Positions 1 through 64,000 of a stretch of 64,000 nucleotides of DNA are shown in pieces; within the stretch, counting starts at the first letter, position 1, and each line of letters begins with the position of its first letter. The DNA is from Orbaceae bacterium BiB (GTDB taxonomy: Bacteria; Pseudomonadota; Gammaproteobacteria; Enterobacterales; Orbaceae), in assembly GCA_036251205.1 (NCBI GenBank), contig CP133958.1, forward strand, positions 2,097,210-2,161,209, read 5' to 3'. A program made the translations under genes and the position numbers. Under the pieces are notes generated by a model, which ran no database searches, was not told where the DNA came from, and worked only from the letters and a program-made list of their open reading frames with translations.

Positions 1-127
1 ATAATGAAAAGGCTTGATTGAATAGCTTTTCACCAATAAACGCGTTAGGCTCTGTCACTAGAAATACTTTGCCATTGTCGCGCCCTGATTCGGTGTTGAT
101 AGTAATTAATTTTGTTGCTCTAGCCAT
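1..127 (-). CDS. Partial phage-like protein, N-terminus only
   Basis: The first 42 codons of a minus-strand gene run off the left edge. It starts with ATG at 127, preceded by AGGA-like sequence, right after the stop of the primase gene, so it is probably cotranscribed. The N-terminus (MARATKLITI, then GRDNGKVFLVTE) resembles small phage proteins that begin with a TKxITIN...GRDxGKxFxITE pattern, sometimes annotated as tail assembly chaperone-like. This resemblance is from memory and weak; the function is not established. Confidence 0.45.
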   Translation of the reverse strand, partial: MARATKLITINTESGRDNGKVFLVTEPNAFIGEKLFNQAFSL

Positions 128-128
128 T

Positions 129-2537
129 TTATTTATTTCCTCTTTTTGTTGGTTGTTTATGCTCTGATGCTTTTACTATGTAAAACTCTTTTTCATTTAG
201 CCAGTCGGTCGCCTCCGCTTCCTCGCTATAAATTAGATTGGTTTTTATTGCGCCATTTAATAACCTTTCAAGGTATTTTATCCCCCTCATTTTAATAATT
301 TCTTTAAACTGATTTTTAAACGTTGGTATGCTGATTCTAGGCTCACCGCCCACATTCGCGCCATAATAAGCACGGTAGCCATGATATAAGTATTTTTTAG
401 GGTCGTACTTGTGCCAGTTTTCCGTCTTTTGCCCTATGCCTAAACCGTCTGGGGTATCTAGTGGAATGAGGTAGCAACAAAAATCATAAATAGGGCTATT
501 ATTCCGCTTGATTTCTTCGGCTTCATCTGATGATTTTAATTGCTCCAGTTGTTTAATTGTTTCCTTGTCGTCGCTAAAGGTATTCAATAAATAATTAATA
601 ATGAACGGCAGTTCTGCGCTTATCTTGTCCAGTAAATTCGGGTCTCGCTCGTTTGACGGTATAACGTTATTAAATACTAGCCTAATATGTCGCCTATCTA
701 TTCCGCTATCGCTACCTTTGAAAACCATAGGGGAATTATTAACAGCTAATATCACCGCTTTAGGTTTAAATGAATGGGCTTGCTTATATTTGGGGTCTAC
801 GTCTATATTATCGCCTGATGATAGTTTTTTGAGTAGGTCGCCCTCTCCCTGATACTGTGATTGGTCGGATAAGATTAACAGCGTTTTATCAATTAAAGCC
901 GTTCTAGTTGATGTCTTTCGCTCCAGCTCTTTAATATCACAATCAGCCGTATTGACCTCACCAACAAGCAAGCGCGCAATTTCTGAAAACGTGCTTTTCC
1001 CTGTACCGCCTGACCCTGTAAGCTCTATAAAATAATGCCATTCATGCCGATTAGCTAAAATAATATAGAGTATTGCCAATGCGCCCATTAATTTACTTTT
1101 ATCTTGGTTAGTCGCATTAGATAAGAATTTATAAAATAGGGGTGCGCCAGTCTCTAAGCTGTCGTTAGTTTGGCTTTTATGATAAGTAATACCGTTGGTA
1201 CTGGTGTTATAGTTTAGTTTATTGTGAGGCGCGAAAGTCATATCATTAACGCAGTAAGCCCCATTATCAAAATAGATATAGCCTTGTTTTTGCTCTTTGA
1301 TAATAGGTGATTTTAATAGTGCGAGTCTTGTAACGCGCTCTACATTATCAATACTATAATCAATGTTGTTATCTTCGTAGATTGAAATTAAATTATCCAG
1401 TAATTCAAATTCCCCTAAACGTCGCCACTGCTTACCAGTGAAGAAATATGCCTCTTTAATGCCTCGATTATAGGCAAGGTTTCCATGATATGAATTAACG
1501 AGAATATCCGCGCGCTTATTTGCAGGGGTATTACTTTGTAGTCTTACTTCTTCGCGTCTACTTGGCTCTGGTTGTGATTTTAAGCCTATTTCTCGCATTA
1601 CCTGAGTAAACGCCTTACTTGTTTCTATAATGCCGTGATGCGCTGCGTAGTCGTTCCAATCCGCTTTATAATCCGTATTGGGTGCGGCTAAATAACCGCC
1701 CACACATTCAAGGGCTTTAATTGCTTTCTCTACGCCAGTATTAACACTATTCCCTATGTCATTATCTGCGCCTATGATGATTTTAGCAGTTGGATTAACT
1801 TCACGGATTGCTTTAGCTACATGAATAAGGTTTCCTGCGTCCAGTGCGATAATAATCAATTTATCCTGATTAAACTCTCGCAAGGTTAAACCTGTCGCCA
1901 GTCCCTCGCAAATAATAACCCCGTTCTCGCTTTTCAGTTGTAGACTTATACCCTCGACTGGTACAAGTGAGTTACTGGCTATCGCGATAAATGCGCCTTT
2001 TTTATTCGTGCCTTTCATTAACTGCTTGTTGCCGTTAGTATCGATGAATTGCGCCCCTGTGTATTCATTATGAAGATTCAGAAGAGGGACTATAATTTTT
2101 CCACCGTCTAGCAAGGGCAAGCTAAAGGTAATCCCTTTCTTGGTAAGGTACTCCGGTTGACCTAAATTAGATTGTGATAATAGATACTCCACTTTTTTAC
2201 ATACGGGATTATCGCGCATGTTATTAACTGCCGTTTTTTCGGTAGTTTTATTGTGATTTAAAGTCACATTTAAATTTAAGCTATCAGCAACCTTATTAAT
2301 CGCTTCACTTGCCGTACAGTGATAAACGCGCTCAATTAAATTGATTCCGTCGCCTGTTCCACACTGGTTACAAATATAATCACCTTTACCGTTTTTATCG
2401 TCATATCTGAAACGGTCGCGCCCACCGCAAGCAGGGCAAGGCTTATGCTTATCTTTCGGGAATACGTCAATATTCAATGATTGATAAATACTATCCCACT
2501 TACCGATTGACTGGCTTACAATCTCGTTAAATGTCAT
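129..2537 (-). CDS. P4-alpha-type replication primase-helicase
   Basis: This 802-residue protein should prime and unwind DNA for autonomous replication of the element. The N-terminus has a zinc ribbon (C34, C37, C56, C59) typical of the P4 alpha and PICI Pri-Rep family. A TOPRIM domain follows at about residues 205-265 (IICEGLATGLTLRE, then IIIGADND). The C-terminal half is a D5/SF3-like helicase with Walker A GSGGTGKST near residue 508 and a C-terminal winged region. The start overlaps the end of the upstream gene by 11 bases, indicating translational coupling. In P4 and PICIs such proteins bind iterons at the origin; the iteron cluster at 10462-10567 is a candidate target (inference). Confidence 0.9.
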   Translation of the reverse strand: MTFNEIVSQSIGKWDSIYQSLNIDVFPKDKHKPCPACGGRDRFRYDDKNGKGDYICNQCGTGDGINLIERVYHCTASEAINKVADSLNLNVTLNHNKTTEKTAVNNMRDNPVCKKVEYLLSQSNLGQPEYLTKKGITFSLPLLDGGKIIVPLLNLHNEYTGAQFIDTNGNKQLMKGTNKKGAFIAIASNSLVPVEGISLQLKSENGVIICEGLATGLTLREFNQDKLIIIALDAGNLIHVAKAIREVNPTAKIIIGADNDIGNSVNTGVEKAIKALECVGGYLAAPNTDYKADWNDYAAHHGIIETSKAFTQVMREIGLKSQPEPSRREEVRLQSNTPANKRADILVNSYHGNLAYNRGIKEAYFFTGKQWRRLGEFELLDNLISIYEDNNIDYSIDNVERVTRLALLKSPIIKEQKQGYIYFDNGAYCVNDMTFAPHNKLNYNTSTNGITYHKSQTNDSLETGAPLFYKFLSNATNQDKSKLMGALAILYIILANRHEWHYFIELTGSGGTGKSTFSEIARLLVGEVNTADCDIKELERKTSTRTALIDKTLLILSDQSQYQGEGDLLKKLSSGDNIDVDPKYKQAHSFKPKAVILAVNNSPMVFKGSDSGIDRRHIRLVFNNVIPSNERDPNLLDKISAELPFIINYLLNTFSDDKETIKQLEQLKSSDEAEEIKRNNSPIYDFCCYLIPLDTPDGLGIGQKTENWHKYDPKKYLYHGYRAYYGANVGGEPRISIPTFKNQFKEIIKMRGIKYLERLLNGAIKTNLIYSEEAEATDWLNEKEFYIVKASEHKQPTKRGNK

Positions 2538-2895
2538 TGTTTGCCTCGCTTTTAATTAGCGCCTCGATAAACTCATTAAAATAATCATCCATAAATTCAA
2601 TGCCCATAGTCGATAAACCCACCGCCCTAAGCTTTACCGTTTCGCCCGTTGATTCATCATCTAACATATCAGAGTAAAAATTGATAATAATAAGTTCTGC
2701 GTGTTCGGGTTGATTCTCCTCCTTTGCCACGTCCTCAATATCAACAATTAAGAATTTATTTAATTCATCACGGGTTAAAAATAACGGTCTACCGTCTTTG
2801 TAGTAAGCTGTTGAGCCAAACTTATCCACGCAATGATTAAGGATAGCTCTAGCTGTTCGTGCTCGTAATATTTCTATCATTTCTTGCTTAGTCAT
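2527..2895 (-). CDS. Hypothetical element protein, 122 aa
   Basis: This small acidic protein is directly upstream of, and overlapping, the primase gene. It has no signal peptide or membrane segment. The N-terminal third is basic and helical (MTKQEMIEILRARTARAILN), the rest is rich in Asp, Glu and aromatic residues. I do not recognise the family. Its tight coupling to the primase suggests a role in replication or its control, but that is only position-based. Confidence 0.7.
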   Translation of the reverse strand: MTKQEMIEILRARTARAILNHCVDKFGSTAYYKDGRPLFLTRDELNKFLIVDIEDVAKEENQPEHAELIIINFYSDMLDDESTGETVKLRAVGLSTMGIEFMDDYFNEFIEALIKSEANNDI

Positions 2896-2906
2896 TAGCT
2901 AACTCC

Positions 2907-3101
2907 TTACTTATTTATGGCTATTTCATTCGCGCCATGTGCTAGGTCGTCTAATTCCCAAACAATATTTTGTATTGTTTTATCCGTAATTTTGACAACG
3001 GCTCGAGGGTCTAAGGCAATAGATAGGCATTCTAAAATCGCTTCCGCCTTTGATAACTTTTCTATAATTTCGTCTTGTTGCTCTGCTGTTAATCGGCTCA
3101 T
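2907..3101 (-). CDS. Small element protein, paralogue 1 of 3 (64 aa)
   Basis: This is one of three consecutive small proteins with a common layout: an N-terminal helix with a KLSKAEAIL-type motif and a C-terminal helix of the form W-x-L-D-D-L-A. The stop codon of the upstream gene overlaps its ATG by one base. No family is recognised. The layout of two predicted helices and an acidic composition suggests a small helical binding protein, for example a modulator of a host or helper-phage factor (inference). Confidence 0.65.
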   Translation of the reverse strand: MSRLTAEQQDEIIEKLSKAEAILECLSIALDPRAVVKITDKTIQNIVWELDDLAHGANEIAINK

Positions 3102-3313
3102 TATTTTTTACCCCTTGCGCTGGCAATGTCATCGTTTAACGCTTCATTGCTACACTCGATTAAATCCGCAACCGCCATTAGTGCGTTATCTATATGGCTC
3201 TCTATTAATGGTGATTCACTCGTTGAATTGCCTTGTATTAATAAAGTGATAGCCTCTGCCTGATTTAATTTATTATTGATTAGGTTTACTGTACTCATTG
3301 AAATGTTAGGCAT
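3101..3313 (-). CDS. Small element protein, paralogue 2 of 3 (70 aa)
   Basis: The protein has NKLNQAEAITLL near its N-terminus and ALMAVADLIECSNEAL near its C-terminus, matching the pattern of its two neighbours. A Ser/Glu-rich linker joins the two predicted helices. It overlaps the upstream gene by 8 bases and the downstream one by 1. Function unknown. Confidence 0.65.
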   Translation of the reverse strand: MPNISMSTVNLINNKLNQAEAITLLIQGNSTSESPLIESHIDNALMAVADLIECSNEALNDDIASARGKK

Positions 3314-3539
3314 GATTCACGTCCTCTTTTACTTCGATATTATTTAGCTTGCTGATTGCTTCACTGGCTAAGTCAGCAATAGCCCACATTAAATTACCCA
3401 TATCAACGCTATCAATAAACGGTTCGCTATAGCCTGAATTTTTATAGTTATGATTTTCAAGGGCTATCCTTGCCATGCTTCCTATTTGATATAATTTAGC
3501 TTCAATATCACATATTAAGTTATCGTTTTTATTAACCAT
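3306..3539 (-). CDS. Small element protein, paralogue 3 of 3 (77 aa)
   Basis: The third member of the set has IEAKLYQIGSMARIAL at the N-terminal side and GNLMWAIADLASEAISKL at the C-terminal side, again two helices around a variable linker. It overlaps both neighbours by 8 bases. The repeated spacing and the conserved A-x-A-D-L core support descent from a tandem duplication, though sequence identity is low. Confidence 0.65.
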   Translation of the reverse strand: MVNKNDNLICDIEAKLYQIGSMARIALENHNYKNSGYSEPFIDSVDMGNLMWAIADLASEAISKLNNIEVKEDVNHA

Positions 3540-3723
3540 GATTAACCCCCATTGCTAAAGGTTTTCGAGAAATAAACGCAAGTTTACTATTGCTTAGGTT
3601 TTGCCTAGCTTGTTGGTCGGTTGTCGCGATAGTTCGGACTAATTGAGATGTTAAAACGTTGTAGAACGTGAATAATTTTGATTGTTCAGCGCGTAGGGGT
3701 GCGCTATCATAGCGATCAGCCAT
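3532..3723 (-). CDS. Small hypothetical element protein, 63 aa
   Basis: Inside the long frame that runs from 4551 to 3532 there is an ATG at 3723 with a good ribosome binding site (GAGG, 8 bases upstream). The product begins MADRYDSAPLRAEQSKLFTF and is a compact, helical, charged protein of 63 residues. The good start site and its overlap with the next small gene suggest this is the true gene at the end of that frame. Family not recognised. Confidence 0.55.
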   Translation of the reverse strand: MADRYDSAPLRAEQSKLFTFYNVLTSQLVRTIATTDQQARQNLSNSKLAFISRKPLAMGVNHG

Positions 3724-4551
3724 AATCATTACCTCGTATAATGGTTGGGTTAAATCCCTCGATAGTGGTGGTACACTTCGGGGGATTGCTTTTTTAAGGT
3801 AATTATCTATATAATGGTATTTACCTTTTAAAACTAATTTATCACAACGGTATTTACCTATGCAAGAGAAAAAAGAAAAAAAATCATTTAACCGATCAAA
3901 CAGCACTATGAAGATGATCCGCTTTGAAGATGATTTACTTGAACAAATTGATAAACACGTCGCAAAAGAAAACACTAATTTCTCGGCTTGGGTTAAAAAT
4001 GCCTGTCGCGAAAAGTTAGCCAATTCAGCTAAATAATTCCCTTTTTTATGGAGTCGCAAAATTATTTTATTAGGTGTTCCTAACGTGTCCATTAATTCGC
4101 GCTTAACCTTTACTGTTTTGGTAAATGATTTACTACTTTGGTAAAGGTTTTCAATCTCTCGCGCTCGCGTTGTGACCCCAAGAAAATCTTTATTGCTTGC
4201 CAAAGATAAGATTTTCCTTTCTTGGTAAGCGTGGTTATAAACGTTCTTTTCAGTGGCAACTAAAGTGGCAACCTCTTTTTTGGCAACTAACGCAAAGTGT
4301 ACGTTTTCGGTGGATACCTGACTGGATACCAATTTTAAAAGCTCTTTAGCCATATCAATAGAAATGTGGTATTCCTTACTTGGTCTCCCACCGTTAGAGG
4401 TTTTACTCAAATTTGAGTAACGGCTTATTAACTTAATCCTTACCGTTACCTTACCGTTATCATGTGCGGTAACTGGTGTGGAAATAACCACGCTTGAGCC
4501 TTTTATACTACTGGCTTTTAGTGTGGTAAATGGTGCGGTTATCGTCATCAT
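3532..4551 (-). CDS. Long phage regulatory reading frame, probably composite
   Basis: The frame of 339 codons begins one base before the stop of the antirepressor gene (TAATG overlap), so translation of its first part is likely. Residues 50-75 contain GGRPSKEYHISIDMAKELL, the same kind of segment that ends the N-terminal domain of AntA/AntB and Rha-type phage regulators. From about residue 172 onward it is antisense to a ribbon-helix-helix gene on the plus strand (3860-4036), and its last 63 codons have their own ribosome binding site. I infer that the real upstream product is a regulator of roughly 170 or more residues and that the full-length frame may be fortuitous. Confidence 0.45.
   Translation of the reverse strand: MMTITAPFTTLKASSIKGSSVVISTPVTAHDNGKVTVRIKLISRYSNLSKTSNGGRPSKEYHISIDMAKELLKLVSSQVSTENVHFALVAKKEVATLVATEKNVYNHAYQERKILSLASNKDFLGVTTRAREIENLYQSSKSFTKTVKVKRELMDTLGTPNKIILRLHKKGNYLAELANFSRQAFLTQAEKLVFSFATCLSICSSKSSSKRIIFIVLFDRLNDFFSFFSCIGKYRCDKLVLKGKYHYIDNYLKKAIPRSVPPLSRDLTQPLYEVMIMADRYDSAPLRAEQSKLFTFYNVLTSQLVRTIATTDQQARQNLSNSKLAFISRKPLAMGVNHG
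3860..4036 (+). CDS. Ribbon-helix-helix regulator, YlcI/YnfO (DUF3950)-like
   Basis: This 58-codon plus-strand gene encodes a protein whose core MIRFEDDLLEQIDKH and SAWVKNACREKL matches the small prophage RHH proteins of the YnfO/YlcI type: a beta strand (MKMIRFE) followed by two helices. It is preceded by the sequence TATTTACCT and a short non-coding gap. It is the only plus-strand gene in the left replication block and is antisense to the frame at 3532-4551. Proteins of this fold bind palindromic operators, and the CTAC/GTAG palindromes at 6.1-6.8 kb are possible targets (inference). Confidence 0.75.
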   Translation: MQEKKEKKSFNRSNSTMKMIRFEDDLLEQIDKHVAKENTNFSAWVKNACREKLANSAK

Positions 4552-5312
4552 TACGCCACCTGTTCCGCATGACGGATCAAATAAGCATGAGATAGCTTTA
4601 TTAACTCGGCTTTTCTTTGATGATAGTCATATCCAATATTGATTAATGTGGTATTGGCATTCTCAAGGTGTGCGATATGGTTTAATTGAAATTCGGTTAG
4701 ATTGTCGCGAATGTTGCCAGTAAGATTATGCGCCTCTTTGTATTTGCTCGACGGCATACCTAATACAATGCGGTTAATCATATCGAATTCATTAGTAAAT
4801 ACGTGACTGTTTGCGCTTTTACCTAGTGCTTTCCGTTGTTCTGCTAATGCGTCACACATAGGGCCACTATAATTTATAGTTTCAAGCCGTGCCTTTAATC
4901 GTTTGATTTCTTTCTTTTGGATAGCAGGAGCTACTTGTTTTAGTTGTTCCTCGCATCTAATAAAGTATTTTCTAATTGCGCGCACATGCTCATTATTTTC
5001 AATCATAGCGAGTTCTTTAGCCATGTTTAAAGTTAGATGATAATCAATACTTCGACGGTCTCCGCCTCTTGATGTTTCCCATTTATTTAACTGTTCAATT
5101 TTTGTACTTTGATTCCTGTTTTTTGAGGAATCAAAAACTAAATAATCATCATCTTTAATAAAGCCATATTTATTAATGCGCTCTTTTATCCATGTAGAAA
5201 AATCATTACCCACATTTAAACAAGCGTGTAATTGTTTCGCGCTAACCGTTTGTTGTAATTTGCCGTTAATTGTTGATTCTGTAACTGGTACTACGCTGTT
5301 AAAACTATTCAT
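4551..5312 (-). CDS. AntA/AntB family phage antirepressor
   Basis: The N-terminal ~120 residues fit the AntA/AntB antirepressor domain: SAKQLHACLNVGNDFSTWIK, then a YGF...DDYLVF segment and a DYHLTLNMAKELAMIENN helix ending with the IRKYFIRCEEQ helix. The C-terminal half is helical and charged. In phages such proteins inactivate the main repressor or act in induction. It heads the minus-strand block of small genes and the primase and ends in a one-base overlap with the next frame. Confidence 0.85.
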   Translation of the reverse strand: MNSFNSVVPVTESTINGKLQQTVSAKQLHACLNVGNDFSTWIKERINKYGFIKDDDYLVFDSSKNRNQSTKIEQLNKWETSRGGDRRSIDYHLTLNMAKELAMIENNEHVRAIRKYFIRCEEQLKQVAPAIQKKEIKRLKARLETINYSGPMCDALAEQRKALGKSANSHVFTNEFDMINRIVLGMPSSKYKEAHNLTGNIRDNLTEFQLNHIAHLENANTTLINIGYDYHQRKAELIKLSHAYLIRHAEQVA

Positions 5313-5430
5313 TTTGTAACCTCAATTTATTTATTAATCGCTCATATCGCTAAATTTAGGCAATAAGAGACTTCAATCGCATTATTTACCTTATGGCATT
5401 GATAACGCGTTATGCTTTGTTATGGTTTAA

Positions 5431-5838
5431 TTAGGCGACTTTTAAGGGGTATAGCTCCAGTATGTCGGCTAATTGGTTGTCGGTTAATAACTTAGGGTTG
5501 TTTTTATTGATTAGGTGTAACACTTTTTCAGTATCTTCCTTACTGGTAAGCGCATATCTAAAATGTGAGCCTATACCGTCGGGATTACTATCCTTGTAGC
5601 GGTGTAGGGTTATTTTTAACTCGCGTTCTATATCTGTTGCGTAATTTCTGCCGCTTGATAGTGAACAGGTTCGCAATATCTCATTTTCTGTTATGCCGTA
5701 AATACCTGAGCAAGCAATTAATAAATAAGCGCGGTACTTTTTCGCTACACTTTTTTGAGGGATTGGGCTATCATATGAAATGTAGTTATTCCAAGTATAG
5801 CCCTCGACTATTTGGCGATATAGAGGGTTGTTTTTCAT
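5431..5838 (-). CDS. Hypothetical element protein, 135 aa
   Basis: This gene lies 2 bases downstream of the AlpA-like gene and should be cotranscribed. The sequence has no membrane segments; the middle (ITENEILRTCSLSSGRNYATDIER) reads like a helix-turn-helix and the following part (HFRYALTSKEDTEKVLHLI) like a wing and helix, so a winged-helix DNA-binding protein is possible. I do not recognise a named family. An autonomous gap of about 120 bases separates it from the antirepressor gene. Confidence 0.6.
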   Translation of the reverse strand: MKNNPLYRQIVEGYTWNNYISYDSPIPQKSVAKKYRAYLLIACSGIYGITENEILRTCSLSSGRNYATDIERELKITLHRYKDSNPDGIGSHFRYALTSKEDTEKVLHLINKNNPKLLTDNQLADILELYPLKVA

Positions 5839-5840
5839 GC

Positions 5841-6050
5841 TTACCCCCTTGACGCTTTTTTTGATTCTAACCAGCTTTCAACTTCTGAGCGCACAAAAAA
5901 TACTTTACGCCCTGATGGTTTAAATGGTTTTGGTGCTGTTTCGTCGCGCTTTAATAGGGTTCTTAGTGATTCGGGGCTTTTATAGCCTAATAGGTTTAAT
6001 AGTTCTTGTTGTGGGATTATATCTAAATTTGAGTTTATATTTGTATTCAT
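5841..6050 (-). CDS. AlpA-like excisionase/transcription regulator
   Basis: This is a 69-residue MerR-like winged helix protein: the helix-turn-helix (IIPQQELLNLLGYKSPESLR) is followed by a basic wing (FKPSGRKVFFVRSEVESWLESK), the classic pattern of AlpA and phage excisionase proteins. In PICIs and P4-like elements AlpA activates the replication or integrase genes. It is the first gene of the minus-strand regulatory/replication block, next to a 900-bp control region with several palindromes. Confidence 0.8.
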   Translation of the reverse strand: MNTNINSNLDIIPQQELLNLLGYKSPESLRTLLKRDETAPKPFKPSGRKVFFVRSEVESWLESKKASRG

Positions 6051-6964
6051 TAATTTAAGTCCTTTAAAATTAAATAATTAAAGAAATTAAATAACAAACT
6101 ATAAAAAATAGAAGTGACTAAATGTTAACCTGTTACAAATTAATTTGTAGTATATACTTGACTACCTTAAGTAGATATTATATTAATACCACGAAAGTTA
6201 TTTTTTACCATTTAGTAAATTCTACTATTTGCTATCTAATATCTTTTGCCTTTGGGGAGTTATTTATCAAGTTTGGTCGCCTGTAACTAACTTCCCATAT
6301 CCAACCAATAAAAACACTTCTTATTAGCTTCGATTCAACCACTGATTTAATATACGGGTAACTGTATTTATATACACAATGACGAATTAACTTCATTATA
6401 CACATTTATTAAAAAAGGTAATAGCAAGTTATAACTAAAAATAAAATTTAAGCCTCAAAACAAGCGATTTAAGCGCATAAAGTGAAGTTAAGATATACTT
6501 TTCCCATTAAGTTAGGTTAACATCAGTATGGTGCGTTCTAGGAAGTATTTACCGTATGGTAAATTTAACCAGCATTAAGTCATTGATTAATTTAATTAAA
6601 AATTAACACTTTTTTTATTGTCAATAAACGCTTGATTAAATAGCTTTTTACTGTGATTTTAATTTTTATAAATTAAATATTTTTAATTATTTTCACTAAT
6701 AAAACTGTTTGCTTGTTTTTTAATCAATTTAGTTTAGTAAATACTACATATGGTAGTAATTAACAACAATATTCAACAACATGTTGTATTAGGCTGTTTT
6801 AATTTAGGCATAAAAAAAGCCACATAAGTGGCGATTAATATTTTTGAAAAGATACCGTAGTATAATTGATAATCATTTAAGTACTAGATAATTGAAATAT
6901 TATAGTTTACAAATTTAAGAGATGTAAACTGTCAGAATGTCTAATAATTAAATTATAACTTATA
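6051..6964. promoter_or_regulatory. Control region with palindromic operators, no gene
   Basis: I see no convincing gene in these 914 bases. They are very A+T-rich and hold several dyad symmetries: CTAC-N5-GTAG at about 6162-6175 and again with extended arms ACTAC-N5-GTAG at 6744-6758, ATTTACC-N4-GGTAAAT at 6547-6564, and the perfect palindrome ACAACATGTTGT at 6776-6787. Promoters for the AlpA-led block should lie near 6060-6180. The repeated half-site GTAG/CTAC and the related TTTACC/GGTAAA sites suggest one or two element regulators binding here (inference). Confidence 0.55.
6812..6834 (-). terminator. Rho-independent terminator
   Basis: Read on the minus strand, GCCAC-TTAT-GTGGC forms a perfect 5-bp stem with a 4-base loop followed by seven T residues. 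It lies about 130 bases after the immunity-protein gene and would isolate the cargo genes from the AlpA control region. Confidence 0.8.
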
Positions 6965-7375
6965 TTATTTCTTACAAGGAAAGTTATCTTTTAATGTCCT
7001 TAAATGTACTATTTCTATGGGTAAATCATTTACAATTTTTTGTTGCTCACTATTCAAAGTGCTATAATAAAGTTTCATAAAGTTAACATAACTTTCAAAT
7101 CCTATCCTTTGTTCATCAGGAATACAATAAAGTGTTGGAATTCCTTCGAAATTAGCCACAGCGTTCAAAGTTCTGGAGCCATTAATAACTCCAGAATAGT
7201 ATCCAGCGGCGAATAAACGTTGATATAAATCTTTATTATTTTCATCAATTATTTGTATAAATTCATTGTACGTAAAATTATTTTTTTTAGTAAACTTAAC
7301 CAACCAGTTATCATCTGCTTTAACTGAAAAAACTATAACAAATAAAGATAACATACTAATAATATTTTTCATCAT
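6965..7375 (-). CDS. Rap1a/Tai-type immunity protein, exported
   Basis: The product has a clear Sec signal peptide (MMKNIISMLSLFVIVFSVKA) and a small periplasmic domain. The domain pattern matches the Rap1a/Tai family of type VI secretion amidase immunity proteins: a GYYSGVING helix, a YCIPDE motif, a proline-bearing helix (NDLPIEIV) and the terminal FPCKK; the two cysteines of the family are kept. Such proteins block the peptidoglycan amidase effectors Tae/Ssp. No effector gene is next to it, so it would be an orphan immunity gene. The frame could begin at TTG 7378, but ATG 7375 follows a GGGG Shine-Dalgarno at good distance. Confidence 0.75.
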   Translation of the reverse strand: MMKNIISMLSLFVIVFSVKADDNWLVKFTKKNNFTYNEFIQIIDENNKDLYQRLFAAGYYSGVINGSRTLNAVANFEGIPTLYCIPDEQRIGFESYVNFMKLYYSTLNSEQQKIVNDLPIEIVHLRTLKDNFPCKK

Positions 7376-7409
7376 CAATTCCCCAAGATTATCCTAACGT
7401 GTCCAATAA

Positions 7410-7973
7410 TTAACTTGTAACCTTACCGCATATTTTATCAACGTACACACGCGCAACGCCCCAGTACGCATCTTCAACATTAGCTAGTTTATTGTGTTCT
7501 ATTTCGTAACGTTTATGGCTCATTCCTTTAGGCTTAGGGAAATAGTAAGAATTATTGAAAAGGTTGTTATATTCATAATCATTACTTTTAAATAGCCTAT
7601 CGCGTTTATTAATTACTTTGCGTCTTAGCCTATCCATTTTGTTTTCACTTTGACTAGGGTAATGAAGATTGAAGCATTGACGGCAAGCAATTTGCTGATT
7701 AGTAAAATAAAGGGTTGCGCGCCTAGTTTGGCAATGTGGGCAAATAAACCAGTAACGCGATCCATAAGATACGGCTGTATCGTCTATCCTGCTTTGTATG
7801 ATTCTGCCATTAGGTAGCGTATAAGTGATTGCGTAGTCTTTTACTTGTACCGTTAGCTTTTTATTGCCACTGGTTATTATGTACTGTAACGGACTTTTAA
7901 CAAGCGTTTTAAGGTGCTTTGTATTAATCCGTGATACTTCACTTGTATAGTTTCGCGTGTTAGCTCTAACCAT
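7410..7973 (-). CDS. Zinc-ribbon element protein, 187 aa
   Basis: A central four-cysteine zinc ribbon (WFICPHCQTR, then IACRQCFNLHYPSQSE) follows a beta-rich N-terminal part. The C-terminal third is very basic (MDRLRRKVINKRDRLFK). Similar proteins occur in phages and integrative elements of gammaproteobacteria, without a known role that I can name. The basic tail and ribbon suggest nucleic-acid binding. The gene is 31 bases upstream of the immunity-protein gene, with its own likely promoter in the A+T-rich gap upstream. Confidence 0.7.
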   Translation of the reverse strand: MVRANTRNYTSEVSRINTKHLKTLVKSPLQYIITSGNKKLTVQVKDYAITYTLPNGRIIQSRIDDTAVSYGSRYWFICPHCQTRRATLYFTNQQIACRQCFNLHYPSQSENKMDRLRRKVINKRDRLFKSNDYEYNNLFNNSYYFPKPKGMSHKRYEIEHNKLANVEDAYWGVARVYVDKICGKVTS

Positions 7974-8352
7974 TATTATTTTTCCAATACGAAATCATTT
8001 GATTATTTTAACACTATATACAATTAATTTTAACTTCCGCCATTGGTGTAAGTTGGTTGTTTAGCCTTTTAATGATGATGCTTGCCAAAAATTAGAACTT
8101 TCTTAAATGCCATTTATTAACATCTAAAGTTAATTAAAGAATAACAAATAAAATAAGTAAGTTAACAAATTATAAAAATGGAGTTATCTATAATAGTAAA
8201 TTATATTATCTATAAATATTTGCGAGTCAGATCTAACGTGACTATTAATTAACTTTTTAGTTATTTAAATAATAGATAATAATATTTACGTTGTTATAAT
8301 AAAAAAATTGCTAATAATTGGTTATTATATAATTAAAGAATAGAGGTGGGTA
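7974..8352. promoter_or_regulatory. Divergent intergenic region, no gene
   Basis: This 379-bp, very A+T-rich gap separates the minus-strand zinc-ribbon gene from the plus-strand phzF-like gene. A TATAAT box at 8295-8300 is a plausible -10 for the plus-strand gene, and AGAGGTGGG just before 8353 is its ribosome binding site. Nothing else is recognisable. Confidence 0.45.
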
Positions 8353-9144
8353 ATGTTAAAACAGTATGTTGTAGATGCTTTTGCTGAGAGAGTTTTTGAA
8401 GGTAATCCCGCTGCGGTATGCATCACGGACAAATGGCTCGATGATAAACTTATGCAATTAATTACAAGTGAAAATAACTTATCAGAGACCGCGTTTGCGG
8501 TTAAAGAAAATAAAAGTTATAGACTTCGTTGGTTTACACCCAATGGTGAAATTGATTTATGTGGTCATGCTACACTTGCTACAGCTTTTGTAATAATGAA
8601 CTATTATGAGAAAGAACTAACAGAAATTCATTTTAACACATTAAGTGGAGACCTTATTGTAAATAAAATTGATAATATGTATGAATTAGATTTTCCTTGT
8701 TATTCATTAAAATCAATTGAAACAACTGAGAAAATAAAAAAAATTATTGGATTTACACCAGTGGAAACGTGGATTGATCGCGATTTAGTTTGTGTACTAG
8801 AAAATGAAAATCAAATTAAAAATGCTAAAATAGATCTAGAAAATGCCAAAAGCTTACCTGGTCTGTTACTGCATATAACCGCAAGAAGCTCCAATTCTGA
8901 ATATGATTGCGTAAGCCGAAGCTTTGCGCCTAAATTAAATGTATCCGAAGATCCAGTTTGTGGCACAGGTCACTGCCATATAGCACCGTTTTGGGCGAAA
9001 AGATTGAAAAAAGAAAAAATAGTTGCAAAACAAGAATCGGAAAGAAGTGGTATATTATATTGTCAAGTCAATGACGACAGAATAAAACTTAAAGGTAGAG
9101 CTGTGTTATATTCAATATCTGAGCTTCAGTTAACTTCTTTTTAA
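8353..9144 (+). CDS. PhzF-family isomerase/epimerase
   Basis: This 263-residue protein has the full PhzF two-lobe pattern: VDAFAERVFEGNPAAVC at the N-terminus, catalytic Glu in NNLSETAF (about residue 46), LRWFTPNGEIDLCGHATLA, and the second lobe DPVCGTGHCHIAPFW. The family includes phenazine biosynthesis isomerase PhzF and many proteins of unknown substrate, so the family call is firm and the substrate unknown. It is the only metabolic gene in the element and is on the opposite strand to nearly all others, so it is probably cargo. Its stop overlaps the stop of the convergent terminase-like gene. Confidence 0.9.
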   Translation: MLKQYVVDAFAERVFEGNPAAVCITDKWLDDKLMQLITSENNLSETAFAVKENKSYRLRWFTPNGEIDLCGHATLATAFVIMNYYEKELTEIHFNTLSGDLIVNKIDNMYELDFPCYSLKSIETTEKIKKIIGFTPVETWIDRDLVCVLENENQIKNAKIDLENAKSLPGLLLHITARSSNSEYDCVSRSFAPKLNVSEDPVCGTGHCHIAPFWAKRLKKEKIVAKQESERSGILYCQVNDDRIKLKGRAVLYSISELQLTSF

Positions 9145-9455
9145 TTGAGATCTACTTGATGCTTGTGACTGTAACCATGATTCGCAAGCATTAACTTTGC
9201 GATTGTCGCGTTAAACTCGCCTGATAAGCCTTTATTGATTAGCTCATTTTCTTGGATAGCTTTCACCGTTTCCAACAAGTCGTTAAATTCTTCCGATTCA
9301 TTAGCATAGTTGTACAAGCTCGAACGCGAACAACCAATATATAGCGATAATCCGCTAACAGACGGAATTAATCCGCCATTTTCTTTATAGCCTTTATTAA
9401 GGTATCCCCTTGCCTTAACTAATCGTGTATCTAGGTTACTTTTTCGTCCTTTCAT
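9141..9455 (-). CDS. Probable small terminase subunit (gp3/TerS-like)
   Basis: The 104-residue product has an N-terminal helix-turn-helix (IPSVSGLSLYIGCSRSSLYN) followed by a helical segment ending with NELINKGLSGEFNATIAKLM and LANHGYSHK. This last part is the signature of DNA-packaging small terminase subunits of many siphophages and prophages. There is no large subunit gene next to it. Phage-inducible islands often keep an own TerS that redirects helper-phage packaging; this gene could do the same (inference). It is shorter than most phage TerS proteins and lacks an obvious long C-terminal extension. Confidence 0.65.
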   Translation of the reverse strand: MKGRKSNLDTRLVKARGYLNKGYKENGGLIPSVSGLSLYIGCSRSSLYNYANESEEFNDLLETVKAIQENELINKGLSGEFNATIAKLMLANHGYSHKHQVDLN

Positions 9456-9551
9456 ACCTCTAGCCCTTTATTATCAACCGATGCACATTTTAGTGTTTCG
9501 CTTAAATTTTGTACAATTCTTAATTGTGACATTTCACCTGTCACTTATTCT

Positions 9552-9570
9552 ACTACAAAAGTTTTGTAGT
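9552..9570. promoter_or_regulatory. Perfect 19-bp palindrome, likely operator
   Basis: ACTACAAAAGTTTTGTAGT is a perfect inverted repeat around a single central G, about 100 bp upstream of the small-terminase gene. One-base spacing does not favour an RNA hairpin, so a dimeric repressor or activator site is more likely. A second dyad, GTGACA-N7-TGTCAC, lies just before it at about 9526-9544. Confidence 0.5.
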
Positions 9571-10085
9571 TCAATTATTAACCGTTTACGCCTTGTAATG
9601 GGTGGCGGATTTCCGCCATCGCTTTAACTAATCCAAAGTCCGATTATTGGATATTGAGATTAAAGCTATCTTTATTTATGGGTGTGTCCAGTTTTGGGCG
9701 TACCTACTCGAATCAACATCATTATAAAGGTGTACCCTCTAATTTGAGGTGGCTAATTATCAACCATTGCGATAATGCCAATAGTCTAAGGCAATATTCT
9801 GCCCTCGCTTAAATACGGGCTACAGTCGCAATTAAATAAAATCAAAGAGTTATTTTCTCTAGCTGAATGGTGAAGATCACCATTGAGGTAATGAATTTAC
9901 ATTTAAGTTAAATATGAGATCCCCCAGTAATTAAAGCTACGATCTTGTAGTTTTCAGCTATCACCACTTCAGTGATACCTTTAAATGGTTTACTAAAAAT
10001 TTAGTAACCGTTATGTAGTCTACGACTCATAAAAAGTCATACTCTTTAAATAGTTCGCGCCCATAGTAACAGTAACCTATCTATA

Positions 10086-10251
10086 TGATTTTAATAAAAT
10101 CCGTCACAAAACCTGACTTACTTTAGGACTAGATTAATAAATAGATGATTAGATTTAGCTTTTTGTAATTACGGTTACGCCGTTGGCGTTCTCCGATAAT
10201 ATCAATAACTTAGGGTTTAATGTTACTGTGATTTTAATAAAATCTGTCACA
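10086..10251. repeat. Direct repeat of 23 bp, two copies
   Basis: The sequence TGATTTTAATAAAATC followed by YGTCACA is present at 10086-10108 and 10229-10251 with one mismatch. Each copy has an internal dyad (GATTTT-AAT-AAAATC). The second copy is extended into a longer hairpin by flanking CTGTG and CACAG. Such paired sites may be protein-binding sites in the element's replication or excision region. Confidence 0.7.
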
Positions 10252-10461
10252 GGGTCGGATTTCAAATCCTAGCCTAATATAATCATGCTTACCAAAGGAA
10301 AGGTATTTATTTAATACATTCTACAATGCGCGCACTTTTGCTCATATCTTTAGATTATCATGGGACTGACAAAAACATAACACATTGATTTATAAGCAAA
10401 GTGTGAAATTACGTTTTATTAAATTCTTTATATTTCAGTAAGTTATTAAATAGCACCTATT

Positions 10462-10567
10462 AAGGGGATACAAGTGGATACAAGGGGATAGTATTTACAA
10501 GTATCCACTTAGGTCTAAACCTTATATATCAATACTTAGAAAGAATTAAGTGGATACAAGTGGATAC
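10462..10567. repeat. Iteron cluster AAGKGGATAC, candidate origin
   Basis: The 10-bp unit AAGKGGATAC occurs in three tandem copies at 10462-10491 (the third ends in G), once inverted at 10501-10510, and twice in tandem at 10548-10567. P4 and PICI replication origins carry iterons bound by the alpha/Pri-Rep protein, and the element encodes such a primase. Because the cluster is about 300 bp beyond the 3' end of the integrase gene, it could instead be a set of integrase or AlpA arm sites. The repeats themselves are certain; the role is inferred. Confidence 0.7.
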
Positions 10568-10855
10568 TTTTATAAAACTTTTAGGGGGTAGGCAAAAGAT
10601 ATTACACTATTGACGGAATACTTAAGATATTCTTTTCTTGGTAAGGGGTATCTTCATTATAAAGACGGCTGATTGGCTGAAAAGTTAGCCGATTGATTTG
10701 GTAGCTCAATTTGAGCCACTTACTTAACCAAGCTCAATTTTAAGCCTATTGAATTTATTGAGATTTTAGAGAGATAGAGCAAGCACAATTTTGCGCCCGT
10801 TAATATTGTTGATGTTGTAAGCAATTATAGATATATGCTTACACCATTGTTTTAA

Positions 10856-12106
10856 CTAGCTATTTATAACCTTAAATGATTTATTGCCCGATATTGATAC
10901 ATTGCCGTTACTTGCTTGTTCTACAAAGTCACCCCACCAATCTAGCATAATGCGCCTTTGCTCTAAATAGGTAGCGCGGTTATATGCTCGCCTTACCGTG
11001 TTCGTGTCTGTATGAGCTAGTGCGCTTTCTATTACGTCATAATTAAAACCTTGTTCATTTAACACGGTACTAGCTAACGCTCTTAGCCCGTGAGCTACTA
11101 ATCTATCCTTGTAGCCCATTCTTTTAATCGCCATATTAGCGGTGCTACTATTCATTGATTGAGTGTAAGGCGGCTTCATGCTAGGGAAAACATGAACTCT
11201 TGAGCCACTAATAGGCTTCATTGTCTTTAATATTTGTAATGCTTGCGCTGAAAGTGGCACATTGTGCGGTCTATCCATTTTCATGCGCTCGGGAGGGATA
11301 TTCCAAAGTTTATTATCAAGGTCTATTTCTTCCCATTTAGCGCCAACAGCTTCGCTAGGTCTGACCATTGTTAATAACTGCCATTCTATAACGCATCTTG
11401 TTTGAAGTTCTATTCTTGCCATAGATAAGGCTTTCATGAATTCGGGTAATTCATCGCGTGTAATTGTTGGCATTTGTCCTTTTATTGGAGTTTCAAAGGC
11501 ATCTTTTATCTTTACGGCAGGATTAGCATCAATTAATCCAATATTTACCGCATAAAACATTACTTCATTGATGCGTTGACATAACCGCTTAATATTTTCA
11601 AATTTCTTGCTTGATCTCTGTGGTTCAAGTGCTTTTATAAAGTCTTTAGCCTTTAATGATGTTATTGCTTTTTGCCCGATACAAGGAAAAATATATATCT
11701 CCAAGGATCGCCATGTTCTATCTAGTGTACCTTTTGATAATCCTTTGCTAGCTTTCAGCTTAAACCAATCATGTGCTACATTTTGAAAAGTATTATATAA
11801 ATCTGCCTGTTTTTGTTCCAGTAGCTCTTTTTTATGCTCCTGTGGATCAATACCATTGCTTAATAGTTCCCTCGCTTCATCTCTTAGCTTTCTGGCTTGT
11901 TGTAGTGATACTTTGGGATAGTTTCCAAAGGTTAATAAGTTTTCCTTTTTGGTAAGAGGTCTCTTATATTTTAGTCGCCATACTTTAACGCCGTTAACTT
12001 TTACCAATAAAAACAGCCCACCACCGTCAAAATACTTTTTATCTTTGTCTATTGGCTTAAATGCTTTTATTTGTGTGTCTGTAAGTGGTGTTATTTTAAT
12101 AGCCAT
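10856..12106 (-). CDS. int: P4-type tyrosine integrase
   Basis: This 416-residue recombinase catalyses integration and excision at the neighbouring tRNA-Ala gene. The N-terminal DUF4102-type arm-binding domain is clear (DGGGLFLLVKVNG, then LTFGNYPKVSLQQAR), followed by a SAM-like core-binding domain and the catalytic domain with Arg in MVRPSEAVGAKW, HGLRALAST (His-x-x-Arg) and the nucleophile Tyr in RRAYNRATYLEQRR. The reading frame is open to 12127, but ATG at 12106 follows AAGG at a good distance and fits the family's start. The gene starts about 185 bp from the tRNA 3' end, the usual arrangement for P4-like elements. Confidence 0.95.
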   Translation of the reverse strand: MAIKITPLTDTQIKAFKPIDKDKKYFDGGGLFLLVKVNGVKVWRLKYKRPLTKKENLLTFGNYPKVSLQQARKLRDEARELLSNGIDPQEHKKELLEQKQADLYNTFQNVAHDWFKLKASKGLSKGTLDRTWRSLEIYIFPCIGQKAITSLKAKDFIKALEPQRSSKKFENIKRLCQRINEVMFYAVNIGLIDANPAVKIKDAFETPIKGQMPTITRDELPEFMKALSMARIELQTRCVIEWQLLTMVRPSEAVGAKWEEIDLDNKLWNIPPERMKMDRPHNVPLSAQALQILKTMKPISGSRVHVFPSMKPPYTQSMNSSTANMAIKRMGYKDRLVAHGLRALASTVLNEQGFNYDVIESALAHTDTNTVRRAYNRATYLEQRRIMLDWWGDFVEQASNGNVSISGNKSFKVINS

Positions 12107-12290
12107 AATCAACCTTTTGGGGTACAAAATTTCAGGGTATAAATTTATACCCCTATTTATACCCCTATTAATTCTGGTTGTAAATGGGTGTTAATGGTAC
12201 TTAATGAGCTTTAATTAGTTAACAAAGCGTTGTAGTTACTGGTTTTTATGGGTTTAAATGGGGGTTAATGAGTTTTAATAAATATTGAAT

Positions 12291-12366
12291 TGGTGGAGCC
12301 AAGGGGGATCGAACCCCTGACCTCAACGCTGCCAGCGTTGCGCTCTCCCAGCTGAGCTATGGCCCC
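12291..12366 (-). tRNA. tRNA-Ala(GGC), integration target
   Basis: The minus strand folds into a complete 76-base tRNA with encoded CCA. The acceptor stem carries the G3:U70 pair that defines tRNA-Ala, the anticodon loop is CTGGCAG (anticodon GGC), and the T arm has TTCGATC. The integrase gene lies off its 3' end, so the 3' half of this gene is the probable attachment site. I found no second copy of the 3' half in the window, so the other att site must be left of position 1. Confidence 0.97.
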
Positions 12367-12428
12367 ATAAATACTACTTACGCGCAATGATATGCAAGCA
12401 AGCGATTGATGTCAATATACAAATTGAT

Positions 12429-12473
12429 GTATCACCGATTTATTCGTTAATCAGTATAATAAATCGGCGATAC
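12429..12473. terminator. Long inverted repeat between tRNA-Ala and secF
   Basis: Two 16-base arms (GTATCACCGATTTATT at 12429-12444 and its complement with one G-U pair at 12458-12473) enclose a 13-base loop right after the secF stop codon. It should end secDF transcription, although no strong T tract follows, so it may act as an mRNA 3' stabiliser or processing site instead. Confidence 0.55.
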
Positions 12474-12482
12474 ACTATTTTT

Positions 12483-13532
12483 CTAACGTATAATAGAAGG
12501 TTGATCTGCACCTTCGGCTTCAATTTTTTGAGAAATAAAGTGATCTCGTTTGATACCCATTTTCAACGACATATATGCAGCAACATAGATCGATGAGAAT
12601 GTACCTAATAAGATACCGACACCCAATGTTTCCGAGAAGCCTTTTAACATACTACCACCAAATATATATAGAATAACAACGACCGCAAGCGTAGTTGCAG
12701 ATGTCATTAAGGTTCTACTTAGTGTTTGCGTTAATGATATATTGATTACATCATAAGGTGAAGCTCGGCGAATCTTACGGAAGTTTTCTCTGATTCGGTC
12801 AAATACAACAATGGTATCATTCAACGAGTAACCAATAATTGACAACATGGCTGCCACTATTGTTAGGTCTAGTTCTCGTTGGAATAGTGATAGATAACCT
12901 GCGGTGATAATAACATCATGAGCTAATGCTACAACCGCACCGGTACCGAAACGCCATTCAAAACGGAATCCAATATAGATTAAAATACAAATTAGGGTTG
13001 CACAAATCGCCAAAATCCCATCTTGAGCAAGCTCAGTTCCGACTGTTGGACCAACAAATGCGACACGTTTAATCTGTGCTCCTGAGTCAATATCTTGGTG
13101 CATGAGATCAGAGATTTTTGTACCAACGATACTATTAATTTTCTGAATCTCTTTTGCATCGGGTTCTTTACCTGGTGCGAAAGATTCATCTTCGGTGATA
13201 ACTGGTAAACGGATAATAATATCCCGGCTACCGCCATAGTTCTGTACAACGGGTTCTCCGTAGCCCGCTTTTTTCAAGCTGACACGAATCTCATCAAGTG
13301 GAATTTGTTTACTTAATGTTATTTCGACAGTGGTACCACCAGTAAAATCTTGGCCAAGATTAAAACCTTTGACGAAGATAACCACGATAGACGCGACAAC
13401 TAATACCATTGAAATAACAAATGCTACAAAGCCGAAACGAAGAAAATCAATAACTCGTCGGCCATGATTTAGTGATTCAACACTCACTTGTGGCTCTTGA
13501 CCTTGATTATTTGTTAACTGTGAATTTGCCAT
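12483..13532 (-). CDS. secF: Protein translocase subunit SecF
   Basis: SecF, with SecD, uses the proton gradient to help pull preproteins out of the SecYEG channel on the periplasmic side. The protein has the family signature GQDFTGGTTVEI in the first periplasmic part and six membrane segments, with SIIGYSLNDTIVVFDRIREN in the C-terminal region. About 349 residues is a little longer than the E. coli protein. Two ATGs are adjacent; the second (13532) is chosen because AGGAG lies 6 bases before it. It follows secD with a 9-base gap. Confidence 0.97.
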   Translation of the reverse strand: MANSQLTNNQGQEPQVSVESLNHGRRVIDFLRFGFVAFVISMVLVVASIVVIFVKGFNLGQDFTGGTTVEITLSKQIPLDEIRVSLKKAGYGEPVVQNYGGSRDIIIRLPVITEDESFAPGKEPDAKEIQKINSIVGTKISDLMHQDIDSGAQIKRVAFVGPTVGTELAQDGILAICATLICILIYIGFRFEWRFGTGAVVALAHDVIITAGYLSLFQRELDLTIVAAMLSIIGYSLNDTIVVFDRIRENFRKIRRASPYDVINISLTQTLSRTLMTSATTLAVVVILYIFGGSMLKGFSETLGVGILLGTFSSIYVAAYMSLKMGIKRDHFISQKIEAEGADQPSIIR

Positions 13533-13541
13533 CATTAACTC

Positions 13542-15398
13542 CTAAATTGATAGCTTATTAACACGGCGTCCACCGTATATTAAATTAGCCAATGCTCTTG
13601 TTCCGACAATTGAGGTAAACATGGAGGTTAAAATACCAATACCTAATGTGATTGCAAAACCTTTGATTGAGCCCGTACCCACAGCATATAATATGATCGC
13701 CGTCATTAAAGTTGTAATGTTAGCATCAAAGATACTGCTCCAAGCGCCAGCATACCCTTCATTGATCGCATGTTGAACACCTCTGCCATTACGCAGCTCT
13801 TCTTTTATGCGTTCATTAATCAGTACGTTTGCATCAACAGCCATACCAACAGTTAATACAATCCCTGCAATACCTGGCATGCTTAGTGTTGCACCTGGTA
13901 ATAAGGACATAATACCGACAATTAAAATAAGGTTTGCGACTAATGCAACACTAGCAAACACCCCAAATAGACGATATACGACGAGCATGAAAATAACTGA
14001 TATTAATAGTCCCCATAAGCAAGACTCTAAACCTTGAGTTATGTTTTCTTGTCCCATTGATGGACCGATGGTTAGCTCTTCAATAATTTGAATTGGTGCA
14101 ATCAGTGCGCCAGCTCGTAGTAATAAGGATAATTGTCGTGCTTCTTCTACATTATTAATACCCGTTACTTGGAAACGGTCACTAAAAATACCTTGTATTG
14201 TTGCAACATTAATTACTTGTTCTTGTTTTTCTAAAATAGGTTTGCCATCTTTGTCGACTTTACCAGAATCTTTATACTCAACAAATAGTGTTGCCATCGG
14301 TTTATAACGATTCGCTTGGGTAAATTCAAGCATCTTTTTACCACCTTCACTATCCAGTGATATAGATACTTCAGGTTGACCATACTCATTCAAGCGGAAT
14401 GAGGAGTCTGTAATATGATCGCCGGTTAATACAATATTTTTATACAATAATACGGGGCGACCTTCTTGGGTATATTTGATTTCTGAACCATAAGGTGGTC
14501 TAGCTGAACCAGAAACGATATCTAATAAAGTGTTTGGATTGATATCATTGACTTGTCTAAACTCTAAAGTAGCTGTGGCACCTAAAATCTGTTTAGCGAG
14601 TGCGGTATCTTGAATACCAGGTAATTCAACAATAATTCTATCAGAACCTTGTCTTTGTACGATAGGCTCAGCAACACCAAGCTGATTGACTCGATTTCTT
14701 AAGATTGTTGTATTTTGTGCAACTGCATCTGATTTTGTTTGCTGTAACCTATTTTCACTGATGTTAATCAGGAGTTGTTTATCATTCTGTGCAGCAATAT
14801 TATAGTCAGCTAATTGGCTAATTCTTGCAATTGCATTATTTCTATCATCATCGTCTGCAAAAATAATACTAATTTGTTGATCATTCGTTTTATTAAGTGA
14901 TGTGAAATTAATTTTATTATCTTTAAAATCAGCTTTTAATGTATCGCTTGCTTGATCAAGTAACCGTTCTAACGCCGCAGTCATATCAACTTCCATCAGG
15001 AAGTGAACACCACCACGTAAATCTAACCCTAATTTCATCGGTGCTGCACCAAGAGCGGTTAACCAAGCGGGGGTTGCTGGCGCTAAATTGAGAGCGACAA
15101 TATATTTATCACCTAATTTTTCCGCAATAAGTTCTTTGGCTTTAAGCTGAATATCATTATTGGCAACTCGAATTAGAATTGAATTATTTTCAAATACAAT
15201 TGATTTAGCTTCAATTTGATTATCACTTAAAAGCTTTTGAATCTCTTCTTGAGTTTGGACTGTAACTTCAGAACTTCTGGTGTTAGAAATTTGAATTGCA
15301 GGGTCTTCACCATAAATATTTGGAAGTGCATAAAGTAGGCCGACGAGTATTACGACGACCAACAAAATATACTTCCACAAAGGATAGCGATTTAACAC
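13542..15398 (-). CDS. secD: Protein translocase subunit SecD
   Basis: SecD partners SecF in late steps of protein export. One N-terminal membrane segment (WKYILLVVVILVGLLYALP) is followed by a large periplasmic part containing GLDLRGGVHFLMEVD, then five C-terminal segments with IAGIVLTVGMAVDANVLIN. The length of 618 residues is usual. It is in the conserved yajC-secD-secF order. The typical upstream genes tgt and queA are absent; the nuo cluster lies there instead. Confidence 0.97.
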   Translation of the reverse strand: MLNRYPLWKYILLVVVILVGLLYALPNIYGEDPAIQISNTRSSEVTVQTQEEIQKLLSDNQIEAKSIVFENNSILIRVANNDIQLKAKELIAEKLGDKYIVALNLAPATPAWLTALGAAPMKLGLDLRGGVHFLMEVDMTAALERLLDQASDTLKADFKDNKINFTSLNKTNDQQISIIFADDDDRNNAIARISQLADYNIAAQNDKQLLINISENRLQQTKSDAVAQNTTILRNRVNQLGVAEPIVQRQGSDRIIVELPGIQDTALAKQILGATATLEFRQVNDINPNTLLDIVSGSARPPYGSEIKYTQEGRPVLLYKNIVLTGDHITDSSFRLNEYGQPEVSISLDSEGGKKMLEFTQANRYKPMATLFVEYKDSGKVDKDGKPILEKQEQVINVATIQGIFSDRFQVTGINNVEEARQLSLLLRAGALIAPIQIIEELTIGPSMGQENITQGLESCLWGLLISVIFMLVVYRLFGVFASVALVANLILIVGIMSLLPGATLSMPGIAGIVLTVGMAVDANVLINERIKEELRNGRGVQHAINEGYAGAWSSIFDANITTLMTAIILYAVGTGSIKGFAITLGIGILTSMFTSIVGTRALANLIYGGRRVNKLSI

Positions 15399-15445
15399 GA
15401 CGTATTCTCTTGTGGTTTATTAGTTAACTTATTATATACAATGAA

Positions 15446-15778
15446 TTATAAAGATTTCATTGTTCCCTTAGGAAGAACGGAAGTAATAAAATCACGTTTA
15501 ATCACAACTTCAGTTGTGTCATTGAGTTCTAATGAAACGTAACCATTTTCACTGATTTTAGCTACACGGCCGATTAAACCACCATTAGTTAATACTTCAT
15601 CACCTTTTGAAATAGATGACATTAAATCTTTATGAGCTCTTGCGCGTTTTTGTTGTGGGCGCATAATCATGAAATAAAAAAATAGACCAAATACAACAAG
15701 CATAATTGGTAAAAAATAAGGATTGCTTTCGGCTACTTCTCCGCCATCGGCGTAAGCTTTACTGATAAAAAAGTCCAT
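15446..15778 (-). CDS. yajC: Sec translocase accessory protein YajC
   Basis: YajC is a small single-span inner-membrane protein that associates with SecDF. The 110-residue product has the membrane segment YFLPIMLVVFGLFFYFMIM followed by the conserved RPQQKRARAHK and a small beta-rich cytoplasmic domain (GDEVLTNGGLIGRV). It is the first gene of the yajC-secDF unit. Confidence 0.95.
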   Translation of the reverse strand: MDFFISKAYADGGEVAESNPYFLPIMLVVFGLFFYFMIMRPQQKRARAHKDLMSSISKGDEVLTNGGLIGRVAKISENGYVSLELNDTTEVVIKRDFITSVLPKGTMKSL

Positions 15779-15892
15779 ACTTTTCCTCTTGAGTCAGTTA
15801 AAAATTAATAAAAATCGGTGAACAATGATACACGAGAAATTGCATTATAGCACACTAATTTCACAAACATTCTATCACCACTAATGATTTAA

Positions 15893-17554
15893 TTAGTTTG
15901 GTGCTAGGTATTGCGCGACACTAACTAAATTAAATAACCACCTTGGATAGATTCCACATAATAAAATTAATAACGCAGAACCGACTATAAATACTTCATT
16001 TATGCCTATTTTTTGTTGCTGATTACTTTGTAATACTTGGGTATTTATAGCACTATTATCATTTGGACTTCTAATATATAGGTTAATCACTAAACGTAAA
16101 TAGAAGTATAATCCAAAGGCACTACCGATGATGATTGCTAAAATTAACCACCATAATTCCGCTGTTACGCCTAATAGTATTAATGAAAAACGACCAATAA
16201 ACCCAACGGTTAATGGCGCACCTGCGAGCGATAATAAACCGACCCCCATAGCAAGCGCAACGATTGGCCTACGCCAGAAGAGCCCGCTTAAATTGATATT
16301 TTTGCTATCAGTCTCTGTTGATTTTGATTCTAAACTAATTACGCTAAGTACACAGATATTCGCTAAAATGTAACCGATCAAATAGATACCAATGGTTTCC
16401 AGTGCCAATACTTGATACTGTACCGCAATTAAAGCAATAAGTAGGTAGCCAAAATTAGTAATCGAAGAATAAGCTAATAGTCGTTTTATATCTTGTTGTT
16501 TAATCGCAAAGACATTTCCCCAAATAATTGAACAAAATGCCATGATGACCATAATTATTCGAATCGTTTCATTATTCACAATCGGGGCTAATAAAAATAG
16601 TCTAGCTACTGCACAAAAAATAGCAACTTTACTTACTGTTGTTAGTAATAGTGCAATACACGCGGGCGCTCCTTGATAGACATCAGGTAACCAGAGTTGA
16701 AATGGCACTAGTGCTAATTTGAAACCAATTCCAACCAACATTAAACAGACCCCAAGTAATAACAAGATACTTGGCGCGGAGACTGTTGATAGTTGGAAAC
16801 TTAGGCCACTAAAGGTAAGTTCACCTGTCGCCGCATAATAAAACGCAATACCTAATAGTAAAAATGTTGTTGAGATAACCGATAGCACCATATATTTTAT
16901 TGCTGCTTCTAAAGAATATTGCTGTGTATATTGATAACCGATCAATCCAATGATTGGAATAGATAGTAATTCGATACCAATAAATAGCGACATCAAGTGG
17001 CTTGAGTAGATTAAAATAGTGGCGCCCAATGAGGAAAATAGCACCATTAGATAGAATAGCCCATGATGCTGTTGCTCATCATTTTTAAACCAGTTAAGAG
17101 ATAATGTTGAAACTACAATGGATAAGAATAGAATCAGGCTAGTATATAACGCACCATAAGCGTCGCTAGTAAAGAGTGATGTGACATAGCTGGCTTGCCA
17201 AGACAAATGACTACTCTCTTTTGCACTTATATTATTACTGTCTAAACCCTTAATACTACTGTCATCTGGTATCGCTGGAATAATATAAGGATTGCTTTCA
17301 CTCTCTTCTTGGATCGTTTGTTCGACTTGATTGGTTGCTGGATCTGTACTTAAACTATGATCATTAATAATTATCTTGCCGCCAATAAATACGGAGGTGA
17401 GTAAAGCAATGGTCAAACAAGCAATCGCAAATATTGCTGAAAATTTAGTGTCAACACGTAATAAAAGTAGTAAAAATAATAAGATAACAATCGCCAAACT
17501 CAATATTAGTATCGGTGATAAGTAGATTAATTCTGATATTGTAATCGCCATCAT
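15893..17554 (-). CDS. nuoN: Complex I membrane subunit NuoN
   Basis: NuoN is one of three antiporter-like proton-channel subunits of NADH:quinone oxidoreductase. The sequence is the best conserved of the cluster: Glu in FIGIELLSIP, Lys in GIGFKLALVPF and Lys in TVSKVAIF correspond to E. coli E133, K217 and K247. The usual Lys in FIGKF is Arg here (FIGRFSLI), and the His of the VPFHLW motif is Gln. At 553 residues it is about 70 longer than in E. coli because of an acidic, Ser/Asn-rich insert at about residues 68-125. It is 5 bases from nuoM. Confidence 0.93.
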   Translation of the reverse strand: MMAITISELIYLSPILILSLAIVILLFLLLLLRVDTKFSAIFAIACLTIALLTSVFIGGKIIINDHSLSTDPATNQVEQTIQEESESNPYIIPAIPDDSSIKGLDSNNISAKESSHLSWQASYVTSLFTSDAYGALYTSLILFLSIVVSTLSLNWFKNDEQQHHGLFYLMVLFSSLGATILIYSSHLMSLFIGIELLSIPIIGLIGYQYTQQYSLEAAIKYMVLSVISTTFLLLGIAFYYAATGELTFSGLSFQLSTVSAPSILLLLGVCLMLVGIGFKLALVPFQLWLPDVYQGAPACIALLLTTVSKVAIFCAVARLFLLAPIVNNETIRIIMVIMAFCSIIWGNVFAIKQQDIKRLLAYSSITNFGYLLIALIAVQYQVLALETIGIYLIGYILANICVLSVISLESKSTETDSKNINLSGLFWRRPIVALAMGVGLLSLAGAPLTVGFIGRFSLILLGVTAELWWLILAIIIGSAFGLYFYLRLVINLYIRSPNDNSAINTQVLQSNQQQKIGINEVFIVGSALLILLCGIYPRWLFNLVSVAQYLAPN

Positions 17555-17559
17555 AATAG

Positions 17560-19167
17560 TTAAACATCTCCTTTGATGAGATTGGTTTGTGCACTGCTAA
17601 TAATTTGTTGAATTTTATTTAATGGCGGTGACGATATATCTAAAACCCATTGTGGATATAGCCCAATAAAAAATAAGATCACTAATATGCCGATTAATAA
17701 AAATAGATCTTTAAAACAAACAGATTTCTTATTTGATTGCTGCTTATCAATAACACCATAAAAAATAGGCTGCGTACGAACTATAATAGAGATGGATAGT
17801 AGAATTAGTCCAATAATTAAGAAAATAGCCATATAGGTTGAATTTTGATAACTACTAAACACGGTCATAAAATTACCCACAAAATTTGCTGTTCCAGGAA
17901 TACCTAAAATTGCTAATAGATAAAATAATGTTAGTGTTGATAAATACTTAACATGTGATTTTAATCCTAAGAAATTATTAATATTTCTTGTTAAGTAAAA
18001 CTCTGTCAGCAAACCACTAATAATAAATAGACCAACAATCACTAAACTAATTGAAATAATCAGTAATACTACACCTTGATAGGCAAATAATGAGCCATTA
18101 TAGGCAACGGCTGTTATAAAGCTCATCAATGCAATATGTGCATAAGCAATTAAGCGTTTGATATCACTTTGATTAAAACATGACAGAGCCATGTAAAACA
18201 GAGTACATAAACTGAGAATGATAATAAATGGACTAATTGTTAATGAGGCATTAGGGAAGAGGGGGAATACAAATCGCAATAGACCATAAATTGAAGTATT
18301 CACCAGTAAACCACTAATCATAATTGAGCCCGTTGTAGAGGCTTCAATATGTGCATCAATAAACCAATTATGAAAAGGTAGTAACGGTATTCTGACCACT
18401 AATGCAGCTAAAAAACCAAGCATAAGCATAAATTCAAAATAGCTTGAAATTGGGGTTTTCATTAACACATTATAATCAAATGTCCATTCATTGGTGATTT
18501 GCCAGTTTGTTAATGCCAATGAAATAATGGCCAATAACATTAATAGACTGGTGATTTGAGTGTAAACCAGAAATTTACTCGCTCCATTTGTTTTTAATGA
18601 TGCGCTGGAGTCTCTGCGTCCCCATAGTGTAATTAGAAAATAGAATGGAATCGCTACAGCTTCCCACAAAAAGAACCATAAAAAAAGATCCATAGCCATA
18701 AACAGCATGATTATCGCTGATGCCATGAATAATAAGCAGAAATAGAATAAACCAGAACTACTTGGTCTCTCTTTTCGTGAATATAAGATCGCAATGAGGA
18801 CAATCGTACTGACTAGCATTCCCATAAGAATTGAGAGTCCATCTAAGACAAGATGAAATTTAATGCCGAGTAATGGGATCCAGTTTACATCAAACTCTTT
18901 GACCCACATCTGCCCTTGATAGAAGCTTGTTAGTGCATCGATACTGAGTATTGTCATCATAACGAACACAATAAGCATCGTTAATAATGCAACCCATCCA
19001 GCACTGAAGTAACATAATTCACTTTTTAATTTATTGACTAAAAAAAATCGACTTTCTTGTTCGATTCTACATTGTTCCATTTTGGTAAATGAACGCTTTA
19101 GGCTAGCTTCTAATAGCCACCCAATTAATCCACCTAATAATGGTAAAAAAACAAGCCAAAGTAACAC
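17560..19167 (-). CDS. nuoM: NuoM-like subunit with altered channel residues
   Basis: The protein aligns along its length with NuoM and keeps Glu in FLWEAVAIPFYFLI (E. coli E144). Other known channel residues differ: K234 is Arg (VVRIPLLPFH), K265 is Asn (LLVNTSIYG), E407 is Asn (NFVGNFMTVF), and the two conserved His of helices 10-11 are replaced. The alignment was made by eye from memory of E. coli NuoM. An extra segment of about 20 charged residues is near the N-terminus. The frame is intact, so the changes look like divergence and not simple decay. The gene lies between nuoL and nuoN. Confidence 0.9.
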   Translation of the reverse strand: MLLWLVFLPLLGGLIGWLLEASLKRSFTKMEQCRIEQESRFFLVNKLKSELCYFSAGWVALLTMLIVFVMMTILSIDALTSFYQGQMWVKEFDVNWIPLLGIKFHLVLDGLSILMGMLVSTIVLIAILYSRKERPSSSGLFYFCLLFMASAIIMLFMAMDLFLWFFLWEAVAIPFYFLITLWGRRDSSASLKTNGASKFLVYTQITSLLMLLAIISLALTNWQITNEWTFDYNVLMKTPISSYFEFMLMLGFLAALVVRIPLLPFHNWFIDAHIEASTTGSIMISGLLVNTSIYGLLRFVFPLFPNASLTISPFIIILSLCTLFYMALSCFNQSDIKRLIAYAHIALMSFITAVAYNGSLFAYQGVVLLIISISLVIVGLFIISGLLTEFYLTRNINNFLGLKSHVKYLSTLTLFYLLAILGIPGTANFVGNFMTVFSSYQNSTYMAIFLIIGLILLSISIIVRTQPIFYGVIDKQQSNKKSVCFKDLFLLIGILVILFFIGLYPQWVLDISSPPLNKIQQIISSAQTNLIKGDV

Positions 19168-19190
19168 AGAAAAACCTTCCGTAATTATAA

Positions 19191-21038
19191 TTAAAACAAA
19201 ATAAGCAGTAATAAGATAATAATACTACCACTCACTATTGACATCATATACCAGCGTAATCGACCATTTTCTAATAAATCAATTTGGAAGTTTATCTTCC
19301 TAATACCCCAATTTATTATTTGATTCCATTGTGATAGCGGATCCTTTTTAATTAGCTGGGCTAAATAAAGATAGGGTCGTACAAAAACTAACTCAAGTAA
19401 CTGGTTAAAATACCACTCATTACGCCATAACTTTAAAAATGCTTTACCAATTGGTGTATTGGATATTTCATGAATTTCAGAGTTAATATCAAAAAATAGT
19501 ATATAAGCAATTAGAATACTTAAAATCGTGATTGCAGCTAATAAAATTTGTAAAATTAACTGATTTTTAGTATTAAAATCAACATTCGGAATAATTCCTT
19601 CTATCGGTAATGGAAGGTAATTAAAAATAGCTGTAGACATCAGCACCAATATGACTAAAGGAATATAACTATATCGAGTAATTGGTGTAAAAGTCGTTAG
19701 TTTTTGTTTATGATGGAAAACGGTAAAAATCAGTCTTAAAATACTTAAGCTTGATAGTAGCACCCCAATTAATGCAATGATTCCTAATCCCATTTTCTCT
19801 TTGGTAACTAATGCCCAAATAATATCGCCTTTAGTATAGAACGCCGACATAACCCAAGGCATCGCACAGAGTGATGCTGCTGATAATAGAAATGTTCCGT
19901 ACAGTAACGGATATCGACGATACAAACCACCTAGCTTATGAATATTTTGTTCTCCGTTACAAATTTTAATTAAAATAGCACTAGAGAGCAGTAATAATGA
20001 GCTAGTCACACAATAACTAATAATATAATTGAGTGATAATACCCAATTTTGAATGACAAAGGCGAAAAAGAGGTAGCTAATTTGACTCAAGTTAATATAT
20101 GTCACTAAGCTTTTTATATTATTTTGAACTAATGACACACAGCTTGAGAATATCAGTCCAACACCAGCGACGGCACCCATAATAACAAAGACATCACTGG
20201 ACATCATAAACAGAGGACTTAATCGTAATATAAAATAACCACTAGATAAAATCCCCATCACTGATTGTAATAACGTAATTACAGGCATTGGAGCAATGTT
20301 TGTTTCGGTAAAAATGGTATGGAAAGGGAATAATCCGGCTTTACCAATAACACTCACTAAGAAGACTAACGTAATCCAAAATATAATTTCTGAATCAATC
20401 GCTAAATTTTGATTAGCAAGGGTGAGAACATCGCGAATATTTAGGGTATTTAATTCATTGTAAACTAAGAAAATACCAAATAATAAAAACGCATCAGCGA
20501 TACTCATGATAATAAATGTTTTAATCGCGGAGAAACTAACTTGTCGTTTATGGTAATAGATTCCAATTAATAAATAACTACTAATACTAATTCCTTCCCA
20601 AGCTAGTAGGAGGATAAATAAGTTATCGGCTAACACTAATAGAAATAGGCTAGCAATCAGTAAATTACCATAGGCAAAAAACGTATAGGTATCTTTTGAT
20701 GAAGTAAGATAGTATGCCGAGAAAGAGTAAATCAGTAAGCAAAATAGTGAAATAATCACTAAAAAAACCAGCGATAAACCATCCAGCTGTAACCCTATTG
20801 AGATTTTAGTATCGCCAATACTAAACCACTCCCATAATAAGCGGGAGTATATTAGAGATGTGTCAGGATAAGTATTTGTTTGATAATCGATACATACAAA
20901 TAGCATTAATACACACACCAAACCTATTGTGCTAATACCGACAATAATAATGTTTTCTTTACTTATATTTCTTCCTAAACAAATTAAAATTAAGAAAGAG
21001 AGTAAAGGGATAACAATTGTTAAATAAAGTAAATTCAT
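19191..21038 (-). CDS. nuoL: NuoL-like subunit with altered channel residues
   Basis: This 615-residue protein has the NuoL length, including a long lateral helix region and final membrane anchor. It keeps Glu in [17 protein letters not shown], Asp in [10 protein letters not shown] and Lys in [12 protein letters not shown] (E. coli E144, D178, K229). Other sites differ: the His-bearing segment after the PTPVSALIH motif is now PVITLLQSV, and the MTHAFFKALLF segment, with two His and a Lys, is replaced by [12 protein letters not shown]. The start overlaps the end of nuoK by 4 bases. Confidence 0.92.
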
Positions 21039-21337
21039 CCTTTCATTTCACTCAGTGCGTCAATATTTACCGTTTTGCGGCGATGATACATTTTTACTAG
21101 TAAAGCCAGGCCAATACAAGACTCAGCGATAGCTGTACTTAGCACTAAAATTGAGATGATCTGCCCATCAGACTGTTGCCAATAAGCGCCCGCAGCAACG
21201 ATAGCAATTAAGGCTCCATTAATCATAACCATTAAACTTAATAGTAAAAATAAGAAATTACGGCGAATCAATGCACCAAATAAACCAATGATAAACAGGG
21301 ATGTTGCCAGAATTAGGCTATGCATTAGTGGAATCAT
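21035..21337 (-). CDS. nuoK: NuoK-like complex I subunit
   Basis: This 100-residue, three-helix protein has the NuoK frame ([18 protein letters not shown], then [15 protein letters not shown]). Glu corresponding to E. coli E72 is present ([13 protein letters not shown]), but the essential E36 of helix 2 is Met ([10 protein letters not shown]). It overlaps nuoJ by 20 bases and nuoL by 4, so the genes are translationally coupled. Confidence 0.92.
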
Positions 21338-21884
21338 ATTTTTCCCCTTTATTTGTTATGGATTTGGTGGAAGTAGGCGGTATCTCTTTATGAATATATA
21401 AGCGATAAATAAAATGATAGGCAATTACTAATCCACAAAGTAATAGTAAAATCGCTAACTCAATAACTAAAATATACGAGCCCAAGAACATATCGGTAAG
21501 ACTTTCATTTTCTGGCTGTGTCACTTCTAAAGCCGAATAATCTGTGCTGGCAATACCATAAATTAATGTAACTAAGAGGACAAAAACTAAAATTAATGGG
21601 CCTAACCAAATTTTAGGGCTGATGCCGCGTTTATTCTGCTCTACAGCATCGTAGCGAAGATTGATTAGTGATAACACTGAGAGAAAAAGTAAGGATACTG
21701 CTCCAACAAACAGTATAACGGTTAGGGCTGCTGAAAAATAAGCACCCATAATAAAAAAAACTACAGCGGTTGCTAGCAGAGAAATTACAAAGTACAGTAA
21801 AGCGCTCATTGAGCGTCGACTACTAATGGCTTTAATGCTTGCCAATACAGTAATAATTGCTGCAATATAAAAAACAGAAACCAT
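21318..21884 (-). CDS. nuoJ: NuoJ-like complex I subunit
   Basis: This five-helix protein of 188 residues matches NuoJ in helix pattern ([20 protein letters not shown], then [18 protein letters not shown]). In the third helix the E. coli Glu and Tyr (LEIIVYAGAI) are replaced ([10 protein letters not shown]). It is the first gene of the cluster; upstream there is a 387-bp gap and then dacB, so nuoA to nuoI are not here. Confidence 0.9.
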
Positions 21885-22271
21885 CTATTTGTTATCCAAT
21901 TTGTATTCTATATTGTGAGTCAGTTAGATGAAGATACTATTATTTCTCTTACAGTAAGATGTCGAACTGACTGTCAAAAATTTTAGTGAGGTAATAACAT
22001 AAAATTTTGAACGATTATTTTAACTGCTTATTTTTATGCTTATTAAAAAAAAAGTCTAGCTAATTTATTCTTAATAGCTTGAAAATACATGCTTACTACA
22101 GTTAAGTATTTTTTTATAATACAATTTATTATAAATAATAATGAGTTAGATTATTTAATTTGAATGTAAAAATCATTAAAAATCAGATTATAATGACTGT
22201 TACAAATTTTATAATTAACCCATTTTATTGTTAATAACATGATATTTACCAAGTAGTATATCATATTAGGA
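21885..22271. promoter_or_regulatory. A+T-rich gap upstream of nuoJ
   Basis: No gene and no remnant of nuoI or other nuo genes is visible in these 387 bases. They lie downstream of dacB and upstream of nuoJ, both on the minus strand, so the nuoJKLMN promoter and the dacB terminator should be here. I see no clear terminator hairpin or distinct -35/-10 pair. Confidence 0.4.
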
Positions 22272-23741
22272 CTAACGTTTTTTTAGAATATCTTGATAAA
22301 GCGTCCTTTCAAACTCAATTATGGCACTATTTTTGGCCGCAGAGTCTGGCGTGATATAATTATAACCAGAGATAAATTGCACAAATGCAACATATTTATC
22401 TTCTTTTAGTTTGATGAATCCAGCTAGATTATAGTTGCCTTCAAGATACCCTGTTTTAGCATAGACAATTGATTTTAATTCATTATTAGCAAAACTTTTG
22501 CGATATTGTAACGTACCATCGACACCTGCAATAGGTAACATTTCAACCATATGTAATGTATCATTGTTAGCTGCAATGTATTGCAATATCTGCATCAATT
22601 TATTGGCATCAATTAAATTTAGTCGTGATAATCCTGAACCATCAATAATGACTGCATTTTCTAAATCAATATTCGCTTTTTTAAGCAAAATATCTTTCAC
22701 TGCATCACTGGCATTTTGCCATGAACCTTGCATGTTAAAATGGTGAGCCCCAATTGTTCGATATACCGTATCAGCAATTAAGTTATTCGATTTTTTTAGC
22801 ATAATCGTGAGTAATTTTGATAGCGGTTCCGATTGATTGAGCGCTAGGGGGGCTAATGATTGAGTTATTGGCTCTTTAGCTTCAATAATGCGTCCTGTAA
22901 ATTTAATCTGCTTTTGTGCTAGCTCCGCTTTGAGTATTTCAGAAAAGTAGGCAAAACTATCTGTAACTGCAAATTTAAGGTAACTTTTTTGGCTACTGTG
23001 TTTAATGCAACCGGATAAGTGATAACGATTTTTATCGGCTGATGTGACATTGAGCTCACAATATTTATCATCTAAGGTTTGCGATTTATTACTGATGGTT
23101 CTAACGTCACTTGTGATCGTGATTGGATAGCGAGATGACACTGATGTGGTTGCTTTATTACCAATTTTTTGTGCAGGCAAAATACCCGCATAAAAACAAT
23201 TTTCATCAATGATCGTTGCTGATGGGGCGGTATTATAGCAAGATGTTAAATTATTCCATGACCAACCAGAGGCTTTATCGTGGCCGATAAATATAGAGTT
23301 GTCGATAACAATATTGCCTACAATTTTATCGACACCTTTCAACTTCAATACCGAAAGCATTTCGGCAAGTTGTTTACGTGTCAATGTCGGATCGCCACTC
23401 AATTGAATAATGAGATCGCCTTTTAATTGTTTGTTACTGATTTTGCCAGTTGTTTGTAAGCGAGTCACAAAACGAAAGTCAGGGCCTAACTCAAGCATTG
23501 CAGCAAGCCCTGTTACTAATTTTTGTACGCTTGCGGGTTGCCTAAACTGATCATTTTGAAAAGCAGCTAGTGTGGTTGGATTTTTATCAACAGTCTCGAC
23601 TAATACTGATAAATCAGTACCTTTAGGTAAAAGGGAAAGGTAGGAAGAGAGTTCTGTTTTGTTTTCAGCATAAGTATTTGTGATATTTAATGCGATAGCC
23701 AATATGAGTAATTGGCTGATTATTGAAACTAGTCTTTTCAT
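22272..23741 (-). CDS. dacB: D-Ala-D-Ala carboxypeptidase/endopeptidase (PBP4)
   Basis: PBP4 is a class C penicillin-binding protein that trims and cleaves peptidoglycan cross-links in the periplasm. A signal peptide (to about ...NTYA) precedes the catalytic SxxK motif ASVQKLVTG, the SxN motif in KKSNNLIAD and the KTG motif in YAKTGYLEGNYNLAGF. The reading frame can be extended to a TTG at 23750, but ATG at 23741 is more likely. About 489 residues fits the family. It is downstream of the LpoB lipoprotein group, giving a peptidoglycan gene neighbourhood. Confidence 0.94.
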   Translation of the reverse strand: MKRLVSIISQLLILAIALNITNTYAENKTELSSYLSLLPKGTDLSVLVETVDKNPTTLAAFQNDQFRQPASVQKLVTGLAAMLELGPDFRFVTRLQTTGKISNKQLKGDLIIQLSGDPTLTRKQLAEMLSVLKLKGVDKIVGNIVIDNSIFIGHDKASGWSWNNLTSCYNTAPSATIIDENCFYAGILPAQKIGNKATTSVSSRYPITITSDVRTISNKSQTLDDKYCELNVTSADKNRYHLSGCIKHSSQKSYLKFAVTDSFAYFSEILKAELAQKQIKFTGRIIEAKEPITQSLAPLALNQSEPLSKLLTIMLKKSNNLIADTVYRTIGAHHFNMQGSWQNASDAVKDILLKKANIDLENAVIIDGSGLSRLNLIDANKLMQILQYIAANNDTLHMVEMLPIAGVDGTLQYRKSFANNELKSIVYAKTGYLEGNYNLAGFIKLKEDKYVAFVQFISGYNYITPDSAAKNSAIIEFERTLYQDILKKR

Positions 23742-23765
23742 ATATAACAACTTTATTTAAAGTGT

Positions 23766-24734
23766 TTAATCAAATGGTAATACAACACCACCTTGTGGTG
23801 TCTGTTTTACTAGTTCTGGGGCGACCCTTAATGTTGCTTGGATCGGTTTACAAATATCACCTTTAAGTGCAACACCGTTAAGCATTTCACCGTACGAGAG
23901 CACACTTGTTGTTTGCGTAATCAATAGTTTACCGACTGTACTTTGCTCATAGCCTAGTAGGCTATCGGTATAAACGTCTTTAACTTTCTTTCCTAAACGT
24001 GTAACTTCACATTGCGAGCCTAATGGTAACGGATAATCTAATACTATTTCGTTATAATTTGAAACAGAAACTAAACGAATAGGATAGATCTCACCAATAA
24101 TTTCATTTTTCATTAAATCAGCTACAGATTGCAGAGTATTATTAATGGTAGTACTAAAACTCTCATTATTAGTGGTACTTTTTAACTGATAACGTAATGT
24201 GTTACTAAATACAATCTTATTGCTTTTAGCATCAATGATTTGATATAGCACTGTTGCTGAGACGATTTTCTCAGTAACGCCTTGGCCAGTGGCTTTTAAA
24301 ATACGAACAGTCTCTTCAGTATCTAATTGATTTAACGTACTTTGCAGATAAAAATCAGATAGTTCAGTGACATTATTAGGTTCTAAGCCATCACTCATGT
24401 AGTTTTCAGCAGAGATAAGCTCAAAACGGTGAGTTTCATACAGTGCTGTTGTAATGTCATGAGTTAATGTTTTCGATAAGGCACTCGGCGAAATTGGAAA
24501 AGCATTCTGGCTTGTTAAATCCACTTGCGTTGGCAAGACCACAATTTTATACCGTTCAATTTGCGTCTCTCCTAACCCATTAGTATAAGTGGCACTATTA
24601 TTCTCATCGGTTGTTGATACATCAACATCATTTTTAGGCGCTTGTTGTTCTTTCACCGTATTTTGTGAACTACAAGCAACTAGAAATAAAATAGTTGCTA
24701 GAGAGATACTTAATTTTATGCATTTTTTCATCAT
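23766..24734 (-). CDS. Lipoprotein of the LpoB/CsgG-related cluster
   Basis: A lipoprotein signal ends in LFLVAC, with lipidation expected at Cys21. The rest (KIVVLPTQVDL, ALSKTLTHDITTALYETHRF) reads like a CsgG-type nucleotide-like fold found in FlgT, LpoB and similar outer-membrane lipoproteins. It has no Lys/Asp at +2, so outer-membrane sorting is expected. The gene is 13 bases downstream of lpoB and probably cotranscribed. The precise role is unknown; a partner of LpoB or of cell-envelope assembly is plausible. Confidence 0.7.
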   Translation of the reverse strand: MMKKCIKLSISLATILFLVACSSQNTVKEQQAPKNDVDVSTTDENNSATYTNGLGETQIERYKIVVLPTQVDLTSQNAFPISPSALSKTLTHDITTALYETHRFELISAENYMSDGLEPNNVTELSDFYLQSTLNQLDTEETVRILKATGQGVTEKIVSATVLYQIIDAKSNKIVFSNTLRYQLKSTTNNESFSTTINNTLQSVADLMKNEIIGEIYPIRLVSVSNYNEIVLDYPLPLGSQCEVTRLGKKVKDVYTDSLLGYEQSTVGKLLITQTTSVLSYGEMLNGVALKGDICKPIQATLRVAPELVKQTPQGGVVLPFD

Positions 24735-24747
24735 AAATCCCTTTTTA

Positions 24748-25380
24748 TTACCAAGCAGTTGATTTATTGCTACCTAATTTGCGTACAATACTCTCATTTT
24801 CCCAGTAAGCTAAGCCACTTTTTACATCAGTTAATGTTAGCTGTAAATAATACTCAACTAATTGCTTATTTTTACCAGTACGAGATATACGTTGTAAAAT
24901 TTTTCCAGTTAATGATAAGTCTGGCGCATATAGGGTTCCTTTGCCTGCAATCGTATCTTGTTTAAATTCATCATTATCACGTAATTCACGTACATCATAA
25001 ATTAAATCGTCAACGTTATTACTATTCCCCGCAACGGCTGTTGTAATCACTGCTTTGCCGGATTGTAGCATGCCGATACGAATTTTTTTGATCAGCATAT
25101 CGGTATCAATGCGTAGAGTTGTATCATTTACAACTTTACCAATAGCAACAACATAGCGTCCTCCGCCTGGTTTATTCAATACATCACTTGCTAATAATGA
25201 ATTCAGTGACTCTTGAGCTGCCAGTTCAAAGTCTTGACTATCAAGTCCTAAGCTAACGGCATCTTGTGCGTTATCAGCAGTGACATATTCAACATTTGAT
25301 GAACAACCCGTTAATATTATGCTAAGTCCTAAAGTAATTGCGAGAGTACATCGGTTTAGGGATTGGTATAAATTAATCAT
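24748..25380 (-). CDS. lpoB: Penicillin-binding protein activator LpoB
   Basis: LpoB is an outer-membrane lipoprotein that activates the peptidoglycan synthase PBP1B. The lipobox is IILTGC (Cys26). The body matches LpoB closely: LNKPGGGRYVVAIGKVVNDT, RIDTDMLIKKIRIGML, GTLYAPDLSLTGKI and the terminal LGSNKSTAW. The reading frame extends to an ATG at 25392, but that codon overlaps the GAGG ribosome binding site that serves ATG 25380. It is between the COG3014-type gene (3 to 15 bases away) and a second lipoprotein gene. Confidence 0.9.
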   Translation of the reverse strand: MINLYQSLNRCTLAITLGLSIILTGCSSNVEYVTADNAQDAVSLGLDSQDFELAAQESLNSLLASDVLNKPGGGRYVVAIGKVVNDTTLRIDTDMLIKKIRIGMLQSGKAVITTAVAGNSNNVDDLIYDVRELRDNDEFKQDTIAGKGTLYAPDLSLTGKILQRISRTGKNKQLVEYYLQLTLTDVKSGLAYWENESIVRKLGSNKSTAW

Positions 25381-25394
25381 ATAAAGCCTCATTA

Positions 25395-26744
25395 TTATTG
25401 TGTGTTGCTGCTTTGTTGTATTAGGTGAATAGTATTATGATCTACTATCTCGGATTTAATGTAAATAATAGCATTGCTATTAGGTTGTAGATAATCAATT
25501 TTTGTTAATATCGTACCGTCTGGTTTATATATTGTGACAGTATTATCTTGAATCGGGATGCGTGCGACTTGGATATTTTTCGGTATTGCTCTCCATTGTC
25601 TAATATCTGCGGTATCTGTGCTCAATTGGTAGAGGAATCCCCAAAATTTACCGCCATACTCTTCTAATTTCTCTTCTAAAGTATATTGTATTGTCGATTT
25701 TGCTATCATATTTAGCATTGCTTCTGTCATGATGGCGGGAAGTTTCTTTTTGAACTCTTGCTGTACAATGTTATCCATATCCGCAATTTCAGTGGTAGCT
25801 TGTTGTTCCAATTTTAGATAAGGATAAGACAAGGAACGCTTATATATTGTAGGAACTGTAATATCAGTTGTGATGACTTTATCAGTAAACAGATAAGATG
25901 GGAAATGATAAGTAAATGCACTTTTAAGCATGCCTTGACCATTTTCGTAAATCAGCCAAACGTAGTTTTGCTTCTGTTTAGACGATTGGGTACTTAACTT
26001 TAAGTCATCTTGTACCTGTTTTTGGTTCGGGAGCATACGGGCTGTTTGTCTAAATAACGCCTCCGCTTTACTGTAATCGTGATCTAAATAGAAAAATAAT
26101 CCACTTATATACGTGGCAAATGGATTAATAAAATCAGGATACAATAATTCAGGTGAGATATCTCCTCGATAATTTTTAATATTGCTATTGGTTAATGAAT
26201 GGGTATTAATCTCTTTTGCATATTCAGAATGATTATATTGTTTATAAGCTTCATTTATTTCTTGTTCGAAGTATTCAGCTGCTCGCCGCTGCCGATCTAA
26301 GGCGCGATTAAATTCGACTCTGGCATTATCAAAATCATTGAGTGACATAAAGTTTAAACCTTTATAGACATTCATCATGATTTTTTCATAATTTTCGCCT
26401 TGGTAATCATTAACATTATTATTGACTAGGATTGAACCAAGGGATTGCCCGACAGCGCTTAGCGCTAAGGCAGTCTCTTTTTGTTTAAAAATTGCTTCAG
26501 CCTGATCTAAATAAGTAATGCTTTTTTGATAGTCGTTGCACTGACGAGCAAGGGCCCCTCCATTGAGAGTCCAGAGTAGAGGATCACTCTTTATTTGCCC
26601 GTCAATTGGTGTATAGTTACAATCACGACTAATCAGTTGTTGTTCATACTGGTCGAGATTTTCTCTATATCCCAAGAAAGCTGCACAACCACTTAAGGAT
26701 ATTAAAACTATTGTTGCGAAGCATAGTCGAATAATTGTAATCAT
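25395..26744 (-). CDS. COG3014-type lipoprotein with TPR-like repeats
   Basis: A lipoprotein signal ends in LSLSGC (Cys20). The next ~200 residues are helical repeats with TPR character (KSITYLDQAEAIFKQKETAL, FDNARVEFNRALDRQRRAAE, YSKAEALFRQTARML). The C-terminal part is beta-rich. Proteins of this type are commonly encoded next to LpoB in gammaproteobacteria, as here, and are thought to belong to the same outer-membrane system. The exact function is unknown. Confidence 0.75.
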   Translation of the reverse strand: MITIIRLCFATIVLISLSGCAAFLGYRENLDQYEQQLISRDCNYTPIDGQIKSDPLLWTLNGGALARQCNDYQKSITYLDQAEAIFKQKETALALSAVGQSLGSILVNNNVNDYQGENYEKIMMNVYKGLNFMSLNDFDNARVEFNRALDRQRRAAEYFEQEINEAYKQYNHSEYAKEINTHSLTNSNIKNYRGDISPELLYPDFINPFATYISGLFFYLDHDYSKAEALFRQTARMLPNQKQVQDDLKLSTQSSKQKQNYVWLIYENGQGMLKSAFTYHFPSYLFTDKVITTDITVPTIYKRSLSYPYLKLEQQATTEIADMDNIVQQEFKKKLPAIMTEAMLNMIAKSTIQYTLEEKLEEYGGKFWGFLYQLSTDTADIRQWRAIPKNIQVARIPIQDNTVTIYKPDGTILTKIDYLQPNSNAIIYIKSEIVDHNTIHLIQQSSNTQ

Positions 26745-26757
26745 TAATCGGATATAA

Positions 26758-27405
26758 TTATTTTAACTTCTTATCAACATACTGAATTACTGCAATCATA
26801 ATCAGTATTGGTAAAATACACTCTAAGTACTCTTCTTGTGGCTGTTGAAAAGCAACAACCCACCGCGGAGCCATCCAACCTGTAATTTCATTAATCATAT
26901 TGACTGAACGGTCGAGAATCTTTGATACCACAAGAACTGCAAAAAACATAAATACACTAATTGCGTAGGCTTCTCTTTTCTTGAGATCGACAAGCCATGT
27001 TTTATAATTATTTAAAATGATATAAAAAATCGCGATTAGAATAGCAAGAATAATGAGTGCAGCGAGTAGTTTTGATTGTACATTGGCAGCATTTGTTAAC
27101 CAAAACTTAATTTTTAGCATACTCATGCCAAAGATTTTATGTAAGTCTGCTTCCCGTGCCATCATTGCAAATAGAATAAATGCTAATGCAAAACGATAGC
27201 TAAATTTGATTGAACCAAGCTTATAAATAAATACAAATACAATAGCTATTGCATAAAAAACTAATGTAAGATTTTCAACAAAATGATCTTCATCAACAAA
27301 ATCAAGTAGCCATTCATGATCTAAAAAAATTGAACTCAACAATGCTAATAGTATTGTGAAAACGGTTAACCAGACTGATGAATATTGCTTTTTTATCCAC
27401 TGCAT
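26758..27405 (-). CDS. Unknown six-helix membrane protein, copy B
   Basis: Six hydrophobic segments are predicted. Polar conserved stretches are shared with the next gene: AREADLHKIFGMSMLKIKFW, SKILDRSVNMINEITGWMAP and QQPQEEYLECILPILI. The EExxE and D-R-S motifs in or near membrane segments suggest an enzyme or transporter active site. I do not recognise the family. It lies 13 bases from both neighbours and is probably cotranscribed with the lipoprotein genes. Confidence 0.75.
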   Translation of the reverse strand: MQWIKKQYSSVWLTVFTILLALLSSIFLDHEWLLDFVDEDHFVENLTLVFYAIAIVFVFIYKLGSIKFSYRFALAFILFAMMAREADLHKIFGMSMLKIKFWLTNAANVQSKLLAALIILAILIAIFYIILNNYKTWLVDLKKREAYAISVFMFFAVLVVSKILDRSVNMINEITGWMAPRWVVAFQQPQEEYLECILPILIMIAVIQYVDKKLK

Positions 27406-27418
27406 TACTTATTTCCTA

Positions 27419-28078
27419 TTATAGTTTATGACTTAATTTTTTACTATTATCGTATTGTGTTATTGCTACTATGATGAGTAATGGCAATAAACACTCCAGA
27501 TACTCCTCCTGCGGTAGCTGTATTGCTACTACCCAAATCGGTGCCATCCAATTGGTTATTTCGTAAATCATATTTACTGAACGATCGATAATTTTTGAAA
27601 TAACTAAAACAGCAAAAAAAATAAATAGCGTCACCGCATAGGTTTTACCTAGTTTTAAGTCTAATAACCAAGTTTTAGCCGATCGACGAATTAATATATA
27701 CAGTGAAAACGCGAGGAATAGCAGAATAATAGCGGCTAATATTTTGTCGCTAATTGATGATTCGCTAGTTAACCAAAATTTAATTTTGAGCATACTCATA
27801 CCGAGTATTTTATGTAGGTCAGCTTCTCGTGCAAGCATTGCTAACATTAAGATTGCAATAGCAACTCGGGAGTCTAGTCGAATTGTTTTTTGTGGATAAA
27901 AAAGTGCGAATAACGCGGCAATAAAGTAAAAAACAACAGTTAATGTCTCAATAAATCCGCCTTCATCGACGAATTGGAATAAAAAATCATAGTTTAGTGT
28001 TAAACTACTTAATAATGCTAAAACGCAGGTTATAAGGGTAATCGCTAAACTAAAATAGCGATGGTTAATTAAGTTCAT
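27419..28078 (-). CDS. Unknown six-helix membrane protein, copy A
   Basis: This protein is a clear paralogue of its neighbour: both have FVDE or FVDEGGF after helix 1, the AREADLHKI motif, SKIIDRSVNMIYEITNWMAP and QLPQEEYLECLLPLLI. Divergence is mostly in the loops. The tandem duplication suggests a heteromeric pair or a recent specialisation. Confidence 0.75.
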   Translation of the reverse strand: MNLINHRYFSLAITLITCVLALLSSLTLNYDFLFQFVDEGGFIETLTVVFYFIAALFALFYPQKTIRLDSRVAIAILMLAMLAREADLHKILGMSMLKIKFWLTSESSISDKILAAIILLFLAFSLYILIRRSAKTWLLDLKLGKTYAVTLFIFFAVLVISKIIDRSVNMIYEITNWMAPIWVVAIQLPQEEYLECLLPLLIIVAITQYDNSKKLSHKL

Positions 28079-28169
28079 GTTTTTCTAATCTACTCTATTT
28101 TGGGGTGATGTTATCATTTATTCATTTTTTTCGTCTAATACTAACAATAAAAATCGCTACAAAATGCAT

Positions 28170-29474
28170 TTATTGTTTAATTTTTTGTAATTTAGCATAG
28201 AAAAAACCATCTCCACCATTTTCAGTAGGTAGAAACTGTTGCATTTCACCAATTAATTGAGCATTTTTATTGTCATTTAAAAAACGAGATATTTGTACTT
28301 TATTTTCATCTGGTAAAATAGAACAAGTGGCATAAATAAGGATGCCATTCTCTTTAAGGTAAGGCCAAATTTTAGTTAAGATTTCAAATTGTAATTTAGC
28401 GAGTTCATTAATATCGCTATCTCTTCTTAACCATTTAATATCCGGGTGGCGACGTATTATTCCTGTTGCAGAACAAGGCGCATCTAATAAAATTCGGTCG
28501 AATATTTTATCATTAATCCACGCTTCTGGTGTTAAGCCATCGCCCACTTTAACTTCAGCCTGTAGTTGTAGACGTTCAAGATTTTGTTTAATACGTTTAA
28601 CGCGCTCTGCATCAATATCAACAGCCAGCACATCGGCTTGTGGTGCAAGTTCTAAAATATGGGTTGTTTTACCGCCGGGTGCTGCGCATAAGTCTAAAAT
28701 GATTTCGCCATTTTGTGGCGCAAGTAAATAGGCCGCATGTTGTGCAGATAAGTCTTGGACAGTTGCAACGCCTAACTCAAATTGTGGTAATTTATGAACG
28801 GGAGAAGGCGATAATAATTTTAACGCACTTTTTATCTGTTCATCCTTTTCTGAAGCAATATCACAGCTTGCTAATAATGTTTGATATTGTTCTGCAGTAT
28901 AGTGTTGACGATTAACTCGTAACCACATAGGAGGGCGTTGATTATTGGACTCGATGATATTAGACCAGTTTTCAGGGTAAGCTGATTGAATTCGTTTTAA
29001 TAGCCAACTCGGATGAAGCGTTGTATTTCCTTCCTGGATAAACTGATCTTTTAAGTCGCTTTGCTGACGTAGAAAGGAGCGTAATACCCCATTAACGACC
29101 CCTTTAAGCGATGGTTTTTTTAAATTAACTACGGCGTTAACCGTTTCACTGGCAGCGGCATGTTCTGGAATTCGAGTATAGCGTACTTGATAAACTCCCA
29201 CTAATATTAGGTAATGAATTGCTCTATTTTTACCTGTAAATACTTTATCCATTAGCTGTTGTGTATAAAACTCCAATTCTGGTAGTACTCGCATCACGCC
29301 AAAACAGATCTCTTGCATTAAAGCTCGATCTTTGTCGTTCACCTTATTGCTATAAGTGGCTAAGAGCGCACTAAGAGAATGGCCTTTTTCAAGGACATCG
29401 AAAATAATTTGTGCACAAAAAGCGCGAAGATTATATTTTTCTGGTTGAAATTTAGTTGATGATGTCATGTTCAT
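28170..29474 (-). CDS. rsmB: 16S rRNA m5C967 methyltransferase RsmB
   Basis: RsmB methylates C967 of 16S rRNA using S-adenosylmethionine. The N-terminal NusB-like domain is at residues 15-145; the SAM-binding motif DLCAAPGGKTTHILELAPQ, DAPCSATGIIRRHPDIKW and the catalytic-Cys motif IYATCSILPDENK are all present. 434 residues is typical. It is downstream of fmt, as in many gammaproteobacteria, but the usual next gene trkA is not present. Confidence 0.95.
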   Translation of the reverse strand: MNMTSSTKFQPEKYNLRAFCAQIIFDVLEKGHSLSALLATYSNKVNDKDRALMQEICFGVMRVLPELEFYTQQLMDKVFTGKNRAIHYLILVGVYQVRYTRIPEHAAASETVNAVVNLKKPSLKGVVNGVLRSFLRQQSDLKDQFIQEGNTTLHPSWLLKRIQSAYPENWSNIIESNNQRPPMWLRVNRQHYTAEQYQTLLASCDIASEKDEQIKSALKLLSPSPVHKLPQFELGVATVQDLSAQHAAYLLAPQNGEIILDLCAAPGGKTTHILELAPQADVLAVDIDAERVKRIKQNLERLQLQAEVKVGDGLTPEAWINDKIFDRILLDAPCSATGIIRRHPDIKWLRRDSDINELAKLQFEILTKIWPYLKENGILIYATCSILPDENKVQISRFLNDNKNAQLIGEMQQFLPTENGGDGFFYAKLQKIKQ

Positions 29475-29634
29475 GAAGTTTTAATATTTAATGGTGGTAA
29501 GCATAACGCAATCAATTTGCCTGTAAAGAATTTTTATCTGCATATGATATTAATTGCGTCATTATGAACATCCGTTTTTACACTAAAATAACACTTTACA
29601 GCAATATTATAACGAAAATAATCGTACTAATTGC

Positions 29635-30594
29635 TTAAAGTATGTTACCTACAGCAAACCAAGATTGTCTTGAATTTAGTACATCTGCTGCAGACATCGG
29701 TTTTTTACCTGCTGGCTGGAGTTGTGTTAAATTGATAATACCTTTAGCCGTTGCAACCTGTATGCCTTGTTTGTTGGCTTGTAAAATTGTGCCAGGTGCT
29801 TGTTGGCTATTTTGGTTAATAACATTGGCTTGCCACACTTTGATTGGTTCACCATTGATTTCGAAATAGCTGATTGGCCAAGGATTAAAGGCTCTTATAC
29901 AGCGTTCTAACTGTTCAGCCGATAATTGCCAGTCAAGTTTAGCCTCTTGTTTAGAGAGTTTTTCAGCATAAGTTACCAAGGATTGTTCCTGTTTTTGGGC
30001 AATGGCTTTTCCTGAAGTAATTAGCGTTAATGTTTCGAGTAAAGCATCGGGTCCCAATTGTGCGAGTTTATCATAGAGAGAGGCACTGGTATCATTACTT
30101 GTGATTGGACATGTTACCTTAAATAACATATCGCCAGTATCAAGTCCCGCATCCATTTGCATAATCGTTATGCCCGTTTCTGTATCTCCAGCCCAGCATG
30201 CGCGCTGAATTGGGGCGGCACCACGCCATCTTGGTAATAGTGAGCCATGAACGTTTAAACAACCAAGCTTCGGAAGATTAAGGACTGCTTGAGGTAAAAT
30301 TAAGCCATAAGCAACGACAATCATGATATCAGCATCCAGTCCTTGAATAACTTTTTGGTTTTCTTCCTTTTTTAATGTTGCAGGCTGATAAACTGGGAGA
30401 TTATGTTCTAAAGCTAATTGTTTGACTGGACTGGCGGTAATTTTATTTCCACGACCTGCCGGGCGGTCTGGTTGGGTGAATACCGCAATGACTTGATGAT
30501 GAGAACTAATCAGCGCCTGTAGATGTTTTGCTGCAAAATCAGGTGTACCAGCGAAGATAATTTTTAATGGTTTATTATTTGGTGTAAGGGGCAT
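29635..30594 (-). CDS. fmt: Methionyl-tRNA formyltransferase
   Basis: Fmt formylates initiator Met-tRNA with 10-formyltetrahydrofolate. The N-terminal catalytic domain begins [20 protein letters not shown], contains the loop [15 protein letters not shown] and the [19 protein letters not shown] motif with the catalytic Asn, His and Asp ([10 protein letters not shown]). The C-terminal tRNA-binding domain follows. The frame is open to a TTG at 30645, but ATG 30594 gives the usual short N-terminus. The def gene is not beside it: a plus-strand membrane-protein gene comes next. Confidence 0.95.
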
Positions 30595-30680
30595 TTTTAT
30601 TCTCGCCATTTTTTGCTGAGTTAATATGGTGATAGTATAACGCAATTTATGTCGCTAATCTTTATTAAAGGGTTGAAAGA

Positions 30681-31172
30681 ATGAATTTATCCACTAAACA
30701 GGTATTTATTACCGGTCTGATCATTAATTTAATTACTGGTAACGCTTTTTTTACGTATTTTGGTATCCTAAATATGCAAACTTGGCACCAATGGGATAGC
30801 TCATTTTTAATTTTGGACGGCATTTTTTCGTGCTTGTGTGTGATCACTTTTTATATTGCTTTTTATAAAAGTTGTTATTATTTGCGTTCGGCAATGAGTT
30901 TATTTTTGATTTCACTATTATGCTGTTTTGTTATTACATTTTTAGGCGGTTTTTTTATTGGTGTTTTTACCAGTTTTCAAGTTCGCTCGATGGATTTATT
31001 TAGTGTTACCGATATAGGGATACTTTTGATGGTTAATTTAATATTCGGTATTTGGGCATGTTTTCTTTTTGGCTCTATTGTACTTATTGTCGGAATATTG
31101 AATGGTTTTTGGTTTTTGTTGATGAAAAAAGCCAAACAACGAGAGTTGGTTGCTGGGGTTTCATCTCAATGA
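30681..31172 (+). CDS. Small unknown membrane protein, 163 aa
   Basis: Four hydrophobic segments are predicted (VFITGLIINLITGNAFFTYF, ILDGIFSCLCVITFYIAFY, LFLISLLCCFVITFLGGFFI, IWACFLFGSIVLIVGILNGF). No conserved motif is recognised. It is a lone plus-strand gene, divergent from fmt and convergent on the YfbS-like transporter, with GAAAGA as a weak ribosome site. Confidence 0.65.
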   Translation: MNLSTKQVFITGLIINLITGNAFFTYFGILNMQTWHQWDSSFLILDGIFSCLCVITFYIAFYKSCYYLRSAMSLFLISLLCCFVITFLGGFFIGVFTSFQVRSMDLFSVTDIGILLMVNLIFGIWACFLFGSIVLIVGILNGFWFLLMKKAKQRELVAGVSSQ

Positions 31173-33071
31173 CTAAAATGGGAAAAAGACCGGTACAAGT
31201 AGCAGATCTGCAACAAAGACTAACATCGTTAATGGCACGCCAACTTTAACAAAGTCACTGAAACTATAGCCACCTGGTGCAACAATCATTGTTTTGACGG
31301 GTGATGAAACTGGGGTAATAAAAGATGCCGAGGTTGCGATTGCGACGGTCATCGCAAATGGATAAGGTGAATACTCAAACGCTTGCGCGATATTAATGGC
31401 GACTGGCGCAACCAAAATAGCTGTTGCGGTATTAGTAATAAATAAACCAATAAATGAGCACAGTAGAAAAATAAAAGCCAGAACAACATAGGGGCCATAG
31501 CTATAGAGATGTGCTTTAAGTAACTCAGATACTAAGGTGATTCCACCTGTTTTATTTAATGCAATTGCAAATGGCATCATTCCGATAATAAGTATTAAAC
31601 TAGGCCAGTGAATTGATTTGTAGGCGCTTGTCATATCAATGCAGCGAGTTGCCCCCATGAGTAAACAAGCAATTAATGCGGCTACTACGTTGGCTACAAT
31701 GCCTGTTACCATTAAAATAATCATGATGGCTAAATTTATTAATGCAGGGATGGCTTGTGAACTTGCTGGCGCGACCTCATCAATATCGGCTGGAAAATCT
31801 AATACGACAAAATCACTAGTTTTCGATTGTAATTTACGGATAGATCCCCAATCTCCACAGACGAGTAACGTGTCACTGATTTCGAGTTTCTGTTCAAATA
31901 AATTGGTTGTTTCTAGCGGGGTATGATTACGCCAGATACCAATAACCGTTAAAAAATATTTGCTACGAAAATCAATTTCAGTTAATGTCTTACCATATAG
32001 TGATGAGTCTGGCAAAATAGCCACTTCAGCCATCCCCACTTCTTTAACTTGCTCTGAAAAATACTCGCCACGCAATACTTTTGGTTCAAGTAAATTTGTT
32101 GTTAAAAATTGGCGATATTCATCTTCTGTATGAGCAAAATCAAGCAATAAAATATCATTTTCTCTAAATTCAGTGGCACCATTAACAGGTATTAACACTT
32201 TCCGAAATTTGCGCCATCTCTCGATACCAATGACATTAACACCCTGCTTACTTCTTAAATGAAGTGAATCAAGGGTCCTTCCTAGAAATGGTGAACCCAT
32301 TAAAATTTGTGCCCGGTGTGCTCTTCCTGTCAGTTTATAATCACGAATAAGATCGGTAATTTTTCGCCGAGAAGGTGACTCTTCCGTTTGATTGGCTTGC
32401 TCGGATGAAATTAGCCAATTACGACTAATGATACAATAAATTATCCCAATGATAAGAATGCCTAAGCCAATTGGTGTAATTGAAAAAAAACCAAATCCCG
32501 CTATATTTGCGCGCTCAAGCTCACTGTTTACCACTAAATTGGGCGGTGTTGCAACTAACGTTGTCATTCCGCTAATTAATGCTGCAATACATAATGGCAT
32601 CATTAATTTTTTTACATGAATTCCTGAGCGAGAGGAGATACTAATGACAACGGGAATAAAAATAGCTACAACGCCGGTTGAGCTCATGACGGAACCCAAT
32701 AGTGCAACGCCTAACATAATTAGAACTATAATTCGGATATCGTTTTTTCCAGCAATCTTGAGTATATATTCACTCATTTGGTAAGATATTCCTGTTCTGA
32801 CTAAGCTTTCGCCAATGATAAATAAAAGAGCAATCAGAACAATATTGGGATCACTAAAACCAGATAATGCTTCCGCTGGAGATAAAATACCAGTAATAAT
32901 TATAGATGTTATCGCTAGAATTGCGACAATATCCATGCGGAGTTTGCTAAAAGAGAATAAGATAATGACGATGAATAGTAGGCCACAAACAATTAATAAT
33001 TGGTAATTTTCTAAAATTGAATTAGGGATGAAGGTAATCAATTCTTGACTAATAGATGATGATTTCAACAT
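31173..33071 (-). CDS. SLC13-family transporter with two RCK-C domains (YfbS-like)
   Basis: The protein has an SLC13/ArsB-type transmembrane core split by a cytoplasmic section at about residues 235-400 with two TrkA-C-like modules (RAHRAQILMGSPFLGRTLDS and LPDSSLYGKTLTEIDFR). The first half contains the IGESLVRTGISYQMSEY and ATPPNLVVNSELE signatures and the last the TNTATAILVAPVAINIAQA motif. This is the layout of E. coli YfbS, a poorly studied anion transporter. 632 residues is close to usual. The substrate is not known. Confidence 0.88.
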   Translation of the reverse strand: MLKSSSISQELITFIPNSILENYQLLIVCGLLFIVIILFSFSKLRMDIVAILAITSIIITGILSPAEALSGFSDPNIVLIALLFIIGESLVRTGISYQMSEYILKIAGKNDIRIIVLIMLGVALLGSVMSSTGVVAIFIPVVISISSRSGIHVKKLMMPLCIAALISGMTTLVATPPNLVVNSELERANIAGFGFFSITPIGLGILIIGIIYCIISRNWLISSEQANQTEESPSRRKITDLIRDYKLTGRAHRAQILMGSPFLGRTLDSLHLRSKQGVNVIGIERWRKFRKVLIPVNGATEFRENDILLLDFAHTEDEYRQFLTTNLLEPKVLRGEYFSEQVKEVGMAEVAILPDSSLYGKTLTEIDFRSKYFLTVIGIWRNHTPLETTNLFEQKLEISDTLLVCGDWGSIRKLQSKTSDFVVLDFPADIDEVAPASSQAIPALINLAIMIILMVTGIVANVVAALIACLLMGATRCIDMTSAYKSIHWPSLILIIGMMPFAIALNKTGGITLVSELLKAHLYSYGPYVVLAFIFLLCSFIGLFITNTATAILVAPVAINIAQAFEYSPYPFAMTVAIATSASFITPVSSPVKTMIVAPGGYSFSDFVKVGVPLTMLVFVADLLLVPVFFPF

Positions 33072-33210
33072 TAAATCTATTTATAATATGTTTGTTAGCG
33101 ATATCATACCGTAAGTGGATGATCTTGAGCAAGTTAAAACCGAGATGTTTTGTGATCATTAATGATTAGGTCTGTTTTATTCGATTTATGCACGAATAGA
33201 GACTGCGTTG

Positions 33211-33226
33211 TGTGACGAATCGCACA
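33211..33226. promoter_or_regulatory. Putative CRP site upstream of gntR
   Basis: TGTGACGAATCGCACA differs from the CRP consensus TGTGA-N6-TCACA by one base. A TATAAT box at 33270-33275 would put the transcription start near 33282, with the site centred at about -63, a class I position for gntR activation. It could also act on the divergent transporter gene. Confidence 0.5.
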
Positions 33227-33338
33227 TATGCCATAATTTTATTCCAATACTTTCGGTTTAGCTTTAATATATAATATAGATAATAAGTTCTAAATTATGT
33301 ATAGAATATCAAAGATTAATTAAAAAAGTATATAAAAT

Positions 33339-34337
33339 ATGAATAAAAAGCACCGTACCGGACTTCTTGATATAGCTAATTTAGCTGGGGTTAGTAAAAT
33401 GACGATTAGTCGTTTTATGAAAGATCCCGCTCTTGTTTCTCCAACACTTAGGCAGAAAATTGCTTTTATTATTGATGAGTTAGGTTATATACCAAACAAA
33501 GCTCCTGATATTTTATCTAATGCAAAAAGTTATGCGATTGGCGTTTTTCTGCCATCTTTAACTAACCATGTTTTTGCCGAAGTTTTAAAAGGTATTGAAA
33601 TGGAGACCGATAAGCATGGATATCAAACAATGATTGCTCATACGGCTTATGATAAAAATAAAGAAGAGACTCGATTACGTTCCCTTTTATCATATAATAT
33701 TGATGGTATTATTTTATCAGAACGACATCACACCCCTGCAGCACTTAAAATGTTACAAATTGCCAATATTCCAATTGTTGAAATCATGGATAGTGTTTCA
33801 CCTTGTATTGATATGGCTGTCGGATTTGATAATTTTTCAGCGGCTAAACAGATGATCAATATGATGATAAATAAAGGTCGAAAAAATATTGTTTATTTTG
33901 GTGCTCGCTCTGATGAACGAAGTGTTATTAGACAGAAAGGCTATATAGATGCAATGAGTGAACATGGATTAGCAAATTATACTATAACCAGTAAAGAGGT
34001 TTCCTCTTATACTTTAGGTGGAAAATTGTTGCATCAAGTCTTTCAAGAGTGTCCGACCGTTGATGGTATTTTTTGTAGTAATGATAATTTAGCATTAGGT
34101 GTCTTGTTTGAGTGTCAGCGACTCAATATAAAAGTTCCTGAGCAGCTATCTATCGCTGGATTTCATGGACACAATATCAGTCACGCTGTTACTCCTCGGT
34201 TAGCTTCAGTATTAACTCCTCGAGTTGAAATGGGAAGAGTTGCAGCTGAACTTCTACTTAAACGGCTTAGTGGTCAGGTTATTAACCAAAAAGTTATCGA
34301 TCTTCCGGTCACCTTTCTCGAAGGCGAAAGTATCTAG
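33339..34337 (+). CDS. gntR: LacI-family gluconate repressor GntR
   Basis: GntR represses gluconate uptake and Entner-Doudoroff genes until gluconate is present. The 332-residue protein has the LacI-type helix-turn-helix LLDIANLAGVSKMTISRFM and hinge, then a periplasmic-binding-protein fold with motifs nearly identical to E. coli GntR (ELGYIPNKAPDILSNA, IDMAVGFDNF, LSIAGFHGHNI, PRLASVLTPR). It is the first gene of the sugar-acid module, and three operators of GntR type lie downstream. Confidence 0.93.
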   Translation: MNKKHRTGLLDIANLAGVSKMTISRFMKDPALVSPTLRQKIAFIIDELGYIPNKAPDILSNAKSYAIGVFLPSLTNHVFAEVLKGIEMETDKHGYQTMIAHTAYDKNKEETRLRSLLSYNIDGIILSERHHTPAALKMLQIANIPIVEIMDSVSPCIDMAVGFDNFSAAKQMINMMINKGRKNIVYFGARSDERSVIRQKGYIDAMSEHGLANYTITSKEVSSYTLGGKLLHQVFQECPTVDGIFCSNDNLALGVLFECQRLNIKVPEQLSIAGFHGHNISHAVTPRLASVLTPRVEMGRVAAELLLKRLSGQVINQKVIDLPVTFLEGESI

Positions 34338-34426
34338 CCTTTCATATACTAACTGTTATACCTATTTAATATTTGTATGCTTTCTCTTTATTATTCGAGG
34401 TATCAATGTATTTTTGAAACACATGA

Positions 34427-34442
34427 TTGTTACCTGTAACAT
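34427..34442. promoter_or_regulatory. GntR operator 1
   Basis: TTGTTACCTGTAACAT fits the GntR palindrome ATGTTACC-N-GTAACAT known from E. coli except at one outer base. It is downstream of gntR and about 190 bp before edd; DNA looping with the second operator would be possible. Confidence 0.7.
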
Positions 34443-34526
34443 TCATGTGAATTCTATGACTCTTTATTATTAGCGTTATTCTTGATAAATCTTAAAATTA
34501 ATACTATTTTACATTTTTTTTACTTG

Positions 34527-34548
34527 AAATGTGATTTAAGTCACATTT
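34527..34548. promoter_or_regulatory. Perfect CRP-binding site upstream of edd
   Basis: TGTGATTTAAGTCACA (34530-34545) matches the CRP consensus exactly and the 22-bp palindrome extends with AAA/TTT on both sides. It lies between the two GntR operators and directly upstream of the edd promoter, so edd should be under catabolite control. Confidence 0.85.
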
Positions 34549-34553
34549 CCATG

Positions 34554-34582
34554 TTGAATAAGTTGATTTTATGGCCTAATAG
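34554..34582 (+). promoter_or_regulatory. edd promoter
   Basis: TTGAAT (34554-34559) and TAATAG (34577-34582) are separated by 17 bases. The expected start, near 34589, falls inside GntR operator 2, so repression by steric block would be expected. The CRP site is centred about 51 bp upstream of that start. Confidence 0.55.
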
Positions 34583-34586
34583 AAAT

Positions 34587-34602
34587 ACGTTACCAGTAAC
34601 AT
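34587..34602. promoter_or_regulatory. GntR operator 2, over the edd start site
   Basis: ACGTTACCAGTAACAT matches the E. coli GntR operator apart from one outer base and overlaps the predicted edd transcription start. Confidence 0.8.
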
Positions 34603-34634
34603 TTGGTTTTGTGATTTAGTTATTCGAGGTAGAA

Positions 34635-36464
34635 GTGAATAAATTTGTTCAAGCCGTTACACAGCGTATCATTGAGCGCTCTAAAGTTTCGCGACAAGCT
34701 TATTTGGCACGAATTGAGACGTTATCTGCCCATAAAACAGCTCGTGCTCAATTGCCGTGCAGTAATCTTGCCCATGGTTTTGCTGGTTGTTGTGGTCAAG
34801 ATAAAAGTGATTTAAAAAATCTATTAAAAAGTAATATTGCTATTATCAGTTCTTATAATGATATGCTTTCTGCACATAAACCTTACGAACATTATCCTGC
34901 TCAGATTCGTCAAGCATTGCATGATGTTGGCGCCGTGGGCCAGATGGCCGGTGGCGTACCTGCAATGTGTGATGGTGTAACTCAAGGTGAGCCTGGAATG
35001 GAATTATCCCTCATGAGTCGGGATGTTATTGCGATGTCTGTTGCTATTAGTTTATCTCATAATATGTTCGATGGTGCTATGTACCTTGGTGTATGTGATA
35101 AAATTTTACCAGGTCTATTTGTGGGTGCTTTAGCATTTGGACATCTGCCAGCTATTTTTGTGCCGTCAGGGCCTATGCCTACAGGGTTGCCAAATAAAGA
35201 GAAAGTTCGAATTAGACAATTATATTCAGAAGGTAAAGCAACAAGAGCTGATTTGTTGGAATCTGAAGCGGAGTCTTATCACTCTACAGGCACATGTGCC
35301 TTCTATGGTACAGCAAATAGTAATCAGATGGTCATTGAAACAATGGGGCTTCATCTACCTGGTGCTGCTTTTGTTCCACCGGAGACCCAACTTCGTCAGG
35401 AATTAACGAATGCCGCAGCTAGACAGATCACTCGTTTAACTGAACAATCAGGAAACTATTTACCTGTGGGGCGTTTAGTTGATGAAAAAGTTATCGTTAA
35501 TGGATTAGTTGCACTATTGGCGACAGGTGGCTCAACAAACTTAACGATGCATTTAGTGTCAATGGCGAAGGCTGCAGGGATAATTATTAATTGGGATGAT
35601 ATTTCTCAATTATCTGATGTTGTCCCTTTACTTTGCCGTATTTATCCAAATGGTCCTATGGATATTAACTATTTTCAGGCTGCAGGTGGAACATCTGTAT
35701 TGATCCGAGAATTATTAAAAGGTGGATTATTACATGATGATGTTAATACTGTTGTCGGACATGGATTAAGTCGTTATACACAAGAACCAATATTAGAAAA
35801 TGGGGAATTAATTTTCCGTGAAGGTCCATTAGAGTCTTTAGATAAGACAGTTATTGCATCTATTGATAAACCTTTTAACTCTCATGGTGGATTAAAAGTG
35901 ATGACAGGGAATCTGGGACGAGCAATTATGAAAACGTCTGCGGTTGAAGCTGAACATCAAATTATTGAGGCTCCAGCTGTAATTTTTGAGAGTCAATATG
36001 ATTTAGAGGCAAAATTTAAAGCGGGTCAATTAGATAAAGATTGTGTGGTTGTTGTTCGTTATCAAGGTCCTCAAGCAATTGGTATGCCAGAGTTACATAA
36101 ACTTATTACTCCCCTTGGTATATTACAAGATCGAGGATTTAATGTTGCACTATTAACCGACGGTCGTTTATCAGGTGCTTCTGGTAAAGTCCCGGCCGCA
36201 ATTCATGTTACTCCTGAAGCCTATGTCGGAGGCTTGCTCAGTAAAGTTGAAGAGGGGGATCTGATTCGTATTAATGGTAAAACAGGCGAGATAACATTAC
36301 TTGTCGATCAATCTGAATTAGATCATCGAATATGTAAGCCGATTAATTGTGATAGTAGTTATATTGGTTTTGGTCGAGAATTATTCAACACTCTTCGTTG
36401 CCGTTTATCTTCTGCTGAAGAGGGGGCTGATAGTTTTAATGTGTTAGATAAAGATATTCATTAA
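34635..36464 (+). CDS. edd: 6-phosphogluconate dehydratase
   Basis: Edd converts 6-phosphogluconate to 2-keto-3-deoxy-6-phosphogluconate, the first committed Entner-Doudoroff step, in the cytoplasm with an iron-sulfur cluster. The 609-residue protein has IlvD/Edd motifs: [67 protein letters not shown] and [18 protein letters not shown]. Start is GTG with GAGGT before it. A stretch of 210 bp with a GntR operator separates it from the PTS operon; its partner eda is at the far end of the module. Confidence 0.96.
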
Positions 36465-36538
36465 TTATAGAGAATATGTGATCTGTTTTGCATTATTATT
36501 TTTAAGATATCTTTATAATAATGCTTTTATTCCCTATA

Positions 36539-36554
36539 TGGTTACCGATAACAT
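36539..36554. promoter_or_regulatory. GntR operator 3, before the PTS operon
   Basis: TGGTTACCGATAACAT is close to the GntR operator (GTTACC and AACAT kept, one base changed in the right half). Its place between edd and the dehydrogenase-PTS genes suggests the same repressor controls both units. Confidence 0.65.
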
Positions 36555-36673
36555 AGTTCGTAGTTAATTAGGTATCTTTTGATAATTTATATTGGTTTCA
36601 TTGGTTTTTATTGATTTCAAAGAGTTAATAAACAGTAAGTACAATAAAGTAGTATAAAAACAAGGAGTTTCTT

Positions 36674-37651
36674 GTGAAACGTTATAAAATAGCCATTGTT
36701 AATTCTAGTAGTTTTGGTAAATATTTTCCTGAACAAATGGAACGTCTAACAAAAATAGGTGAAGTTAAATCTTTCACTTTTGATAATGATATCAACGGTA
36801 AAGAATTAGCCGAAGCTCTACATGGATTTAATATTATTATTGCGAGTGTTCGCCCATTTTTCAACAAAGAGTTTTTTGACCATAAAGATGAATTATTATT
36901 ACTATCCCGTCATGGTATCGGTTTTAATAATGTCGATGTAATAGCGGCTAAAGCCCACGGAACGATTGTGACTATTGTTCCAGCACTAGTCGAAAGAGAT
37001 GCAGTGGCTGAAAATGCAGTAACTAATTTATTAGCTTTAGTTCGTAGAACAGTCGATTCTCAGCAGGCTGTCAAAAATAATGAATGGGCAAAACGTGCAA
37101 CTTTTCTCGGTATGAATGTTACGGGTAAAGTTGTTGGTGTAATTGGTTGTGGGAATATTGGTAGCAGAGTTGCTGAGATATTTAAGCATGGTTTTAATGC
37201 TAGACTTCTTGTGGTTGATCCTAAAGTCGACCTAGATTGGGCTAAAAAACATAATATTGAAGTCGTCGAATTAGACTACCTATTACAACATGCTGATGTG
37301 ATTTCATTAAATGCCTCTTTAAATGAGACTAGCTATCATATTTTACAACAAAAACAGTTTTCTTTAATGAAGAAAGGCGTCTATATTACCAATACAGCAA
37401 GAGCTGAATTAGTTAATGAAGAGGCTCTTTTGCAAGCATTAGATAATGGTATTGTTGCTGGATATGCGACGGATGTTATGTATAAAGAACCGTCTTTCAA
37501 TGATCATCCACTTGTCAAACATGCAAAAGTTTTGGTTACTCCACATACATCCGCTTATGCTGTTGAATGTTTAAAAGGAATGGGTGATAAATGTGTAAGT
37601 GATGTCGAGAATCTTGTCAGTAATATTCCTTTAGTTAGTGTTGTTTCATAA
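36674..37651 (+). CDS. D-2-hydroxyacid dehydrogenase, possible ketogluconate reductase
   Basis: The 325-residue protein belongs to the D-isomer-specific 2-hydroxyacid dehydrogenases. It has the NAD(P)-binding motif VIGCGNIGSRVAEIF near residue 155, the substrate Arg region LLSRHGIGFNNVDV, the TARAELVNEEALLQAL segment and the catalytic His in TPHTSAYAVECL. The family includes KguD/GhrB-type reductases that act on 2-ketogluconate or its 6-phosphate. Together with the PTS and edd, reduction of 2-keto-6-phosphogluconate to 6-phosphogluconate is a sensible but untested role. RBS CAAGGAG. Confidence 0.85.
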   Translation: MKRYKIAIVNSSSFGKYFPEQMERLTKIGEVKSFTFDNDINGKELAEALHGFNIIIASVRPFFNKEFFDHKDELLLLSRHGIGFNNVDVIAAKAHGTIVTIVPALVERDAVAENAVTNLLALVRRTVDSQQAVKNNEWAKRATFLGMNVTGKVVGVIGCGNIGSRVAEIFKHGFNARLLVVDPKVDLDWAKKHNIEVVELDYLLQHADVISLNASLNETSYHILQQKQFSLMKKGVYITNTARAELVNEEALLQALDNGIVAGYATDVMYKEPSFNDHPLVKHAKVLVTPHTSAYAVECLKGMGDKCVSDVENLVSNIPLVSVVS

Positions 37652-37739
37652 CAACTTAATTACGGAACTAATGATATTTTTCAACATTAACTGAATTTTT
37701 ATCACATTATTTAATATATTAACTTTACGGAGTTATTTT

Positions 37740-38576
37740 ATGGAAGTTACATTTTTTCAAGCTGCCATTATTGCAATTTGGGTTGCTTTAGTTATGTCTA
37801 GGGCATTGGGGGGGGCAACGTTAACACTACGTTTTACACCACTGATGACGGGATTGGTGGTCGGTGTTGTCTTTGGTGACATTGCACAGGCCATGATGAT
37901 AACAGCTGCGATCCAGTTGATGTATATGGGCGTATTTTCTCCTGGTGGTCAAATGCCATCAGAACCTGCTGTCGCTGCCGCTATTGCTGTACCTGTTGCA
38001 TTACTGAGTAATATGCAACCGACTGCAGCAGTAGGAATTGCAGTACCAGTTGGGTTGCTTGGTTCTTATCTTTATCAATTTCGTTTTTTTGTTAATACAT
38101 TTATTATGCAAAAATTTACTGAGAAGTATGCCGAACAAGGAAATAGTTCAGGGCTAACATTCTCAATCATTATTTTACCAACGATTTGTTCATTCATTAT
38201 CTTTATCCCGTTTATTTTTGTTGTTCTTTATTATGGTGCTCCAGTTATTGCTGACATTATTAGACAAAATGAAGGGAATATTGTATTCCACATTTTGAGT
38301 GTTATTGGTGGTGGTTTAGCCGCAGTGGGTATTGCATTAACTGTGTATGTTATTGGTAAACGTAATTATGTGATTTTCTTCGTATTGGCATATTTTCTAG
38401 CTGTTACAACAAAATCGCTAAATATTACCATGGTAACTTACGCTATTATTGGCGCAATTATCGCATTCTTATTTGTTCTCGTGAAAAGTGAAACATTTAA
38501 TTCTGTCAAAGACAATTTAGGTCGTGGCGTTTCAAATAATTCAGCTCACACGAGTGATGATGACGATGATTATTAA
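37740..38576 (+). CDS. Mannose-family PTS component IIC
   Basis: IIC forms the membrane channel with IID. The 278-residue protein has multiple membrane segments and the IIC signatures GATLTLRFTPLMTGLVVG and MYMGVFSPGGQMPSEPAVAA. The C-terminus is an acidic tail ending NNSAHTSDDDDDY, similar to that of the IIA protein. It is first in the order IIC-IID-IIB-IIA. Confidence 0.92.
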   Translation: MEVTFFQAAIIAIWVALVMSRALGGATLTLRFTPLMTGLVVGVVFGDIAQAMMITAAIQLMYMGVFSPGGQMPSEPAVAAAIAVPVALLSNMQPTAAVGIAVPVGLLGSYLYQFRFFVNTFIMQKFTEKYAEQGNSSGLTFSIIILPTICSFIIFIPFIFVVLYYGAPVIADIIRQNEGNIVFHILSVIGGGLAAVGIALTVYVIGKRNYVIFFVLAYFLAVTTKSLNITMVTYAIIGAIIAFLFVLVKSETFNSVKDNLGRGVSNNSAHTSDDDDDY

Positions 38577-38627
38577 TCATTGCAAAAAATTGTCATTGTT
38601 ATAACAGAATATTAGAAGGAAAAGAGT

Positions 38628-39488
38628 ATGAGTGAGATAACACAACAAAGTATTGATTTAAAACCTCAAGAGATCACCAAACGTGACGTGACTTTTGCTT
38701 GGTTAAGATGGTATTACGCTAATGAAATTCCGCATTCTTTCGATCGCTATTTGGCTGCATCATTGATGTGGGCATTAATTCCTATTTTGAAAAAATTGTA
38801 TAAAGATAAATCACAACTTGCGGCGGCTTATCAACGTCATTTATTATTTTTTAATACGCAGTTAACTTGGGGTGGAGGAACCATTGCCGGGATTATGTCA
38901 TCGCTTGAATCAGTGAGAGCGAATGAGGTATATGAAAATAAACCAATCAGTATTGATGATAATTTGTTATATAATACTAAAGCAGGTTTGATGGGAGCAT
39001 TAGCCGGTATTGGTGATGCGATTGACTCAGGTACCGTACAATATATTTTTATTGCTATTGCTCTACCTTGGGCTCAACAAGGTTCTGCAGCTGGTGCTTT
39101 ATTTCCATTTATCGCGTTTGTACTTTATCAATTAGCGGTTGGTTACTATTTTGCTCAGTTAGGATTTAAATTAGGGCGAAATGCCGGTGCTGAAGTGGTC
39201 GGGGCTAAAATGCAAATGCTTATTGAAGGACTATCAATACTTGGTCTTTTCATGATGGGTATTTTAGCAGCAAGCTATATTAAAGTTTCATCTAGCTTAC
39301 AATTTGACATCTCTGGCAAAAAATTTGTTATTCAACAGTTATTGGATCAAATTTTACCAGGAATATTACCATTATTAGTTGTTGCTGGCTTGTATGTTTA
39401 TTTTGTCAAGAAAGGGTTAAAAGTCACTAATGCTTTAGTTGGATTAACTGTTATTTTGGCTGTACTTGCGGCAATTGGTGTTTTATAA
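38628..39488 (+). CDS. Mannose-family PTS component IID
   Basis: IID pairs with IIC in the membrane; mannose-family systems alone have it. The signatures RDVTFAWLRWYYANEI, FFNTQLTWGGGTIAGIM and TKAGLMGALAGIGDAIDSGT are present. 286 residues is normal. It is 51 bases after IIC with its own AGGAAAAG ribosome site. Confidence 0.92.
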   Translation: MSEITQQSIDLKPQEITKRDVTFAWLRWYYANEIPHSFDRYLAASLMWALIPILKKLYKDKSQLAAAYQRHLLFFNTQLTWGGGTIAGIMSSLESVRANEVYENKPISIDDNLLYNTKAGLMGALAGIGDAIDSGTVQYIFIAIALPWAQQGSAAGALFPFIAFVLYQLAVGYYFAQLGFKLGRNAGAEVVGAKMQMLIEGLSILGLFMMGILAASYIKVSSSLQFDISGKKFVIQQLLDQILPGILPLLVVAGLYVYFVKKGLKVTNALVGLTVILAVLAAIGVL

Positions 39489-39522
39489 GATATTATTATT
39501 TTAAATAGATAGGATTTTTATT

Positions 39523-40017
39523 ATGGGTAAAGTTGTTTTAGCTCGAGTCGACAGCCGCTTAATTCACGGCCAAGTTGCGACAAATGTATCGAAATCAGCA
39601 GGTGCTAATGCACTATTTGTGGCAGATGATGTATCTGCTAATGATGATTTTACTAAAAACATCATAGTTAGTGCTGGTTCACAAACGGGCCATAAAGTGC
39701 GTGTTTTAAAAGAAGATGGTGCAGTGCGTTATTGGAATGATCGTCAATATGATGATTTTAATGTTATGTTAATTACTAAAAGTATTGAAGTTATGTACAA
39801 AATACTTAAAGCAGGCGTCCCTGTGAGTGAATTAAATATTGGTGGAATACCACAAACACCAGGTACCATTAAAGTTATTAATGAAGTGGCAATCAATAAA
39901 GAACAATTAGATCTTCTCGTTGATTTAAAACAAAGCTTAGGGATTAATATTTATTTTCAAGCTACGCCATCACTGAAAAAAGTTTCATTAGATGAAGCTG
40001 TCAAAATGTTTGCTTAA
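39523..40017 (+). CDS. Mannose-family PTS component IIB
   Basis: IIB accepts phosphate from IIA and passes it to the incoming sugar. The phosphorylated His is at the start of the protein in ARVDSRLIHGQVATN, as in the family. Other family motifs are LFVADDVSANDDF and LNIGGIPQTPGT. It is a separate small cytoplasmic protein, not fused to IIA. Confidence 0.92.
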   Translation: MGKVVLARVDSRLIHGQVATNVSKSAGANALFVADDVSANDDFTKNIIVSAGSQTGHKVRVLKEDGAVRYWNDRQYDDFNVMLITKSIEVMYKILKAGVPVSELNIGGIPQTPGTIKVINEVAINKEQLDLLVDLKQSLGINIYFQATPSLKKVSLDEAVKMFA

Positions 40018-40027
40018 GGAGTAGGCC

Positions 40028-40474
40028 ATGATCGGTGTGTTATTAGTTAGTCACGGCAAAATGGCTGAAGGTATAAAAGACAGTGTTGGTATGATTGTTG
40101 GTGATGCTAAGCAATTCGACACACTATCTCTTGTTCCTGGCCAAGATATTGCAACTTTAAGTTCGGATATTTTAGTAAAAAGTAAAGAGCTCAATGCAGG
40201 TGAAGGAGTCCTCATTTTTGTTGATTTATTTGGTGCATCACCTTATAACGCTTCAATGAAGTGCTTACCTGAATGGAATGCTTTAAATATTCCGGTCAGT
40301 ATTGTTAGTGGAATGAGTTTACCGATGGTTATTACAGCCGTTTGTAATCGTGATTTTTCATCTCTTGATGAGCTAACAAAAGATGTAATTAGTGCTGGTG
40401 TTGAAAATATGAAAGATGCGTTAGCAGAGCTAAATGCTGCAAATAATTCAGCTGGAGACGGCGACGATTATTAA
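40028..40474 (+). CDS. Mannose-family PTS component IIA
   Basis: IIA takes phosphate from HPr at the His in LLVSHGKMAEGIKDSVG (about residue 9). The second motif is VLIFVDLFGASPYN. The 148-residue protein has an acidic tail ending NNSAGDGDDY that resembles the IIC tail. It ends the PTS gene set; a strong hairpin follows. Confidence 0.92.
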   Translation: MIGVLLVSHGKMAEGIKDSVGMIVGDAKQFDTLSLVPGQDIATLSSDILVKSKELNAGEGVLIFVDLFGASPYNASMKCLPEWNALNIPVSIVSGMSLPMVITAVCNRDFSSLDELTKDVISAGVENMKDALAELNAANNSAGDGDDY

Positions 40475-40486
40475 TTTTGACGTATA

Positions 40487-40518
40487 TTGGATGAATAGTA
40501 TTTATACTATTCATCCAA
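40487..40518 (+). terminator. Strong hairpin after the PTS genes
   Basis: TTGGATGAATAGTA and its exact complement form a 14-bp stem with a TTTA loop right after the IIA gene. Only a weak T tract follows, so it may be a partial terminator or mRNA-stabilising hairpin between the PTS genes and the peptidase-like gene. Confidence 0.6.
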
Positions 40519-40645
40519 TTAATACTAAGATCATCAATCTTGATGAACTATATGCTGTTAAATAAATAGCATATTGAAATGTTAATTTACTTTATTCTAG
40601 CTAAGACTCTTATATAACTTTTGAATTGGGTTTGGTATTTTATTC

Positions 40646-41608
40646 ATGGATTCTCTAACTGATCTTATATTGCGATATTGTGTTCTTTTTGGAAGGCGTT
40701 TTTTTGCTAAAGAAAAAATCTCCTTTCTTCGTGTCTTTAGTAAAGAAGTATTGCAATTAGGGTATCAACTAGATGCTAAATTAGCAAAATTACAACTAGC
40801 TAAAAGACGGTATCAAAATTTCTATAATGGTTATATTGGTGATCTCAATAAAGCCGATATTATTATTTGTACGCATTATGATACAGGTGTTAAAAATTTT
40901 AATTTAACAAGCAAGTATGCATTTAATAACTCTTTTAATAAAAAAAATTATTTAATTAGTTTATTACCGATAATCGTTACTTTTTTATTATCTATTGCTT
41001 TGAATCTTTTTCTTTTTATTCCAGGTATTCAAGAGGCCGGTTTACTCAGTTTTTCCGGTTTGTTATCGTTGCTGACAACATTAGTTTTATTCTATTTTAT
41101 TGTTCGTTATCACGGTGGTATACCAAATCAAAAAAACTTTGTGTGTAATAGCTCTAGCTTAATTTTATTACTCAATTTAATGAGTAAGCTAGATAAAAAG
41201 CGTAAAAGAAAAATAGCATTTGTGCTCTTAGATGGTGGATGTACAAATTCCTTTGGTTTGAGGATGCTAGAAAATTATTCAAAAAATATTCTTAAAAAAA
41301 CAGTTATCTTTGTTGATAGTATTGGTAATGATGAACAAATTCAGATATTTAAACCTGATAATTATGCTCCCGATTTACATAATATTTCCTTTACGGAAGG
41401 ATATATAGATACCAAGTTTAAACACTATCTATTGGTTACTTCAGGTAAACAAGATAGATTGAATAGAGTGAAAGTCAATAATGCTAATTCTAGTAAAGAT
41501 AACGAATTATCTACTGAGAGAATCGAGCAGCATACAGAAACAATGCTTAACTTATGTTTGCAATTAGTTAGTGGTAATGACGAGTTAAATAACGATAAAA
41601 ATCAATAA
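40646..41608 (+). CDS. M28 peptidase-like membrane protein, degenerate
   Basis: The 320-residue protein resembles an M28-type zinc peptidase interrupted by membrane helices. CTHYDTG recalls the first metal-His motif of M28, and LILLLNLMSKL with KRKIAFVLLDGGCTNSFGLR recalls the region that follows the metal-binding Asp and Glu. The usual N-D-N/A-S-G and E-E motifs are lost (here CNSSS and GGCTN). Two hydrophobic helices (LLPIIVTFLLSIALNLFLFI, then GLLSLLTTLVLFYFIV) are inserted in the middle. Such genes are found in other PTS operons; activity is doubtful. Function unknown. Confidence 0.6.
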   Translation: MDSLTDLILRYCVLFGRRFFAKEKISFLRVFSKEVLQLGYQLDAKLAKLQLAKRRYQNFYNGYIGDLNKADIIICTHYDTGVKNFNLTSKYAFNNSFNKKNYLISLLPIIVTFLLSIALNLFLFIPGIQEAGLLSFSGLLSLLTTLVLFYFIVRYHGGIPNQKNFVCNSSSLILLLNLMSKLDKKRKRKIAFVLLDGGCTNSFGLRMLENYSKNILKKTVIFVDSIGNDEQIQIFKPDNYAPDLHNISFTEGYIDTKFKHYLLVTSGKQDRLNRVKVNNANSSKDNELSTERIEQHTETMLNLCLQLVSGNDELNNDKNQ

Positions 41609-41710
41609 GCGTAGTACAAAAATATAATCATCATAGAGTGATTCGACGGATTTAAGCATCAAAGTTTAAGTCCATATTGTATAACGAAAGATATTGCTAT
41701 AGGACGACAT

Positions 41711-42802
41711 ATGTTAAAAATACAAACCCCAAAAAATTATTTACAAGAGTCGGATATTTTATCTCAAGTTGGCAAATATGTTGCTGAATTTGGAAACGAT
41801 GCATTTATTATTGCTGGCGAAAAAGCTTGGCAACAGACCGGAGCAACGATTGAAAAATCGTTACAAGCTGCAAATATAAAATTTAATGTTAAACTGATTT
41901 CTTATAAATGTAATTTAGAAAAATTAACTGCGGTAGCTGATGAAGTTAAGGCGCTAAAATCATCGGTGATTATTGGTGTTGGTGGCGGTACTATTATGGA
42001 TTGTAGTAAAGTTGTTGCAGAGCTCGCTGGCCCATTACCAGTTATTCAAGTCCCAACTATTGCTGCTACTTGTGCTGCGTGGTCACCATTTAGTGTGTTA
42101 TATGATGATAAAGGCGCTCATATTAAAAGTTTTCCATTATCGCGCTATCCTGAGTGGATTTTAGTCGACCCTGAGGTAATTATTAAATCACCGGTACGCT
42201 TTTTTAAAGCTGGAATTATTGATGCAGCAGCAAAATGGTATGAGTTTTCACCTTATTTGAAAACAAGTGATGATATCAATTTATTACTACAACTACAGAT
42301 TGCTAAATTGACATTTGATGTTTTAGTTGAGCACAGTGATCAAGCTATCAAAGATTACCAAGAAGGCAAAATTACTAAAGCGGTCAGTCATACCATTGAT
42401 GCAAATATTGCTTTAGCCGGTCTTGCTAATAGTGTGAGAGATGGCGCTCAAAGATCAGGTATAGCTCATGCCATTCATGATAGTTTGACACATATTCCAG
42501 ATGTTTTAAAATGGGTTCATGGCGAAAAAGTCGGTTATGGTCTTGCTATTCAAGCAATTTTAGAATACCCAAATGCCGAGGATAGAATACCATTATTAAG
42601 CTGGTTAGCTAGATTGGGTATGCCTTTAACGCCAGCTCAATTGTCATCAGTCATATCTGATGATACATTAGTTGAGATTGCTCAACGAACAAAAATTAAG
42701 CCAAACTCATATAAACTGATGCCTTTTGATATTAGTCCTGAGGCAATTTTAAAAGCCTTACAAGAAAGTAGATCTTTAGCAACTTTCATGCAGAACAAAT
42801 AG
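41711..42802 (+). CDS. Iron-type alcohol dehydrogenase, HcxA/GldA-like
   Basis: The 363-residue protein belongs to the iron-containing alcohol dehydrogenase/glycerol dehydrogenase family. It has GVGGGTIMDCSKVVAEL for NAD(P) binding, VPTIAATCAAWSPFSVLYDD and metal ligands Asp in AGIIDAAAKW and His in GIAHAIHDSLTHI and WVHGEKVGYG. It looks closest to E. coli YbdH (HcxA, hydroxycarboxylate dehydrogenase). In this module it could reduce a ketogluconate or another keto acid (inference). It has AGGACG before its ATG. Confidence 0.85.
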   Translation: MLKIQTPKNYLQESDILSQVGKYVAEFGNDAFIIAGEKAWQQTGATIEKSLQAANIKFNVKLISYKCNLEKLTAVADEVKALKSSVIIGVGGGTIMDCSKVVAELAGPLPVIQVPTIAATCAAWSPFSVLYDDKGAHIKSFPLSRYPEWILVDPEVIIKSPVRFFKAGIIDAAAKWYEFSPYLKTSDDINLLLQLQIAKLTFDVLVEHSDQAIKDYQEGKITKAVSHTIDANIALAGLANSVRDGAQRSGIAHAIHDSLTHIPDVLKWVHGEKVGYGLAIQAILEYPNAEDRIPLLSWLARLGMPLTPAQLSSVISDDTLVEIAQRTKIKPNSYKLMPFDISPEAILKALQESRSLATFMQNK

Positions 42803-43013
42803 AATAAGAAATAACCTTTTTGTCCTATATTGTTAAAGGTTGCCTATTTGTGGTGTATTCTTTGTTATGGTATAAAGAAGAGCATAGATTTGTTATTTTT
42901 GTCTTGAAAAAGATAGTATGATGTTTAGTAAAATGATTAGATTTTTAACTAGAATAAACCATTATATTATCCAGTTGGATAATTAACGAAATTTTAATTT
43001 ACTAGAGGTTAGT

Positions 43014-43652
43014 ATGAAAAAGTGGAAAAGATCAGCAGAGGAAATATTATCTTTAGGTCCTGTTGTGCCAGTGATTGTTATTGATGATATTAATGATGCA
43101 GTTCCATTAGCAAAAGCATTAATTGCTGGTGGCGTAAGAGTATTAGAAGTGACTTTACGAACGGCATGCGCACTTGATGCAATCAAAAAAATTATTGCTG
43201 AAGTGCCTGAAGCAGTTGTTGGGGCTGGAACTGTGACAAGTGTTGAACAATTAAAAGAAGTGACTAAAGCGGGTGTTGAATTTATTATCACTCCGGGCTT
43301 AACACCTTCAATTTTAAAAGCTGCAACCGAAGGTGACGTACCTGTTATTCCTGGTATTGCAACGATTAGTGAATTATTGCTTGCAAAAGAAGCTGGATTA
43401 ACCGCGTTAAAATTCTTCCCAGCTGAAGTGAATGGTGGCGTTGCTGCACTTAAAGCATTCTCTGGCCCTATCCCCGATATTAAGTTTTGTCCAACAGGCG
43501 GCATAAGTTTAAAAAATTATCGAGAATATTTAGCATTAAAAAATGTCCTTTGTGTTGGCGGATCTTGGTTTGTACCAACTGATGCAATTGCAAATGGTGA
43601 TTTTGCTAAAATTACAGAACTAGCTAAACAAGCTGTAGAAGGCGCAAAATAA
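43014..43652 (+). CDS. eda: KDPG aldolase
   Basis: Eda splits 2-keto-3-deoxy-6-phosphogluconate into pyruvate and glyceraldehyde 3-phosphate, the last Entner-Doudoroff step. The Schiff-base Lys is in [14 protein letters not shown] (about residue 133), the base Glu in RVLEVTLRT, and [11 protein letters not shown] and [15 protein letters not shown] form the phosphate site. 212 residues is usual. It is separated from edd by the PTS genes, with its own leader of about 210 bp, and ends before a hairpin. Confidence 0.95.
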
Positions 43653-43671
43653 TCTTTGTTAGCGGTGACCA

Positions 43672-43701
43672 CTGAATACTATAAGTTATTGTAGTATTCA
43701 G
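43672..43701 (+). terminator. Hairpin after eda
   Basis: CTGAATACTA (43672-43681) and its exact complement (43692-43701) form a 10-bp stem with a 10-base loop, followed by GTGTTATTGTTTT. It probably ends eda transcription before the S10 promoter. Confidence 0.6.
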
Positions 43702-43764
43702 GTGTGTTATTGTTTTCGTCGAGTTTAATCTGAAAATAGAATAATGATTTAAGACTATAAAAAG

Positions 43765-44280
<516 letters not shown>

Positions 44281-44314
44281 GGCCTAGGCTGGTAAAGATT
44301 GAGAGGTCGAAACA

Positions 44315-44941
44315 ATGATTGGTTTAGTCGGTCGAAAAGTGGGAATGACACGAATCTTCACTGAAGATGGTGTTTCTATCCCTGTAACCGTAATTGAAGT
44401 TGAAGCAAACCGCATTACTCAAGTTAAAACACTTGAAAATGATGGTTATCAAGCTGTTCAGGTTACTACCGGTAGCAAAAAAGCTAGCCGTGTAAATAAA
44501 CCTGATGCAGGTCATTTTGCTAAGGCTGGTGTAGAAGCTGGTCGTGGTCTATGGGAATTCCGTTTTGAAGAAGGCGAATTTACTGTAGGTCAAAGCATTA
44601 ATGTCGATATTTTTACAGACGTTAAAAAAGTGGATGTTACTGGTACATCAAAAGGTAAAGGATTTGCTGGCGTTACTAAACGTTGGAATTTCCGTACTCA
44701 AGATGCTACTCATGGTAACTCTTTGGCACACCGTGGTCATGGCTCTATCGGTCAAAACCAAACTCCGGGTAAAGTGTTCAAAGGTCGTAAAATGGCAGGT
44801 CACTTAGGTAATGAACGTGTAACTGTTCAAAACCTAGATGTTGTACGTGTAGATGCAGAACGTAACCTTATTTTAATTAAGGGTGCTGTACCGGGTGCAA
44901 TCAATAGTGACGTTTTTGTTAAACCAGCGATTAAAGCTTAA
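44315..44941 (+). CDS. rplC: 50S ribosomal protein L3
   Basis: L3 binds 23S rRNA near the peptidyl transferase centre. The sequence starts [19 protein letters not shown] and contains the long loop [20 protein letters not shown]. 208 residues is standard; the modified Gln of the family is present in the loop. It comes 34 bases after rpsJ with GAGAGG before its ATG. Confidence 0.98.
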
Positions 44942-44957
44942 CGTCGAGGAGAGTGAA

Positions 44958-45575
44958 ATGGAATTAGTAGTTAAAGACGCGCAAGCGATCTCTGTTTCTG
45001 AAACTACCTTCGGACGTGATTTTAATGAAGCATTAGTTCATCAAGTTGTTGTTGCATATGCATCAGGAGCTCGTCAAGGAACTCGTGGTCAGAAAACTCG
45101 TGCAGAAGTAGCTGGTTCAGGCAAAAAGCCATGGCGTCAAAAAGGTACTGGTCGTGCTCGTTCAGGTTCTGTTAAGAGCCCAATCTGGCGTAGCGGTGGT
45201 GTAACATTTGCTGCTAAGAATCAGGACCATAGTCAAAAAGTTAACCGTAAAATGTATCGTGGAGCACTTAAGAGTATTTTCTCTGAATTAGTGCGTCAAG
45301 ATCGTTTAGTGGTTGTTGAAAAGTTCACTGTAGAAGCACCTAAGACGAAGTTATTAACTCAGAAATTAAAAGATATGGATCTTAACGATGTATTGATTAT
45401 TACTTCTGAAGTTGATGAAAACCTTTTCTTAGCTTCACGTAATATCTACAAAGTTGATGTACGTGATGTTGCCGGTATTGATCCAGTTAGTTTAATTGCG
45501 TTTGAAAAAGTTCTCATGACTGTTGATGCAGTGAAACAAGTTGAGGCAATGTTAGCAGAGGAGAAAGTAGCATGA
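44958..45575 (+). CDS. rplD: 50S ribosomal protein L4
   Basis: L4 lines the exit tunnel and represses the S10 operon in E. coli. The frame extends upstream to 44883 but the start [19 protein letters not shown] at 44958 with GGAGAG before it agrees with the family. The loop [17 protein letters not shown] is present. 205 residues. The stop overlaps the rplW start (ATGA). Confidence 0.97.
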
Positions 45576-45874
45576 TTCGTGAAGAGCGTCTGCTAAAGGT
45601 CCTGCGTGCACCACATGTTTCTGAAAAAGCATCTCTTTCAATGGAGAAGGCTAACACTTTAGTGTTAAAAGTTGCCAAAGATGCTACTAAGAAAGAGATC
45701 AAAGCCGCAGTTGAACAACTATTTGAAGTTAAGGTAAACGATGTAAATACTCTTATCGTTAAAGGTAAAGTAAAACGTCGTGGTCAACAAATTGGTCGTC
45801 GTAGCGACTGGAAAAAAGCTTACGTCACTTTAGCGGAAGGTCAAAATTTAGACCTTGCGGGCGTCACTGAGTAA
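45572..45874 (+). CDS. rplW: 50S ribosomal protein L23
   Basis: L23 sits at the tunnel exit and is the docking point of trigger factor and SRP. The sequence starts [20 protein letters not shown] and ends with [16 protein letters not shown]. 100 residues, as in E. coli. Its start overlaps rplD by 4 bases. Confidence 0.98.
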
Positions 45875-47014
<1,140 letters not shown>

Positions 47015-47018
47015 GTAG

Positions 47019-47360
<342 letters not shown>

Positions 47361-47375
47361 GTCTGGAGAATAGCA

Positions 47376-48080
47376 ATGGGTCAAAAAGTAAATCCAAATG
47401 GTATCCGATTAGGTATTGTCAAACCTTGGACATCTACCTGGTATGCAGATACTAAAGAATTCGCCGATAACTTGGATGGCGATTTTAAAGTGCGTCAATT
47501 CTTAAATAAAGAATTAGCGCAAGCGTCAATCTCAAAAATCGTGATCGAACGTCCAGCTAAAAGTATTCGTGTGACTATTCACACAGCTCGCCCTGGTATC
47601 GTAATCGGTAAAAAAGGTGAAGACGTTGAAAAATTACGTAATGCCATAGCAAATATTGCTGGCGTACCAGCGCAAATTAATATTGCTGAAGTTCGTAAAC
47701 CTGAACTTGATGCAAAATTAGTTGCTGACAGCATCACCGCTCAATTAGAGCGTCGTGTAATGTTCCGTCGTGCAATGAAACGCGCAGTACAAAATGCAAT
47801 GAAAGCAGGTGCTAAGGGTATCAAAGTTGAAGTTAGTGGCCGTTTAGGTGGAGCAGAGATTGCTCGTTCTGAATGGTATCGTGAAGGTCGTGTGCCATTA
47901 CATACACTACGTGCTGATATTGATTATGGTTTATCAGAAGCACTAACAACTTATGGTATTATTGGTGTAAAAGTGTGGATCTTCAAAGGTGAGATCCTTG
48001 GTGGTATGGCTGCCGTTGAACAAGCAGATAATAAACCTGCTGCTCAACCGAAAAAGCAGCGTAAAGGCCGGAAACAATAA
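47376..48080 (+). CDS. rpsC: 30S ribosomal protein S3
   Basis: S3 has a KH domain ([17 protein letters not shown]) and is part of the mRNA entry helicase. It starts [18 protein letters not shown] and ends in a basic tail ([14 protein letters not shown]). 234 residues. Confidence 0.98.
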
Positions 48081-48503
<423 letters not shown>

Positions 48504-48695
48504 ATGAAAGCAAAAGAGCTACGCGAAAAAAGCGTTGAAGAGTTAAATACTGAACTTCTAAACTTATTACGTGAACAATTTAATTTACGTATGCAGTTAG
48601 CGGGTGGTCAGTTACAACAAACTCATTTAGTTAGACAAGTGCGTCGTGATATTGCACGAGTTAAAACATTATTAACTGAGAAGGCGGGTGCGTAA
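48504..48695 (+). CDS. rpmC: 50S ribosomal protein L29
   Basis: This small two-helix protein ([39 protein letters not shown]) lies near the tunnel exit. 63 residues. It overlaps rpsQ by one base. Confidence 0.98.
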
Positions 48696-48949
48696 TGACT
48701 GATAATATTCGTACTCAGCAAGGTCGTGTTATTAGTGACAAAATGGATAAATCTATTACTGTTGCTATTGAACGTAAAGTGAAACACCCTTTATATGGTA
48801 AGTTCATTAAACGTACGACTAAATTGCATGTACATGATGAAAATAACGAGTGTGGTATTGGTGATACTGTTGAAATTAAAGAGTGTCGTCCTTTATCTAA
48901 GACTAAGTCTTGGACTCTAGTTCGAATCGTTGAAAAAGCGGTAATTTAA
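48695..48949 (+). CDS. rpsQ: 30S ribosomal protein S17
   Basis: S17 is an early assembly protein with OB fold: [20 protein letters not shown] and [19 protein letters not shown]. 84 residues. It ends the S10 operon; a terminator follows. Confidence 0.98.
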
Positions 48950-48982
48950 TCTATTTGATTAAGAATCGTACAAAAATATCAT

Positions 48983-49518
<536 letters not shown>

Positions 49519-49528
49519 GGAGCGGGTA

Positions 49529-49843
49529 ATGGCAGCGAAAATCCGTCGAGAAGATGAAGTTATCGTGTTAACTGGTAAAGATAAAGGTAAGCGCGGTAAA
49601 GTTAAAAGTGTTTTGTCTACAGGCAAAGTGATTATTGAAGGTATTAATTTGGTGAAAAAACACCAAAAACCAGTACCAGCATTAAATCAAGATGGTGGAA
49701 TTGTTGAACAAGAAGCAGCAATAAATGTTTCTAACGTAGCAATTTTCAACAATGCAACTGGCAAAGCAGATCGCGTAGGCTTCCGTTTTGAAGATGGCAA
49801 AAAAGTCCGCTTCTACAAGTCTACTAATGAAACAATTAAGTAA
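49529..49843 (+). CDS. rplX: 50S ribosomal protein L24
   Basis: L24 starts 50S assembly. Its KOW motif is at the N-terminus ([20 protein letters not shown]). 104 residues with AGGAG before the start. Confidence 0.98.
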
Positions 49844-49856
49844 TTTGGAGTGTACG

Positions 49857-50396
49857 ATGGCGAAACTGCATGATCACTACAATGCACAGGTAGTAAATAA
49901 ACTGCAAGAACAGTTTGGCTACAAATCTGTCATGCAAGTCCCTCGGATCGAAAAGATCACCTTGAATATGGGTGTTGGTGAAGCAATTACTGATAAGAAA
50001 TTATTAGATAATGCTGTAGCAGATTTAGCTGCTATCAGTGGTCAAAAACCACTTGTCACTAAAGCACGCAAATCAGTTGCTGGTTTTAAAATCCGTCAAG
50101 GGTATCCTATTGGTTGTAAAGTCACTTTACGTGGCGAGCGTATGTGGGAGTTCTTTGAACGTTTAGTTTATATAGCTCTACCTCGTACTCGAGATTTTCG
50201 TGGTTTAAGCGCAAAATCTTTCGATGGTCGTGGTAACTATAGTATGGGCGTTCGTGAGCAGATCGTTTTCCCTGAAATCGACTACGACAAAGTCGATCGT
50301 GTTCGTGGTTTAGATATTACTATCACCACCACTGCACAATCAGATGATGAAGGCCGCGCGTTGTTGTCTGCCTTTAACTTTCCATTTCGTAAGTAA
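49857..50396 (+). CDS. rplE: 50S ribosomal protein L5
   Basis: L5 binds 5S rRNA and contacts the P-site tRNA. The start [20 protein letters not shown] at 49857 follows GGAG; the open frame upstream belongs to rplX territory. Motifs: [15 protein letters not shown] and [15 protein letters not shown]. 179 residues. Confidence 0.97.
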
Positions 50397-50411
50397 GGGT
50401 AGGGTAAACTA

Positions 50412-50717
50412 ATGGCTAAACAATCAATGATTGAGCGTGATAAAAAACGCGTAAAGCTAGCAAATAGATACTTTGCAAAGCGTCAAGAATTAAAAGCGAT
50501 CATCTCTGGAGTTGATTCTACAGATGAAGATCGTTGGAATGCGGTGCTTAAATTGCAAACGCTTCCTCGAGATTCTAGTCCATCTCGTCAACGTAATCGT
50601 TGTCGTCAAACGGGTCGTCCACATGGCGTCCTTCGTAAGTTTGGTCTAAGCCGTATTAAGGTTAGGGAGACTGCTATGCGCGGTGAAATTCCTGGTCTTA
50701 AGAAGGCAAGTTGGTAA
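50412..50717 (+). CDS. rpsN: 30S ribosomal protein S14 (Cys-less type)
   Basis: S14 is a 30S head protein. The 101-residue form is the C-minus type without a zinc ribbon, with the conserved [20 protein letters not shown] and IPGLKKASW end. Confidence 0.98.
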
Positions 50718-50734
50718 TCAGAGGAGTGTTATAG

Positions 50735-51127
<393 letters not shown>

Positions 51128-51138
51128 GGGAGAAAAAA

Positions 51139-51672
51139 ATGTCTCGTGTTGCTAAAGCACCTGTCGTTATTCCTGCTGGCGTAGAGGTAAAACTCAACGG
51201 TCAGGTAATTACGATTAAAGGTAAAAATGGCGAGTTATCTCGTTCAATTAATAATGCTGTTGTTCTTAACCAAGAAGATGGTGCAATTAAATTTGCTCCT
51301 CGTGACGGCGCGGCTGATGCTTGGGCTCAAGCAGGAACCGCAAGAGCATTGGTTAACTCAATGGTAATTGGTGTTACTGAAGGATTTACTAAAAAACTTC
51401 AGCTAGTAGGTGTAGGTTATCGTGCACAACTTAAAGGTAATGCTGTTGGTCTATCTCTTGGATTTTCACATCCAATTGAGCATCAGTTACCTGCAGGTGT
51501 AACCGCTGAGTGTCCATCACAAACTGAAATCATCCTGAAAAGTGCTGATAAACAGTTAATTGGTCAAGTGGCAGCAGATATCCGTGCTTATCGTCGTCCT
51601 GAACCTTATAAAGGTAAAGGTGTTCGTTACGCAGACGAAGTCGTGCGTACTAAAGAAGCTAAGAAGAAGTAA
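51139..51672 (+). CDS. rplF: 50S ribosomal protein L6
   Basis: L6 is near the factor-binding site. It has two similar domains, and the C-terminal [20 protein letters not shown] motif. 177 residues. Confidence 0.98.
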
Positions 51673-51681
51673 GGTAACACT

Positions 51682-52035
51682 ATGGATAAGAAATCAGCTC
51701 GTATCCGTCGTGCAACTAAAGCGCGTGCGAAAATGCGTGAGTTATTGGCAACACGTCTTGTTGTTCACCGTACTCCGCGTCATATTTACGCGCAAATTAT
51801 CGCACCGAACGGATCTGAAGTACTGGCAGCAGCTTCAACTCTTGAAAAAGCTATCAGTGAAAGTTTAAAATACACCGGAAACAAAGACGCAGCGGCTGCA
51901 GTTGGTAAAGCAATTGCTGAGCGTGCATTAGCGAAAGATATTAAAGATGTCGCTTTTGACCGTTCTGGTTTCCAATATCATGGTCGAGTTCAGGCGTTAG
52001 CAGATGCTGCTCGCGAAGCTGGCCTTCAGTTCTAA
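51682..52035 (+). CDS. rplR: 50S ribosomal protein L18
   Basis: L18 carries 5S rRNA to the large subunit. [20 protein letters not shown] and [20 protein letters not shown] are family motifs. 117 residues. Confidence 0.98.
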
Positions 52036-52040
52036 GGTAG

Positions 52041-52550
<510 letters not shown>

Positions 52551-52556
52551 TGGACC

Positions 52557-52736
52557 ATGGCTAAAACGATTAAAATTACACAGACTCGTAGTTCTATTGG
52601 ACGTTTACCGAAGCATAAAGCAACGTTACGCGGTCTAGGATTACGTGGAATTGGTCATACTGTTGAGCGTGAGGATACTCCTGCGATGCGTGGTATGGTT
52701 AACCAAGTTTATTACATGGTTAAAGTAGAGGAGTAA
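52557..52736 (+). CDS. rpmD: 50S ribosomal protein L30
   Basis: This 59-residue gene starts [20 protein letters not shown] and ends with [13 protein letters not shown], as in E. coli L30. It lies 6 bases after rpsE and 6 before rplO. Confidence 0.97.
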
Positions 52737-52742
52737 TAAGTA

Positions 52743-53177
52743 ATGCGTTTAAATACTTTATCTCCTGCTGAAGGTTCAAAACATGTTGCTAAACGTCTAG
52801 GCCGAGGTATCGGTTCTGGATTAGGTAAAACAGGCGGACGTGGTGTTAAAGGCCAAAATTCTCGTTCAGGCGGCGGTGTTCGTCGTGGTTTCGAGGGTGG
52901 TCAAATGCCATTATATCGTCGCTTACCTAAATTTGGCTTTACTTCTCGCAAATCTTTGGTAACAACAGAAGTTCGTCTTTCTGATTTAATGAAAGTTGAA
53001 GGTGATGTTGTTGACTTAAATTCGCTAAAAGCCGCAAATGTTATTAGTACACAAATTGAATTTGCAAAAATTATGCTAGCAGGCGAAATTACTAAACCAG
53101 TTACCGTTCGTGGTATTCGTGTCTCTAAAGGTGCGAAAATTGCAATCGAAGCGGCTGGTGGAAAAATCGAGGAATAA
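52743..53177 (+). CDS. rplO: 50S ribosomal protein L15
   Basis: L15 has a Gly/Arg-rich N-terminal extension ([20 protein letters not shown]) that penetrates the subunit core, then the globular domain. 144 residues. Confidence 0.98.
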
Positions 53178-53185
53178 TTAGAAAG

Positions 53186-54529
53186 ATGGCAAAGCAACCA
53201 GGATTAGATTTCCAAAGTTCAAGAGGCGGAAGTGGTGAGCTCAGAAGGCGATTATTATTTGTTCTTGTGGCGCTGATCGTGTTCCGTATTGGTTCTTTTA
53301 TTCCGGTTCCTGGTATCGATACTGAGGCGTTAACCAAATTGCTTTCACAAGCTGCAAGCGATAATGGTATTATTGGCATGTTCAATATGTTCTCAGGTGG
53401 TGCGTTAAGCCGAGCTTCAATTTTTGCATTAGGTATCATGCCGTATATTTCTGCATCTATTATTGTGCAGTTATTAACGGCAATTAACCCGAAACTTGCA
53501 GAGTTGAAAAAAGAAGGTGAATCTGGTCGTAAAAAGATTAGCCAATATACTCGTTACGGTACGTTAGTACTTGCGATTATTCAGGCTGTCGGTATTGCTA
53601 CAGGGTTGCCTCAGATTCCAGGATTTGGCCAAGTGGTTATTAATCCCGGTTTCTCTTTCTATTTTATCGCCTCAGTAAGTTTAGTTACTGGCACTATGTT
53701 TTTAATGTGGCTTGGTGAACAAATCACTGAAAGAGGTGTTGGTAATGGTATCTCAATTATTATCTTTGCAGGTATTGTTGCCGGACTGCCTCACGCTATT
53801 GTTGAAACTATTGCAAAAGCTCGTTTAGGTGAATTGCATCCTATATTATTATTGGTTGTTGCAGCATTAGTTATTGGTATTACTTACTTTGTTGTATTTG
53901 TTGAACGTGGTCAACGACGTATTGTTGTTAACTATGCTCAGCGTCAACAAGGCCGCCGAGTCTATGCAGCACAAAGCACCCATCTTCCGTTGAAGATTAA
54001 TATGGCTGGGGTTATTCCTGCTATCTTTGCTTCAACTATCGTGATGTTACCAGCAATGATGGCCTCATGGTTACAAGGAGATGGACAAGGGTGGCGTTAT
54101 ATTTTTGTTGTGATTGGACAGTATTTTTCACATGAACAGCCGTTATATATGATTTTTTATGCAGCTGCGATTATATTTTTCTGTTTCTTCTATACAGCAT
54201 TAGTATTCAACCCTCGTGAAACTGCTGAGCAACTGAAAAAATCGGGTGCGTTTATTCCAGGAATTCGCCCAGGTGAACAAACGGCTAAATATATCGATAA
54301 AGTCATGACTCGTTTAACACTTGTCGGTGCTCTTTATATTACCTTTGTTTGTTTAGTTCCAATGTTTATGACTTCAGCGATGAAAGTTCCAGTTCAATTT
54401 GGCGGAACATCTTTACTCATTGTTGTTGTTGTTATCATGGATTTTATGGCACAGATACAGACTCTTATGATGCCAAATCGTTATGAGTCCGTTTTAAAGA
54501 AAGCTAACCTTAAAGGCTATGGCCGATAA
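53186..54529 (+). CDS. secY: Protein translocase channel SecY
   Basis: SecY forms the protein-conducting channel in the inner membrane with SecE and SecG. It has ten membrane segments, the plug region [20 protein letters not shown] and [18 protein letters not shown]. The cytoplasmic loop [20 protein letters not shown] contains residues for ribosome and SecA binding. 447 residues. Confidence 0.98.
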
Positions 54530-54555
54530 GTTAGCCAGAAGTTACGGAGAGAAAA

Positions 54556-54669
54556 ATGAAAGTTCGTGCTTCAGTCAAGAGATTATGTAGAAATTGTAAA
54601 ATTATTAAACGTAATGGTGTTGTTCGTGTGATTTGTGTTGAAGGTAAACACAAACAACGTCAAGGCTAA
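54556..54669 (+). CDS. rpmJ: 50S ribosomal protein L36
   Basis: This 37-residue protein [20 protein letters not shown] keeps the zinc ligands Cys11, Cys14, Cys27 and His32 ([12 protein letters not shown]). It is 26 bases after secY with GGAG before its ATG, and ends the spc operon. Confidence 0.97.
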
Positions 54670-54719
54670 TTGCTTTTTTAATTAAGCTTTTACATATTTT
54701 ACTTGCCAAAGTATAGTAA

Positions 54720-54738
54720 GCTGGCTAGAATAGCCAGC
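54720..54738 (+). terminator. Hairpin between spc and alpha operons
   Basis: GCTGGCT-AGAAT-AGCCAGC makes a 7-bp stem after rpmJ, followed by CTATAATTATTA. It probably ends or weakens spc transcription. The 100 bases from there to 54837 correspond to the alpha operon leader, where S4 binds a pseudoknot in E. coli; I did not model the fold. Confidence 0.65.
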
Positions 54739-54837
54739 CTATAATTATTATGGTCCCTTTATTTGAGTATCCTGAAAACGGGCTTTTCGGTATAAAGGTG
54801 ACTAGATTATTTAATTTTAAATACATAGGAGTGCATA

Positions 54838-55194
54838 GTGGCCCGTATAGCAGGCATTAACATTCCTGATCAACAACATGCTGTAATTGCTTTGCAAGCG
54901 ATTTATGGTATTGGTAGTACTCGTGCTAAAGCTATTTGTTTAGCAGCTGGTATTGCTGAAAATGTTAAGATCAGAGAACTATCTGAAGATCAGATTGAAC
55001 AGTTACGTGAACAAGTTGCAAAATTCACTGTAGAAGGTGATTTGCGTCGTGAAGTGACTATGAGTATCAAGCGTTTATTAGACCTTGGTTGTTATCGTGG
55101 TATACGTCATCGCCGTGGACTCCCAGTTCGTGGTCAACGTACAAAGACTAACGCCCGTACCCGTAAGGGACCGCGTAAGCCTATCAAGAAATAA
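54838..55194 (+). CDS. rpsM: 30S ribosomal protein S13
   Basis: S13 contacts P-site tRNA and the 50S subunit. It begins with GTG, as in E. coli, where this start lies in the S4-binding pseudoknot. AGGAG is 6 bases upstream. Motifs: [20 protein letters not shown] and [20 protein letters not shown]. 118 residues. Confidence 0.97.
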
Positions 55195-55203
55195 TCGGGG
55201 TAA

Positions 55204-55602
<399 letters not shown>

Positions 55603-55615
55603 TTCGGCGTTTTAG

Positions 55616-56254
<639 letters not shown>

Positions 56255-56279
56255 AGTTTAGTACTTAAGAGAGGACACA

Positions 56280-57269
56280 ATGCAGGGTTCTGTAACAGAG
56301 TTTTTAAAACCTCACCTAGTTGACGTTGTTCAATATAATCATACTCATGCAAAAGTGACTCTAGAGCCACTTGAGCGTGGTTTTGGTCACACACTAGGCA
56401 ATGCACTGCGCCGTATTTTATTATCTTCAATGCCGGGATGTGCTGTAACGGAAGTTGAGATCGATGGCGTATTGCATGAATACAGTACTAAAGAAGGCGT
56501 CCAAGAAGATGTACTTGATATACTACTTAATTTGAAAAAATTAGCAGTGAAAGTACATAGTAAAGATGATGTAATGTTAACATTGAACAAATCTGGAGCT
56601 GGTGTTGTAACTGCTTCTGATATTACTCATGATGGTGATGTCGAAATTGTTAACCCAGATCTTGTAATTTGTCATCTTACTGACGCAAATGCCTCAATTA
56701 GTATGCGTATTCGCGTGCAAAGAGGTCGTGGCTATGTCCCAGCTTCTGCTCGCGTAAAATTGGAAGATGAAGATCGTCCAATTGGTCGCTTGTTAGTTGA
56801 TGCTTGTTTCAGTCCAATCGATAAGATTGCATATTCAGTGGAAGCGGCTCGTGTTGAACAACGAACGGATTTAGATAAATTAGTTATCGATATGGAAACT
56901 AATGGCACTATTGATCCTGAAGAGTCAATTAGACGAGCTTCGACAATTTTGGCTGAGCAACTTGAAGCTTTTGTTGATCTGAGAGATATACGTCAACCAG
57001 AAGTAAAAGAAGACAAACCAGAATTTGATCCAATTTTACTACGTCCAGTAGATGATTTGGAATTAACCGTTCGATCTGCCAACTGTTTGAAAGCAGAAGC
57101 AGTTCATTACATTGGTGATTTAGTACAACGTACCGAAGTTGAGTTATTAAAAACCCCTAATTTAGGTAAGAAATCTCTTACTGAAATTAAGGATGTGCTC
57201 GCTTCTCGTGGTTTATCTCTGGGCATGCGTCTTGAGAACTGGCCACCAGCAAGTATTGTTGAAGACTAA
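56280..57269 (+). CDS. rpoA: RNA polymerase alpha subunit
   Basis: The alpha subunit dimerises to build RNA polymerase and its C-terminal domain binds UP elements and activators such as CRP. The N-terminal domain has [20 protein letters not shown]; the C-terminal domain has [20 protein letters not shown] with the 265-type Arg. 329 residues, exactly standard. Confidence 0.98.
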
Positions 57270-57298
57270 TATAAAGTTTATATAAGAAGGATAAAGTT

Positions 57299-57691
57299 AT
57301 GCGCCATCGTAAAAGTGGTCGTCAGCTTAATCGTAATAGCAGCCATCGTCAGGCGATGTTTCGTAACATGACAAGTTCACTTGTTGAACACGAAATTATC
57401 AAGACAACTTTACCTAAGGCTAAAGAGCTGCGTCGAGTAGTTGAACCGTTAATAACATTAGCTAAAACTGATAGTGAAGCTAATCGTCGTTTGGCTTTTG
57501 CTCGCATCCGTAATACGGATACAGTAAAAAAATTGTTCTCAGATTTAGGTCCACGTTTTGCTAATCGTCCTGGTGGATATATTCGCATATTGAAATGTGG
57601 TTTCCGTCCTGGTGACAGTGCTCCAATGGCTTACATTGAGCTAGTTGATCGTCCTGCTGTTGATGTAGCAGATACAGCTTCTGCTGAGTAA
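57299..57691 (+). CDS. rplQ: 50S ribosomal protein L17
   Basis: L17 starts [20 protein letters not shown] and ends with an extra Asp/Ala-rich tail ([12 protein letters not shown]). 130 residues. It closes the alpha operon. Confidence 0.98.
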
Positions 57692-57704
57692 TAGCATTTG
57701 AGTC

Positions 57705-57734
57705 AAAAAAACCGACATTATTGTCGGTTTTTTT
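57705..57734 (+). terminator. Alpha operon terminator
   Basis: AAAAAACCGACA-TTAT-TGTCGGTTTTTTT is a textbook intrinsic terminator 14 bases after rplQ: the CCGACA/TGTCGG stem is followed by a run of seven T residues. The A/T flanks make it work in both directions. Confidence 0.92.
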
Positions 57735-57818
57735 ATCTTCATATCAAATTACATTATTTTATGAGATTAGCTGTATATTTGTCGTTATTCTTAAATTGCT
57801 TAATCAGATAAAAAATAA

Positions 57819-58037
57819 TTAATAATGAGGTGGTGGTGTTTCTTCTGATGCGTTAGCAATATTAGATATTTGTGCTGCTTGTAATTTTTTTGATAACAAT
57901 GTAAGTTGCTCTTTTAATTTAAACATTTCTGATTGCAACGTGATGACTTCTTGATTCAATGCCTCTGTAGCTATCTCTTGAAAACTAATTTTTGCTTCTA
58001 ATGTTTCGATATAGGTCATTACTTTTTCATTCATCAT
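57819..58037 (-). CDS. slyX: SlyX family protein
   Basis: This short coiled-coil protein has the SlyX pattern: ETLEAKISFQEIATEALNQE followed by a leucine-rich helix and the diagnostic C-terminus EETPPPHY. The frame extends to a TTG at 58043, but ATG at 58037 is more likely. Function unknown; in enterobacteria slyX lies next to slyD, and here it is about 1 kb away with radC between. Confidence 0.9.
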   Translation of the reverse strand: MMNEKVMTYIETLEAKISFQEIATEALNQEVITLQSEMFKLKEQLTLLSKKLQAAQISNIANASEETPPPHY

Positions 58038-58158
58038 AGACAATATTTATTCTCTCTATTACTCAATTTAATCCTGTTAATTGTACTAGAAATGTATTCA
58101 GATGTATATTTTGATACACGTAACAATAAACTCACATTTTGAATATATCTAAAGTATT

Positions 58159-58806
58159 TTATAACCACCCTCTTTCTGCAAATGAGACATGCTGTCCTTT
58201 ACCTATAACGACATGATCAATAATACGAATATCAACAAGGTTACATGCTTGCTCTATTTGAACAGTTACATTTCGATCTGCTTGACTTGGTTCAGCTGTA
58301 CCTGAGGGGTGATTATGTGCAAGGATGAGAGCTACAGCATTATACTTTAGCGCTGTACGGACAATTTCTCTTGGATGAATCTCCACTGAATTATAGGTAC
58401 CGATAAACATTTCCTGAGTATGAATAACGTTATTTTGATTATTGAGGAAAATGACTAAAAATATTTCTCGTTCTTGTTCAGCTAAACGGCTAGCAAGATA
58501 ATGATAGGTAAGGTTAGGTGAATTGAGATAATTTTCCATCGTCATTTTTACTTTTAAATATCTCTGTGATAGTTCAATGACTGCTTTTAATTGAGTATAT
58601 TTGACGGTCCCTAGCCCTAGTTTTTGACAAAACTCGTTATGATTTGCATTCATTAAGTTGTACAACGAACCAAATTCATTTAATAAATTCTGTGATAAAT
58701 GTAATACCGGTAATTTCTTGGTACCAGTTCTTAAAAAAATTGCTAATAATTCATAGTCAGATAAAGATTCTGCACCAAATTTTAGAAGCTTTTCTCTTGG
58801 CATCAT
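58159..58806 (-). CDS. radC: RadC/YicR family MPN/JAB protein
   Basis: The 215-residue protein has the N-terminal helix-hairpin-helix-like domain (KFGAESLSDYELLAIFLRTG) and the JAB/MPN metal motif ILAHNHPSGTAEPSQAD in its C-terminal domain. Despite the name, a role in DNA repair is not established. It is a lone minus-strand gene before slyX. Confidence 0.93.
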   Translation of the reverse strand: MMPREKLLKFGAESLSDYELLAIFLRTGTKKLPVLHLSQNLLNEFGSLYNLMNANHNEFCQKLGLGTVKYTQLKAVIELSQRYLKVKMTMENYLNSPNLTYHYLASRLAEQEREIFLVIFLNNQNNVIHTQEMFIGTYNSVEIHPREIVRTALKYNAVALILAHNHPSGTAEPSQADRNVTVQIEQACNLVDIRIIDHVVIGKGQHVSFAERGWL

Positions 58807-58921
58807 TTTTCTATTCCATCATTGTAAAATAGCATTACATTTTGTTGAAAATTAAATAATGATAAAGTTTTATAATAAATTTATGTGAATATGTTCACAA
58901 AATAGTATTATCTTTTGCAAT

Positions 58922-58948
58922 AAAAAAAGCGCTAATTTATTAGCGCTT
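58922..58948 (-). terminator. slyD terminator
   Basis: On the minus strand AGCGCTAA-TAAA-TTAGCGCT is an 8-bp stem followed by seven T residues, 29 bases after the slyD stop. Confidence 0.88.
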
Positions 58949-58976
58949 ATATCGAAAAGATAATAACTATATAGCG

Positions 58977-59573
58977 TTAGTGGCTACATCCACAGCCGCC
59001 ATGACCACCACAACAGCCGTCATCATTATCATCATGGTCATCACCACCACAGCATCCGCTCTCTTCACCATGCCCACCACACCCACAACCGCCATGACTA
59101 TGGCCATGAGCACCATGAACGTGACCATGAGTTAATTCTTCTTCAGTCGCTTCACGTACATCAATGATTTCAACTGTGAATTTTAAATCTTGCCCTGCTA
59201 ACATATGATTACCATCTACAGTAATTTTATCACCATCAATCGCTGTAATTTCCACTGGTACAGGCCCATGTTCTGTATCGGCTAAAAAACGCATGCCGAC
59301 TTCAAGATCATCAACGCCAACAAAAACTTCTTTAGGTACTTCTTGTACTAGATTGTCATTATAGTCACCATAAGCATTATTTGATGCGACTTCAACATCA
59401 AATTTATCTCCAGCTACTCGACCAACTAATGCATCTTCTAAGCCTTTAATTAAATTACCTGCGCCGTGCAAGTATTCTAAAGGAGCGACGGCAGTTGCTT
59501 CATCAACTAAAACGCCATCTTTTGTACGAACTTGATAAGCAATGCTTACAACATTATCTTTTGCTATTTTCAT
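58977..59573 (-). CDS. slyD: FKBP-type prolyl isomerase and metallochaperone SlyD
   Basis: SlyD folds proteins by peptidyl-prolyl isomerisation and delivers nickel to hydrogenases. The FKBP core (VVSIAYQVRTKDGVLVDEAT, PLEYLHGAGNLIKGLEDALV) is split by the insert-in-flap domain (ELGFF-type region HMLAGQDLKFTVEIIDVREA). The C-terminal 50 residues are extremely rich in His, Cys, Gly and Asp (HGHVHGAHGHSHGGCGCG), a metal-binding tail. The frame is open to 59738, but ATG 59573 with GGAG before it matches the family. 198 residues. Confidence 0.95.
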   Translation of the reverse strand: MKIAKDNVVSIAYQVRTKDGVLVDEATAVAPLEYLHGAGNLIKGLEDALVGRVAGDKFDVEVASNNAYGDYNDNLVQEVPKEVFVGVDDLEVGMRFLADTEHGPVPVEITAIDGDKITVDGNHMLAGQDLKFTVEIIDVREATEEELTHGHVHGAHGHSHGGCGCGGHGEESGCCGGDDHDDNDDGCCGGHGGCGCSH

Positions 59574-59824
59574 TTTATCTCCAGTCTTTAGCGAGAAAAG
59601 ATTTAATGATTTTATCCGAAAAAAACCATAATGTATCTTTTTTAATGATAATATTTGAGGAATATTATTATTTCGACAAGGTAGAATGCTACTTATTATT
59701 AATTGTATAAAAAATAAATCCATCTTATTACTTATCAATTCAGGCGGTAAGTTGAATCAGTTGTTATTTTTTATAGATTAATAATCTTGATTACGGCATA
59801 CATTTTTATTCTTATCAGATCATT

Positions 59825-59873
59825 TTTATACTTTTTTTATATCAAGCAAAACTATTTTTACACCTTTTTTATA
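59825..59873 (+). promoter_or_regulatory. Two KdpE-type boxes upstream of kdpF
   Basis: TTTATACTTTTTTTATA (59825-59841) and TTTACACCTTTTTTATA (59857-59873) share the layout TTTAYA-N5-TTTATA and lie 32 bases apart. From memory the KdpE target of E. coli is CATTTTTATACTTTTTTTAC; the first box matches this nearly exactly. The kdpDE two-component genes are gone, so these look like relic operators. The start of kdpF is about 50 bases on. Confidence 0.7.
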
Positions 59874-59924
59874 TCCTTTTCTTTATGCTGACTAGGTAAT
59901 AATTATTTTAGTGAGCTTTATTTT

Positions 59925-60014
59925 ATGTCAATCTTATTAGGAATTGCTTTTCTATTTGCAATTAGTTTATTCGGTTATTTAGTTTATGTCCTGTACAATG
60001 CGGAGGACTTTTAA
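59925..60014 (+). CDS. kdpF: KdpF, small potassium-ATPase subunit
   Basis: A 29-residue single-span peptide, MSILLGIAFLFAISLFGYLV followed by YVLYNAEDF, fits KdpF, which stabilises the KdpABC complex. It is directly next to the KdpA-like start: its TAA is followed at once by ATG. It is still an intact peptide although the pump genes are missing. Confidence 0.85.
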   Translation: MSILLGIAFLFAISLFGYLVYVLYNAEDF

Positions 60015-60992
60015 ATGACAACGCAAGCAATGATTTTACTTGTCTTATTATTAGCGGTATTAACCATACTCGCTTATCCATTAGGTAAATACCTAGCATA
60101 TATTGCTATACCTGACAATAATGTGAAGGGACTTAGCTATATTGAGTCTTGTATTTACAAAGTTTCAGCTGTACAAAATCATCAACAAATGAATTGGAAA
60201 CAATATGCCCTAAGCGTTATGTTGTTCAATATCTTAGGAATTATTGTTCTCGTTATTTTACAGTTATTACAATCCTACTTATCGCTAAACCCAAATAATG
60301 CAGAAATGCTGCGCTTAGATTTGGCGATTAACACCGCTGTAAGTTTTGTAACAAATACAAATTGGCAGGCTTATAGTGGAGAAACGGGTGTTAGTTATTT
60401 AGTTCAAATGCTTGGACTTACAGTGCAGTATTTCTTATCGGCAGCGACTGGGATTGCAATTGCAATTGTATTTGCAGTCATTCGTGGACTAAGTAGTTAT
60501 AATCAAACTGCCCATAGTCTTGGTAACTTTTGGGTTGATATCACGCGCATAACACTTTATGTGTTGTTACCTCTATCGATTATTGTGAGTCTCATTTTTG
60601 TAAGCCAAGGTGTTATTCAAAATTTTTCAGCTCCCTTAGAAGTTAAAACTTTAGACGGTGGTTCGCAAATACTTGCGATGGGGTATTTACATAATACGTT
60701 TATTTTCGGTGATGTTCAAATTGATTTCAGTACTCATCAGATTTTAAAAGGAGGCCAAGAAGTCCACCTTACTCCAACTGAATATAAATTATTAAGTGAG
60801 TTGATTAAAAATGTTGGCAGAGTCTGTACTCAGCGGCAATTATTGTTAGCTGTTTGGGGGCCAAATTATGTGGAACAACCGCATTATTTACGGATTTATA
60901 TGGGGCATTTACGCCAAAAATTAGAGTCTGAACCAACTAATCCGGCACATTTACTTACTGAAACGGCGATAGGTTATCGACTAATCCAATAA
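60015..60992 (+). CDS. In-frame fusion of KdpA N-terminus to KdpE DNA-binding domain
   Basis: Residues 1 to about 223 match the first part of the potassium channel subunit KdpA: four membrane helices with the first selectivity-filter loop SFVTNTNWQAYSGET, ending at DGGSQILAMG. At about residue 224 the sequence changes to the winged-helix domain of the response regulator KdpE (FGDVQIDF, HLTPTEYKLLSELIKNVGRV, RIYMGHLRQKL, ETAIGYRLIQ). kdpB, kdpC, kdpD and the rest of kdpA and kdpE are missing between. The join keeps the frame, without any stop codon. By P-loop topology the KdpE part would face the periplasm, so activity as a regulator is doubtful; a deletion scar is the simplest reading. Confidence 0.85.
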   Translation: MTTQAMILLVLLLAVLTILAYPLGKYLAYIAIPDNNVKGLSYIESCIYKVSAVQNHQQMNWKQYALSVMLFNILGIIVLVILQLLQSYLSLNPNNAEMLRLDLAINTAVSFVTNTNWQAYSGETGVSYLVQMLGLTVQYFLSAATGIAIAIVFAVIRGLSSYNQTAHSLGNFWVDITRITLYVLLPLSIIVSLIFVSQGVIQNFSAPLEVKTLDGGSQILAMGYLHNTFIFGDVQIDFSTHQILKGGQEVHLTPTEYKLLSELIKNVGRVCTQRQLLLAVWGPNYVEQPHYLRIYMGHLRQKLESEPTNPAHLLTETAIGYRLIQ

Positions 60993-61072
60993 ACGACATT
61001 GTTATACCAGACTTTAATTAATCAAATTTAGATATATTATTGAAAGTATGAAATTTATAGTGGGTATAAAGT

Positions 61073-61097
61073 AACTAGCGGCTTTTAGCCGCTAGTT
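61073..61097. terminator. Bidirectional terminator
   Basis: AACTAGCGGCT-TTT-AGCCGCTAGTT forms an 11-bp stem between the convergent kdpA'-'kdpE and purine-permease genes. Confidence 0.75.
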
Positions 61098-61114
61098 TGC
61101 TCTAATCCATATTA

Positions 61115-62467
61115 TTAAACTAAATTTGCCCAGCCACTGGCGTAAAATACAACTAAGGCAATAGCGATAATAACCGTCCCGATATTGAGTTTTTTCCATT
61201 CCCCTGCACAAACCCTTCCTACAACTAGTGTTGCAAAACCGAGCATAATGCCGGTAACGATATTACAAGTAAACACAATAAATACAGCACATACAAGACC
61301 AGATATCGCTCCAACCATATCGGTAAAATCTAGTTTAGCAACATTTGATAGCATTAATAAGCCAACATACATTAATGCTGGGGCTGTTGCATAAGCGGGT
61401 ACTAAGTAAGATAATGGTGAGAAAATAATAATCAATAAAAATAAGATACCGACGACAATCGCTGTTAAGCCCGTCCGTCCCCCTGCAGCTGTTCCTGTTG
61501 CAGATTCAATATATACTGCGGCTGGTGATGTGCCGACTAATCCAGATAAGATACTACTAACGGAATCAGCTGCTAGTGCTTTATCGACATTCATAATTTG
61601 GCCATCTTTATCTATCAAATTAGCTTGTCCTGCAACAGCTCGAATAGTACCTGTTGCATCAAAAACAGCCGTCATCACTAACGCTAAAATAGTTGGTAGC
61701 AATGATAATTTTAAAATGACTGAAAAATCTAAACTAAAAAGTAATGAACTACCATCACTTGATGTTAAAGATGGAATTGCAATAAAACCTGAATAAGTTA
61801 CATTAGGATCAAAGATCAAACCAATAATTGAAATAAGGATAATTACTAATAATATTGCACCTGGAACTTTTCTTTTTTCTAAACCAATAATTGCAGCTAA
61901 GCCAATTAATGTGCATAGTACTGGGAAAGACGTAAAATCACCGAATGCGACTGGAATATCAGAGGTCGTATTTTTAACGATTAGTTCCACTTGGCTATTT
62001 GTCACTGCAATAATAAATAGAAACAGACCGATACCGATACCGGTGCCATGTGCAATTTGAATCGGAATATTACGTAAAATCCAAGTTCGTAATCCTGTAA
62101 CAGATATAGCTGTAAAAATGATTCCCATAAAAAATATCGCACCTAGTGCTTCGGAAATCGTTATATTTACACCAATCCCTAAACTATAAGCAGTAAATGC
62201 GGCAAGAGAAATTGCACAACCAATCGCCATTGGCAAATTAGCCCAAAAGCCCATTAAAATAGAGCCGACTCCTGCAATTAGACAGGTTGAAATAAATACA
62301 GCATCCGCTGGAAATCCAGCATTAACGAGCATTCCTGGTACAACAATAACAGAATATACCATAGCAAGAAACGTGGTTAACCCTGCAATTACTTCGCGTT
62401 TAATGGTTGTATTTCGTTGTGATATTTTAAAGAAACGTTCACAAAAACAGTTTTGTTCGTTAGACAT
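61115..62467 (-). CDS. NCS2-family purine permease, GhxP-like
   Basis: The 450-residue protein is a hypoxanthine/guanine-type proton symporter of the NCS2/AzgA-like branch, very similar over its length to E. coli GhxP (YjcD): [60 protein letters not shown] and [17 protein letters not shown]. Fourteen membrane segments are expected. No purine riboswitch is apparent upstream. A close paralogue such as GhxQ cannot be excluded. Confidence 0.9.
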
Positions 62468-62749
62468 AACTTCCCCTATAATTTAAATCAAGATGATTAA
62501 TGGCTTCTAAATTCTGATATTGATAATAATAAGTATTCGCTATATTCACGTTATTATTTAGTCGTTCTAAGTTAATGTAGTAGTGACTAATTTGATAAAT
62601 TATTTTCTGGCTAACCCCAGATTTTTATAAAATTAGCTAATTCTTAATCCTGCAATATATTGATAGTAAAGTAAGAGGATTAATCTTGCGCGTAATCATA
62701 CAGCTCAACGTGATTAAAATCCATAAATGGTCGTTATTTCTGGGGAAGA

Positions 62750-63664
62750 TTAATAGATTTTCAATGGTATCTTATGTTTCCGCAAGATTTTTTTGCCTGA
62801 GCAGCAGATAATACCAAAAATAATTAATATTAATGATATTAAGTGATAAAAATGTATTTTTTCACCTAATAATGTAATGCTTAAAAGTCCTCCTGATATT
62901 GGTATGACATGCGTAAATATTTCACTACGCGTTGTTCCAATTATGGATATCCCTTTATTCCAAAATACGTAGGCTAGCCAAGAAGGAAATAAGACAAGGT
63001 AAATGATGCCAAATACAATGTTTATTGAGAAGCCTTGTATTAAAATTACTGTATTTTTCGAAACTAGCATATAAATGATATAAATTGGTATTAAAATTAG
63101 GGTTCCGACTAAAGAACAGAAACTTACAAAAGCAGTATGGGTCACTCTTTTATCCTTTAATCTTAATAAAGCACAATAAAAAGCCCAGCTTAATGCTGAT
63201 ATAATGGTGAAAAGATCACCTATACCAAATGAAGAAAATTTTCCTTTAGTTGTCGCATAGCTTAAATAAATTACACCAATTGTACTAATAATCACACCAA
63301 TTATATTTCGTAGCGTAATTGACTCTTTAAATAAGAAAAAATTAATAAGCAGCACAATACAAGGTGTCGTTGATATGTAAATCGCTGCATTTAGTGAACT
63401 TGTATATTGTAAACCGATATATAATGTAAGGGGAAAACAGACTTGACCTAAAAAAGCATAAAGTGAATTAATGAGCCATTTTTCTGATAAAAAATGCCAC
63501 TGGGAGCGGATCATTTTCCAATATAATAAAAACATTAATAATGTTGTAAATCCCCAGCGTAAAACACTTAAAGCATAAGGATTAATATAATCGACTAGAA
63601 TATGCCCTGCTACATAATTCCCTCCCCAAAAAATAGCGGCTAAGGTGAGTAATAGATAAGCCAT
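62750..63664 (-). CDS. EamA-family (DMT) transporter
   Basis: The 304-residue protein has ten hydrophobic segments in two EamA repeats (AAIFWGGNYVAGHILVDYI, LNAAIYISTTPCIVLLINFF; then LSWAFYCALLRLKDKRV). Members export amino acids or other small metabolites; the substrate is not known. Lone minus-strand gene, last full gene of the window. Confidence 0.88.
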   Translation of the reverse strand: MAYLLLTLAAIFWGGNYVAGHILVDYINPYALSVLRWGFTTLLMFLLYWKMIRSQWHFLSEKWLINSLYAFLGQVCFPLTLYIGLQYTSSLNAAIYISTTPCIVLLINFFLFKESITLRNIIGVIISTIGVIYLSYATTKGKFSSFGIGDLFTIISALSWAFYCALLRLKDKRVTHTAFVSFCSLVGTLILIPIYIIYMLVSKNTVILIQGFSINIVFGIIYLVLFPSWLAYVFWNKGISIIGTTRSEIFTHVIPISGGLLSITLLGEKIHFYHLISLILIIFGIICCSGKKILRKHKIPLKIY

Positions 63665-63851
63665 AATTAATCCCCATTTATTTCTTATAATATCTAATAG
63701 TTATTTGTGTTTAATGCTAGCGATAACGAAAATTTTTTAAGATAGAAATAAATTGTTTATAACCGTGACATTAATGGTTAACCTATAGATTTAAAGAGAT
63801 ACTGCTGCGTTAATTTCATATTAAAAATAAATCGGGCAGTATCCAGCTATA

Positions 63852-64000
63852 TTATTGTTTTTGTAACTTAGCAAATTCAGCTTTAGCTTTTTCTAACTGA
63901 GCAAGAAATTCAGGGTTAGAGTGTAATGTTGCTACAACGGCAGAAGCTACCACTCTTGCTGCATCGACATCACTTTGCCAATGATATCCACAAATAACAC
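63852..64000 (-). CDS. Class A acid phosphatase, C-terminal part
   Basis: The end of a minus-strand gene enters from the right edge. The last 49 codons read [20 protein letters not shown] and a helical tail ending FAKLQKQ. This is the final part of the PAP2 signature (GxHxxxD) of PhoN/PhoC periplasmic acid phosphatases. The rest of the gene is outside the window. Confidence 0.8.

Follow-up and report, generated by a model that had tools for sequence, protein, structure and literature searches.

In the KdpFABC pump, the KdpA subunit is described as a protein of ten helices arranged in four TM-pore-TM repeats (PMC6255902), with a selectivity filter that receives K+ from the periplasm (PMC12629597). 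The order of the kdp genes is kdpF-A-B-C-D in E. coli and kdpA-B-C-D-E in Arsenophonus. The response regulator KdpE recognises a site of two half-sites with a 5-bp spacer; the second half-site is given as TTTACA in the account of PMC3264566, where the base that sets it apart from TTTATA is reported to be without effect. According to the same account, R193, R200 and T215 of E. coli KdpE are needed for DNA binding, and the isolated DNA-binding domain binds its site without promoting expression in E. coli in vivo (PMC3264566). In addition, multigene deletions in M. tuberculosis have been described that fuse parts of two genes into a chimera, with one such fusion shown to be expressed at the protein level and one chimera called functional (PMC7671302).

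In Orbaceae bacterium BiB, pieces of KdpA and KdpE are found in one reading frame, within a window of 64 kb (the whole stretch of DNA that was analysed). The fused ORF (60015-60992, ATG start, 325 aa) is open throughout and joins KdpA residues 1-223 in frame to the KdpE winged-helix domain. A sequence-only reading of the same DNA had proposed an in-frame KdpA-KdpE chimera without a stop, spanning 59925-60992; the chimera is real and ends where proposed, but the fused frame begins at 60015, and 59925 is the start of kdpF. The features of the locus are as follows.

59821..59843, plus strand: putative KdpE-type binding site, with half-sites TTTATA (59825-59830) and TTTATA (59836-59841) and a 5 bp spacer
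59925..60014, plus strand: kdpF, 29 aa, open; PF09604 at 21.8 bits against a cut-off of 21.2; upstream GGAG motif gone
60015..60683, plus strand: KdpA residues 1-223, with four membrane helices and the first selectivity-filter loop (TNTNWQ, residues 113-118)
60684..60698, plus strand: junction or linker, residues 224-228, assignable to neither parent
60699..60992, plus strand: KdpE C-terminal winged-helix DNA-binding domain, including the stop codon, without the receiver domain

Both parents are recognised by Pfam and by NCBIfam. The Pfam KdpA family is matched by residues 11-223 (profile 2-212 of 548, 237.5 bits), a fragment that reaches the Pfam cut-off, and Trans_reg_C by residues 247-323 (profile 1-77 of 77, 68.8 bits). 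The NCBIfam matches are to KdpA (TIGR00680; fusion residues 1-225, profile 1-223 of 563, 224.8 bits against a cut-off of 387.7) and to KdpE (PRK10529; fusion residues 230-324, profile 130-224 of 225), with scores far under the whole-protein cut-offs because neither piece amounts to a full family member. Over its whole length, the KdpA piece (residues 1-223) aligns with E. coli KdpA (PDB 5mrw, 6hra) at 48% identity and keeps TNTNWQ. Thus the four helices and the filter are as first read, whereas the description of this part as half of KdpA is too generous, the true share being about 40%. On the other side of the join, residues 231-324 align without gaps to residues 131-224 of E. coli KdpE (61% identity; about 60-66% to seven enterobacterial KdpEs), such that the whole winged-helix domain (compare PDB 3zq7, 4kfc) is present and R293, R300 and T315, which align with R193, R200 and T215, are all kept. 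Unlike KdpFABC, the fusion is without the rest of KdpA, KdpB and KdpC; unlike KdpE, it has no receiver with a phosphorylatable Asp and is joined to membrane helices. When the long frames of the Providencia kdp operon were used as query, the window matched only at 60078-60683 (KdpA) and 60699-60986 (KdpE), with no further kdp pieces, which localises the join to 60684-60698; residues 224-228 fall between the two parental matches, in agreement with the proposed join at about residue 224. The codon-position composition is gene-like over all 325 codons, and third-position G+C is 0.29 in the KdpA part and 0.27 in the KdpE part, slightly above that of six neighbour genes (0.20-0.25).

Upstream of the fusion, the survival of kdpF and of KdpE-type boxes had also been claimed, and both are found. 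The kdpF assignment is near threshold, lying just above the Pfam cut-off and below two NCBIfam cut-offs (25 against 53, and 21.4 against 26.85). Here kdpF and kdpA abut (60014/60015), whereas the E. coli pair overlaps by one base. The GGAG motif upstream of kdpF, present in seven of seven aligned relatives, has been lost, and in the same upstream alignment the kdpA ribosome-binding motif is intact. The 19-base core of the KdpE site, CATTTTTATACTTTTTTTA at 59821-59839, is the same in Serratia and E. coli K-12, is followed by the kdpA start after 194 bases (193 in Serratia), and occurs in one exact copy in the whole genome; its TTTATA half-sites conform to the site definition in PMC3264566. At 59853-59873 the perfect box is followed, 32 bp downstream, by a second KdpE-like pair of half-sites (TTTACA, 5 bp, TTTATA); a -35 region might be expected at this place, and the counterpart in relatives is only a T-rich stretch of loose similarity. 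Between the KdpE box and kdpF, the plus strand shows no sigma-70-like site, the count of candidates in this region being that expected by chance (9 versus 9.0).

The genome is a single contig of 2.93 Mb, 99.75% complete, in which KdpA is found at this locus alone. In line with the sequence-only reading, kdpB, kdpC and kdpD were not found: neither KdpC nor KdpD has a match anywhere in the genome, and the KdpB search gave four matches in three frames, all below the cut-off and all to other P-type ATPases, with no true KdpB found. The KdpA piece is therefore left without its partner subunits KdpB and KdpC, and the KdpE piece without its cognate kinase. TrkH, for potassium uptake, is found in all four genomes of the genus, the host included. 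The fused frame is known from one assembly only, and it could be argued that the join is an artefact of assembly and that the operon is in fact whole. A misjoin, however, would often be expected to leave the lost DNA elsewhere in the genome, and the failure to find the missing genes in a one-contig, nearly complete assembly makes this highly unlikely.

The two parents belong to one operon and lie on the same strand, the DNA between them is gone, and the surviving pieces are collinear with the operons of Arsenophonus and E. coli. By comparison with the Providencia and Yersinia operons, the missing stretch amounts to ~6.8-6.9 kb. In all likelihood, a single deletion of this length in kdpFABCDE left a non-functional relic. 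A complete operon would formerly have stood at this site, and one deletion, from kdpA codon 223 to the kdpE linker, would have taken out the remainder of kdpA, the complete kdpB, kdpC and kdpD genes and the half of kdpE that encodes the receiver, with the ends joined in frame by a one-in-three chance. The product, if transcribed and translated, would be a stub of KdpA with four helices, which probably could not form a pore, and its KdpE DNA-binding domain would sit in the periplasm, out of the reach of DNA.

The figure of one in three comes from random kdpA-to-kdpE deletions in four intact operons, of which 32.0-33.5% were in frame and open (4,000 trials for each operon). Thus the open frame and the clean join need no selection. 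The age of the fusion was approached by simulated neutral evolution under an assumed mutation model, with 800 runs per setting. With substitutions only, the open frame survived to 0.05 substitutions per site in 5.5% of the runs; when indels amounting to 10% of the substitutions were added, it survived to 0.02 in 5.8%. Because about 95% of neutral runs close the frame by 2-5% divergence, the fusion is probably either young or maintained. The open frame, the gene-like composition, the intact KdpE box and kdpA ribosome-binding motif, and the conserved DNA-binding part all fit a young scar but would also fit a maintained use. An old relic, formed by stepwise decay through several deletions and with its frame open by chance, would account for two substitutions and two two-residue insertions in the KdpA part and for the lost ribosome-binding motif of kdpF, but is extremely unlikely given the low neutral survival of the frame and a divergence of both parts that lies within the range of other operons.

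The substitutions in question are N139 to Tyr, at a position that is Asn in 111 of 111 full-length relatives, and P90 to Ser, at a position that is Pro in 110 of the 111. Among KdpA columns conserved in at least 98% of these proteins (111 KdpAs from 125 hits, of length >480 and with duplicates removed), two of 31 are changed, and only one of the 111 intact KdpAs has as many; at a 95% threshold two of 37 are changed, a number shared by 11 of the 111. The winged helix shows no departures (0/12 columns at 98%, 0/17 at 95% and 0/25 at 90%), a test of low power that was based on 51 KdpEs from 67 hits (length 190-400, near-full coverage, duplicates removed). One of the two insertions adjoins a tandem repeat of ATTGCA. 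This repeat, ATTGCAATTGCAATT at 60453-60467, borders two residues that are lacking in all 111 full-length relatives. The idea that selection has been more relaxed on the KdpA part than on the DNA-binding part was considered and is not convincing: against seven reference operons six residuals were negative and one positive, with ranks from 2 to 38 of 48, and all lay within two standard deviations. The ratio of KdpA to KdpE identity in the fusion is within the scatter of other operons, which suggests that most of the divergence predates the fusion.

The winged helix had been expected to lie outside the cytoplasm, and the predicted topology agrees. Four hydrophobic segments are found (best at 5-23, 64-82, 141-159 and 179-197), and TNTNWQ lies in the loop that connects segments two and three. 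Since the filter receives K+ from the periplasm (PMC12629597), helix 3 would run inward and helix 4 outward, placing the winged-helix tail on the periplasmic side. The charges of the loops are modest in their signal: Lys and Arg number four in loop 24-63 and one in loop 83-140, as expected, and only one in the inner loop 160-178. With regard to altered topology, neither homology nor loop charges point to one. An AlphaFold model (mean pLDDT 71.4), built on an alignment of KdpA rows only, has long helices at 3-31, 61-84, 128-160 and 172-197, and its KdpA part superposes on solved KdpA over 223 columns (TM-score by query 0.52-0.53, rmsd 5.1 A). In its DNA-binding part the model is of low quality (block pLDDT 39-55 from residue 261; rmsd near 15 A versus KdpE chains), and the model does not decide the topology of the fusion. 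With four helices left instead of the ten that make up four TM-pore-TM repeats, and with most of the pore and KdpB missing, the stub is not expected to pump.

In membrane-anchored regulators of the ToxR/CadC type, the DNA-binding domain is on the cytoplasmic side of the anchor. In the fusion, homology and the modest charge signal would place this domain outside. A working DNA-binding protein, membrane-anchored or released, that acts at the retained KdpE box is very unlikely; its winged helix would reach DNA through an inverted topology, an internal translation start or release by a protease. Such a protein would be consistent with the retained box, kdpA ribosome-binding motif and frame, with the three DNA-binding residues named in PMC3264566, and with conserved-position departures that number none in the winged helix and two in the KdpA part. 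Against it stand the four KdpA helices that place the tail outside, an in-frame ATG at residue 222 that has no ribosome-binding motif just upstream, and an architecture seen in none of the relatives. In addition, the genome has three other box-like sites with two mismatches each (four matches in all), versus five in a reversed-pattern control. If the protein works, self-repression would be its simplest role, given that the isolated domain binds its site without activating. A fuller version, in which the fusion is expressed and kept, and the KdpA stub anchors or delivers a KdpE domain that still binds the kdp box and represses its own promoter or competes at related sites, is more doubtful still; if true, an expressed fusion would be the remnant of a six-gene circuit.

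Of the two alternatives first proposed, a fresh scar and a new membrane-bound regulator arising through altered topology, the scar is favoured over the regulator, since the in-frame join is expected one time in three, the receiver and the sensor are gone, most of the pore repeats and an invariant Asn have been lost, and no altered topology was seen. The view that both would be unusual was too strong, as gene fusions made by deletion have already been described in bacteria (PMC7671302). Compared to the M. tuberculosis chimeras, the present one combines the start of a transporter with a DNA-binding domain, and is known from sequence alone. As a deletion scar, the locus represents a clean case of an operon turned into a chimeric gene, caught before decay, and the searches found no other kdp in its family. 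If selection were seen to keep the fusion across a series of strains, the locus would offer a natural experiment on the origin of new domain combinations. For now its chief relevance is to annotation, where automatic pipelines may label the fusion KdpA or KdpE and caution is called for.

The distribution of KdpA was followed in a set of one genome per species, and no second genome of the host species turned up in the searches. A KdpA match is present in 58 of 394 genomes of the order, in 57 of them in open frames of 559-690 residues and in the host in one of 325. KdpA was not found in the other three genomes of the genus, and no KdpA-like match is among those listed for 43 other genomes of the family, five of which are <90% complete. 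Searched with the fused protein, these 43 genomes give a best E-value of 1.1e-12, to residues 219-322, and the matches listed fall on the DNA-binding part, except that a weak one (E 1.2e-4) covers residues 125-305; in the remainder of the order, KdpA parts give 5.5e-34 or better. The same KdpA-KdpE architecture was not seen in any relative examined. In a scan of contigs from 84,980 species, for which 80 loci were taken as the best of 590 relatives, only one Lachnospiraceae locus (L073) matches both parts; it was rejected as a second fusion, as the match covers residues 3-323 yet kdpE (9590-10288) lies just upstream of a full-length kdpA. An apparent KdpD-KdpE fusion at another locus (L046; a stop-to-stop frame of 1166 aa) was likewise set aside as a long chance frame before kdpE, because no Met precedes residue 606 and the other matches listed (25 rows) are of KdpE length, at about residues 860-1166. 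In a Pelotomaculum MAG (L025), the stop-to-stop frames with KdpA (9851-10879) and KdpE (14248-14673) matches have only 342 and 141 residues, and its kdp operon looks broken or mis-sequenced. A scan of viral contigs brought up no relative, and in plasmid records the kdp matches, among the 20 rows listed of 26, were all partial and spanned no more than 29% of the query. In open-licence PMC papers, no KdpA-KdpE fusion appears in the titles or abstract openings listed, and no paper on kdp in Orbaceae was found.

In a KdpA tree, the chimera forms a long, unplaced branch (end branch 0.96) that belongs to no supported set. Its grouping with Enterobacterales-type rows is not rejected (p-AU 0.45, for 31 rows sampled from 112, three rows of the order having been omitted before sampling). 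The operon may thus be a vertical relic or a horizontal gain.

In this genome, slyD is followed first by the scar and then by genes for a xanthine/uracil-type permease and an EamA transporter. The scar-side neighbour of slyD is a UbiA-like gene, followed by a large GPAT-type acyltransferase gene, in six of nine relatives (three congeners, two g2 genomes and one g4 genome); two g3 genomes have other slyD neighbours, and in the g5 genome the gene is absent from the filtered frame list. The neighbours were checked with Pfam for one congener and for this genome. No kdp-like DNA was found in the nine syntenic loci, and the two matches there correspond to a stretch upstream of slyD (59601-59665). 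The host differs from the three congeners in that its UbiA-type and GPAT-type genes lie ~138 kb from slyD (L220 92-1236; window 58977-61114), and the UbiA gene adjoins a two-frame transposase with HTH_Tnp_1 and rve domains, which we take to be IS3-like. The slyD/kdp site has thus been rearranged, in an event that may have brought the kdp operon in, or may only have moved it. No remnants of the IS3-like element were found beside the scar; its one clear match in the window is far away, the three others having E-values of 0.28 or more. This match comprises 46 bases (29575-29620) that are 87% identical to L220 1343-1388, a stretch between the IS3-like transposase and the UbiA gene, and is perhaps a small dispersed repeat.
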